Positions 1-39,463 of a stretch of 39,463 bases of DNA are shown in pieces. The DNA is from a virus. The stretch is taken from positions 1 through 39,463 of IMG/VR virus record IMGVR_UViG_3300030329_004118; one strand, 5' to 3'. Below the pieces are notes generated by a model that was given only the letters and a program-made list of their open reading frames with translations, searched no databases and had not been told where the DNA came from. Positions within the stretch are counted from its first letter, which is position 1. Every line of letters begins with the position of its first letter. A program made the translations under genes and the position numbers.

Positions 1-100
1 GACCCTAATTTCGTTGATGCTGTATATGAAAGATATATGTTGGAATTTGGAATTGAAGTTCCTGCGGTGTTAAATGCAATGGTTCGTGAAGCAAAGGAAG
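1..100. repeat. Terminal 100-bp overlap, left copy
   Basis: Bases 1-100 match 39364-39463 at 99 of 100 positions; the mismatch is base 99 (A) against 39462 (G). A gene runs across the join, so the simplest reading is a circular or circularly permuted genome with an assembly overlap rather than a physical terminal repeat. Confidence 0.95.
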
Positions 101-519
101 GTAATGTGCAAGCAGGTAGATTGGTATTAGAGCATAGTGGGAAGTTAGTTAAGAATATAAACGTAACTGTTGATAGTCCATTTGAGAAATTTTTAAAAGG
201 TGTTCAAAACGCAGAGATTGTAGAAGACGGCGAGATTATTGATGTTGCGACAGAGATTATAAATGATTCTTCCTTACCTGAAAGAAACACCGAAAATCAA
301 GACGTAAGAGCTAAAAATGAAAAAATTAAAACTGCTAAAGCTATTAAAGAAGCAGAAAAGAAGGCTGATTATAATAAAAAACAGAGAGAATGGTATCTAT
401 GGCGTAAAAGAGCTAAAAAGGCGGGGGTGTCTCCTCTCAAGAATCGTAGACCTACTCCTGCACAGAGGAAAGAGTGGGAAAGAGAAATAATAAAAGCAGA
501 ATCTAATGAGATTGTCTGA
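1..519 (+). CDS. terS: Small terminase subunit, C-terminal part (starts at 39223)
   Basis: The frame is open from the first base, in phase with the gene start at 39223 when the ends are joined. This part carries the helical oligomerisation region and a strongly charged lysine/glutamate-rich tail (from about base 290 onward), which may contact DNA or TerL. The first 100 bases are the same as the last 100 of the window except base 99 (GAA here, GAG at the other end; both Glu). The end overlaps the next small gene by 14 bases. Read alone, a start at base 37 would give a truncated 160-residue protein missing the DNA-binding domain. Confidence 0.75.
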   Translation, partial: DPNFVDAVYERYMLEFGIEVPAVLNAMVREAKEGNVQAGRLVLEHSGKLVKNINVTVDSPFEKFLKGVQNAEIVEDGEIIDVATEIINDSSLPERNTENQDVRAKNEKIKTAKAIKEAEKKADYNKKQREWYLWRKRAKKAGVSPLKNRRPTPAQRKEWEREIIKAESNEIV

Positions 520-667
520 ATTTATACACTTTGTAACTAGAGATGATATAGGAATGGCTCAAAATCCTAAAAACAACGACTATACGCACTTTACAGCTAA
601 AATGAAAGATAAAAGACAAAGATATTTATACCAATGTAAATTAAAAGGAAAAACACCTGCAAAATGA
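506..667 (+). CDS. Small coupled protein, 53 aa, unknown
   Basis: ATG at 506 lies 14 bases inside the end of terS, and the stop overlaps the next start in an ATGA, so the gene is translationally coupled on both sides. The product (MRLSEFIHF... ending GKTPAK) is basic with several aromatic residues and no membrane segment. No family is recognised. The tight overlaps at both ends are the main support that it is real. Confidence 0.6.
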   Translation: MRLSEFIHFVTRDDIGMAQNPKNNDYTHFTAKMKDKRQRYLYQCKLKGKTPAK

Positions 668-858
668 GACAAATAAAAGATATAGAAAAAATGTATTATG
701 AATTAGTTGAGTGTAGGCGTATTTTTAGAGATTTCGGGAAAGATACTATTATAGACGCTTCAAGAATGGAGAGGTCTTGTAATCGTATAGATAAGTTAAT
801 CGGAGAATCTGAAGAAATAGGACATATAAATTTAGATAAAGACCATTGGTCTAGCTGA
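664..858 (+). CDS. Hypothetical protein, 64 aa
   Basis: Starts in an ATGA overlap with the preceding gene and ends 8 bases inside the tail of the convergent gene at 851-1069. The product is charged and probably helical (motifs YYELVECRRIF, RIDKLI), possibly a small coiled coil. No function is recognised. It is the last plus-strand gene of the terS transcript before the strand switch. Confidence 0.6.
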   Translation: MRQIKDIEKMYYELVECRRIFRDFGKDTIIDASRMERSCNRIDKLIGESEEIGHINLDKDHWSS

Positions 859-1069
859 TACCCATAAAATAAATTCTATCTGAATCAATCGCCTCACAAA
901 TTTCTGCATAAACACTTTCAGGGATAGGTATTACTTGAGAATCGACATAGAGTTCGCTTTGTTCTCTATCATTGGATTGTCTAGCGTATTCCATTTCTCT
1001 TCTGATGTTTTCTAAGAAATATCCAAGAATTTTCTGTATTTCTTTTAACTCCTTATTTCTGTCAGACAT
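851..1069 (-). CDS. Hypothetical protein, 72 aa
   Basis: Last gene of the minus-strand head block, 11 bases downstream of the morphogenesis-like gene, with AGGAGGTTGGT just before its ATG. The product is helical and acidic (N-terminal half EIQKILGYFLENIRREMEYA). No domain is recognised. Position at the end of the TerL-portal operon suggests a packaging or head-completion accessory, which is inference only. Confidence 0.6.
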   Translation of the reverse strand: MSDRNKELKEIQKILGYFLENIRREMEYARQSNDREQSELYVDSQVIPIPESVYAEICEAIDSDRIYFMGIS

Positions 1070-1080
1070 ACCAACCTCCT

Positions 1081-1566
1081 TTATTTGTTAAATATCTTTT
1101 TGAGCGGCTTTATTATTTTATCAAAATAAATCTTTTTTTGTTTTTTATCACTAACTGACGTTATAAACTTTCTCATAACCGTCATATTTGCGTTATAATT
1201 AGCAAACCCCTTTTCGTGGTGCATCCCATAGTCAGCCATTCGTAATTCTTTCTTGGCTTTATAGTATTTTATGCTATTTAGCAAATTTCCTGTTTGTATG
1301 AGTGCTCTTTTACGATTTGTCGGCGAAACTCTAGCACCATTCCAATAAACACCTTGTTTTCTAGCCTTTATCGTAGCTTTTGACAATTCTTTGCTGTGAT
1401 TACCGCTCCAAGAATGAAACTTCTGACTTCTTATAGTATCCTTTGTTCTTTTAGCAGTTTCCTGTCCTATGTCGTTAAAAGCCTCCTTCGTTTGTTTCTT
1501 TACTAGCCTTTCAGCCTCATCAAACGCTCTTTGAACATTTCTTAAATTTTTAAATTCAAATTTCAT
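1081..1566 (-). CDS. Tail-completion / virion morphogenesis-like protein
   Basis: A 161-residue basic protein next to portal. The middle has the pattern RALIQTGNLLNSIKY followed by a short strand and MHHEKG, which resembles the TGxLxxSI...HExG signature of phage virion morphogenesis / HK97 gp10 / Mu gpG-type head-tail completion proteins; the N-terminal half is amphipathic helix. Its start codon overlaps the portal stop (shared base 1566). These proteins usually act at the head-tail joint. The family match is by eye and fairly weak, but position supports a neck or tail-completion role. Confidence 0.55.
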   Translation of the reverse strand: MKFEFKNLRNVQRAFDEAERLVKKQTKEAFNDIGQETAKRTKDTIRSQKFHSWSGNHSKELSKATIKARKQGVYWNGARVSPTNRKRALIQTGNLLNSIKYYKAKKELRMADYGMHHEKGFANYNANMTVMRKFITSVSDKKQKKIYFDKIIKPLKKIFNK

Positions 1567-2900
1567 TATTCTTCTTCAGTTTCTTCAGGTTTTTCGTTGT
1601 TTAAAGGATTATTTCCATTAAACATCTGATTTAATTGCTCATCACGAGACTCTTTGTTCTTTTCGACAATTTTTTCTGCCTCTTTACGACTTAAATCGTT
1701 ATTATACTCCATTAATAGGTCAACTTCATCAATCATATGATGTTTTATGCGATGTTCGTCTAATAATATTTGGTCTTGGACAGTTTTTGGATATTCAGGT
1801 TCGTTAAAATCTAATTTGAGCCTTTCAGGCAAAGAAATATTATTATAAGCAGCAATTTCTCTTTCAAGATGATATAATTTATGCTCATACATTCTCCAAA
1901 GCTCAATATCGTCTTGATAATCCTCAAATCTCTCTAAATCTTTAATTTTTAAAGCAATTCCACTAGGCGTTTCGCCTCCGTCTTGTGCAAATTGGACATA
2001 TAAGTGATTATTTTGAGCTACTAAGTCAATTTGAAACTTAATATTTTCAATTACAGCCTCTAAATCGCCTTGAGGAGAGGCAATTGCATAAGTTGCTCCT
2101 TCAGGAAGGTCTAATATTTGGTCAGAACCTGCTCTTTCTATCCTTTTATCGCTATCCACCCCTGTCATATAAGGTTGACCGAACATTTGGAAGCGTAATC
2201 CAAGCTGCATCTCTGTCATTGCTATGTTTACCTGCTCATTACAGTCAACAATGTCATTTGCCCCGTCGACAAAAAATTCATCTAATTGTTCTTCTCTGTG
2301 AGTGAATAAAAATGGTAAAACGCCATATCCGTGCTCATATTCTTCTGTTATGTTTCCATCTTCGTCATATTGGGCATAAATAGACTCATCCCAATAAGCA
2401 TATTCGCATTTAGCACTATATGAAGCGTCTTCAGGTTGCATTAATAGTGGATACATAATCGCTGCAGGAGTATAAGGGTCTTGCAAATGAACATCAAAGT
2501 AATAAACAGGTCTATAATCAAAATAAGGCATCCCGTTCCATTCTTTATAAATAACTTGCGTAGCTACTGTCCCCATAAGCCTAGTCATTCTCTCAACGTG
2601 CTTCATTCTAGCATTTTTCTTGATAGTCAACTTGTCATATTGGTTGTTTACGTTTCTATTAGCTCCTACAGTATAAATCCTGCTCATTTTATTTATAAAT
2701 CTTCTAGTGAAGTTAGCATTATAAGGAGGAATTTCTTGAAAAGCAGCGGAATTGAAATATCTATTGATATAATCGTTTGTTGCATTCCCTCCATAATAAT
2801 CAAGCATCCTTCTAACCCAATTTCTTCGACCCTTTAAATTGGATACTTTATTTTCTTCTATTGATTTTTTAATTATCTCTTCTACTGTTGTATTAATCAT
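1566..2900 (-). CDS. Portal protein, SPP1 gp6-like
   Basis: A 444-residue protein directly downstream of TerL, overlapping it by ATGA (2897-2900). The N-terminal GGNATNDYINRYFNS, the INKMSRIYTVGANR segment, the central IVDCNEQVNIAMTEMQLGLRF helix and the long charged C-terminal helices fit SPP1-type portal proteins, which form the dodecameric ring at one capsid vertex for DNA entry and tail joining. Length is normal for the family. Acidic C-terminus (EKPEETEEE). Opposite in direction to scaffold and capsid, which is unusual for this normally contiguous module. Confidence 0.85.
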   Translation of the reverse strand: MINTTVEEIIKKSIEENKVSNLKGRRNWVRRMLDYYGGNATNDYINRYFNSAAFQEIPPYNANFTRRFINKMSRIYTVGANRNVNNQYDKLTIKKNARMKHVERMTRLMGTVATQVIYKEWNGMPYFDYRPVYYFDVHLQDPYTPAAIMYPLLMQPEDASYSAKCEYAYWDESIYAQYDEDGNITEEYEHGYGVLPFLFTHREEQLDEFFVDGANDIVDCNEQVNIAMTEMQLGLRFQMFGQPYMTGVDSDKRIERAGSDQILDLPEGATYAIASPQGDLEAVIENIKFQIDLVAQNNHLYVQFAQDGGETPSGIALKIKDLERFEDYQDDIELWRMYEHKLYHLEREIAAYNNISLPERLKLDFNEPEYPKTVQDQILLDEHRIKHHMIDEVDLLMEYNNDLSRKEAEKIVEKNKESRDEQLNQMFNGNNPLNNEKPEETEEE

Positions 2901-4210
2901 CTTGTCCTCACTTTAAATTCTCTGTTTTTAATTGGGAATTGATTTATAAAGAAATATCTAATCATATCTGCTCCGTGGTCGTGAAATCCATCTTTTAATG
3001 GCTCAGGCTTCAAATGTTGCCCCTCTTTCACTTCAGGATATCTATAATTTTCTAAATCTTCCATTATTCCTGTGCATTTTTTATTAACGTGGAAAAAACG
3101 CTCGCCTTCTGCGTTTTCTATAAAACTTCTAACGTGAGATATACCCGACGCTATACTTTTTGAAGCTTTGTCTCTTTTAGTATGAATTGTTATTCCTTTC
3201 CTTCTAAATATTTCAATATCTCCTAATCCCGACTGCCCTTGGGCTTGCATTCCCGCAGGGTCTCCAAAATACCTAGAAACATTGTAGGGTTTGCTTAATA
3301 TTTTTAAAGCTAATTCGTCAGTCTTAACATTAGGCTTGTGTATTATTTCGTCTATCATATTTATATGCCATCTGCCTCCGACTCGATATATTTGAAACCA
3401 TCCCACAGCAGGCATACGATAACCAAAGTCTATAGAACAAAAAGTAAGATGATGTGGATTATATGGAAAACTACCAACATCTAAATCTCTTTCAAATGGA
3501 TAAACTTTACCTGCAAAAGAAGTAAACTTTGCTCCATACTCTTGCTCGAATATCTCTTTCGACATATTCCTTTTTCTCTCAATTATAAAAGGGTCTTTTT
3601 TCCCGTCAGGAAATGCAAAATGATTATCCCAAGATGGTGCTTGATGAGATTCCCATAAATCATCTTTTTGCCCTAGAAGATATAAATCGTAAATAAAATT
3701 ATATCCTTCAGGCGTAGTTATAAAGATAGCTTTCCCTTTTCTATCTGATAGTGTAGGGGATAAATACATATCCCAAATTTTTCTTTTTACTTTAGCTGCC
3801 TCGTCTATTATAAGCAAATCTAAACCCTCTCCAACTAAAGAATCGGGGTTGTCTGCAGATTTAGCTTCTACTGTAGTGCCCCATTTAAATTTTATAAACC
3901 GTTCTTTCTCAGAAGCTCTCAATATGTCGCTAGCTTTACCTATAACCATCTTCTGCCATATTTCACGAAACATTAAATCAGCTTTATCGTATGATAATCC
4001 AACAAGCCAAATTCTTTTATTAGGCTGCGAAGCATAATATGTAGCTTCCATAGCAGAGGCTGTGGTCTTTCCAAAACGCCTTCCACATACCATTACAAAA
4101 AATCTTGCAGTATCCTTGGTAGGATAATGCAATTTAGTTTGACCATAATGGGGTTTATATTCCATAAAGTCAAACCACTTTTCCTTATACTTTTTTTGTG
4201 TATCTTCCAA
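2897..4210 (-). CDS. terL: Large terminase subunit (ATPase-nuclease)
   Basis: A 437-residue packaging motor. The ATPase domain shows Walker A CGRRFGKTT (about residues 42-50) and Walker B LDLLIIDEA (130-138). The RNase H-fold nuclease domain shows SIDFG (D261), MIDEI (D288), FGDPAG (D317) and a late HDHGADMIRYF with a further acidic residue. All catalytic positions are present. The start at 4210 is TTG without a Shine-Dalgarno site; an ATG 15 codons downstream (4165) has AAGGA at a loose spacing and would still keep Walker A. Overlaps portal by 4 bases. Promoter likely lies in the AT-rich divergent region 4211-4306. Confidence 0.92.
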   Translation of the reverse strand: MEDTQKKYKEKWFDFMEYKPHYGQTKLHYPTKDTARFFVMVCGRRFGKTTASAMEATYYASQPNKRIWLVGLSYDKADLMFREIWQKMVIGKASDILRASEKERFIKFKWGTTVEAKSADNPDSLVGEGLDLLIIDEAAKVKRKIWDMYLSPTLSDRKGKAIFITTPEGYNFIYDLYLLGQKDDLWESHQAPSWDNHFAFPDGKKDPFIIERKRNMSKEIFEQEYGAKFTSFAGKVYPFERDLDVGSFPYNPHHLTFCSIDFGYRMPAVGWFQIYRVGGRWHINMIDEIIHKPNVKTDELALKILSKPYNVSRYFGDPAGMQAQGQSGLGDIEIFRRKGITIHTKRDKASKSIASGISHVRSFIENAEGERFFHVNKKCTGIMEDLENYRYPEVKEGQHLKPEPLKDGFHDHGADMIRYFFINQFPIKNREFKVRTR

Positions 4211-4306
4211 AAATTTGCATAATTTCTAACTTTAATTTAAGTTATAAACTTAAAATATGCAAAAATTTGCGTATTTAAAGCTTTTTTTAACAAAAAGGAG
4301 GGCAGT
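4208..4306. promoter_or_regulatory. Divergent control region between terL and scaffold
   Basis: Separates the minus-strand TerL operon from the late plus-strand genes. It holds a direct repeat CAAAAATTTGC at 4208-4218 and 4260-4270, a dyad TAAGTT-ATA-AACTTA at 4238-4252, and AAAAATTTGCGTATTTAAA at 4261-4279. That last motif recurs at 32762-32780 with one change. The scaffold Shine-Dalgarno site AAGGAGGGC lies at the right edge. This is the natural place for late promoters in both directions; no textbook sigma-70 pair is clear. Confidence 0.55.
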
Positions 4307-4828
4307 ATGTCCGAAGACAACTTACAGGCAACAGCAGAAACAGGAAGTGAAAGTGTTGCTAAAGAAACTACTCAAGATGGCTCTAATGAGCAGTACATTG
4401 CAGAAAGCAAAAAGTATAGAAAAAGAGCTCAGGATGCAGAAGCTAAACTAAAAGAATATCAAGAAAAATTCGCCAAAGCTGAAGAGGCTAAATTAAAAGA
4501 GAAAGAAGATTTTAAAACTTTATACGAAAAAGTGTCTTCTGAAAATTCTAATTTATCAGCTAACGCAAAAAAATGGGCTGAATACGAAGGTAATCGAAGA
4601 ACAGCTTTATTAGAAAAGCACCCTGAAAATGAAAGAGAGCAATTATCTAAATTAGATTTAGATACTCTCGAATTTGTAACGAGTAAAATTAATAATTCAA
4701 AACCTAATGCCCCTGAAGCTATCGGTAGAAGCAAAGCTCCTGTTGTAAATAAAGAATGGAAAGATATGACAGATGAAGAAAGACGAGCTTACTACACTCA
4801 AAGAGCAAATGAGGGTAATAGGCATTAA
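4307..4828 (+). CDS. Capsid scaffolding protein
   Basis: A 173-residue, highly charged, mostly coiled-coil protein (about residues 25-80: YRKRAQDAEAKLKEY, EAKLKEKEDFKTLYEK) directly upstream of the major capsid gene. Size, composition and position match phage scaffolds of the DUF4355/GPO type that guide procapsid assembly and are then lost. The C-terminus has a short basic/acidic segment (WKDMTDEERRAYYTQR) like the capsid-binding ends of scaffolds. Strong Shine-Dalgarno site AAGGAGGGC before ATG 4307. A frame starting at 4257 overlaps in another phase and is a shadow. Confidence 0.8.
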   Translation: MSEDNLQATAETGSESVAKETTQDGSNEQYIAESKKYRKRAQDAEAKLKEYQEKFAKAEEAKLKEKEDFKTLYEKVSSENSNLSANAKKWAEYEGNRRTALLEKHPENEREQLSKLDLDTLEFVTSKINNSKPNAPEAIGRSKAPVVNKEWKDMTDEERRAYYTQRANEGNRH

Positions 4829-4847
4829 ATCCTAAGGAGGATAAATT

Positions 4848-5927
4848 ATGGCATTAGCCCCTACAAATAATGTGGCAATGGCGGGTGGTTTACAAGACTC
4901 AGGCGTTGACGCTACGCTCCAACATTTCATACCCGAAGTGTGGGGAGCATCAATTATGGACTATATGGAGAAAAATCTTGTATTTGCTAGATTAGCAACA
5001 GACCAATCTGCATTAGTCGCAGGTGGTGGAGATAGAATCCACTTACCAAAACACACAGAACTTACTGCAAGTGATACTTATGGTGGTTCTACTGTAGCTG
5101 TTGAAACTCTTATAGATACTAACTTAGCATTTGACGATTCAACTGCAAAAGAAGATGAGTATACTTTAGACATTAATCAGGCTATTCATAGTGCAATAGC
5201 AATTACTGATGTAGCAAAAGTACAAGCAAGTTATGATGTTATGAATCTTTATACACAAAAACTTGGCTATGCTTTAGCTAAAAAAATTGATGGCTATGTA
5301 TCACTTAAAATGTTGGAACACGTTGGCTTTAATTATGCACACGGTACAGATGATGGTAATGGTGCAGGTAATACTATTGAATTAAATACAACTCACGATT
5401 CTTATGATATTATCGTTGCAGGTGTATCTAATATGATAGAAGCAATATATGCTAACGATAGCAATATCGATGATTGGACAATGGTATTAGCACCTAAATG
5501 CTATGCTAGCTTATTTAAATTAGGCGATTTCGCAAGATATGATGGTGTTGGTGCATCATTTGGTGGCGAAGTTCCATTTATAAGCGGTTATGCAGGCAAA
5601 TTAGCAGGTGTAAATGTTGTGGTTGGAACTAACTTTAATAGTTATGCTGCAGGCGGAACAACTGTAACTGCAAACGGCACGCCTATTGGTAACTTTAGTG
5701 CAGACGGTGTTTCTGATGAATCTGAAAAACTATTAGGCTATTTGGTTCATAAAGACGCTGTGCATATCGCTTATGCAAGTGGTATGAAAGCTAGAGTTCA
5801 GAGTGATTATCATCTAGCTTCATTATCTACAAGATTTGTTGCAGATAGTGTTTATGGTTGCTTAGTTACAGGAAATACTACAAATGGAAACAAAAAAGTG
5901 TTTGCATTAGTTAGTCCTGCTTCGTAA
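4848..5927 (+). CDS. Major capsid protein
   Basis: A 359-residue protein just after the scaffold with an optimal ribosome site (CTAAGGAGGATAAATT). The N-terminal region FIPEVWGASIMDYMEKNLVFA and the later VLAPKCYASLFKLGDFARYD and KDAVHIAYASGMKAR segments are typical of HK97-fold coats related to the N4-gp56/P22-like group. It forms the icosahedral shell. Followed at once by a strong terminator (5952-5988), so capsid may be expressed at a level set apart from the downstream lysis genes. Exact capsid subfamily was not resolved. Confidence 0.88.
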   Translation: MALAPTNNVAMAGGLQDSGVDATLQHFIPEVWGASIMDYMEKNLVFARLATDQSALVAGGGDRIHLPKHTELTASDTYGGSTVAVETLIDTNLAFDDSTAKEDEYTLDINQAIHSAIAITDVAKVQASYDVMNLYTQKLGYALAKKIDGYVSLKMLEHVGFNYAHGTDDGNGAGNTIELNTTHDSYDIIVAGVSNMIEAIYANDSNIDDWTMVLAPKCYASLFKLGDFARYDGVGASFGGEVPFISGYAGKLAGVNVVVGTNFNSYAAGGTTVTANGTPIGNFSADGVSDESEKLLGYLVHKDAVHIAYASGMKARVQSDYHLASLSTRFVADSVYGCLVTGNTTNGNKKVFALVSPAS

Positions 5928-5951
5928 GAAGACTAGCAGTTAATTGATAAC

Positions 5952-5988
5952 AGTATATGGGGGCTTTATGCCCCCTATACTTTAATTT
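5952..5988 (+). terminator. Rho-independent terminator after the capsid gene
   Basis: AGTATA-T-GGGGGC pairs with GCCCCC-TATACT around a TTTAT loop (12 bp with one bulged T), followed by TTTAATTT. It is one of the most GC-rich helices in the window and ends the scaffold-capsid transcript, at least partly. Confidence 0.85.
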
Positions 5989-6000
5989 AAGGAGTATTGA

Positions 6001-6147
6001 ATGGTTAAGATGGAAAACCCTAGTAGAAAAGGTATGGTTAAATCTTTTAAAGAATCTGCAGTAAAATCAGCAGAAAAGCTTGGATGGAAGAAAGTTGGGA
6101 AGGTTTATAATAGCAGAACTAATAAAACTAAAAAAACTAAAAAATGA
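6001..6147 (+). CDS. Small lysine-rich protein, 48 aa
   Basis: ATG 6001 follows AAGGAG at good spacing, and the stop overlaps the endolysin start in ATGA (6144-6147). The product is very basic, ending in NKTKKTKK, with a repeated AVKSAEKLGWKKVGKVYN-like amphipathic part. It might bind nucleic acid or be a minor virion component. No family is recognised; the coupling and ribosome site support it. Confidence 0.65.
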   Translation: MVKMENPSRKGMVKSFKESAVKSAEKLGWKKVGKVYNSRTNKTKKTKK

Positions 6148-6569
6148 TTCCTAAAGAACTGCAAGAGATTGTAGATGAAATAAAAACACACGAAGGGTTT
6201 AGACCTAAGGTATATCAATGCTCCGAAGGATATGATACCATTGGATATGGCTTTGCAATAAAGGATTTAATAATAGATGAAGATGTTGCTAATATAATAT
6301 TAATGAAAAAGCTTCACACATTATTAGAGAGAATTACAATTGCATTCCCTTGGTTTAAAGATATTGACCCTATAGCAAAAGGGGTTGTTATTAATATGTG
6401 TTATCAATTAGGAGTAGCAGGATTTTCAAAATTTAAAAAAACAATTTACTACTTAGAGACAGAGCAATATGATGAAGCTGCTTCAGAATGCCTCGATAGC
6501 CTTTGGGCTAAACAAACGCCCGCAAGAGCACGAGAGCTAAGCGAAAAGCTTTTATCTATATCTAAATGA
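6144..6569 (+). CDS. Endolysin, GH24 (T4-type) lysozyme
   Basis: A 141-residue muramidase that cleaves the MurNAc-GlcNAc bond of peptidoglycan to release progeny. The catalytic block HEGFRPKVYQCSEGYDTIGYG aligns with T4 lysozyme: E17 equals E11, C26 takes the place of D20, and T32 equals T26. This fits the known E-8aa-(D/C)-5aa-T triad of GH24 endolysins; a Cys at this position is a documented active variant. There is no signal peptide or SAR helix, so export should depend on a holin; two candidate holin genes follow. Confidence 0.88.
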   Translation: MIPKELQEIVDEIKTHEGFRPKVYQCSEGYDTIGYGFAIKDLIIDEDVANIILMKKLHTLLERITIAFPWFKDIDPIAKGVVINMCYQLGVAGFSKFKKTIYYLETEQYDEAASECLDSLWAKQTPARARELSEKLLSISK

Positions 6570-6578
6570 AAGAAAAAT

Positions 6579-6749
6579 ATGGATACATTGAAGACGGTTA
6601 TGGAAAGCAAGGCAGGTCTTGCTGTTAGTGGAGTTAGTAGTGTTTGGATATCGTTCGTAGAATGGCTTCCTTTTTGGCTTAGAATAGGAATACTTTTAGG
6701 AACGTTTTTAACTATATGGATTAGGTTCATTCGGGAATTTAGGAATTAA
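6579..6749 (+). CDS. Small membrane protein, holin candidate
   Basis: A 56-residue protein 9 bases after the endolysin with one strong hydrophobic segment (about residues 28-48, FVEWLPFWLRIGILLGTFLT) followed by a basic tail (RFIREFRN). One-segment small membrane proteins beside endolysins are often class III holins, which open the inner membrane for the lysozyme. The ribosome site is weak (GAAAGAAA). The call rests on topology and neighbours only. Confidence 0.6.
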   Translation: MDTLKTVMESKAGLAVSGVSSVWISFVEWLPFWLRIGILLGTFLTIWIRFIREFRN

Positions 6750-6793
6750 TCTGTTTTATAGTTATATTACTTAATATAAATTAAGGCAAATAT

Positions 6794-7582
6794 ATGCGAT
6801 TGAGCGATTACGGTGTGATAAAAAGAGTAGTAGTAACGCCCGACAAGCATTTCCCTTTACACGATGCCCCTGCAATCAGAGTTTTATGTAAGACTATTGA
6901 AATAGTAAAACCTGATGCTTATGTTGATTTAGGAGACATCGGGGAATGGGAAGGTTTTTCTGCTTGGAAATATAAAAGAAGAAAAGCTCCGCCTTTAGAA
7001 TTTTTAATAAAAGATTTCGATAAAGATATAAAAGATGTAAATAAGGGAATGGATATCATAGACGAGTCCCTTGATAAAGCCAACTGTAAGGAAAAGTTCA
7101 TCACAGAGGGCAATCACGATAATTGGCTCAATATGGCGGTTGAAAAATATCCTTATATCCCTGATTATAAGTTTGCCAATGCAGTTAAGTTGAAAGATAG
7201 AGGGTATACCTACTATCCATTTGGAAAGCATCTCAAAATAGGGAAGCTTTATTTTTATCACGGTCATCAATATGGTGGTCAATATCATACTGCAAACCAT
7301 CTAAGAAAATTGGGATGCAATATAATGTATGGGCATTGGCACGATTTACAACAAATGTCTGCTACTCATATGGACGGAGCAAAGTCTGCTTGGTCTATAG
7401 GGTGTTTAAAGAATATGAAAGAAGAAGCTAATGAATGGCTAGGAAACAGAAGAATTAATTGGGCTCACGCTTTCGCTATAGTGGATTTTTTTGAAAAAGG
7501 TTTATTTACAGTACATATTATACAGATAATTAATGGAAAAACCTGTCTTTGGGGAGAGGTTATAAACGGAAATGCTAAATGA
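6794..7582 (+). CDS. Metallophosphoesterase (calcineurin-like)
   Basis: A 262-residue enzyme with the full two-metal motif set: D17-x-H19 (PDKHF), GD at 47-48 (DLGDIGE), GNHD at 106-109, H156/H158 in YHGHQYGG and GHWHD at 180-184. Such enzymes hydrolyse phosphomonoesters or diesters (nucleotides, RNA or cyclic nucleotides); the substrate cannot be told. It sits in the lysis region and its stop overlaps the next membrane-protein gene in ATGA, so it is expressed late. Phage copies of this family are common, sometimes near tail genes. Confidence 0.85.
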   Translation: MRLSDYGVIKRVVVTPDKHFPLHDAPAIRVLCKTIEIVKPDAYVDLGDIGEWEGFSAWKYKRRKAPPLEFLIKDFDKDIKDVNKGMDIIDESLDKANCKEKFITEGNHDNWLNMAVEKYPYIPDYKFANAVKLKDRGYTYYPFGKHLKIGKLYFYHGHQYGGQYHTANHLRKLGCNIMYGHWHDLQQMSATHMDGAKSAWSIGCLKNMKEEANEWLGNRRINWAHAFAIVDFFEKGLFTVHIIQIINGKTCLWGEVINGNAK

Positions 7583-7887
7583 ATTGGATAGAAATATTAG
7601 AACAATATGGTGTTCCATTAGTGGTGGCTGTTGCTTTTTGGCTTTTCATACAAAAGCAGAATAAATATATACAAGACGAACTTTCTAAAGAAATGCGAGA
7701 AAGCTTCGGAAGAGTTGAGGGTATTATTATAAAATTAATAGACCAACAAAAAAGAATGCAACTCGAACAAAAAGGTTTAGAAAACAGTTATAAAACTTTA
7801 GTAGAAGTTATTGCTAGTTTAAGCGGTAATGGACTAAAAGATAAGTTTTTGAGAATGCAAGAACGAAATGAAAATAAAAAATACTAA
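7579..7887 (+). CDS. Membrane protein with coiled coil, BhlA-holin-like
   Basis: A 102-residue protein with one N-terminal membrane segment (about residues 11-24, GVPLVVAVAFWLFI) and a long charged helix (KQNKYIQDELSKEMRES...). This order, short hydrophobic start then coiled coil, resembles the BhlA/bacteriocin-type holins. Together with 6579-6749 it gives two holin or holin/antiholin candidates. Coupled to the phosphoesterase by ATGA. A structural or spanin-like role is an alternative, but there is no lipobox or signal cleavage site. Confidence 0.55.
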   Translation: MNWIEILEQYGVPLVVAVAFWLFIQKQNKYIQDELSKEMRESFGRVEGIIIKLIDQQKRMQLEQKGLENSYKTLVEVIASLSGNGLKDKFLRMQERNENKKY

Positions 7888-7895
7888 GGAGTGAT

Positions 7896-8435
7896 ATGGC
7901 AAATATAGCAAATCAATTTACAGGGCTACCTATAGAGAATCTTATAGCTGCTCCGTTATTAGCTGCGGCTGAAGGGCAGAAATCTTTAGCTCAAACTACG
8001 GCTGCATTTATAACAGACGTAGGAATGGATAAAGATGGTAATACTAAATCAGTTTCTTTTACATATGAAGATGGTTCTGAGAGTGTAGCTTTAGATGTAC
8101 CTTTATTGTCAATTATAAATATACCAAGTCTATGTGTAGACGAAATAGATGTTAACTTCAATATGGAAGTATCAACTCAAACAGCTAGCAAGTCATCAAC
8201 AGATTCAAGTGCAACAGCAAGTGCTTCTGTAGGTTGGGGTTGTTGGAAAGCAAGTTTTGAGGGAAAAGTATCTCATCACTCTGAAAACAGTAGAAGTTCA
8301 GACACTTCTGCTAAATATACTATAGCCGTAAAAGGAAAGCAGGAGAAACCTGAAGGATTAATGAAAGTATTGGATATGCTGAATAATTCTATAGGTAAAC
8401 AAAAAGGAGCTCCTGCAGATGGCGGAAAGAAATAA
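7896..8435 (+). CDS. DUF2589 family protein
   Basis: A 179-residue protein with the family hallmark start (LPIENLIAAPLLAAAEGQKSLA), a middle block LDVPLLSIINIPSLCVDEIDV followed by beta strands, and a Ser/Thr/Ala-rich linker (about residues 95-110). The family is of unknown function. Good ribosome site AAGGAGTGAT. It overlaps the next gene by 17 bases; that gene appears to be a distant relative, so the two may form a hetero-complex. Late position suggests a virion or cell-exit role, which is inference. Confidence 0.75.
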   Translation: MANIANQFTGLPIENLIAAPLLAAAEGQKSLAQTTAAFITDVGMDKDGNTKSVSFTYEDGSESVALDVPLLSIINIPSLCVDEIDVNFNMEVSTQTASKSSTDSSATASASVGWGCWKASFEGKVSHHSENSRSSDTSAKYTIAVKGKQEKPEGLMKVLDMLNNSIGKQKGAPADGGKK

Positions 8436-8880
8436 TTTAAAAAAGGGGTCGTTTTTAGACCATTTAACTAAAGGCTTATATGACGCTGTAGTTCAAGCCC
8501 AAAGCCTAGCAGAAAACCAACATATAGAAGCTTTAAAGAAGTATGTAAATAAAGATGGAAGCCCTAAGTGTATGGAAATGGTTATAAACGGACAAGATGT
8601 CAAAATTCCCCTAGCAACTCTAGCTCCGCAAAGCTCTATAAAAATAAAAGAGCTTACAATGGAGTTAAAAGTTAGGCTAAATAAATTTGGTAAAAGAAAG
8701 TCAAGGTTAGGTGGAGGTATTTTTTGCAAGGAAGATGCAGGTGCAATAGATGCAGATTTAGGAGCTTCCATAATTCCTATAAAGAATAACTACGCTAACT
8801 TGAAAATAACGTTTGAAGGAGCTGACCCGCCTGAAGGGTTAGTTCGATTAAATAACAATCTAATTAAGCAAATACCATAA
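8419..8880 (+). CDS. DUF2589-like partner protein
   Basis: A 153-residue protein overlapping the DUF2589 gene. It shares the same order of elements: a helical start, IPLATLAPQSSIKIKELTMELKV (compare VPLLSIINIPSLCVDEI in the neighbour) and a C-terminal PPEGLVRLNNNLI (compare KPEGLMKVLDMLN). This suggests an old tandem duplication with strong divergence. Function unknown; probably the partner of the upstream protein. Confidence 0.6.
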   Translation: MAERNNLKKGSFLDHLTKGLYDAVVQAQSLAENQHIEALKKYVNKDGSPKCMEMVINGQDVKIPLATLAPQSSIKIKELTMELKVRLNKFGKRKSRLGGGIFCKEDAGAIDADLGASIIPIKNNYANLKITFEGADPPEGLVRLNNNLIKQIP

Positions 8881-9029
8881 TGGAAGAGAAAAGAATAGAG
8901 CAATTACAAAAAACCGTCAATAAGTATGGACAATACATTGAGCAAATGGAAAAAGATATTGCTATTTTAAAAAAAGACTCTCATCCGCCCTTGGAACGAT
9001 GCAATTGCTGTAAAAAATTAGATAAATAA
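8880..9029 (+). CDS. Small coiled-coil protein with CxCC motif, 49 aa
   Basis: ATG shares its A with the stop of the preceding gene (TAATG). The product is a short amphipathic helix (RIEQLQKTVNKYGQYIEQMEKDIAIL) followed by PPLERCNCCKK, a cysteine cluster that could bind zinc or cross-link. No family known. Coupling supports its reality. Confidence 0.6.
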   Translation: MEEKRIEQLQKTVNKYGQYIEQMEKDIAILKKDSHPPLERCNCCKKLDK

Positions 9030-9054
9030 TAGAATTTTAAAAGGAGAAATAATT

Positions 9055-9207
9055 ATGACTGAATGGATGACAACAAATTGGGAATGGGTATTATTAGCGT
9101 TTTACGTTTTAGAAAAAGTAGTAAAATTAAGCCCAAGTAAAAAAGATGATATTATATTCGATAGTATTTTAAAACCTATCTTTACTATGTTCTCAGGCAA
9201 AAAATAA
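9055..9207 (+). CDS. Small membrane-associated protein, 50 aa
   Basis: Excellent ribosome site (AAAAGGAGAAAT) before ATG 9055; stop overlaps the next start. A tryptophan-rich hydrophobic N-terminus (WEWVLLAFYVLEKVV) is followed by KLSPSKKDD and an amphipathic end. Similar short proteins with a hydrophobic start and a (T/S)PxxKDD motif occur in many phage late regions as holin-like or structural accessories; this is recalled family style, not a search result. Confidence 0.55.
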   Translation: MTEWMTTNWEWVLLAFYVLEKVVKLSPSKKDDIIFDSILKPIFTMFSGKK

Positions 9208-10550
9208 TGCCTAGAAGCAGGCTACCAAGAATCCAATCCTTAACAGATGGTTCTTTCGAGCCATCTAAAAGGAATGGTGTTTCCCTTAGGGATGATGAAA
9301 GCCTGTCTGACGACTTTAAGCAAATAAGGATTGGGGAAACTAATTCTGTTCTAAGCTTATCAAAAAATTCTATCAAAATAGATGGAGATTTAAATTTAAC
9401 AGGCTATCTTAGCAATGGAAAGATTGAAACAGATGATACTTATTTAGATTTTATCTCAGCTAATGGATATTTTAGGTTTCATACTCCTACTACTACTGCG
9501 GGGCAAGAACCCTTACTAACTATTTCAGGGGGAAGTGTTCTTTGGTCTTCTGTTGGGGATTATAACATTGCCTCTGAGGCAGATATAGATATGAGGGCAG
9601 AGGGAGATGATTTCCATTTTCGTGGGAGCAATGATAATGCTGTTGATTTCTTTTTTCATTTTGACGCTAGCAATTATTCTTCATTGACTGTTGCAGCTAA
9701 TGGGGCAACTACATTAGCAACTATTGATGCGGATGGAACTGTGGGGCACTTAACTTTAGATGTTGATGGCGATATAGAGTTGAATGCTGATGGTGGCGAT
9801 ATATATTTTAAAGATGCAGGCACAATCGGTGCTGCAATAGAAATGGGAGTTGCTAATACTCTGTATGTATACAATCCTTTAGATTCAGGAGATTTTTTTA
9901 AGATTTCAACTATAGCAAATGGAGCAACTACAATATCTACTCTTGATGATAGTGCCACAGCAGCTCATTTAACTTTAGACATTGATGGCTCTCTAATAAC
10001 TGACCCTGCTGATGGCAAATATATAGCTAAAAATAATGGAACAGAATTTAGTGCAACAGATAGTGCTTATGCAGGGATGATACTTGGTTATACTTGTTTG
10101 AGAAACCTAGATACTACATCAGGAAAAGAATTAATTACAATAGGAACAAGTATGACTGTATTACAAACTGACCAAGGAAATGACGTAAAGGTTACTTTTG
10201 TTGCTCCGCCAAGTGGCAAAGTTGAAATAGTATTTGCAGCTTTAGTAGATGCTTCTTCTAAAACAATAAGATTTGCTTTATCTGATAATGCTACATTTAA
10301 TGAATTGGCGGCAATACAAACTTATGATAATAAATGCGTAACTATAGATGAATCGGACGAATATGTTAATAATATTCGTTGGTGCGTTGAAGGTTTGACA
10401 GAGGGGAGCTCTTATACGTTCTTTGTTGCAGCGAAATCAAGTAGTGCAAGCTCTTATATTTATCAAGGCATAAATAGATTTAATACACATAGTCCGCCAA
10501 TAATAGTTAAAGCAATAGCATTGCCTGCGACAATTTATAGTGGAGAATAA
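9207..10550 (+). CDS. Tail-fibre-like protein with repeated beta units
   Basis: A 447-residue protein with repeats typical of fibre shafts: GDLNLTGYLSNG, then two longer units of the form ATT-L-T-D-HLTLD(V/I)DG (about residues 170-195 and 245-265). The C-terminal part (after residue 300) looks like a separate beta domain and could be the tip that contacts the host. Located before, not after, the tail tube genes. Adhesin or fibre role is likely; chaperone-type cleavage motifs were not seen. Confidence 0.6.
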   Translation: MPRSRLPRIQSLTDGSFEPSKRNGVSLRDDESLSDDFKQIRIGETNSVLSLSKNSIKIDGDLNLTGYLSNGKIETDDTYLDFISANGYFRFHTPTTTAGQEPLLTISGGSVLWSSVGDYNIASEADIDMRAEGDDFHFRGSNDNAVDFFFHFDASNYSSLTVAANGATTLATIDADGTVGHLTLDVDGDIELNADGGDIYFKDAGTIGAAIEMGVANTLYVYNPLDSGDFFKISTIANGATTISTLDDSATAAHLTLDIDGSLITDPADGKYIAKNNGTEFSATDSAYAGMILGYTCLRNLDTTSGKELITIGTSMTVLQTDQGNDVKVTFVAPPSGKVEIVFAALVDASSKTIRFALSDNATFNELAAIQTYDNKCVTIDESDEYVNNIRWCVEGLTEGSSYTFFVAAKSSSASSYIYQGINRFNTHSPPIIVKAIALPATIYSGE

Positions 10551-10561
10551 TAAGGAGATAT

Positions 10562-10708
10562 ATGGATTTATCTAAAAGAAGAGAAGAGATAATAAATAGA
10601 CTGAAGCTAATAGAACAAGAGTATTTTATGACTATAGGAAAACTAAAAGAAATAGAAGAACAGATGAAATTAGCGTCTGAAAAAGAAAAAGGAAAAGAGG
10701 ATAAATAA
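10562..10708 (+). CDS. Small coiled-coil protein, 48 aa
   Basis: Strong ribosome site (TAAGGAGATAT) before ATG 10562; stop TAATG overlaps the next gene. The whole product is one charged helix (REEIINRLKLIEQEYFMTIGKLKEIEEQM) and could trimerise or act as a fibre assembly helper. No known family. Confidence 0.6.
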   Translation: MDLSKRREEIINRLKLIEQEYFMTIGKLKEIEEQMKLASEKEKGKEDK

Positions 10709-11520
10709 TGGCGAGTTTTACAGGAAGTGCCTTAAAAGACGTTTATAAGGATATATTGCATACAAGCAACTCTAATACAGGATTGTCCTCATCTATAAAA
10801 CAAATAACTTGCGGAGATGGTGATACTTCTGCGTTGTATTTATCTGACAGGAATTTAAAAGTGCAACCGTCTACCGATTCAACAACGAATACTGTTATTT
10901 ACGATGCAAGTGGAAACGCTTTATTGACAGTTGATTCAACTAACGATTTGGTAAAAGCGGGCATTGGTCAACATACTGTGGGGACTCAATTCAAGCAATT
11001 CGGTATGTACGACTTTACTCCTGTAGCAGGTAGTCATTATCAGATGATAACTGCCCCTATAATGTACGAAAGTGCAATATGGTCAGATGCCGTAAATGGT
11101 TCTGTTTGGGGAGGAAATGGGACTAACCCATCAACAAGCGTTACTATATCAAACAATTCTTTGCACTTTATCCCTTGTGTATGGTTATTGCAGCAAAATA
11201 TAACAATCCAAGAAATTCAATATATATTATCTGCTGAGGGTAGCACAACAATAAATGTTCACGTTATGGCTTATGACTTGGTAACGGGTAGCGGCTCAAC
11301 GGCAGGCGATTTATCTAATGGAGCTGTATTGGCTCAAACAGGCTCTGCCTCAGACAGTTTAAGCCCTATAACAGTAGGGGATGATAGAGCTTCTAATGGG
11401 ACTCTGACTATAAATACTGCGGACGTAAATGATGGGAAGGCAATCGTTGTATTTTTCGAGAATGTAGGCGGGACAGATGATGTAACTGCACAAGTAAATT
11501 TAAAATATAATTTAAGGTAG
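10708..11520 (+). CDS. Virion protein, fibre/appendage type
   Basis: A 270-residue protein. The N-terminal ALKDVYKDILHTSNSNTGL and GDTSALYLSDRNLKV are of a kind often seen at the start of phage tail-fibre or spike proteins that attach to the virion; the C-terminal two thirds are predicted beta-rich (Ser/Thr/Gly/Asn-rich). Two fibre-like proteins in a row (this and 9207-10550) suggest a compound appendage. Capsid-decoration fibre is an alternative given the place near the head genes. Confidence 0.5.
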   Translation: MASFTGSALKDVYKDILHTSNSNTGLSSSIKQITCGDGDTSALYLSDRNLKVQPSTDSTTNTVIYDASGNALLTVDSTNDLVKAGIGQHTVGTQFKQFGMYDFTPVAGSHYQMITAPIMYESAIWSDAVNGSVWGGNGTNPSTSVTISNNSLHFIPCVWLLQQNITIQEIQYILSAEGSTTINVHVMAYDLVTGSGSTAGDLSNGAVLAQTGSASDSLSPITVGDDRASNGTLTINTADVNDGKAIVVFFENVGGTDDVTAQVNLKYNLR

Positions 11521-11535
11521 AAAGAGAGAATAAAA

Positions 11536-13092
11536 ATGGCAAATGGTTTATATAATGGAAATAATGCAACTGCTAAAGGAACTGTCAGTTTAAGCGTTGG
11601 CGGTTCAGCTTTTGCGAAAGCTAAAGGACATACACAAATTTTTGAGAACACGCAAGAAGTCGATAATACTGATGGCTTTATAAATATCCTTTCAGTAAGC
11701 GGGACTAAAGGAACGTCAACAGTTCCTTCTATAAAAGCCTTTTGCATTTATAATATGGGAGATGTTGCTGCGGAGGTTCAATTAGTTTTTCAAGAATGGA
11801 AAAATAATTCCAATGTTGATGATGCAGAGGCGGCGGCAAGATATGTTAGCATATTACTTCCTGCAGGAGATTTCTTTTATCTTCCTCACGGCAGAATGAT
11901 AGGTTACAATGCGGATGCTTCGGCAGCAAATGCTACAGCTATAGATAATACAGCTCCTGCTTCTGTTATGTATGTTGATTCGACAGCAGATTTAGACCAC
12001 GCTACTTCAGCAACTATGGGTTCTGATGCAGCACATACAACTCTAAATTTAGAAAATGGTCATTCTAAGTTTTTCAAAGTTGGAGATTTAATTAGAATAG
12101 AAAATGAAATATGTGAAGTTACTGAAGTTGGAACAGGTGCAGACTTAGCAAATAGCACCTGTACAATTAAGAGAGGTTTATTTGGTTCTACTGCTGCAAC
12201 TCACGCAGATGATGTAGCTATAAGGCTTCCTTTTTTCAATATGTATGCAGATTTTGATAAGTTTTCAGTTTCTCAGACAGACAAAGATGGTAAATTTAAA
12301 GCTATGAACTTTTTTGGATATGGAAGAACGGGAGATGCTATAGCAGATGGAATACAATCAGGGTCTATAGCTATCAAATTTTATTCGGCAGGATATCAAG
12401 AACTAGGGCTTTCAGGAATTACAGCTAGTACACATTCAGGGTTAGCTGCTTCAACAGCCTATGCTCTTAATATAACTGTAGATGGAGGGTCAACTTTTGC
12501 AAATCTATCCTTCACTACTGATTCTTCTAATTTGAATTTCGGTGGAAGAAATGGTGTTATAAATAAAATACAAGATGCTTTAAATGTTCAATATTATACG
12601 TCAGGGAACTTATTTGAAAAAAGGGTAAGTGTTGGTATTATTGGCGGAGATATACGATTTACATCAGGTCAACATTTATCAGGCTCTGCGATTGCTTTAG
12701 CCGCTCCAAGCTCAGGAACAACTCCTTTTGGCGTTGGCAGATTGCCTGCAATAGGAGATGTAGAAGCTGCAGTAGCTGCAAGGCTTCCTGATGATACAAT
12801 TTACGATAGAGCTACTTATGGAGCTAGTCCAAATAAATCTGCTTTTATGTATGATGATGGGCAAGGAAATCTTATAGGTGCAGGTTCAGGTAGAATAAAT
12901 TACGAAACAGGAGAAATAGATTTCACTTCATTGCCTAATGCTGAATTTGTTGTAAACCTTATACATAAATCTGCACACGCAGGTGGAGTTAATGCTGATA
13001 CTGCAGATGGTAAAAATACCATTCAATCTATAGGGGCTAGAAGCATAAACACAAAATTAAATACAACTATTAAAGTAATAGCTTATAATTAG
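11536..13092 (+). CDS. Virion structural protein, unknown role
   Basis: A 518-residue beta-rich protein. The segment DLIRIENEICEVTEVG...TCTIKRGLFGSTAATHADD (about residues 180-220) is a module seen in various phage tail and fibre proteins (entry of the form I-x-N/D-E...RGxxGTxAAxH). N-terminus AKAKGHTQIFENTQEVDNTDGF suggests a shell or shaft domain. It may be a decoration, head-fibre or spike protein. Codon use is like the neighbours. Specific family not recognised. Confidence 0.5.
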   Translation: MANGLYNGNNATAKGTVSLSVGGSAFAKAKGHTQIFENTQEVDNTDGFINILSVSGTKGTSTVPSIKAFCIYNMGDVAAEVQLVFQEWKNNSNVDDAEAAARYVSILLPAGDFFYLPHGRMIGYNADASAANATAIDNTAPASVMYVDSTADLDHATSATMGSDAAHTTLNLENGHSKFFKVGDLIRIENEICEVTEVGTGADLANSTCTIKRGLFGSTAATHADDVAIRLPFFNMYADFDKFSVSQTDKDGKFKAMNFFGYGRTGDAIADGIQSGSIAIKFYSAGYQELGLSGITASTHSGLAASTAYALNITVDGGSTFANLSFTTDSSNLNFGGRNGVINKIQDALNVQYYTSGNLFEKRVSVGIIGGDIRFTSGQHLSGSAIALAAPSSGTTPFGVGRLPAIGDVEAAVAARLPDDTIYDRATYGASPNKSAFMYDDGQGNLIGAGSGRINYETGEIDFTSLPNAEFVVNLIHKSAHAGGVNADTADGKNTIQSIGARSINTKLNTTIKVIAYN

Positions 13093-13100
13093 GATTATTG

Positions 13101-13214
13101 ATGCCAAATAGAAAAGCAAAAGAAAGAAAACAAGCAAGAAGAAAGAAAAACTCATATTTAAAGAAATATGGAAGAACTTCTAAGCAGGTAGCTAGAAAGA
13201 AAAGAGGTAAATAA
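13101..13214 (+). CDS. Tiny very basic protein, 37 aa
   Basis: About half of the residues are Lys or Arg (MPNRKAKERKQARRKK...). The stop overlaps the ATG of the connector gene (TAATG). Such short arginine/lysine-rich proteins occur among structural genes of several phages; DNA or RNA binding inside the head is plausible. No database family can be named with certainty. Confidence 0.6.
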   Translation: MPNRKAKERKQARRKKNSYLKKYGRTSKQVARKKRGK

Positions 13215-14161
13215 TGGCAACAGCACCAACATATTGTACACACAGACAATTGAAAGATGTGTTTCCACAAGTAGATTCATTTGATAATAAAAGAGCTTTA
13301 TATGGATGGAAAGAAGTAACAACAAATAAATATGCCGCACATAATAGTGGCTTAACGACTCAATTATTTGCTGACGGAGAAGATTTAGGAGCAGCACAAT
13401 CTGCACATACTGATTTAAATGTTGAAGGAGAATGGTTTTATAATTCTGCTGAAGATATAACTTATTATTATTCAGCAAGCGACCCAAATGACAAGCTGAT
13501 GGAAGCAGGGGAAGAATTTTCTACATTAATTACAAGAATTACAGCAAATGCAAGTAGATACTTAGATGCTAAATTAGACCCTAACTTACCAAGAGAACAA
13601 CTAAAGGATAAAGAGGGTAATTACGATTATATAATTATTAGAACAACTGCTCTAATAGCTGCAACATTCCTTATCAGAAGCCACGACCCTATGTCAGAGC
13701 AAGCTTCTTCGTTAATGCAAGATGCTATGGAAAACATAGAGTCTTTAAATAGCGGAAAAGCTGCATTATCTTGGCAAACGACAGGAGATTCTTCTAAAGG
13801 AATTATAAGAGATGTTACTTACACATCAGGAAAAATAAGACCTGTAGATACTAGAGGCAGATGGTCAGGAGATTGGGATTTATTAAAGGTTAAAATTATA
13901 GATGGCGGAGTTCTTGGAACAGCTACATACTCTGTTTGGGTTAAAGACGCTGATTCGTTAAAAGCAACAAATGTAGTTAGTTCAAGAAAAATATCAGGAG
14001 ATTTCCAGTCTTTAGCAGGAACTTTAGAAATTAGATTTGCGGGAGCTAATGATTCAACACAAGCTGCAGCAAATGATGAATGGGAAGTAGAAGTCGCAGG
14101 ATGGCAAGAAGAAGTTGACAATTCTAGCATAAATTCTGTGAGGATGACAAGAAGGTACTAA
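13214..14161 (+). CDS. Head-tail connector / adaptor protein
   Basis: A 315-residue protein. The start YCTHRQLKDVFP and the helix EFSTLITRITANASRYLDAKL, then YIIIRTTALIAATFLI, have the pattern of DUF1320 (Mu gp36) or HK97 gp6-type connectors that form the ring below the portal. The C-terminal 120 residues are an extra beta domain (VRPVDTRGRWSGDW onward). It starts the tail-joining gene block. The extra domain makes it longer than typical 100-150-residue connectors. Confidence 0.6.
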   Translation: MATAPTYCTHRQLKDVFPQVDSFDNKRALYGWKEVTTNKYAAHNSGLTTQLFADGEDLGAAQSAHTDLNVEGEWFYNSAEDITYYYSASDPNDKLMEAGEEFSTLITRITANASRYLDAKLDPNLPREQLKDKEGNYDYIIIRTTALIAATFLIRSHDPMSEQASSLMQDAMENIESLNSGKAALSWQTTGDSSKGIIRDVTYTSGKIRPVDTRGRWSGDWDLLKVKIIDGGVLGTATYSVWVKDADSLKATNVVSSRKISGDFQSLAGTLEIRFAGANDSTQAAANDEWEVEVAGWQEEVDNSSINSVRMTRRY

Positions 14162-14179
14162 ATTTGGAAAATTAGATAA

Positions 14180-14617
14180 ATGGCAGTAACTTTTACAAAC
14201 AATTGGAAGAATATTTTAGACAAGTTAGAGTCTATCGTTGAGACAGAATTCAAAGGGACTTTGCGTGTTTATAAAGGGGGGAGTGTACCTAGTGGGGTAA
14301 CTCAATCTGTGCAACTAATCCCAACAGGGAGCACTTTACTTGAATATAACACAACATCAGAGACAAGAGAATTTACGATAGAGGTTAGATTTGTTTTTAA
14401 TGAAGTTAATCTTACGGAAACCGCACTAGACCACGTTTTACGCTATGTTTCTCGTATAGAGGCTTTAATACACGATAATGTTACGATGACATTATCAGAT
14501 AGCTCAAACGCATTTAATTGTAGGTTTGAATCTACAGAGCTAAATGCAGATGAAGAGTCAGGCATTTATATAGTTGTTTGGGATTATAAGTGCCAACATT
14601 TAGGAAATGTAGAATAG
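14180..14617 (+). CDS. Tail terminator / neck protein candidate
   Basis: A 145-residue protein with an N-terminal helix (WKNILDKLESIVETEF) followed by beta strands (REFTIEVRFVF, ...VVWDYKCQHLG). Size, fold pattern and place between the connector and the tail tube match tail terminator (gpU) or tail completion proteins, which cap the tube and bind the head. Assigned from synteny and secondary structure. Confidence 0.55.
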   Translation: MAVTFTNNWKNILDKLESIVETEFKGTLRVYKGGSVPSGVTQSVQLIPTGSTLLEYNTTSETREFTIEVRFVFNEVNLTETALDHVLRYVSRIEALIHDNVTMTLSDSSNAFNCRFESTELNADEESGIYIVVWDYKCQHLGNVE

Positions 14618-14626
14618 GAGAAATAA

Positions 14627-14824
14627 ATGAAAGTAAAACTTAAAAAAGGGGCAGTATTACCTAATAATTGGAAATCTTGCGGATGTACCAAAGATGATTG
14701 GGACAATCTAAGTGCAGGAAAGACAGTAGAAGTTAATTCTGTTTCTACAATAAAAGATATGGTGGATGTTGTAGAGTCAGCATTTAAACCAAAACAGCAA
14801 AATAAAAAACAAGGAGATAAATAA
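14627..14824 (+). CDS. Hypothetical protein, 65 aa
   Basis: Good ribosome site (AGGAGAAATAA) and TAATG overlap with the tail tube gene. Product begins KVKLKKGAVLPNNWKSCGCTKDDWDNL with two near cysteines and ends in a Lys/Gln-rich tail. Similar small proteins often precede tail tube genes. Function unknown. Confidence 0.6.
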   Translation: MKVKLKKGAVLPNNWKSCGCTKDDWDNLSAGKTVEVNSVSTIKDMVDVVESAFKPKQQNKKQGDK

Positions 14825-15834
14825 TGGCAAATGTAGCACACGCATTTTCTCCTAAAGAGTGGACGTGTTTCGTTATATCTGATGCAAGTGATGCAGGTAC
14901 AACAGGATTGCACGCAACAAATATGTATCAATTAGATGTTGATTCAGTAAGCTACCCTAACTTAAATGTAACTCAAGCATTAGATGTTAGAAGTGGTGTT
15001 GGGGCTACTCTAAAGGACGAGGATTTCTTTCAAGACAGAACGATGAGAGTAACTGAATTGAGTTTATCAGGAACATTGCACGACGATGTAGGACATAGAT
15101 TGCTTTTAGCTAATATTTGTGGAGCTGCACAAGCAGATGATACAAATCAAACTATTGCATCAGGACATAAAATACTTTCACAAAGATATGGAGAAGCAGT
15201 AACAAACAATGCTTCATCATTAACTATTCAGATTAATCCATCTGATGTTAGTAACCAAAGAGCTATGGAATTTTTTGGCTGCGTAGTTACTAATTTTACG
15301 ATTTCAGCTGATACAGGAACAGAGGGCGGAAGATATAAGTGGTCTGCGACTCTACAAACAGGAAAAATTCCTGATTTAGATTCTCAAACTCTTATAAATG
15401 TAGCAGGAAGTAATAATTATGCAAATACTACAGACACAACTTTAGCTGCCGCAAGCGGAGTTAAATTATATGGTGTTGATGCAGTATTAAATAGCTTTAC
15501 TACTACAATTGATTACCCTGCAGTATTTTCAGGAATAACATCAACAGGATACGAAGTCGTAAGCAGAGGGGCAGAATGTTCTGTAACTCACGATTGTCAA
15601 GTTAAGTATGACGGAAATACTAAAGATATGATTTCAAACTTTGATGGTCAGACTGCTGCAAAAGCAGAAGAATCATTTATCATTACAAATAATGGTAACT
15701 TCGGTATAGATACTGCTAACGCAGTATTGACAAATGTGGCATTATCAGAAGGCGATATAATGATGCTTGATTGCTCCCTTAAAGCGGTAGACGATGGAAC
15801 TGATGAATTGTTAATAGTCGATTTAAGTGATTAA
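14824..15834 (+). CDS. Major tail (tube) protein
   Basis: A 336-residue beta-rich protein located immediately before the chaperone pair and tape measure, the standard place of the tube subunit. The segments QDRTMRVTELSLSGTLHDDVG and FTISADTGTEGGRYKWSATLQTG have the strand pattern of tube proteins, and the C-terminal ...GDIMMLDCSLKAVDDGTDELL fits the closing strands. It polymerises into the long non-contractile tube. Called by synteny and composition. Confidence 0.7.
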   Translation: MANVAHAFSPKEWTCFVISDASDAGTTGLHATNMYQLDVDSVSYPNLNVTQALDVRSGVGATLKDEDFFQDRTMRVTELSLSGTLHDDVGHRLLLANICGAAQADDTNQTIASGHKILSQRYGEAVTNNASSLTIQINPSDVSNQRAMEFFGCVVTNFTISADTGTEGGRYKWSATLQTGKIPDLDSQTLINVAGSNNYANTTDTTLAAASGVKLYGVDAVLNSFTTTIDYPAVFSGITSTGYEVVSRGAECSVTHDCQVKYDGNTKDMISNFDGQTAAKAEESFIITNNGNFGIDTANAVLTNVALSEGDIMMLDCSLKAVDDGTDELLIVDLSD

Positions 15835-15857
15835 TAAATAAATAAATAAGGAAAATT

Positions 15858-16142
15858 ATGGAATTTAAACTTAAAACAGGTCGTAAAGTTAAAATGAAGA
15901 ATGATATAAGTTTAGACCAACGAGATGAATTGATGGATTCTATTCAATATGAATTAAATTCTGATGGAACTCTTGGAGGCATTAAGGCAATGAATTCAAC
16001 TTTAACAAAATGGCTAAGAATTTGTTTAGATGGAAACAACTCTGATGAAGAGTTAATCCAATGGAAAATCGAAGAAAGAACAGAAGCTTTTATCGAATTC
16101 CAAAAAGCCTTAACAACGGGGGAAGAGAAAGCCTCCAAATAG
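15858..16142 (+). CDS. Tail assembly chaperone, upstream frame (gpG-like)
   Basis: A 94-residue acidic helical protein between the tube and tape measure genes. A second frame in the -1 phase overlaps its last 94 bases and continues for 173 codons, the layout of the lambda G/GT chaperone pair that coats the tape measure during tail assembly. Unusual spacer of repeated ATAA before GGAAAATT. The C-terminal region from 16100 holds the possible slip sites. Confidence 0.65.
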   Translation: MEFKLKTGRKVKMKNDISLDQRDELMDSIQYELNSDGTLGGIKAMNSTLTKWLRICLDGNNSDEELIQWKIEERTEAFIEFQKALTTGEEKASK

Positions 16143-16582
16143 AGTTATGTGTATTGGGCGGACGTTGTGGAGGCTGCCCCTACCATAGTTTTCCTTATGA
16201 AGCACAAATACCTATAATTATAAAAGGTAAAAGGGAAACTAGGACTTTCACTTGCAAGGAAGATGTTTTTGATGTCATAGAGCTCTTAGCCCAAGAGTGC
16301 TATGATAATATTGAATCAGGAATGGATGTTGATATTGCTCAATCAATAAAAACGCAGATTCCCTTTTTTGCTTGCCTGAATATCCTTTTTGACAAGAGCA
16401 TATACAAAGATGTTCAGAGATATTTATATTGCGAAAAGCTAAAAGTTCCCCCTTTTAAAGGTACTTATGGAGAACAACCCGCAAAATGGGTTGACAGATT
16501 TTTTAAGATTAAAGCCGCATTTGCTAAAATGGAAAAAGAAGTCTACGATAAGGCAAAAGCAAAAGTAAAAACGAAAAGATAA
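16061..16582 (+). CDS. Tail assembly chaperone, downstream -1 frame (T-like)
   Basis: The frame is open from 16049 and is -1 relative to the upstream chaperone, so a fused product by ribosomal slippage is expected; the ATG at 16061 has no good ribosome site. The part after the overlap holds a Cys-rich patch (CVLGGRCGGCPYHSF), an acidic helical centre and a basic Lys/Arg end. The Cys patch is unusual for this role and may bind metal. It ends 3 bases before the tape measure. Confidence 0.6.
   Translation: MENRRKNRSFYRIPKSLNNGGRESLQIELCVLGGRCGGCPYHSFPYEAQIPIIIKGKRETRTFTCKEDVFDVIELLAQECYDNIESGMDVDIAQSIKTQIPFFACLNILFDKSIYKDVQRYLYCEKLKVPPFKGTYGEQPAKWVDRFFKIKAAFAKMEKEVYDKAKAKVKTKR
16100..16122 (+). 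other. Possible -1 frameshift zone
   Basis: Two slip candidates lie in the frame overlap: CCAAAAAG at 16100-16107 (0-frame TTC CAA AAA) and GGGGG at 16118-16122 (0-frame ACG GGG GAA). At the second, the P-site Gly tRNA could re-pair fully after a -1 slip, giving TTGG then RESLQ. Neither is a perfect X-XXY-YYZ heptamer. Confidence 0.45.
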
Positions 16583-16584
16583 CT

Positions 16585-19500
16585 ATGGCTAAAGACACAA
16601 TATTTATAAAATTTAAACCCGCAGGCGATAAAGAGCTCCTTAGGGCTATACGAACCCTAAATAACGCCACTAAAAAAACCATACAACAACAAAGGCTGAT
16701 TGAACAAAGAGTTAGTGCTAATACAAAGCTTGGCAAAGAAAATACAAAGCAAATCAACAGACAAGCCTCCGCATTCGCAAGACTTCAAAGCATAACAGCT
16801 ATTTATAGAAATAAAATGTTGCTATTGTCATTTGCTATGACATTAGCATCATCATCGATTATAAAGCTTGTTAAGGCTGCTGCCGACCTAGAAGAAATAA
16901 TGAACAAAAGTGAAGTCGTATTTGGCGACAGTATGGAGGCTGTTCAGCAATGGGCTGATATGATTCAAGCATCAATGGGCAGGTCTTCTACTGAAATGCT
17001 GAAATTTGCTTCAGGCTTACAAGATACATTTGTACCACTAGGTATGGTAAGAGCAGGAGCTGCAGACGTTTCTATGGCTATGACTCAATTAGCTGTAGAT
17101 GTTGCAAGTTTTTCAAATAAAGCTGATGCCGATGTATTAAATGACTTTCAAAGTGCTTTAGTTGGAAATCACGAAACAGTTAAAAAGTATGGTATAATTA
17201 TTAACGAAAGTCGTATGAAAATGGAAGCTTTTAGGCTCGGAATTTCAGACGGCAATGAAGAATTAACTGAATCAGCAAAATTACAAGCTAGAGTTTCTTT
17301 AATGGTAAGAGGAACAACCGATGCTCACTTTGACGCTCAAAGGACTGCTGATAGTTACACGAATCAAGTAAAAGCTTTAGGAGCAGCTTGGCAGACCGTT
17401 CAAGAAGATTTTGGACAAGCATTACAAAAAATGGTTATGCCTCTTATTGCACTTGGCAGGCATTTTGCTAACACCAAAAGATTAAAAGCTTACCTAAGTG
17501 TTTTAAGTGGAGTCGGACTTGCTTTTGGTATAGCTAAAATAAAAGCATATGGCTTTGTAAATGCTTTAAAAGCTGTTAAAGCAGGTCTTATTAGCACTAC
17601 AGGAGGCTTATTTGCTATTGTTGTTGTTTTAGGAGAACTTATAGCTCATTTTATGAAAGCAGATGAAGCGATAGAAGAATCTGTTCCTAGCTTTGATGTA
17701 TATAGAGATGTTTTAAATAAAAGTGCAGATGCTTGGGATAAAAATGCAATTAAAATTGCAGAAGCTCAAAAATCTTTAGCTGATTTTAGAGCTACTTTAG
17801 TTGAATCAAGTAAAGCTCTTCTTCATAATGTAAAATTATCTTATGCTCAAAGTGATTTTGAAAAAGAAGCTATCAAACTTACGAAAGATAGAAAAGGAGG
17901 AATAGAAGACCTCCAAGTTGTAGAAGAATTTCTTATAAAAACTCATATTAGACGTAAAAAATCTTTGAAAGATTTAGCTGCAGAGGAAAAAAGCTTGCTT
18001 TCAGGCAAAGATGCTATGGCTGCAGCAGAAATAAGAGCATTATTAGAACAGAGACATCATATACAAAGAAAGCAAAACCTATTAGAGTATAAAATGATAG
18101 AAGCCTCTTCTCTTGAAGAAATAGCTGTGCAAGAGAAAAATAAGCTATTGTCTCAACAAAGAGCAGAAGAAAAGGCTGTAAAATCAAAAACATCTACTTG
18201 GAATATTTATGCAAAATTGGTTAATGAAGCTTTTGATGAGGCTTATGACCAAACTAAAATTTCAGACTATGCAAATTTTCTTGATGAAGCGGTTGGCAAT
18301 CAAGTTATAGGTAGTTATGAAGCAAGAAAAGCAATTGAGGGTTTTGGCTTTATATCGATACCTCTATTAGATGAAAACGCAACTCAAGAAGATGTACAAA
18401 ATGCGATTAATGTAATGTCTAGTTCTATGACTGCCATCACAAATGCTACTACGGGAATCAGAGAGCTATACGACGATGAAATAAATAGTAAGTTTATAGG
18501 AGCAGGTGCAGCTAGAACACAAGCAATTAAAGAACACGTTAAAGATGTAGAGAGAGAAGCTAAAATAATTAACACATCAATAAGCACTCTATATGGGAAA
18601 GCTGACCTTGAAGGGTTACTTGATGTAATTACATCATTAGAATTAACTAAAGAAAGCATAGAAGAGATTGGCGACCCCACAGGGGAGATGACCGAGGAGA
18701 TGTTAGACCTTCAAAATCAAATTCTATCCCTACAGCCCGAAGTTGACATAATAAATGACTTATTGAAGGAAACTGCTTATTCGGCAGATAAAGCAGCAAT
18801 TGAAGAAGAAAAATTAGCAGCAAAGACTAATATTCTTGAGCGAAGTTTTAGCAACCTATCCAAGGCTTCAGGAGGCGTAACATTTAGCCTCAATGATATG
18901 GCGACGCAATATATGTCGACTCACGCAGAACTTGCAAAGTTTTACGAGCAAGAGCTTAAATTAAAAAAATCGTTTGAGCTTACTACTGCAGCAAATCAAC
19001 AATTAAAAGAGGATAATTTAAATAAAGTTGCTGTTTTTAAAGAGACAAATGCAGCATACTTACAAGCACTTGCAGAAGGCAACGAAGCTGAAGCAGAATT
19101 ATTGTTAAAGAATTTAGAACTTAAAGAGGAACTTTCTGAGGCTGATAAAGCTAGGATTGACTCGGAGGCTGAAAAATATGCAGAGCAAGAAGCTCAAGTA
19201 GTTTCAAGGACAGAGGCTAATATTGAGGCAGCAACTACCATAGCAGGAGCTTGGATAAAATCCGCTATGCAACAATCTCAAGCAAATATACAAATGATTA
19301 AATCTCAAGCTAACGCACAGATAGCCTCATTAAGAGAAACAAGAAAATACCAAAAAGCTTCCGATGATGACAAAAAGAAGATGGAAGATAAAATTAAGGC
19401 TGAAAACAATGAAAGAATAGTTAAAGAGTTTAAACAACAACAAATGGCAAATAGAGCTTCTGTTGTAATGGATACTGCAATGGCTATTATGAAAATCACA

Positions 19501-19863
19501 GGTCAAACAGGTATTTTTGCAGCTCCTTGGATTGCAGCGACAGTAGCTATGGGCTTAATGCAGTTAGAACAGATAAATTCTGCAAAACCACCAACAATGG
19601 CTACAGGTGGATTAGTGGGAGGAAAAAGACACTCTCAAGGCGGAACACTAATAGAAGCAGAAGAGGGCGAATATGTAGTAAATAGAGACGCTGTTGATGC
19701 TGTAGGGCTAGAGGCAATGAATAGAATAAATCAAGGCTCTGCAGGCTCTAGTGTAAATGTAAGTTTTGCAGGAAATGTTATGTCTGATGATTTTATAGAG
19801 TCGGAAGCTATCCCTAAAATAAAAGAGGCTATCCGTAGAGGTGCAGACATAGGTATTAGTTAA
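16585..19863 (+). CDS. Tail tape measure protein (TP901-type core)
   Basis: A 1092-residue protein; the longest helical protein here. The N-terminal domain has the TP901 tape-measure core: MNKSEVVFGDSMEAVQQWAD, LKFASGLQDTFVPLGM and FSNKADADVLNDFQSALVGN...KYGIIINE (about residues 105-210). Hydrophobic stretches follow (about 305-360 and 970-1010), then coiled coil rich in Glu/Lys/Gln. By the usual 1.5 angstrom per residue rule it would set a tail of roughly 160 nm. C-terminal GGLVGGKRHSQGGTLIEAEEGEYVV is a common ending motif in this family. Stop overlaps the next ATG. Confidence 0.9.
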   Translation: MAKDTIFIKFKPAGDKELLRAIRTLNNATKKTIQQQRLIEQRVSANTKLGKENTKQINRQASAFARLQSITAIYRNKMLLLSFAMTLASSSIIKLVKAAADLEEIMNKSEVVFGDSMEAVQQWADMIQASMGRSSTEMLKFASGLQDTFVPLGMVRAGAADVSMAMTQLAVDVASFSNKADADVLNDFQSALVGNHETVKKYGIIINESRMKMEAFRLGISDGNEELTESAKLQARVSLMVRGTTDAHFDAQRTADSYTNQVKALGAAWQTVQEDFGQALQKMVMPLIALGRHFANTKRLKAYLSVLSGVGLAFGIAKIKAYGFVNALKAVKAGLISTTGGLFAIVVVLGELIAHFMKADEAIEESVPSFDVYRDVLNKSADAWDKNAIKIAEAQKSLADFRATLVESSKALLHNVKLSYAQSDFEKEAIKLTKDRKGGIEDLQVVEEFLIKTHIRRKKSLKDLAAEEKSLLSGKDAMAAAEIRALLEQRHHIQRKQNLLEYKMIEASSLEEIAVQEKNKLLSQQRAEEKAVKSKTSTWNIYAKLVNEAFDEAYDQTKISDYANFLDEAVGNQVIGSYEARKAIEGFGFISIPLLDENATQEDVQNAINVMSSSMTAITNATTGIRELYDDEINSKFIGAGAARTQAIKEHVKDVEREAKIINTSISTLYGKADLEGLLDVITSLELTKESIEEIGDPTGEMTEEMLDLQNQILSLQPEVDIINDLLKETAYSADKAAIEEEKLAAKTNILERSFSNLSKASGGVTFSLNDMATQYMSTHAELAKFYEQELKLKKSFELTTAANQQLKEDNLNKVAVFKETNAAYLQALAEGNEAEAELLLKNLELKEELSEADKARIDSEAEKYAEQEAQVVSRTEANIEAATTIAGAWIKSAMQQSQANIQMIKSQANAQIASLRETRKYQKASDDDKKKMEDKIKAENNERIVKEFKQQQMANRASVVMDTAMAIMKITGQTGIFAAPWIAATVAMGLMQLEQINSAKPPTMATGGLVGGKRHSQGGTLIEAEEGEYVVNRDAVDAVGLEAMNRINQGSAGSSVNVSFAGNVMSDDFIESEAIPKIKEAIRRGADIGIS

Positions 19864-22800
19864 TGATTGATTTATCTCAAAAACCAAAGATTCGTCAGGA
19901 TTTAGAAAATAAAACAGTAGAATTTACGACTTTAATCGTTATAGACCCTGAAAACAACCCTTTATATATAGGACAAAGAAAAGAACTTTTTGATAATGAT
20001 AAGTTTTTTGAAGATAGAAACTTAAAAATAACTTCCATCAAAGAAAGTATAAATACTAGAAGCAAAAACTTTTCTATTAATAATGTATCTTTTTCGCTTT
20101 CTAATTACACTATTGGCAATGAAAGGTTTAGTGATTTTGTTTCAGAAAATGGATTAGAAAATAAATATATAGAGATTTATTATAAAACACCTTCTTGTAC
20201 CTTGTTAGATGATTGTCTTATGATTTTCAGAGGAACAATTAGAAGAATAACACACGATAGTAAAATCGTAAAAATACAACTTGAGGATTTAACTCAGGAT
20301 AAATTGTCTAAAACTGTACCTATAGCTAATATTGCTAGCTCAATTCACGCTTATAACAAAGATTATATTAATAGACCTATCCCTATATTATATGGGAAAG
20401 TAGACAAAGCACCTGCTATCCCTTGGATAAATAAATCAAACCCAAATGATGAAGTTAGCGTTAGGATTATATGCGATGATTTATTAGATGATTCAAGGAA
20501 TATAATTATAGGGGATTTATATTCAGAGGAGACCACCTCCGCTTATCAAAATGAGACAGGAGGAGTAAATCCATTATATATAGACAAAGGCGATTATTAT
20601 CAGGTTTTGCAAAACTTCAACCCTAATGTTTTGGTAGGTGGCGATGGAGATGTCCAAGATTGGAGTTGGATAGATAACGAACAATATACAATAAGTAGTA
20701 ATAAGGTTATAGAAATTAGAAAAAAGTTTTCAGGAGTTATACCTAAAAATCCCCCTGCCTTCAATGAATTTCAATGTTTAAAAGTAAGATTTCCCTCTCA
20801 ATGTGTAATTATGGGAAACCCTGAAGGAGAAAGCATTTATGACGGAACTACTTCTGTATTTCATTCTCAGGAAACTATTGGCAGACCCCAGCTCTCTATA
20901 GATGACCCTAAGGGTTTAAGATTAACATCCAATTTGAATGAAGATTTGTTAGGGAATTTAAGTTATTGGGATTCTAGTGCTGTAATCCCCAATGACACCA
21001 TAATGGGAACATTTACAGGACAACGAGTAATTGAGTATTGGAGTCCTTCAATTGTATCAAATACATATAACTATAAAGGAACGCACTTTCCTTTCGAGTC
21101 GGAACACAGCAGACTTGAGCATCCCAACTATGCAACATATCAATCAAGAGTTCTTGCGTGGCTAGATTCGGGGATGGGGGCTTTAAATACAGATGCTTTT
21201 TCTATAAATGATGCAACACATCAATTTGAAAGCGACCCTACCGTCGTATACAAACAATTGCCCACACTAGCAATGGTTAGAGACGCTGTAAATAAAAAAA
21301 TACACGAACAGATTTATGATAGTGTAATCGCTAAATTTCAACACGAAGAAGCTTTAAACAATGTAGGATTTGTTCGAGAGTGGAATGGTCAATCTTATAT
21401 TATGACAATTGGAATGGATAAACCTGCTGTAGTTCCTTATCATTTATTAGCTAAAGAGTATCAGCCTTGGATGTACGATTTTGGTAATGGCAATGATAAT
21501 TTAGACCTTTTCCAAAGTGTTTTTAATTTTCAAGCAGGCATTGGGGGGTCTAACGGGGGAAACAATATTTTGGTGCAAAAATTTGAGGAAGATATTGAAG
21601 GGCAGCATTTTAACGGTTTTGGTCAAGATGTGTGTTTTATGCCTAGCACGGGCACAGGAACTTATTATAATTACACATTTGATAAATATGCTGAAGACCA
21701 TCATCAAAATGGAGGTACTTACACGATGGGGGATGCTATTGGCGTTACTAGTTGGGGGTCTCAGCTGTATGGTAATGACGATGTGCATTTTGCAGATAAT
21801 ATATATTCGGGGCAACGTTGGTGGAACAACTTAAACGAAGGTGCTCCGCTTCCTCAACCCGTAGTTTATGTTTTTGAGGTCGAACTCGCATTTAGAGGAG
21901 ATGACCCACATTTATATGGAATAGGATTAGGAGCTGATACCTTAGCATTAGAGGAATATCTAGATGAAGATGACTTTATTGCTTGGTTGGAAGCAAATGC
22001 AAGTCCTTTTGCTGATTTATTTACAACAGAATTTATAGGTTGGAATTCCTTTAATGGGGATTTAGTTTATGTAAGTTTAGAAAATGGCTCATTTAATCCT
22101 GACGATTTGCCTTTGGGAGATGTATATAGTAAAAAAGAAGAAATACGCAGAGCTAAATTTCAAAACCAATCCGATACTTTAACTTGGCAGTATAGCTTTG
22201 GCAGTTATACGGGTAACGTAAAATACTTTAACTTATTTGATTTAGAAGATAATAACCACGAGGGTTTATTTAATCCTGATGAATTTGCAGAATTAGCCCC
22301 GATTGAAGCATATCAGCAAGGAAGACACGAAGACCAACACGCTATGTATTCTTCTTATAGGTGTCTTTGGAATGGAGTAGAAAGTTATACGGAGGATTTA
22401 CAAACCCCTGAATCGGGATACCCAACTAATTACCACTCTCCTACTATGAGTACTGTCTATGAGTATAATGATGAATATACTTATAAAAGAGGAGAAACTC
22501 AGGGATGGTATGCAGGTTATGGCTACGCAGGGTATATTACAGAAACTGTTGGTAATAATGACTATTGGTGGGACTACATAAGAAACGAAATGTACACACA
22601 CCAACATACAATGCACCCCTGTTCTACTCCCGAACAAAGTTGGGTTATTTGGGTTAAAAAAGATATACAAGGCTTAGGCGAGCCCCTAGTCCCTAATACA
22701 GATGTAATGCAGTTGTATGACGATTGGGGTAGCTTAGGAGTAAATACAAATGCAGTAATAACAAAAAACTCATTGTATCCTGTTTCTCATATAGGAAGAT

Positions 22801-24701
22801 ATGACCCTGACCCCTCAAGTTCAGATGACCGAAAACACGAATATACTTTTATATCTTCCCCTCAAACTCCCGTCAACAGTTCTTTACAAGAGCTTGATTC
22901 AGGAAGCAATAATTTTACAATACACGATGGAGAGGGGCTTACATCTGCAAAAAGAGTTTCAATACTATTTCCTTTTAATGATTTAGAGATTTCCGACAAT
23001 ATAAAAACAGAAACCTTTTTGAATGGCAAGGTTAATTGTTATTTTGATTCTGTGTTTTCAACAGATACTTCAAATTCATCTTTTAGCTTATCTGTAGGGG
23101 CTGTAGATACTGAGTCGATAGACCCTAACGGGGAATTTATTACGTTTGATTGGGCAAGCTACGACCAAGCAGGAACAGTTTTAATAGAAAAAGATTTAGA
23201 TGAGTGTATTGATAATACCCAATTTAATTGGAGCTCCTCTTTAGAGGACATAAGTGATGATAATAATACTTATAATAATATGCCTAGATTTAGCCAATTT
23301 TGGGAAGTTAATAATTTCAATTCTATGACTTTAACGTATCAAGTTAAAAAGGGGGATTCAGGCTCTATTGATGACATAGGAAGTATGTATTCAAAAATTT
23401 ATAATATGTCTTTAATCCATTTTGTCCATTTTGAAGCTGCCCTTGATTCTGATTTTTATGTAGATGCTATAGGGAGAGGCTCTTTAGAAAACCCTATTGA
23501 TATTATAAGTGATTTTATACAAGCAGAGCTTGGCTTTCCCTCTTCTATTATGGGAAATTTTTCTGAAGCTACTCCTGTTGTGTCTGCCTATAAATTTGGT
23601 TTTAGCATTAAAGAAGAGGTTAATGCCAAAGACCTTATCTCAAATATTTCAAAAAGCACACCATTATTGCCAACTTTTAAAGCTACTTCTAGTTTTAATT
23701 ATGCTTGCATAAAAAATGAGTATAATTCAGGAGATGTTGATTTTAGCATTAATCCTAAAGATGTTTTGAAATATACAATAACAAGAACTCCTATGGATGA
23801 TGTAAAAACTTTAGTCAATGTCAGATATAAATTAGATTATAGGACGGGCGAATATGCTAGGAATACGGGGTATATAGACGGATATGATGTCTTTGGAAAT
23901 GGAGATGGGACAAATATAGCTGAGGGGAGACAAAATGGATACTCTTATGCTTATATGGGATTAGAAAGAGACGAGAAAGTTTTAGAATATGAGAGTGCAT
24001 TTATAAGAGATGAAGCTACTGCCTTGCAATTAAGGAATTTTTTATATTCATATAATTGCAATCAACATAACATAATTAAAATGACATTACCTATAAAATA
24101 TATAATGGCAGAGGTTGGAGATATAATTTCGTTTAACGGATTAATAAATAATATGAGGGCTTATGGAGAAGCTTATACTAGCCTTACAACTCGCAATGGG
24201 CAATCAATATACCCTTATTTTATCATTACTTCTGTTAATAGAAAGGAGGCTCAAATTCAAATTGAATGCGAACAACTGCATAGGCTTTCATCTGATTTTA
24301 GAGCTGCTAACGGGAGTGTAACTAGATTAGTTAGCCAATACGACCCTCCTACTTACAGGAATTTGGATGATTTTAATCAATTAATGGAGTTTATTGATGA
24401 AGATAATAAATATTTTACTAGGGAGCAGAAAAGAGTGGGAGACGTTTTAAATGATGGCTTTATAGATGAAAACGATGCGGATGAAATTATAAACTTAACG
24501 CAAAATTTTATAGATAGTATTGCGGGAGATACAAATTTAGATGGGCAGGTTGATGTAACAGATATAGTTGCTACCGTAAATGCTGTTCTTGGAGAGTATG
24601 ACGAATCAGCTAATCAATATTTTGACCTCAACGATGATGGCATTGTTAATGTTATTGATATTGTTCAATTAATAAGTATTATAATGGGGGAGGAAGAATA
24701 G
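19863..24701 (+). CDS. Large tail-tip protein with C-terminal dockerin-like domain
   Basis: A 1612-residue protein, the largest in the window, directly after the tape measure (TAATG overlap). The N-terminal 200 residues (...FRGTIRRITHDSKIVKIQLEDLTQDKL, IPILYGKVDKAP) resemble baseplate-hub or tip proteins of siphophages; the centre is Trp/Tyr/Asn/His-rich (about 500-1000), fitting a carbohydrate or surface contact region. At the end are three calcium-loop motifs: NDGFIDENDADEI (about 1530-1542), DTNLDGQVDVTDIV (1556-1569) and DLNDDGIVNVIDIV (1588-1601); the last two form a type I dockerin-like pair. It probably anchors or displays the tip by a calcium-dependent joint. Confidence 0.75.
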   Translation: MIDLSQKPKIRQDLENKTVEFTTLIVIDPENNPLYIGQRKELFDNDKFFEDRNLKITSIKESINTRSKNFSINNVSFSLSNYTIGNERFSDFVSENGLENKYIEIYYKTPSCTLLDDCLMIFRGTIRRITHDSKIVKIQLEDLTQDKLSKTVPIANIASSIHAYNKDYINRPIPILYGKVDKAPAIPWINKSNPNDEVSVRIICDDLLDDSRNIIIGDLYSEETTSAYQNETGGVNPLYIDKGDYYQVLQNFNPNVLVGGDGDVQDWSWIDNEQYTISSNKVIEIRKKFSGVIPKNPPAFNEFQCLKVRFPSQCVIMGNPEGESIYDGTTSVFHSQETIGRPQLSIDDPKGLRLTSNLNEDLLGNLSYWDSSAVIPNDTIMGTFTGQRVIEYWSPSIVSNTYNYKGTHFPFESEHSRLEHPNYATYQSRVLAWLDSGMGALNTDAFSINDATHQFESDPTVVYKQLPTLAMVRDAVNKKIHEQIYDSVIAKFQHEEALNNVGFVREWNGQSYIMTIGMDKPAVVPYHLLAKEYQPWMYDFGNGNDNLDLFQSVFNFQAGIGGSNGGNNILVQKFEEDIEGQHFNGFGQDVCFMPSTGTGTYYNYTFDKYAEDHHQNGGTYTMGDAIGVTSWGSQLYGNDDVHFADNIYSGQRWWNNLNEGAPLPQPVVYVFEVELAFRGDDPHLYGIGLGADTLALEEYLDEDDFIAWLEANASPFADLFTTEFIGWNSFNGDLVYVSLENGSFNPDDLPLGDVYSKKEEIRRAKFQNQSDTLTWQYSFGSYTGNVKYFNLFDLEDNNHEGLFNPDEFAELAPIEAYQQGRHEDQHAMYSSYRCLWNGVESYTEDLQTPESGYPTNYHSPTMSTVYEYNDEYTYKRGETQGWYAGYGYAGYITETVGNNDYWWDYIRNEMYTHQHTMHPCSTPEQSWVIWVKKDIQGLGEPLVPNTDVMQLYDDWGSLGVNTNAVITKNSLYPVSHIGRYDPDPSSSDDRKHEYTFISSPQTPVNSSLQELDSGSNNFTIHDGEGLTSAKRVSILFPFNDLEISDNIKTETFLNGKVNCYFDSVFSTDTSNSSFSLSVGAVDTESIDPNGEFITFDWASYDQAGTVLIEKDLDECIDNTQFNWSSSLEDISDDNNTYNNMPRFSQFWEVNNFNSMTLTYQVKKGDSGSIDDIGSMYSKIYNMSLIHFVHFEAALDSDFYVDAIGRGSLENPIDIISDFIQAELGFPSSIMGNFSEATPVVSAYKFGFSIKEEVNAKDLISNISKSTPLLPTFKATSSFNYACIKNEYNSGDVDFSINPKDVLKYTITRTPMDDVKTLVNVRYKLDYRTGEYARNTGYIDGYDVFGNGDGTNIAEGRQNGYSYAYMGLERDEKVLEYESAFIRDEATALQLRNFLYSYNCNQHNIIKMTLPIKYIMAEVGDIISFNGLINNMRAYGEAYTSLTTRNGQSIYPYFIITSVNRKEAQIQIECEQLHRLSSDFRAANGSVTRLVSQYDPPTYRNLDDFNQLMEFIDEDNKYFTREQKRVGDVLNDGFIDENDADEIINLTQNFIDSIAGDTNLDGQVDVTDIVATVNAVLGEYDESANQYFDLNDDGIVNVIDIVQLISIIMGEEE

Positions 24702-25511
24702 ATGGATAGACATTTAAGAGCGTTGTCCGAATTAAATAAATCTATAAAAAGAGCTATAATTCCTGAACCTACGGGTGGCAAGATTGAACTTATTGATAAT
24801 GGAATTTTTTTAAATTTAAATGGTAATTTCAGGGTTTTGGAAATAACCTATAGTGGAGAGGTTTCCTTTGAAAACCTCCTTCCAAATGGCTATTATATAT
24901 CTGTAAAGGAGGGAAAAATTAGAATTATAAATATATTGGGACTTTCTTTAGCTCTAAATAGTCCAATCCTTAATTTCTACGGGAAACTTAATGTTAGAAC
25001 TTGCAGAATTATTACCTTTAGAGACCTTGCAATAGATATAGAAATATTAAATATTGAAAAAACAAACCTAGTAGAATTTAGCAAAACAAAAGTAGAGGAT
25101 GATACTCTCATCTTATATGAGTCATCTGACAATCAGAGTTTTGAAGCTCCTACAAGTCCTACAAGGAGAATAGATACTAGAGCTATCAAAGGTTTATACT
25201 CTAAAAATTCCTTTCCAAACGGGTATTCAGGATATTATAACTATGACCCTGAGAGCAAAGGCTATTTTACACGCAATGGTCGAGCAATATTAAATCAAAA
25301 CCTAAAATACCCACATATTGATAAAATTAGAAAAAGAGCTCAACAAGCACCCCCTTATTCGCTAAACAAAAAAAGAGTGATGACTGACGAACAATATAAG
25401 AATAGGGATATAGATATTTATAAATCCGCATTGCCCAACACAAACCAAAGGCAATCATCTGTAAGCACTAAGGGCTCAAAATTAAAAAATTACAAGAAAG
25501 GTAGAAAATAA
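24702..25511 (+). CDS. Tail-associated protein, unknown, 269 aa
   Basis: Starts immediately after the tip gene stop and shares a TAATG overlap with the next gene. N-terminal half is beta-rich with alternating hydrophobic strands (GIFLNLNGNFRVLEITY...). The C-terminal 100 residues are polar, basic and probably unfolded (YYNYDPESKGYFTRNGR..., ending KNYKKGRK). Likely a distal tail or adaptor component by position; no family recognised. Confidence 0.55.
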   Translation: MDRHLRALSELNKSIKRAIIPEPTGGKIELIDNGIFLNLNGNFRVLEITYSGEVSFENLLPNGYYISVKEGKIRIINILGLSLALNSPILNFYGKLNVRTCRIITFRDLAIDIEILNIEKTNLVEFSKTKVEDDTLILYESSDNQSFEAPTSPTRRIDTRAIKGLYSKNSFPNGYSGYYNYDPESKGYFTRNGRAILNQNLKYPHIDKIRKRAQQAPPYSLNKKRVMTDEQYKNRDIDIYKSALPNTNQRQSSVSTKGSKLKNYKKGRK

Positions 25512-26704
25512 TGGCTTATCAGAATATAGGAAGACCTCGATTCTTCGTAGATAATTATATGTATTTAAAAGCTTTAGGACTAGATTCAGAATCTTATATA
25601 TCTCAAGACATTCCTTCAGATTGGGAGGGAGATATAAATAAAAGAGAGCACCATAAACACACATTAGAGAATCCTAGTGCTTTTACATTAGACCCTATTA
25701 ACTCCAAGGGCTTTTATAACAATGAAAACACTCAACAGCATATGAGGTTTCACATTCCCTGCGGAGAGCAAGTAGCAGGATTGAATTTTTCAGGTAATAT
25801 GAAGTGGTATATAGCCGTACTAAATCACAATTTAGCTAGCGTTGGTAGTGGTGTTGGAGCATTTATACAAAATACAATGTTTATGAAAAATATAAAAGGA
25901 ACTGCAGCGGAATATGTGGTTGATAGTGTTTATGGAGGTATGAGCCCAATTTTGAACGAAGAAAGGCAGGAAACAAAAAATGGCTCAACAATATGGTCTA
26001 CAGAGCTATCTCCTTCAGATATGCTAGACGATGAAGGGGAGTCTTGGACACCTAGATATACAGGGTTTCAAATACTTGCTAATGATGCAGGCGATAGCCC
26101 CTCTACTCCAATACCAAGCGTTAGAATAGGGGCTATAAGTGCAGGTGTTATGTATACTATGCCTTATTCTCCCGACCTACGAGTTAAAATGGAGATGATT
26201 TCAGATGGAGTTAAGAGCCAAAAATCAGTATCAGGCTCTACTTTTACGAATGTGTCTTTTTTAGGCTCTCCTGCGTGGACAAATAGTGATGGATATCACA
26301 ATCCTTTTGGAGTTGGAGATGGTTATAGCGATAAAACTTTAGGCGGAGCTTACAGAACAAGTAGAAGAACTTGGAATCTTAAATTCTCATATATAGAAGA
26401 TAAAGATTTATTCGCATCTAATAATATGCTCAGGAATTATACAGAAACAATCGAAGATTACGATTCAACCGATATAAACACAGAAAATCAGTTTGAATAT
26501 AATATTTTTACAGATGATTCTTTTATTGCTCAAGTATGGAATAAAACTTTAGGAGGAGCTTTGCCCTTTATATTTCAACCTGATTCAACTAATAATAATC
26601 CTGACCAATTCTGTATAGCAAAGTTTGTAGATGATAGCCTTTCTGTTTCGCAAAAAGCTTACAAAGTTTACGAGTTTAGTGTAAAAATTGAAGAAGTTTG
26701 GTAA
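25511..26704 (+). CDS. Distal tail protein, unknown, 397 aa
   Basis: Last gene of the late plus-strand block. A beta-rich protein starting MAYQNIGRPRFFVDNYMYLKALG; central aromatic strands (RTSRRTWNLKFSYIEDKDLFASN) and a C-terminus KVYEFSVKIEEVW have the look of tail or baseplate ring proteins that occur as a pair with the tip protein in marine siphophages. Its stop abuts the stop of the convergent gene at 26705 with no room for a separate terminator. Confidence 0.6.
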   Translation: MAYQNIGRPRFFVDNYMYLKALGLDSESYISQDIPSDWEGDINKREHHKHTLENPSAFTLDPINSKGFYNNENTQQHMRFHIPCGEQVAGLNFSGNMKWYIAVLNHNLASVGSGVGAFIQNTMFMKNIKGTAAEYVVDSVYGGMSPILNEERQETKNGSTIWSTELSPSDMLDDEGESWTPRYTGFQILANDAGDSPSTPIPSVRIGAISAGVMYTMPYSPDLRVKMEMISDGVKSQKSVSGSTFTNVSFLGSPAWTNSDGYHNPFGVGDGYSDKTLGGAYRTSRRTWNLKFSYIEDKDLFASNNMLRNYTETIEDYDSTDINTENQFEYNIFTDDSFIAQVWNKTLGGALPFIFQPDSTNNNPDQFCIAKFVDDSLSVSQKAYKVYEFSVKIEEVW

Positions 26705-27118
26705 TTATAAAGAAAATGAATTCACGGCTTTAGATATTGGAAGGTAACCCACATATTTATAAACATCTTGATTATTTGAAAACTCTGTCTGCTTGGGAAG
26801 TTTTCTGAACTCCCAATCGAAATTATAATTATCTTCATAATACATTTTAGTTATATTATAAACGTAGATTCTTCCACCCATTTGAACTGCGTAAATAAAC
26901 CATTTATTAAGTTCATTCGCATATAGCAAATTATAACTAAACTTATCAAATTCTATAATTGTGTCGTTATAATGCTTATGCCTATACTTAAGCTCAAGTA
27001 TATAACTTTTATTCTCTGCGTCAAACCTATTATACTCATAAGAATCTTCTATTAAAATATCGCTAATAAAAAACCTATTCAAGCGATTCAACATAGCCCT
27101 TTCTTTTTCTTTCATCAT
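26705..27118 (-). CDS. Possible PD-(D/E)XK-fold protein, 137 aa
   Basis: A 137-residue protein with FDAENKSYILELKYRHKHY (about residues 32-50): an acidic residue, a strand and an E-L-K, like the D-(E/Q)xK core of PD-(D/E)XK nucleases. Downstream IEFDKFSYNLLYA and ...WEFRKLPKQTEF follow. It overlaps the next nuclease-like gene (ATGA), so the two may act together in DNA processing or host DNA breakdown. The fold call is an inference from one motif. Confidence 0.5.
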   Translation of the reverse strand: MMKEKERAMLNRLNRFFISDILIEDSYEYNRFDAENKSYILELKYRHKHYNDTIIEFDKFSYNLLYANELNKWFIYAVQMGGRIYVYNITKMYYEDNYNFDWEFRKLPKQTEFSNNQDVYKYVGYLPISKAVNSFSL

Positions 27119-27435
27119 TTCCCTTTCATTTTTAAAAACTCATTATATTTCTCACAAAATTCGCTAAATCGTAAAATAATGTATGTTTCGCCTCTATCTT
27201 CTTTTACGGCAACGGCATCAACTTCTTCAGATGGTTTCAACCAATTAGCAATTTTTTTACGACATTTAGCTTGAACTCGTAAATCTCCTTCTAATAAAAC
27301 ATCTACTTCTTCGTGCATACCTAAAGCTCTACCATTACTTCCCCAAGCTCTTTCAGCTCCAACTCCATAACTTTTAGCCTTTTCTACGATTTGTCTTTCA
27401 AACCTGTTTCCTTTTTGTTTGCTAGGGTGTGTCAT
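27115..27435 (-). CDS. Hjc-like PD-(D/E)XK endonuclease / resolvase
   Basis: A 106-residue protein: KGNRFERQIVEKAKSYG (E at about 14), EEVDVLL (D about 45) and RVQAKCRK (Q-x-K about 55-57) give the E-D-QxK metal site of small Holliday-junction resolvases and related nucleases. It would cut branched DNA during recombination or packaging. Good ribosome site AAAAGGAGAATAA before ATG. The same ribosome-site-plus-start sequence is repeated at 28138-28154, on the other side of the methyltransferase gene. Confidence 0.7.
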   Translation of the reverse strand: MTHPSKQKGNRFERQIVEKAKSYGVGAERAWGSNGRALGMHEEVDVLLEGDLRVQAKCRKKIANWLKPSEEVDAVAVKEDRGETYIILRFSEFCEKYNEFLKMKGK

Positions 27436-27445
27436 TTATTCTCCT
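27429..27445. repeat. 17-bp direct repeat, copy 1 (beside methyltransferase stop)
   Basis: GTGTCATTTATTCTCCT here and at 28138-28154 are identical. On the minus strand it is the ribosome site and start (AGGAGAATAAATGACAC) of the nuclease gene. The two copies flank the methyltransferase gene exactly, as expected for an insertion scar. Confidence 0.85.
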
Positions 27446-27446
27446 T

Positions 27447-28121
27447 TTATTTGTTTGAATTATAAAATGCTTTAGCGAAACCACTTGATGTAATAGACCT
27501 ACTTTTTGCTCTCTCGTTTTTAGATTTATTAAAATCTTCGTAGTAATTCTTTGACATTCTTTTTTTAGCCATCTCGTCTCCAAATAAAGATAGATTATTT
27601 GACTCAAATTCTTCTGTGCTAATCATCTCCACCATATCGGGCTTTACTATTTTTGTGGGGGGAGGCATATTAAAATCTCCCCACAGACAAGTCCTCTTGC
27701 TATAATTATCCCCATATTGATAGGGTTGAAATGTGTGTTTAGGTTTACCAAGATACCTGCTCATTCTTCCCAAAGGGTTTTCCATCGCCCAAAAGACAGG
27801 CTTTGTTATTAATATAATTCTTAAACAAGCATCTACTACCGATAACCCTTCCAACAGAGGTTCTTTCCCTTTATCTTTCCACCACCTTGCTCCGCTAGAA
27901 CTAAAATGAGTACAAGGAGGAGCAGATAATATTCCATATATTTTTTCTTTAGGTTTTTTAAACAACCTTACATCGCCTGTCCCATAATCATCTTCTATCC
28001 ATTCTTGAGAATCTACAACTCTAACATTATATCCATTATCTTTATATGGCTTGCTCCAAGCCCCTGTTCCACCGCACAAATCTAATATAACTTTACTACT
28101 ATTTATTTCAAAGAGTTCCAC
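27447..28121 (-). CDS. C5-cytosine DNA methyltransferase-like protein
   Basis: Catalytic motifs in order: VILDLCGGTGAW (SAM-binding motif I), SAPPCTHFS (motif IV with the catalytic Cys), MENPLGRM (motif VI, ENP instead of ENV) and KRTCLWG (motif VIII-like). It probably methylates phage DNA to evade host restriction. The frame is open up to a GTG at 28217, but the GTG at 28121 has AAGGA at good spacing and starts just before motif I, giving 224 residues; I chose it. The target-recognition region is short. It lies between two 17-bp direct repeats, so it is likely a recent gain. Confidence 0.75.
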   Translation of the reverse strand: MELFEINSSKVILDLCGGTGAWSKPYKDNGYNVRVVDSQEWIEDDYGTGDVRLFKKPKEKIYGILSAPPCTHFSSSGARWWKDKGKEPLLEGLSVVDACLRIILITKPVFWAMENPLGRMSRYLGKPKHTFQPYQYGDNYSKRTCLWGDFNMPPPTKIVKPDMVEMISTEEFESNNLSLFGDEMAKKRMSKNYYEDFNKSKNERAKSRSITSSGFAKAFYNSNK

Positions 28122-28137
28122 TACTTCTTCCTTGTAT

Positions 28138-28154
28138 GTGTCATTTATTCTCCT
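28138..28154. repeat. 17-bp direct repeat, copy 2 (upstream of methyltransferase)
   Basis: Identical to 27429-27445. Here the same ATGACACA begins a dead frame (MTHTRKK then stop), a likely remnant of the nuclease start (MTHPSKQK) left when the methyltransferase gene came in. Confidence 0.85.
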
Positions 28155-28347
28155 CAATCCATTTCTTATATCTTCTGTTACTCCTAAAATTTGAGCCAAA
28201 CATCTCTCTAACGGCACATTTCTTACAAATTATGCCTAATTTTTCATCAGTTATCAAGGAAGTCCATTCATACATAGGGGCATTATATTTATACTCCCCA
28301 CAACAAATACACTTACTCGTCGTCTTCCCAATATTTTTTATATTCAT
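28141..28347 (-). CDS. Small zinc-finger-like protein, 68 aa
   Basis: Two CxxC pairs (CICCGEYKYNAP... and IICKKCAVREMF) suggest one zinc site formed by four cysteines, followed by a basic helix (RSNRRYKKWIEENK). It overlaps the upstream gene by 35 bases and ends at the 17-bp repeat. Possibly DNA or RNA binding. No known family named. Confidence 0.65.
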   Translation of the reverse strand: MNIKNIGKTTSKCICCGEYKYNAPMYEWTSLITDEKLGIICKKCAVREMFGSNFRSNRRYKKWIEENK

Positions 28348-28531
28348 CTAAAGGTAGTTTTCCACCTAATTCCTTATATCTCAACGCAACATTTTTTATC
28401 ATTCGTGCATTTATAATTAATTGTAAGGCAGAATCCTCTGTATATTTTGACGGCTTACCAATATTTTCTATATAATAAAAAAGCATACTCTTCAGTATGC
28501 TTCTTATCTTTTCTTCCATTATTTCGTGCAT
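28313..28531 (-). CDS. Hypothetical protein, 72 aa
   Basis: Helical acidic-basic protein (MEEKIRSILKSMLFYYIENIGKPSKYTEDSALQ...). Similar patterns, a helix then KPSxYTEDSAL, are seen in small phage early proteins. It overlaps both neighbours. ATG at 28531; a second in-frame ATG four codons on is also possible. Confidence 0.6.
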   Translation of the reverse strand: MHEIMEEKIRSILKSMLFYYIENIGKPSKYTEDSALQLIINARMIKNVALRYKELGGKLPLDEYKKYWEDDE

Positions 28532-28593
28532 AGGTCAATAACCGCCCCCACTATATATGCCCCAACCGCAATCATAATTACCTCTGTCGTCAT
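28519..28593 (-). CDS. Tiny membrane peptide, 24 aa
   Basis: ATG 28593 follows GGAGAAGAT. The product MTTEVIMIAVGAYIVGAVID is almost all one membrane segment, ending in CTK. The stop overlaps the next gene start region by 13 bases. Small, so only moderately supported; ribosome site and hydrophobicity argue for it. Confidence 0.45.
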   Translation of the reverse strand: MTTEVIMIAVGAYIVGAVIDLCTK

Positions 28594-28626
28594 TATCTTC
28601 TCCCATTGTTATTTAAATCGTAAAAG

Positions 28627-28698
28627 TGGAGGCGGGAGGACTCGAACCTCCATCGCTCAAGCAGAAAGGGTTGCTTAAGCTCGAAACCTTTCGCCCCC
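28627..28698 (-). ncRNA. tRNA-like RNA resembling the tmRNA tRNA-like domain
   Basis: On the minus strand a 72-nt element has a 7-bp acceptor stem (GGGGGCG with CGCCTCC, one G-U), a canonical T arm (GGAGG-TTCGAGT-CCTCC) and discriminator A; CCA is not encoded. The 5' part GGGGGCG-AAA-GGTTTCGA is like the start of tmRNA (GGGGGCG...GGUUUCGAC) and lacks a normal D stem. In place of the anticodon arm there is a 9-bp helix (GCTTAAGCA with TGCTTGAGC) with an 8-nt loop ACCCTTTC, without U33 or a readable anticodon. It thus looks like the tRNA-like domain plus P2 of tmRNA, with no tag-coding part. A decayed tRNA is the main alternative. Confidence 0.55.
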
Positions 28699-28751
28699 AT
28701 ATTACCACAAGATAGCGTTTGACATTAAAACAATAACACGTACATTATCCC

Positions 28752-28937
28752 TTAAATATCGTCTTGTGGTAAATCTAAACTCTTTATTGCATCTAATGTA
28801 GTTTTAGCAATTCCCGTAGGTTCTCCGCCCGAATGTAATGCTTCTAACCCTTGAATTGCAATACTAAATTTATCTTGCAATGTTTTAGTTTTTTGGACTA
28901 ATCTATTATATTCTATTATGTATTTTTCTTCTTCCAT
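28752..28937 (-). CDS. Hypothetical coiled-coil protein, 61 aa
   Basis: Overlaps the helicase-loader-like gene by 22 bases. Product is helical (EYNRLVQKTKTLQDKFSIAIQGLEAL) then HSGGEPTGIAKTTLDAIKSLDL. No family recognised. It is the last gene before the tRNA-like element. Confidence 0.55.
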   Translation of the reverse strand: MEEEKYIIEYNRLVQKTKTLQDKFSIAIQGLEALHSGGEPTGIAKTTLDAIKSLDLPQDDI

Positions 28938-29401
28938 TTAAGATTTTCGGTTATCTCTTTGATAATCGCCTTTCTTTCTTCGTCCGTTGCAGAAGCTTCT
29001 TCTGCTTCCCTCATATAATCTTGATGCTTTTTTATTTGTTTTTCTATTTTATTATCAACATTAACGGGTATGATTCCGCCATTTTCCATAGCCCTAGATA
29101 GCCAATTGTTAGTAAATCTTCTAAAATCTTTTTTAGCTTTATTTGTATTAGATAAAAGCCACGCTCTACACTTTTCAGATTCCCTATTTATATCCACATT
29201 TGGATATGCTTTCTTCCAAGCTTCTTTTACGTTTTTAGGTATATTATCGTAAAAAGCATTAACTCTATCGGGGTAGGGGTCGACACTTTTGCCTTGATAA
29301 TTGACTTTAGAATACTCCTTAATCATATAATCAAAGAATTTTCTTGCATCAACCCACACCTCTTTTCCGTTTTTCCGCACCTTGACCTCAAAAAACATCA
29401 T
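28916..29401 (-). CDS. Helicase-loader/DnaT-type C-terminal domain protein
   Basis: A 161-residue protein. The segment VKEAWKKAYPNVDINRESEKCRAWLLSN...KKDFRRFTNNWLSRA (about residues 58-105) matches the short helical module at the C-terminus of many phage replication-initiation or helicase-loading proteins, which helps remodel the primosome on DNA. The N-terminal 50 residues do not contain a winged helix, so this may be a stand-alone or partner subunit. Overlaps both neighbours by a few bases, in the recombination/replication block. Confidence 0.6.
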   Translation of the reverse strand: MMFFEVKVRKNGKEVWVDARKFFDYMIKEYSKVNYQGKSVDPYPDRVNAFYDNIPKNVKEAWKKAYPNVDINRESEKCRAWLLSNTNKAKKDFRRFTNNWLSRAMENGGIIPVNVDNKIEKQIKKHQDYMREAEEASATDEERKAIIKEITENLKWKKKNT

Positions 29402-29619
29402 CTCGTTAATTTCTTGCTTTCAAAAGACCAACCGCCAAAGGCTTTCTTTCTTTCCGCAGTTCTCTTTGCATAAAATTTAGTTTGCTCTTTTTTGCAATCT
29501 TTGCACTTATTATAATTAACATTATTAGCAGTAACAAATCGATTGTCTTTATTCAAAGCAACTCCACATTTAGTGCAATTATCTTTTAGCAAATACCTTT
29601 TTTTAGAAAGGGATATCAT
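29398..29619 (-). CDS. Small zinc-ribbon protein, 73 aa
   Basis: CTKCG and CKDCK pairs separated by about 25 residues form a likely zinc ribbon, then a basic helix (KFYAKRTAERKKAF). The ATG at 29619 is preceded by GGAG; a longer GTG start at 29631 is also open. It overlaps the end of the SSB-like gene and starts of this kind often precede HNH or recombination accessory genes. Function unknown. Confidence 0.6.
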   Translation of the reverse strand: MISLSKKRYLLKDNCTKCGVALNKDNRFVTANNVNYNKCKDCKKEQTKFYAKRTAERKKAFGGWSFESKKLTR

Positions 29620-29854
29620 CTTCCACTCCACTAGGCACGGCTTGACTTCTTTCTTCTTTCGGCTTAAACTCTTCGAATTTTAAGCTATCATAAGTAGTAT
29701 TCCCGTCTTTAGATTTTTGATTTTCCCAAACAGACAATCTCATCAACTTACCATTCACTTTGCAAGTTCCTGTTTTTGTTGGTCTTCTGTTTTCCGAATT
29801 TGCTCCCTCATTCGTAAAAAGCGAGCCTGTATTATCTTTAGTTTCGTAACCCAT
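29603..29854 (-). CDS. DUF736/SSB-like protein with DDIPF tail
   Basis: An 83-residue protein. The start DNTGSLFTNE, then TGTCKVNGKLMRLSVWENQ and YDSLKFEEFKP resemble DUF736-type OB-like small proteins. The C-terminus GVEDDIPF matches the acidic tip of single-stranded DNA-binding proteins, which recruits repair and replication partners. It may therefore bind ssDNA or present an SSB-type docking tail alongside the adjacent Rad52-type protein. Ribosome site AGGAGAAGC. Confidence 0.65.
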   Translation of the reverse strand: MGYETKDNTGSLFTNEGANSENRRPTKTGTCKVNGKLMRLSVWENQKSKDGNTTYDSLKFEEFKPKEERSQAVPSGVEDDIPF

Positions 29855-29875
29855 TGCTTCTCCTATTTATTTATA

Positions 29876-30331
29876 TTAATTTGATTCGGGTGTCCAATTA
29901 AAAGGTGGCTTCCCATTTGCATTGCATCTTGCTATTAAAGGCTTTGCATCTCTTTTAGGATATAAATCTCTACCCAACCCAAAATGAACGGCACACCTTT
30001 TAAAAGCGTCAGAAACCTCTCCCTTTTCTTTTTCCACATTGCTCTCAACTCCGCAATCTGTTTTAGATATAGAGCCTATCGTTCCGTCTTCCCTTAAAAA
30101 ATTAATGGTTATTCTACAAAACAACCTGCCTTTTAATTCGTAAAACTCATTAGTCCAATTGCCCACGCCAACAACTTCATCTAACTTGTCTTGAACATAT
30201 CTAGCGTCAACATAAGTCAACATCATCGCATAATGGACTCCATCTCTCTGAAACGTCCTACCTACCCTATATTTTTTTTCATCTTCGGGTGTAGGCATAT
30301 TTAACGATTTTAAATCACTTTCTTTTATCAT
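29876..30331 (-). CDS. Rad52/Rad22-family single-strand annealing protein
   Basis: A 151-residue recombinase. The pattern YVDARYVQDKLDEVVGVGNW (about 40-59), RITINF, TDCGVES (91-97) and KGEVSDAFKRCAVHFGLGRDLY (103-124) is the conserved core of the Rad52/22 annealing superfamily in phages. It anneals complementary single strands during replication and repair, probably with the neighbouring SSB-like and resolvase-like proteins. It consists of the core with almost no C-terminal extension. Confidence 0.88.
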   Translation of the reverse strand: MIKESDLKSLNMPTPEDEKKYRVGRTFQRDGVHYAMMLTYVDARYVQDKLDEVVGVGNWTNEFYELKGRLFCRITINFLREDGTIGSISKTDCGVESNVEKEKGEVSDAFKRCAVHFGLGRDLYPKRDAKPLIARCNANGKPPFNWTPESN

Positions 30332-30605
30332 AACATTTCCCTTCCATATTTTTAACTTTATTTATTCTTATCATCAAATCGTCTTTTGATAACCAACCAA
30401 CGACATTGGGGGTGTCTACACTTGTCATTAACTCAAAAGAATTAATTCCATCTCCATACGCTTCCCCACCGCCTATAATCGAACACCATTCGCCATTAGC
30501 AAACTCAACTCTAGCTTCCTTTCCTTCGTGAAAATAACAATGTTCTTCCCACAAAAGCTCGGCAAATTTCATATCTTGATTGTGTAGCACTTTTTGATAA
30601 CCCAT
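30315..30605 (-). CDS. Hypothetical protein, 96 aa
   Basis: ATG at 30605 with AAGGA eight bases before; a longer TTG start is open but overlaps the upstream gene. Product has a central beta-like part (EARVEFANGEWCSIIGGGEAYGDGINSFELM) and an LSKDDLMIRINK end. Overlaps the Rad52-type gene by 17 bases. No family recognised; perhaps a phage early gene of unknown role. Confidence 0.6.
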   Translation of the reverse strand: MGYQKVLHNQDMKFAELLWEEHCYFHEGKEARVEFANGEWCSIIGGGEAYGDGINSFELMTSVDTPNVVGWLSKDDLMIRINKVKNMEGKCYDKRK

Positions 30606-30606
30606 T

Positions 30607-30855
30607 TTATCGTTCCTTAATTTCAACGATGCAATCTACGTTTAACTTTTTTACGATTCTAGTTTCAAGCTCATTAGCCATAGAATCAAAATCGTAAATC
30701 TTATCGCCGTTTCCGTCTTCTTCAAAGCTATAGTAGACAGGCATTTTTATATCTTCGGGAACAACAATAGACATTTGGTGGTCTATAGCGTCGTCCTTCT
30801 TTATAAATTTCTTCCCGTCATCTGTTATATAAACGTGCATCAATTCACTTTTCAT
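30607..30855 (-). CDS. Hypothetical protein, 82 aa
   Basis: Product starts MKSELMHVYITDDGKKFIKKDDAIDHQM, a pattern common in small phage proteins with an ITxDGKxFxxxxdA motif, then acidic middle and a basic C-terminus. Two bases separate it from the AbrB-like gene. No function known. Confidence 0.6.
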   Translation of the reverse strand: MKSELMHVYITDDGKKFIKKDDAIDHQMSIVVPEDIKMPVYYSFEEDGNGDKIYDFDSMANELETRIVKKLNVDCIVEIKER

Positions 30856-30857
30856 TA

Positions 30858-31031
30858 TTACTCCCCTTCCTTTTTAAATTCCAATCTACAACCCGAAGAA
30901 TTATACATAGAAGACAACGAGGCGAAACTGCCTTCCTTAATACCATTAGCCTTCAAAAAACTTTTAGGTAAAGTTATTCTCCCTCGCTCATCTATTCTGC
31001 AATCACATATTTTCAACATTGGAGTTTTCAT
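30858..31031 (-). CDS. AbrB/SpoVT-like small DNA-binding protein, 57 aa
   Basis: The product has CDCRIDERGRITLPKSFLKANGIKEGSFASL, the swapped-hairpin pattern (GRITLPK..L...GI..G) of AbrB/SpoVT/MazE-type regulators that bind DNA as dimers. ATG overlaps the upstream stop in TAATG (31031). It may regulate the early block or be half of an antitoxin-like system; no toxin is recognisable next to it. Confidence 0.7.
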   Translation of the reverse strand: MKTPMLKICDCRIDERGRITLPKSFLKANGIKEGSFASLSSMYNSSGCRLEFKKEGE

Positions 31032-31186
31032 TACTTATCCTCCTTCTTTTTACGATTTTGTCTATCTCTATCTAATTTAGACATAGTATCGTTTAAAGCT
31101 TCTGAAAGTGATTGTATCTCATCTACGGCAAATCCTACAAACTCAATCATATCAAACTTTTTTACGTTTTTATTTTCTTTACTCAT
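31031..31186 (-). CDS. Small charged protein, 51 aa
   Basis: Coupled to the AbrB-like gene by TAATG and overlaps the upstream zinc protein by 8 bases. Product has an acidic helix (MIEFVGFAVDEIQSLSEALNDTMSKL) followed by a basic DRDRQNRKKKEDK tail. No family recognised. Confidence 0.55.
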   Translation of the reverse strand: MSKENKNVKKFDMIEFVGFAVDEIQSLSEALNDTMSKLDRDRQNRKKKEDK

Positions 31187-31463
31187 TGCTTTTCCCTTTC
31201 TTTATATAAAATTTACTACCCATACCACACTTTTGACAATACTCTAAATCATATTCACAAGACGCAACCTTTTCGTAGTTCATTGGCGGAGCATCGCAAC
31301 ACTCACTCCAATACTCTATTTCTACGATTTTAGCGTTGTTTCGTAAAATTCGCTGACCTTCTTTATAGGCTCTATCCATATCCCTTTTCATTTTCCATTC
31401 GGGGATACCTTCATCGCCAAACTCTAAAGGTCTATCATCTAATTGTGCTTTAACTTTTCCCAT
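31179..31463 (-). CDS. Small zinc-binding protein, 94 aa
   Basis: C-terminal cysteines (ECCDAPP ... CEYDLEYCQKCGMGS) look like a zinc ribbon of a kind often found in phage small proteins. N-terminal half is charged helix (EWKMKRDMDRAYKEGQRIL). ATG preceded by AAAGGGAAAGAGTA. Function unknown. Confidence 0.6.
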   Translation of the reverse strand: MGKVKAQLDDRPLEFGDEGIPEWKMKRDMDRAYKEGQRILRNNAKIVEIEYWSECCDAPPMNYEKVASCEYDLEYCQKCGMGSKFYIKKGKSNE

Positions 31464-31500
31464 TACTCTTTCCCTTTCTTTTTAATCTACTTTTACGTTT

Positions 31501-32241
31501 TTAATAGAATCTAACTATATTTTCGGGTCTAACTTTCCAATTGTATATTTTTATTAACTGCTCGTAATAATGTGTAAAATTAGTGCAATCATATAATTCT
31601 TTGCGGTTATATTTAAGCTTATCCATAAACCTTTTATGGTCATACTCGCTATTGCTAAACATTTTAACCATCGCTAATATAAAACTCCTTCTTTTATATC
31701 CGTCGTAATACTCTTTAATCATAAGAATTTTATCGGCATCTCTACACGCTTTATTGTAATCAGAAACCTTAAAATCTCCATCTTTAAACATTTGATATGT
31801 TTTAGTTGCGTCGTTTTGGTGTACCCCTCCCGACAATAAATCCCTACAACATTTATGCGGATATCTATATTTCTCAAAAAAATCTCTATACATAAGATAA
31901 TCTTTTAGACCTGTATCACACCACGAAGTCATATAATTATATGGTGTCCAATCTTTTGAATTACTATTTAATATTCGTGTTTCTTTTAATCCATATCCAT
32001 TTTTAATTATAAAATCAACAGGAAGATTTAATTCTTTTTTACACTCAAATCTATGTTGCCCCTCACATATTTCCATTTTCTCATTAACTATAATCGGTAT
32101 TTCTAAATTGGTAGATTTAATCGATTCGAATATATTTTTCAAATTTCTCTTGTCGATAGCCCTATTTCCATTTAATTTCTTAAACATTCCATAGTCTTTA
32201 GTTTGAAATACTTTGTCTTTTACAACCATATTATTTAGCAT
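31501..32241 (-). CDS. ParB/Srx-like domain protein
   Basis: A 246-residue protein. The N-terminal 75 residues hold the ParB-like fold: GNRAIDKRNLKNIFESIK, IPIIVNEKMEICEGQHRFECKKEL, with the EGQHR box (60-64) typical of ParB N-terminal domains that bind nucleotide or act as nucleases. The C-terminal helical part is not recognised. In phages such proteins are linked to DNA partition, nicking or host modification. Starts 11 bases inside the preceding gene's end. Confidence 0.7.
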   Translation of the reverse strand: MLNNMVVKDKVFQTKDYGMFKKLNGNRAIDKRNLKNIFESIKSTNLEIPIIVNEKMEICEGQHRFECKKELNLPVDFIIKNGYGLKETRILNSNSKDWTPYNYMTSWCDTGLKDYLMYRDFFEKYRYPHKCCRDLLSGGVHQNDATKTYQMFKDGDFKVSDYNKACRDADKILMIKEYYDGYKRRSFILAMVKMFSNSEYDHKRFMDKLKYNRKELYDCTNFTHYYEQLIKIYNWKVRPENIVRFY

Positions 32242-32413
32242 TGTTTTTTCCTTCCTGTTTAAAATTTAACAATCTAGCACCACCATACATCTTTTTAGTT
32301 TTATAATCCATAAAAGGTATTTTCTTCCTTTTAAATAACTTTCTAGCTTCTCTATTTAAAGCGAAATAAATCCCGCCTTTCTCAAAGTATCTAGGCTCTT
32401 GCTTGTTTCCCAC
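32231..32413 (-). CDS. Small basic protein, 60 aa
   Basis: GTG start overlaps the stop of the Cro-like gene (TAGTG). Product is Lys/Arg-rich (ARKLFKRKKIPFMDYKTKKMYGGARLL). No family recognised. Coupled on both sides. Confidence 0.55.
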   Translation of the reverse strand: MGNKQEPRYFEKGGIYFALNREARKLFKRKKIPFMDYKTKKMYGGARLLNFKQEGKNNAK

Positions 32414-32643
32414 TAGCCTTGCAACTTATGATATTCTCTACTAAAATTAAAACTAGGATATAAATCTTTCATTGGTATTCTTAACAATTTTGACAACCTT
32501 CTCAATCTCTCTCTACTAGGTCTTCTTTCTCCCGATATCCACCTGCTTATATCGCTTGGATTGCAACCAATTTTATCTGCTATAAAGTAACTTTTATAAC
32601 CACTCTTTTTTATATACTCTTTAATATTGTTTTCTAATTCCAT
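32413..32643 (-). CDS. Cro/CI-type helix-turn-helix regulator
   Basis: A 76-residue XRE-type regulator: YFIADKIGCNPSDISRWISGERRPSRERLRRLSKLL is a clear HTH_3 core. First gene of the minus-strand run that leads into ParB-like and replication genes, with AAAGGATATTATAA before ATG. TTGACA half-sites occur in its upstream region (two copies at 32706-32731) and as a dyad at 35351-35368, which may be its operators. No CI-type protease domain, so it is more like Cro. Confidence 0.75.
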   Translation of the reverse strand: MELENNIKEYIKKSGYKSYFIADKIGCNPSDISRWISGERRPSRERLRRLSKLLRIPMKDLYPSFNFSREYHKLQG

Positions 32644-32790
32644 TTATAATATCCTTTATTTTCAATATTTCTTTCCATCAACTTAAATATAAAACTATAT
32701 ATGTGTCAAGTTTTTTTTAATAATTTGTCAAAAAACTTTTAATTCTGTTCCTATTTTTTTAAAAAATTTGCATATTTAAAATATAATTCG
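32644..32790. promoter_or_regulatory. Two-way control region of the HTH gene and the plus-strand RNA
   Basis: AT-rich stretch. On the minus strand two TTGACA boxes about 20 bases apart (in 32705-32731) could be promoter or operator parts for the HTH gene. On the plus strand TATAAT at 32782-32787, with a weak TTAAAA 17 bases upstream, could start the structured RNA. AAAAATTTGCATATTTAAA at 32762-32780 matches the late control region at 4261-4279 but for one base. Confidence 0.5.
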
Positions 32791-32793
32791 TAA

Positions 32794-33060
32794 AATTGTC
32801 CGCTTTGTAAGGTTTGGTTTGATACTTTTGGCTTGCAAAGTTATTCAAAGTCCTACCAAAAGGGGTGGATATAGGACACATAGGTAGACAAACTCGAGAA
32901 CGCCTAATCCAAGTAAGATAATTTATAAAGTGGCTCGGCAAATACAGAATATTATCGTTTTGTATTAGCGTGAATACGGCTCTATGGGGGGTTATAAAAC
33001 GCAAGGTCTGACCTCGAAATCTTTTAAAGAATCGGGGGTAGGACACTTGCGTCTTTTTAA
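32794..33060 (+). ncRNA. Structured non-coding RNA candidate, opposite to all nearby genes
   Basis: This stretch is visibly richer in G+C than its flanks and lies on the plus strand in a minus-strand block. Helices: CTTTGTAAG (32803-32811) with CTTGCAAAG (32832-32840); AATACAGAA (32941-32949) with TTTTGTATT (32958-32966); GTCCTACC (32850-32857) fully complementary to GGTAGGAC (33037-33044), but its first six also to TAGGAC (32872-32877), so two folds compete. It ends in a long hairpin plus T tract. A minus-strand frame (32759-33097) covers it but has no ribosome site or coupling. No known RNA class was recognised. Confidence 0.6.
32999..33058 (+). terminator. Terminator hairpin of the plus-strand RNA
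   Basis: ACGCAAG (32999-33005) pairs with CTTGCGT (33046-33052); inner GTC/GAC with a bulged A, then CCTCGA (33012-33017) with TCGGGG (33032-33037), followed by TCTTTTT (33052-33058). It would end plus-strand transcription; part of it competes with the GTCCTACC pairing. Confidence 0.65.
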
Positions 33061-33099
33061 GGATATGAAGGGTTATAATATAGAAGAACTTAAACATAA

Positions 33100-33237
33100 T
33101 TATAAACCTAACTCTTTAAGCTTTTTATGAACTATAGGCTTATCTTCTTCGGGTATAAAATCGTAATAATCCATTAATAAATGATAAGCTTTCTTATAAA
33201 TCATAACTCTAAATTCTAAACTCTTTTCGTAATTCAT
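33100..33237 (-). CDS. Small protein, 45 aa
   Basis: TAATG overlap with the preceding gene. Product MNYEKSLEFRVMIYKKAYHLLMDYYDFIPEEDKP... is helical and aromatic-rich. No family recognised. It is the last gene before the structured RNA, on the opposite strand. Confidence 0.55.
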   Translation of the reverse strand: MNYEKSLEFRVMIYKKAYHLLMDYYDFIPEEDKPIVHKKLKELGL

Positions 33238-33539
33238 TATTCTGCCTCCAACTCAAACTTAAATTGACTCATTCTTTCAATACAACTGCAAATCTTTTGT
33301 TTGTGGTCATCTTCATATTCATCACAACAAACAACATCTCTATGTCTTCTTTTATTATTTTCTTCTAGCCATTTTTTAGGATTATTTGTTTTCCCACAAT
33401 AATCTTTATTCCCATTTTCAATCCAATAAATTTCAAACGAAGGACTAAAAGCATCAACTATTTCCTTCTCACTTATTTTTCTTTTTATATCTGTTGGGTC
33501 GTATATTTGCCCATCATCATTAATAACTATTTTTTCCAC
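33237..33539 (-). CDS. Hypothetical protein, 100 aa
   Basis: GTG start (33539) with AAAGGG upstream. Product has a middle DYCGKTNNPKKWLEENNKRRHRD and several Cys (VVCCDEYE, KICSCIE), possibly metal-binding. Lies between the GGCT-like gene and a small gene, coupled to the latter. No known family. Confidence 0.55.
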   Translation of the reverse strand: MEKIVINDDGQIYDPTDIKRKISEKEIVDAFSPSFEIYWIENGNKDYCGKTNNPKKWLEENNKRRHRDVVCCDEYEDDHKQKICSCIERMSQFKFELEAE

Positions 33540-33543
33540 TATT

Positions 33544-33906
33544 TTACCCTTTCCAATTTATAACCTCTGCGGTGGTTTCATAAAACCTGCCGAAAGGTGT
33601 TATTATTATGTATATCCAAGCTTTTACGATTTCTCCGTGCAAATCAAACTCTCTTATTTCTCTTTGATATAAACTGCCGTTACTTTCCAACATATCTGTA
33701 AAATAAAAGTCGTGTTCAGTTAAATCGTAAATCTCTCCCTTGAGATGCTTCCCATCGGGATTAAATTCTGCACAAGGAAATCCGCAATCGTATATATTAA
33801 ATCTATCAATAGATGTAGCCACACCTAAAAAATCTGTATGCACTAGCAATCTATTATTGCCTAATCCTCTTTTTAATGTTCCGTAAACAAACAACTTGCT
33901 TTCCAC
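33544..33906 (-). CDS. Gamma-glutamylcyclotransferase-like (GGCT/AIG2) protein
   Basis: A 120-residue protein with the hallmark FVYGTLKRGLGNN (YGTL at residues 8-11, the substrate-binding loop), ...GFPCAEFNPDGKHLKGEIYDL and LESNGSLYQRE (candidate catalytic E73). GGCT-fold enzymes release 5-oxoproline from gamma-glutamyl amines. GTG start with AGGAG eight bases upstream. In other genomes GGCT proteins are associated with amidoligases and class II amidotransferases in peptide-tag or metabolite pathways; both occur 1.6-4.3 kb away here. Confidence 0.8.
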   Translation of the reverse strand: MESKLFVYGTLKRGLGNNRLLVHTDFLGVATSIDRFNIYDCGFPCAEFNPDGKHLKGEIYDLTEHDFYFTDMLESNGSLYQREIREFDLHGEIVKAWIYIIITPFGRFYETTAEVINWKG

Positions 33907-33917
33907 TTTTATTTCTC

Positions 33918-34079
33918 CTATTCTTCTATTTTTTCTATATCTTCAATATAAAGATTATCCATTTCAATATCATCTTTAATATAGCCCTGTGCATTTGACT
34001 TCATATCTTCAACAGATTGATTTGGTAAATCATTTATACATATAACTACTCTATAACTACATCTTTTTTCTTTTTTCAT
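33918..34079 (-). CDS. Small acidic protein, 53 aa
   Basis: ATG follows GAAAGGGAAATAAAAA. The product MKKEKRCSYRVVICINDLPNQS begins basic and becomes strongly acidic (DNLYIEDIEKIEE). No family recognised. Just upstream of the GGCT-like gene in the same transcript. Confidence 0.55.
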   Translation of the reverse strand: MKKEKRCSYRVVICINDLPNQSVEDMKSNAQGYIKDDIEMDNLYIEDIEKIEE

Positions 34080-34082
34080 TTT

Positions 34083-34175
34083 TTATTTCCCTTTCTTTAT
34101 TAATATAATTCTTATAAATGTATAGAGTAATATTATATACATTATAACTATACACCCTTTTATAAAACCTTCCAT
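34083..34175 (-). CDS. Tiny membrane peptide, 30 aa
   Basis: GAGG then ATG 34175 gives MEGFIKGCIVIMYIILLYTFIR followed by KKGK: one membrane helix with a basic end. Three bases separate it from the next gene. Short, but ribosome site, tight spacing and topology support translation. Confidence 0.5.
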   Translation of the reverse strand: MEGFIKGCIVIMYIILLYTFIRIILIKKGK

Positions 34176-34195
34176 TTATACCTCAATTAATTTAT

Positions 34196-34389
34196 AAGTG
34201 TTTTTTCTTTAAGGTCTTAAAACACTTAAAAAAGACCGCACATTATGTTTATTAAGGAAAACACCTCGCAACGAGGAAAAACCTCAATTATAAGGGCAAG
34301 TATCAAACAAGGTTAGAGAGAGGGTGAATATAACAAACACCCTTTTATAACCCCCGTCGGCTCTCACGAATTCCGCTCTCTACTTGCCC
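34196..34389 (-). ncRNA. Structured intergenic region, RNA candidate B
   Basis: The 230 bases between 34176 and 34405 have no gene but much structure: GGGCAAGTA (34294-34302) with TACTTGCCC (34381-34389), 9 bp; TAGAGAG (34314-34320) with CTCTCTA (34376-34382); AGGGTG (34321-34326) with CACCCT (34338-34343); CCTCG-CAA-CGAGG (34264-34276). A further hairpin AAGTGTTTT/AAAACACTT (34196-34227) has its loop GGTCTT paired to AAGACC (34232-34237), a pseudoknot or switch. The strand is uncertain; minus is given because neighbours are minus. Shares TTTTATAACCCCC and AAGTATCAAAC in inverse with RNA 32794-33060. Confidence 0.5.
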
Positions 34390-34405
34390 TATTTATTAGG
34401 TTGTT

Positions 34406-34558
34406 TTAGAGTCCCGTTATTTCTTTATCGTGCATTTTAAGAACTTCAGTCTTTACCTTATTCCCCACATTGATTTCTTTATCTGTACATATTAGTTTTA
34501 GCAATATGGTTTCCAATTGGTCTTTATCTAACTCTTCCAACCTTTTTTGATAACTCAT
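34406..34558 (-). CDS. Small protein, 50 aa
   Basis: ATG at 34558 has AAAGGGAATAAA upstream; a longer frame to 34597 is less likely. Product MSYQKRLEELDKDQLETILLKLIC then NVGNKVKTEVLKMHDKEI is helical. First gene of the minus early block after the AT-rich origin-like region. No known family. Confidence 0.6.
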   Translation of the reverse strand: MSYQKRLEELDKDQLETILLKLICTDKEINVGNKVKTEVLKMHDKEITGL

Positions 34559-34844
34559 TTTATTCCCTTTCGTTTTTGTTGTCCAACTTCGGCTCATTTC
34601 CGCCTTACCCTCAATTTATAAAATAAAATTAATATAATGCAAGCTTTTTGTCATTTTTTTTTGCAACTTTTTTTGATACCCTTCGACAGAAATATAAAAA
34701 TATTTTTTTAAAAGGGTATTTTCCTATTTATAAAATTATAAAATATAAAAATTTTACCCCCACCCCTAATTATAACGCTAGGAAAAAAAATATCTCTTTT
34801 TTGACCCACTTTTTCGGCAAAAATCGTAAAAACCTGTAAAAAAG

Positions 34845-34853
34845 TTATCCACA
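34845..34853 (+). promoter_or_regulatory. DnaA box TTATCCACA (1)
   Basis: Perfect match to the bacterial DnaA R1 consensus; preceded by CCTGTAAAA (34833-34841), the same unit as in the tandem array 170 bases downstream. Confidence 0.7.
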
Positions 34854-34928
34854 ATTTTTTGGATACCAAAATCCGAAAATCCCAAAAATCGCATAAAATT
34901 ATTTTTTTTTGCGGTGGGGGGGGGTAGG

Positions 34929-34937
34929 TTATCCACA
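34929..34937 (+). promoter_or_regulatory. DnaA box TTATCCACA (2)
   Basis: Second perfect box, same strand, 84 bases after the first, right after the G9 run. Confidence 0.7.
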
Positions 34938-35021
34938 TTTTAAAACTATGTCAAAAAGCAATTTAAAGTAATACTTTAAATGATGCCTGCAATTAATTTT
35001 GCAAATCTTAAAAATTTATTT

Positions 35022-35084
35022 CCTGTAAAATCTGTAAAATCTGTAAAATCTGTAAAATCTGTAAAGCCTGAAAAACCTGTAAAA
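35022..35084 (+). repeat. Tandem 9-bp iteron-like array
   Basis: Seven end-to-end units of (T/C)CTGTAAAA: CCTGTAAAA, TCTGTAAAA three times, TCTGTAAAG, CCTGAAAAA, CCTGTAAAA. Position beside DnaA boxes suggests initiator-binding iterons. No spacers, so not CRISPR. Confidence 0.8.
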
Positions 35085-35350
35085 AATTTTGCCCGTCTTT
35101 GATTTTTTACGATTTTGCTATCCCCTACCCTACCCTTCTCGTCGTAAAAATGATATTTTTAGCTATTTTTTAAAATCGCTTAAATTTACGATTTTTATTT
35201 TTTTGCTCTCTCTAATACTCTGAACAGAAAAAAACGTCTAAAAATGTCAATATTTTTCGCCATATGCTAAACCCTACACTCTACCAAATCCTTAAAATGC
35301 CTTAAATTCTTTAAATTTGCCTATTTAACGGCTATTAAACTAAAAAGTAA

Positions 35351-35368
35351 TGTCAATATATCTTGACA
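35351..35368. promoter_or_regulatory. Operator-like dyad TGTCAA-N6-TTGACA
   Basis: Perfect 6-bp inverted arms around TATATC. TTGACA half-sites also lie upstream of the Cro-like gene, so this may be a binding site of that regulator. Confidence 0.45.
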
Positions 35369-35437
35369 AGTAAAAAAGTGTCTAAAATCGCCTATTTTGG
35401 CGATATTTTAAAAATTGCCTTCTGTCCCCCGTCGACA

Positions 35438-35467
35438 AAACAAGAAACCCGCTCGAAGCGGGTTTCT
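35438..35467 (-). terminator. Terminator after the amidotransferase gene
   Basis: Perfect 11-bp hairpin (AGAAACCCGCT and AGCGGGTTTCT, 3-nt loop) at 35443-35467, followed on the minus strand by TGTTTTGT. It ends the amidoligase-amidotransferase transcript. The plus side is also T-rich, so it may work both ways. Confidence 0.85.
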
Positions 35468-35496
35468 CATTTTCTCGTCTTATTTTGAGTATTTTT

Positions 35497-36312
35497 CTAG
35501 TCGAATTTGAATTCGCTCTGTTCATTGAAATACGTTTCGCAAGTATCGCAATATTTCTCATCATTGACGGAAATTAAGCTATCGTTTAACATTCCGCACC
35601 CGTCGCATTTAATGAATTTATTCTCGGCATAAACTCTCTTTTTTGTGTCGACAATCTTGTCCATAATAGGACGATTTTTTTTGCTCTTTTTATTGGTTTT
35701 TATCGTCGTATTGTCCCAATTGTAAGCCTTCCAATTATTGCGATGATATACAATAGGCTCGGGCTTTTTGTAATTGTCGTTGCTATACCAAATCGTTTTT
35801 AATTTGTTCCAATGTCCGCCGTATTTATGCTCATTAATAATTTCGAACGACCCGTCAGAATTTAAGAAAGCTAATTTGCTCGACCCTATGAAATCAGAAA
35901 CAAGAGTTTTTATTGATTCCGACTCTGACCAATTAGTCGGCAAATCCTTCAAAATCGTATTATTGAAAACTCTAGTATCTGACAAAGTCGCATCGCTACC
36001 GACGGAATTTATACAGCCGTTATGTCCGAAAACTTGCCCGTCATTCACTCGGAACGGGTGACAATTATCAAGATTTGTTAACCCGTGAGTCGTATAACGG
36101 AAATGGATTAAAAATGCCGACGATGAGCCGAATTTTTTAACATCTTTATTTATTGATTTCACGAACGGGTCAAGCTTCATAAATTTACGAATTTGAATTT
36201 CGCCCTTATCAACGAAGGCATATCCTACGCCGTCGTTATTTCTTTTCCAAGTTTGCTTGAATTGCTCGTCTGTTACCTTGCTATTTTTCTTTTGTATAAT
36301 TAGTAAACACAT
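35497..36312 (-). CDS. Class II glutamine amidotransferase (GAT-II) with zinc ribbon
   Basis: A 271-residue Ntn-hydrolase. Cys2 is the expected nucleophile once Met is removed (MCLLII). Conserved parts: NNDGVGYAF (25-33), HFRYTTHG (70-77, substrate Arg72), NCHPF (83-87) and FGHNGCI (95-101, oxyanion Asn98). It should release ammonia from glutamine and pass it to a partner. After residue 230 there is an extra zinc ribbon (C236, C239, C255, C258). The partner is most likely the adjacent amidoligase, 35 bases upstream in the same transcript. More CG dinucleotides than the structural genes. Confidence 0.88.
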   Translation of the reverse strand: MCLLIIQKKNSKVTDEQFKQTWKRNNDGVGYAFVDKGEIQIRKFMKLDPFVKSINKDVKKFGSSSAFLIHFRYTTHGLTNLDNCHPFRVNDGQVFGHNGCINSVGSDATLSDTRVFNNTILKDLPTNWSESESIKTLVSDFIGSSKLAFLNSDGSFEIINEHKYGGHWNKLKTIWYSNDNYKKPEPIVYHRNNWKAYNWDNTTIKTNKKSKKNRPIMDKIVDTKKRVYAENKFIKCDGCGMLNDSLISVNDEKYCDTCETYFNEQSEFKFD

Positions 36313-36347
36313 TTTTTTTACTCTCTTTCTCGTCTTAATTGACGTTT

Positions 36348-38204
36348 TTAGTTATTGTTATTTATTATTATTTCTGATACTTCGCCCTTTACATCTTCAC
36401 GGCATAAAAACTCGAATAAATTCGGATAGCTTTTTTGATTTTTAGCGATATAGCTACAATATTTACTTAAATCGTTAAAATTAACATTTCCGCTCTGTTG
36501 AGTGAAGTAAAAAAGCGACTCGACAAAATCAAGATTTTTTCTAAATCCTTGCTCGTCTAAATTGCTCTTAAAAATTCTAACTTCAATCGTTGCCGAATTC
36601 ATTAAATTAACCGCTTTGTATCTGTCTGAAAATGGTCTTACTGGTCTTTTATCTTTTCTCTTATATTTGCTTACAATTTCCGATTTGCATCTGTCAACAT
36701 CGTTTGAACTATATTGACACCAATCGCCACCCGTTCCACGTCTTTGACCAATCACTTTTGAGAATTTAACATTCTTGTTAATGAATGATAAAAATCTAAA
36801 AAGATGAGTTTCGCCGTCGAATGCCGAGCGGTTTACGTGAATATGTATTCCGCAATTACTAGAGTAAAATCCTCTGTAATCTTTTCTGTGTCTCAATAGA
36901 ATTTGATTTAAATCTAATTTACGAAACACGTCAAACGTTGACGGGTGCGATATTACTTCAAATCCTCGAGAAACCGACCCGTCTCGACACGTCCAAAAAA
37001 GATTGCTTGACTCGTGAGCAATCGTCCAAGCGGTCGCCTTCTCGTCATATTGATTGATATGCTCTCTAGCTTCAATTTCGCACTCTATGCCGACAAGTAA
37101 TTCATTTTTTAAATTGCCGATTTCATTAAGCGATTTAATCTCATTATTTTTATTTACATAATGATATTGTAGCGACGGGTTAGAATGATAAGCCCGAATT
37201 GAATTTCTCGTAATTGATTTTTTATTGGACGAATAGCACAAATTACAGATTTCTGTATAGTTATTTCTAGTTACAGAAAGCAAATGCAAATGTTCTGTTT
37301 TATCTGTCATTTTTACGATTTTGTCATTTTCTGTTAATGCTCGACATTGCTTACACTCTGTCATATGATTATTTACATATTTTGCCGACATTATGCCGAT
37401 TGTCGCATCATATCTAATAACGTCTCTCTGACTATTTAATTTCGAGTATTTGCCTAGAAATTGGTAAAATTCGCCCGTTTTTTGACAAGGTCGAAATTGA
37501 CTACCTAGCGGAAGTTTATTTGTCAGATTTCCGCCTAAATCGTGGAATTTACTTTCTAACTCTCGATGATTGAAATTAATAGTCGTCAACCTTGTAAAAT
37601 CCGTTAATTGATTTCCTTCTGTTTTTAAATCATAATTTAGAGCTAAATCATTTAAGCAATTTGCTAGGTTTGAATGAAATTCATTTTCTCTGTAGTTATC
37701 GTTTGCTCGGTCGTATTTTACGAATTTAGAAACATCTTTTAAGGACTTACTATTTTTAAATGTATCGTACACAAATTCTCTATAATTTGACACGTCATAT
37801 CCTCGACCCTCCTCAGCATAAAACATCGCCATTTGAAAAGCTTCTGTCGTTGTTAACTCTTTTAGAAATCGCTCTAATTTCTCGGCATATCGTCTTTTTA
37901 GGCAATAATTGCCGTTATTATATTTCTCAAAAGCCCACGTTTTAAATTCAGGGTATTGAAATAGTCGAGCCTGTAATTCTATAGAGTCAGTCAAGAACGA
38001 CAGCATACTAATTCGTCTTAATACTCGTGTTTTGCCGTTCAAACCTATTCCGTTAATGAATAGAAATTCCGACATTCTTTGTCTTGACTCTTTAATTTCT
38101 GTCTGTGTATATCCTAGCAAATTATTTATTTTTGTATATTTGCGGATACTACAATTTCCGACGTTAAAATGAAAAGTTATGTTATTTTTTTTAATTGTTT
38201 TCAT
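36348..38204 (-). CDS. Amidoligase (GS-fold COOH-NH2 ligase) with N-terminal extension
   Basis: A 618-residue protein. The C-terminal catalytic part (about 368-570) has the Amidoligase_2-type signature: LVGIECEIEARE (370-381), RDGSVSRGFEVISHP (407-421), NCGIHIHVNRS (450-460) and YKAVNLMNSATIEVRIF (529-545), i.e. glutamine-synthetase-like metal/ATP residues. Such enzymes form amide or isopeptide bonds using ATP. C284xxC287 and C320xxC323 make a zinc-ribbon-like site before it, and residues 1-270 are an unrecognised helical domain. Ribosome site GAGAGGAAACACG. With the adjacent GAT-II it would form a glutamine-fed ligase; the acceptor is unknown. Confidence 0.82.
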   Translation of the reverse strand: MKTIKKNNITFHFNVGNCSIRKYTKINNLLGYTQTEIKESRQRMSEFLFINGIGLNGKTRVLRRISMLSFLTDSIELQARLFQYPEFKTWAFEKYNNGNYCLKRRYAEKLERFLKELTTTEAFQMAMFYAEEGRGYDVSNYREFVYDTFKNSKSLKDVSKFVKYDRANDNYRENEFHSNLANCLNDLALNYDLKTEGNQLTDFTRLTTINFNHRELESKFHDLGGNLTNKLPLGSQFRPCQKTGEFYQFLGKYSKLNSQRDVIRYDATIGIMSAKYVNNHMTECKQCRALTENDKIVKMTDKTEHLHLLSVTRNNYTEICNLCYSSNKKSITRNSIRAYHSNPSLQYHYVNKNNEIKSLNEIGNLKNELLVGIECEIEAREHINQYDEKATAWTIAHESSNLFWTCRDGSVSRGFEVISHPSTFDVFRKLDLNQILLRHRKDYRGFYSSNCGIHIHVNRSAFDGETHLFRFLSFINKNVKFSKVIGQRRGTGGDWCQYSSNDVDRCKSEIVSKYKRKDKRPVRPFSDRYKAVNLMNSATIEVRIFKSNLDEQGFRKNLDFVESLFYFTQQSGNVNFNDLSKYCSYIAKNQKSYPNLFEFLCREDVKGEVSEIIINNNN

Positions 38205-38234
38205 CGTGTTTCCTCTCTTATTTTGTTTTATTTT

Positions 38235-38260
38235 GTGGCGATATTTCTTGTCATCGCTAC
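38235..38260. promoter_or_regulatory. Hairpin in the amidoligase leader
   Basis: GTGGCGAT (38235-38242) pairs with ATCGCTAC (38253-38260), 8 bp with one G-T, about 30-55 bases before the amidoligase ATG (38204). It may regulate translation or stability of the message. Confidence 0.45.
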
Positions 38261-38521
38261 AATAATATATTAAGGATAATTCATATAAAAAAATCAGAGT
38301 TCTCGTCGGTGGTAGAGTGGTTTTCTCGTCGGTGTCAAGTTATCATTTTTAGCCTATAGACCCCTTAAAATAGCCTATTTTTCTCGTCGAGGGTCTCGTA
38401 CGCACAGGTACATATATATGCTTAAAAAAGCCTATTTTTTTATATTTAGCTTATTTCTCGTCGGTAATCAATTAAATTGTAACAATATGTAACAATCAGT
38501 ATTTTAGGCTTATTTTTGGCT

Positions 38522-38551
38522 CTTGTAAGTGCTATATATATATGATAGTTA
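38522..38551. repeat. 30-bp direct repeat, copy 1
   Basis: CTTGTAAGTGCTATATATAT then ATGATAGTTA; identical to 38677-38706 but for one base. Contains the dyad CTAT...ATAG. A shorter relative TGATAGTTACA is at 38648. Confidence 0.85.
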
Positions 38552-38676
38552 CAGGCTTTGCTCGTCTATAAATTATTTTGTATTTTGCTTAAAAATTGTT
38601 CTCGTCGAGGTCTCGTCGACAAAAATTTGTATGTGCCTTATTTTATTGATAGTTACAAGGATTTGCGTTTTCTGTG

Positions 38677-38706
38677 CTTGTAAGTACTATATATATATGA
38701 TAGTTA
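38677..38706. repeat. 30-bp direct repeat, copy 2
   Basis: Matches 38522-38551 (G to A at the tenth base), 155 bases apart, each followed closely by a CTCGTC motif. Confidence 0.85.
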
Positions 38707-39016
38707 TGATTGTTCTCGTCGATAAAATAGTTCTTGTTTAATTGTTTTAATTGATTAGGAGTTTTTTAATATTTTGAATTTGTTTGATTGTTTAAATCGT
38801 AAAATTACTAAAAAAAATTTTCGATGCTACGCATTATATCTGATTTGGTTTTTAATTATTTGATTATGATTTTAATTGCTTAATAGCATTTAAAAGATTG
38901 TATTAATTACGGCAAAAATCGTACCATACTCTAAAATTTTTTACTTTAGTTACGCAGTTTCAACATACCAAAAAAACGGCTATATATTTACGATTTAAGT
39001 CTGTATTTTGAAGGAC

Positions 39017-39025
39017 TTATCCACA
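39017..39025 (+). promoter_or_regulatory. DnaA box TTATCCACA (3)
   Basis: Third perfect DnaA box, about 200 bases before terS, in an AT-rich region with GTTGATAACTT direct repeats; a second origin-like site. Confidence 0.65.
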
Positions 39026-39188
39026 TAGTTGTTAACATTCGTAAAAAATGAGCCATTAACAGCGAATAATGTTGATAACTTGTTGATAACTTGACCCACT
39101 AAGGCGGATACGCAAAATCGGGATTTGGGGGGTAGCATTCCACATAAAATCTAAAAAGTAACTTCCAAAAGAGAAAAAATAGGAAACT

Positions 39189-39216
39189 TTGAAAATATCT
39201 TTGAATTTCTTATATT
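39189..39216 (+). promoter_or_regulatory. Promoter candidate of terS
   Basis: TTGAAA (39189-39194), 16-base spacer, TATATT (39211-39216). The expected start site is at or beside the ATG at 39223, with no ribosome site between, so the message may be leaderless. Confidence 0.45.
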
Positions 39217-39222
39217 AAGAAT

Positions 39223-39463
39223 ATGGAAACAATTACTAAATTTAAGAAAAACCCTTCAAAAGTGTTAGCAATAGAACTACTAGCACTCAATCCTAGGCTT
39301 AAAAACGGCGAAATAGCGGAGAAAGTCGGAATAAGCAGTAGAACATTAGAGTTATGGAAAACAGACCCTAATTTCGTTGATGCTGTATATGAAAGATATA
39401 TGTTGGAATTTGGAATTGAAGTTCCTGCGGTGTTAAATGCAATGGTTCGTGAAGCAAAGGAGG
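39223..39463 (+). CDS. terS: Small terminase subunit, N-terminal part (continues at base 1)
   Basis: This is the first 80 codons of the small terminase; the frame continues without a break at base 1 to give a 219-residue protein. The N-terminus holds a helix-turn-helix (about residues 15-45, with GEIAEKVGISSRTLELWK) of the kind found in phBC6A51-type small terminases, which recognise phage DNA and hand it to TerL. The ATG at 39223 has no Shine-Dalgarno sequence. A promoter-like pair TTGAAA (39189) and TATATT (39211), 16 bases apart, would start transcription at or next to the ATG, so a leaderless message is possible. The gene points away from TerL, from which it is separated by two small plus-strand genes and a minus-strand block. 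The family call is from the HTH pattern, position and size. Confidence 0.75.
   Translation, partial: METITKFKKNPSKVLAIELLALNPRLKNGEIAEKVGISSRTLELWKTDPNFVDAVYERYMLEFGIEVPAVLNAMVREAKE
39364..39463. repeat. Terminal 100-bp overlap, right copy
   Basis: This is the partner of bases 1-100, inside terS. The single difference is synonymous (GAG for GAA), which suggests population variation or a sequencing difference at the contig edge. Confidence 0.95.

Follow-up and report, generated by a model that had tools for sequence, protein, structure and literature searches.

A minus-strand phage operon predicted to encode an Amidoligase_2-type ligase and a class II glutamine amidotransferase, a candidate glutamine-fed amidation module

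The viral record IMGVR_UViG_3300030329_004118, analysed over 39,463 nucleotides (the window), contains a ligase gene, a class II glutamine amidotransferase (GAT-II) gene and a GGCT-like gene, all in the same direction (Table 1). This arrangement had been described in an earlier note made from the sequence alone, and its coordinates and orientations were all correct. The hairpin directly after the GAT-II gene has a T-rich tail on the minus strand and is the predicted end of a two-gene operon. All seven CGACGAGA motifs in the leader are in the orientation of the operon, and the motif occurs 8 times in the window versus 0.12 expected. A search of Rfam for an RNA element gave no match. In this phage, an ATP-driven ligase that forms amides and a partner that splits glutamine appear to be encoded together in a tight two-gene operon.

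Table 1. Features of the ligase, GAT-II and GGCT region (positions in the window)
Feature	Position	Strand	Remarks
Amidoligase_2 (GS/GCS2-fold) ligase gene, putative	36348..38204	-	618 aa
Class II (Ntn) GAT-II gene, putative	35497..36312	-	271 aa; 35 bp downstream of ligase gene
GGCT/AIG2-like cyclotransferase gene, putative	33544..33906	-	120 aa; GTG start; 1,590 bp beyond GAT-II
Ligase/GAT-II spacer	36313..36347	-	35 bp; SD-like AGAGAG and one GACGAGAA motif (36327-36334)
Intrinsic terminator, predicted	35443..35467	-	11-bp stem; bidirectional-looking; directly after GAT-II
Non-coding leader	38205..39222	-	~1 kb; upstream of ligase gene; seven CGACGAGA motifs
Palindrome TTAAAGTATTACTTTAA	34963..34979	.	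Between GAT-II and GGCT

The ligase matched Amidoligase_2 (PF12224) with 28.1 bits, and 28.8 bits in a repeat search (curated Pfam cut-off, 22), and PHROG 16683 at 9e-22. The catalytic domain spans residues 335 to 608, approximately. In the AF2 model, which was built with 73 sequences because the single-sequence model was useless (mean pLDDT of 33), this domain had a pLDDT of about 90 and matched YbdK (1r8g) with a VIA Z of 12.1 and GS and GCL with about 12 (overall Z of 11.6 to 12.1 over 180 to 229 residues); PafA and Dop were also among the fold matches. Residues E374, E376, D408, E416, H454, H456, R488, R528, N533, E541 and R543 were each conserved in 143 to 155 of 155 sequences, and E374, E376, H454, H456, R488, E541 and R543 were invariant. 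Judged by profile and model, the protein is a GS-fold Amidoligase_2 ligase, as the earlier note had proposed; the fold match was significant and the catalytic acids and histidines were kept across the 155 pairs. Its cysteine pairs C284/C287 and C320/C323 (284-323) probably represent a degenerate zinc-finger region, and a LIM-like zinc-finger region is present in the profile of the ligase family.

The N-terminal region of the ligase (residues 1 to 280) had been called unrecognised, and the searches agreed: it gave no Pfam match above the cut-off, and none of 4,588 ORFs from related loci was homologous to it. Its AF2 model was of low confidence (pLDDT mostly under 50), with no assignable fold, so that the lack of a match is uninformative. 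Because the divergence of this region is much more rapid than that of the catalytic domain, a role of the N-terminal domain in substrate choice is plausible.

GAT-II matched GATase_4 with 25.5 bits (curated cut-off, 23). Its profile was closest to the glutaminase domain of GlmS (1.2e-5), and both the window protein and the profile scored best with true glutaminases (GlmS and PurF). The active-site residues are C2, R72, T75, H76, N98, G99 and D112, and H85 is also conserved. The nucleophile C2 of the window protein corresponds to an MC start in 113 of 155 sequences and lies within 60 residues, owing to start calls, in 40 more; R72 was found in 155 of 155, N98 in 154, G99 in 152 and D112 in most. 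By these criteria the gene product belongs to the class II glutamine amidotransferases and its glutaminase pocket is complete, so the claim that all key residues are present held. GAT-II alignments A2 and A4 diverged too much to be used for pattern scanning. One bacterial relative weakly matched EgtC (TIGR03442). Zinc-ribbon-like CxxC pairs (C236/C239 and C255/C258) are located near the C terminus (236-258), and the extra cysteines noted earlier are thus found on both proteins. The third protein matched GGACT (PF06094) with 63.2 bits (curated cut-off, 22.8) and, by sequence, YtfP (1xhs) and GGACT (3jub); its YGTL motif (Y8-L11) and catalytic E74 aligned in 9 of 9 homologues, which identifies it on these matches as a genuine GGCT.

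A scan of viral contigs with a single protein (P0001) detected nothing, and relatives were recovered with an alignment query. The ligase and GAT-II genes were adjacent and codirectional in 79 of 80 related IMG/VR loci and in 75 of 80 bacterial loci, in a gene-neighbour survey of the kind that the earlier note had proposed; five of the six exceptions lay at contig ends or were disrupted. The median gap was 6.5 bp (79 of the 80 viral loci plus the window). Across 74 clusters at 70% identity, ligase and GAT-II were coinherited with r = 0.81, versus a permutation maximum of 0.08. Catalytic residues were retained in both proteins across 155 pairs (nearly all, for the GAT-II pocket). Since the pair is conserved in about 155 loci, it is not a chance arrangement. 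Neighbour clustering of the related loci revealed no third gene as constant as GAT-II, and the next commonest genes were lineage specific. The pair was present in phages and recombinase-bearing elements, and in cultured phages (Marvin and MEP401/402) and cultured bacteria. The hosts concerned, represented by phages or MAGs (one a Lokiarchaeota MAG contig), differ widely in their envelopes. In the Clostridioides phage L005, the amidoligase had no detectable GAT-II beside it. Evolution of the module was more rapid than that of the terminase (75% versus about 35-45%), and that of the ligase N terminus more rapid still. Assignment to a defence system was rejected, as there were no PADLOC matches.

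Annotations of phage amidoligases go back to 2009, and the enzymes have repeatedly been credited with a wall-modifying role against superinfection. Iyer reportedly described phage amidoligase/GAT-II/GGCT cassettes in 2009 and proposed that they modify peptidoglycan. The kind of module found here is therefore already known, from Iyer 2009, Marvin and MEP401/402; new here are the strength of the pairing, the GAT-II-GGCT fusions, the LIM-like zinc fingers, the fast-diverging N terminus and the SCC-like cassette setting. EgtA/EgtC of ergothioneine synthesis, YbdK and the GlmS/AsnB glutaminases share the combination of a GCS-type GS fold and a GAT-II fold, but their sequences are distant and the characterised ones have known small-molecule or wall substrates. 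To our knowledge, they have no zinc fingers. In the mycobacteriophage Marvin (cluster S), gp105/gp106 are likewise an Amidoligase_2 with N-terminal zinc fingers directly followed by a GAT-II with C-terminal cysteine pairs (22-26% identity to the window pair); the Marvin ligase differs in its length (453 aa), its C-terminal extension and its lack of the 280-residue N-terminal region. The fusions comprise 15 viral proteins; in 13 cases an amidoligase gene lies just upstream, and the other two are truncated by contig ends. Fusion phages (C75C1; MW202828; L174-L186) resemble the window in having an upstream amidoligase gene, GAT-II and GGCT, but GAT-II and GGCT form one polypeptide and the amidoligase is more distant. 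The OM43 phages MEP401/MEP402 (PMC10580990) have the same gene order, the early-gene position and a long ligase N-terminal part; their GAT-II is 37-39% identical to that of the window, but the N-terminal part shows no significant similarity and no GGCT was annotated or detected within the stretch examined. PSA-HP1, RIO-1, phiEco32 and LUZ24-like phages carry a peptidoglycan-modification cassette with all three families and a proposed wall-modifying role (PMC5498523). This cassette has further ligases and an ATP-grasp enzyme, none of them recognised in the window, and its amidoligase is of a different subfamily, which the window ligase did not detect in a tblastn search. No additional amidoligase/COOH-NH2 ligase or ATP-grasp gene was found among the larger ORFs of the window, which may be an incomplete record. 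PF14395 was also not found, but its control likewise gave no match, so this absence is uninformative.

A near-invariable operon with both active sites intact makes a glutamine-fed ligase the most economical reading, in line with the earlier note, and we consider with moderate confidence that ligase and GAT-II form a glutamine-dependent amide-forming enzyme. The N-terminal cysteine of GAT-II, observed together with its pocket, would hydrolyse glutamine to glutamate and ammonia. The ligase, whose fold and residues are observed, would use ATP to convert a substrate carboxylate to an acyl phosphate, and ammonia, presumably transferred directly, would attack it to yield a primary amide. The most likely substrate, itself a tentative choice, would be a host envelope component, such as the free carboxylate of mDAP or D-Glu in a peptidoglycan stem peptide; an infected or lysogenised cell with an amidated envelope might resist competing phages or wall-degrading enzymes. 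The zinc-finger modules of both proteins and the ligase N terminus may serve in partner and target recognition, and GGCT, as an optional addition, may process gamma-glutamyl compounds that arise from this chemistry. Precedents are the glutamine-dependent wall amidation by Listeria AsnB (PMC8554201) and Corynebacterium LtsA (PMC7920481) and the phage resistance of L. casei asnH mutants (PMC3885529). A single peptidoglycan target is weakened by the variety of host envelopes. Against amide formation itself, a GAT-II fold can hydrolyse gamma-glutamyl amides, as in EgtC, rather than feed ammonia; coinheritance alone does not demonstrate physical coupling; and the L005 amidoligase has no GAT-II beside it. 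In the literature searched, no phage amidoligase product has been demonstrated, nor altered host peptidoglycan from a PSA-HP1/phiEco32-type cassette. The problem is now narrowed to a near-invariable two-gene unit in which both proteins have an intact active site, so that the reaction is directly testable by expressing the pair. A wall target would explain a common class of phage accessory genes; a protein target would be a new conflict chemistry.

With a protein target, the pair would serve in counter-defence or conflict between elements: instead of acting on the cell wall it would amidate or conjugate a protein of the host or a competitor, aimed by the zinc fingers and the variable N-terminal domain. 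PafA and Dop are protein-modifying GS-fold enzymes, and their appearance among the fold matches, the LIM-like region, the presence in phages and recombinase-bearing elements and the rapid divergence of the module and its N terminus are consistent with this. No target is known, the zinc fingers may merely hold the two subunits together, and no PADLOC model matched (PADLOC covers defence, not counter-defence, families); we regard this role as doubtful. A more novel and slightly less likely proposal is a system for amidating macromolecules that is widespread on mobile elements, common to unrelated phages and SCC-like integrative cassettes, with the pair at its core. Its GS-fold ligase, fed by glutamine and guided by zinc fingers, would bear an exchangeable N terminus for recognition and, in conflicts between mobile elements, would chemically mask or inactivate a target in the host or a competitor. 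Modification of phage DNA bases is very improbable. Zinc fingers are capable of nucleic acid binding, some pathways of DNA hypermodification include GAT-II enzymes and a DNA methyltransferase is encoded at 27447-28217, but no thymidylate-synthase-like, 7-deazaguanine or hydroxymethyl enzyme was recognised among the ORFs scanned, and we know of no base-modification precedent for Amidoligase_2. The ligase might instead join glutamate or another acid to an amine, with GAT-II, like the amidohydrolase EgtC, taking off the glutamyl group as an editor or processor and not as an ammonia source, and GGCT, where present, cyclising this group to 5-oxoproline. EgtA (GCS-type) and EgtC (GAT-II-like) are an established pair, the carboxylate-amine ligase YbdK and glutamate-cysteine ligase are among the closest solved folds, the weak EgtC match of the bacterial relative points the same way and both domains of the 15 fusions act on gamma-glutamyl amides. 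The best scores of GAT-II with GlmS and PurF argue against it, and most pairs lack a nearby GGCT, indicating that trimming by GGCT is not essential; such a pathway is rather unlikely, though marginally less so than a protein target.

The GGCT gene is linked to the pair more loosely than the ligase is to GAT-II. Because a strong predicted terminator lies in between, along with about 1.6 kb that is mostly non-coding, GGCT is probably not cotranscribed with the pair and is predicted to be a separate downstream transcription unit. It adjoins an ORF whose match to GIY-YIG was below threshold, HTH and ParB-like genes lie downstream of it, and GGCT was found within 8 kb of the pair in only 5 of 80 related viral loci (~6%) and 1 of 80 bacterial loci. 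It is quite possible, if short of probable, that the window GGCT is an independent phage accessory gene merely near the pair. Against this stand the fusions beside amidoligases, the published cassettes with all three families (PMC5498523) and the repetition of the window's layout, with palindrome TTAAAGTATTACTTTAA, in two relatives (L017 and L032). The link between the three families suggested earlier thus stands for the wider family and is weaker in this phage. Among the fetched loci, the palindrome occurred only in L017 and L032, in the same GAT-II/GGCT interval. It is not specific alone, since viral contigs contain at least 120 stretches that match it; only its recurrence in the GAT-II/GGCT interval of three related contigs is notable.

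The window (39,463 bp, an IMG/VR virus record) has the terminase, capsid and tail genes of a tailed phage, and a DUF2589 protein (7896-8435, 113.7 bits) lies inside its structural gene region. At the right end, three minus-strand genes encode an Amidoligase_2-type ligase (618 aa), after 35 bp a class II glutamine amidotransferase (GAT-II, 271 aa) and, starting 1,590 bp further on, a cyclotransferase-like protein (GGCT, 120 aa). Each protein scored above the Pfam curated cut-off. The three genes claimed in the earlier note matched the ORFs exactly and the key residues it named were found, confirming that observation; its interpretation was supported in part.

Viral loci were fetched from IMG/VR with the ligase alone as bait. 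The sample was confined to a single subfamily: from 240 viral and 147 bacterial relatives, the best 80 of each were taken. Of these 80 viral loci, 79 have a co-directional GAT-II directly beside the ligase; the sole exception is a contig that ends 169 bp past the ligase. The median gap in this viral sample was 6.5 bp, and the ligase preceded GAT-II in 75/79. Among the 80 bacterial loci, 75 had a same-strand GAT-II adjacent to the ligase or nearby, and only two of these had it farther away than about 250 bp. The other five comprise three loci cut off by the end of the contig, one disrupted locus, and L156, a high-GC open frame in which no GAT-II was detected. After clustering at 70% to 74 distinct pairs, the identity matrices of ligase and GAT-II correlated at 0.81, compared with at most 0.08 after permutation. 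This shows that the two are inherited as a unit, which by itself is no proof of contact. A counter-example is the Clostridioides phage AR1086-1, with no detectable GAT-II beside its ligase. Its amidoligase lies at 7569-9758 of the fetched locus (L005), and the next gene appears by eye to be nucleotidyltransferase-like.

The window GAT-II has a complete class II glutaminase site (C2, R72, T75, H85-P86, N98-G99 and D112). Its profile matched the GlmS glutaminase domain best (1.2e-5), followed by 3mdn and PurF. Its C-terminal part has a pair of CxxC motifs, and at least two C-terminal CxxC motifs were present in 69 of 80 family members. For ligase residues 335-608 the family model was confident (pLDDT about 90). 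VIA-align of this catalytic model gave a Z of 12.1 with YbdK (225 residues, rmsd 4.2) and of 11.6-12.0 with glutamine synthetases and plant glutamate-cysteine ligase (GCL); YbdK, PafA, Dop and GCL ranked top in Foldseek. The modelling supports a GS/GCS2 fold, and sharing this fold with known enzymes does not name the substrate. The putative ATP/metal residues were nearly invariant over 155 pairs. Relatives carry a CxxC zinc-finger array ahead of the catalytic domain, whose profile resembles LIM domains (PINCH 7d2t, 2.5e-5). In the window ligase this stretch retains just two CxxC pairs. The roughly 280 residues before them are private to this protein, gave no detectable homologues and were modelled with low confidence.

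A WhiB gene lies downstream in 27 viral loci, and many of the viral relatives are apparently phages of actinobacteria (actinophages). The bacterial copies are mostly from gut Clostridia, often several per genome. Ccr-like serine recombinases were found near the pair in 40 of the 80 bacterial loci, integrases in 29, DUF960 in 22 and DUF1643 in 17. Pairs with these neighbours, the recombinases being large serine enzymes (among L094-L173, e.g. L132, L109, L160 and L161) occurred in Oscillospiraceae, Ruminococcus and Butyricicoccus. Judged by their neighbourhoods, the bacterial pairs sit inside integrated mobile elements, so the module seems to serve mobile elements and not housekeeping. These elements are perhaps SCC-like, the pairs apparently being a cargo of such cassettes. 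The window and L017, a viral relative of the same phage lineage, are 75% identical in terminase, 45% in GAT-II, 36% in GGCT and 35% in the catalytic part of the ligase; by this measure the module evolves faster than structural genes within the lineage. The ligases of L017 and L032, another viral relative, are 55% identical in the catalytic part and 24% in the N-terminal part.

A predicted terminator with an 11-bp stem directly 3' of GAT-II is followed by AT-rich DNA, so GGCT is probably outside the ligase-GAT-II operon in this phage. L017 and L032, whose GGCTs are closest to that of the window (36-37%), share its order of ligase, GAT-II, terminator-like hairpin, non-coding DNA and GGCT. More telling are 15 viral proteins with GAT-II and GGCT in one chain (L006, L007 from 7001, L174-L186), two of them with Pfam matches. 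An amidoligase gene lies upstream of 13, three of them cut by contig ends; that of L006 was recognised solely by profile comparison (78% probability). The remaining two contigs end too early to show one, and merging identical or near-identical contigs leaves about seven lineages. Because these fusions are mostly beside amidoligases, the three families are predicted to be functionally linked in some phages. GGCT lay within 8 kb in only 5 of the best 80 of 240 viral loci and is thus, on gene content, dispensable for most of the subfamily.

The simplest model is an ammonia-fed ligase making a primary amide: ammonia derived from glutamine would reach the ATP-dependent GS-fold ligase, which would form the amide on a substrate carboxylate. 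Glutamine-dependent amidation of the cell wall has precedents in Listeria (AsnB, PMC8554201) and Corynebacterium (LtsA, PMC7920481). Since asnH mutants of L. casei have altered peptidoglycan and are phage-resistant (PMC3885529), wall amidation would be a sensible phage trait; it has already been proposed in print for phage amidoligases, equally as a suggestion. One ligase-GAT-II pair (L095) is on a 45-kb contig binned to the Candidatus Lokiarchaeota MAG LW30_13. This contig may come from a phage and be mis-binned, or it may belong to a virus of archaea; the latter would count against a peptidoglycan target.

The chief rival to the amide-forming model is an EgtA/EgtC-like system that makes and trims gamma-glutamyl products, favoured by the GAT-II-GGCT fusions and by the YbdK/GCL-like fold of the ligase. 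The mobile setting of the pair, the zinc fingers and the fast-evolving ligase N-terminus point instead to a possible protein-targeting conflict system. As this kind of system is known from MEP401/402 (PMC10580990), the PSA-HP1 cassette (PMC5498523) and Marvin, the window system is a further member with some unusual features. Ligase-GAT-II systems are common.

The non-coding DNA around the operon contains repeats. The motif CGACGAGA occurs in 8 copies in the window, compared with 0.12 expected, every copy in the operon's orientation; one copy is in the corresponding downstream gap of L017. A replication origin is possible between GAT-II and GGCT.

Repeats and candidate origin elements in the non-coding DNA of the window
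Feature	Position	Strand	Remarks
CGACGAGA(A) motif	38300-38721, 36327-36334, 35472-35479, 35136-35144	minus	non-coding DNA around the ligase-GAT-II operon
Possible replication origin	34845-35090		
CTGTAAAAT iterons	35023-35058		four exact, in tandem, plus degenerate copies
DnaA box TTATCCACA	34845, 34929		two perfect matches; third at 39017
39-nt direct repeats (two)	38513-38551 and 38668-38706		87%, TATATATATA core, upstream non-coding region
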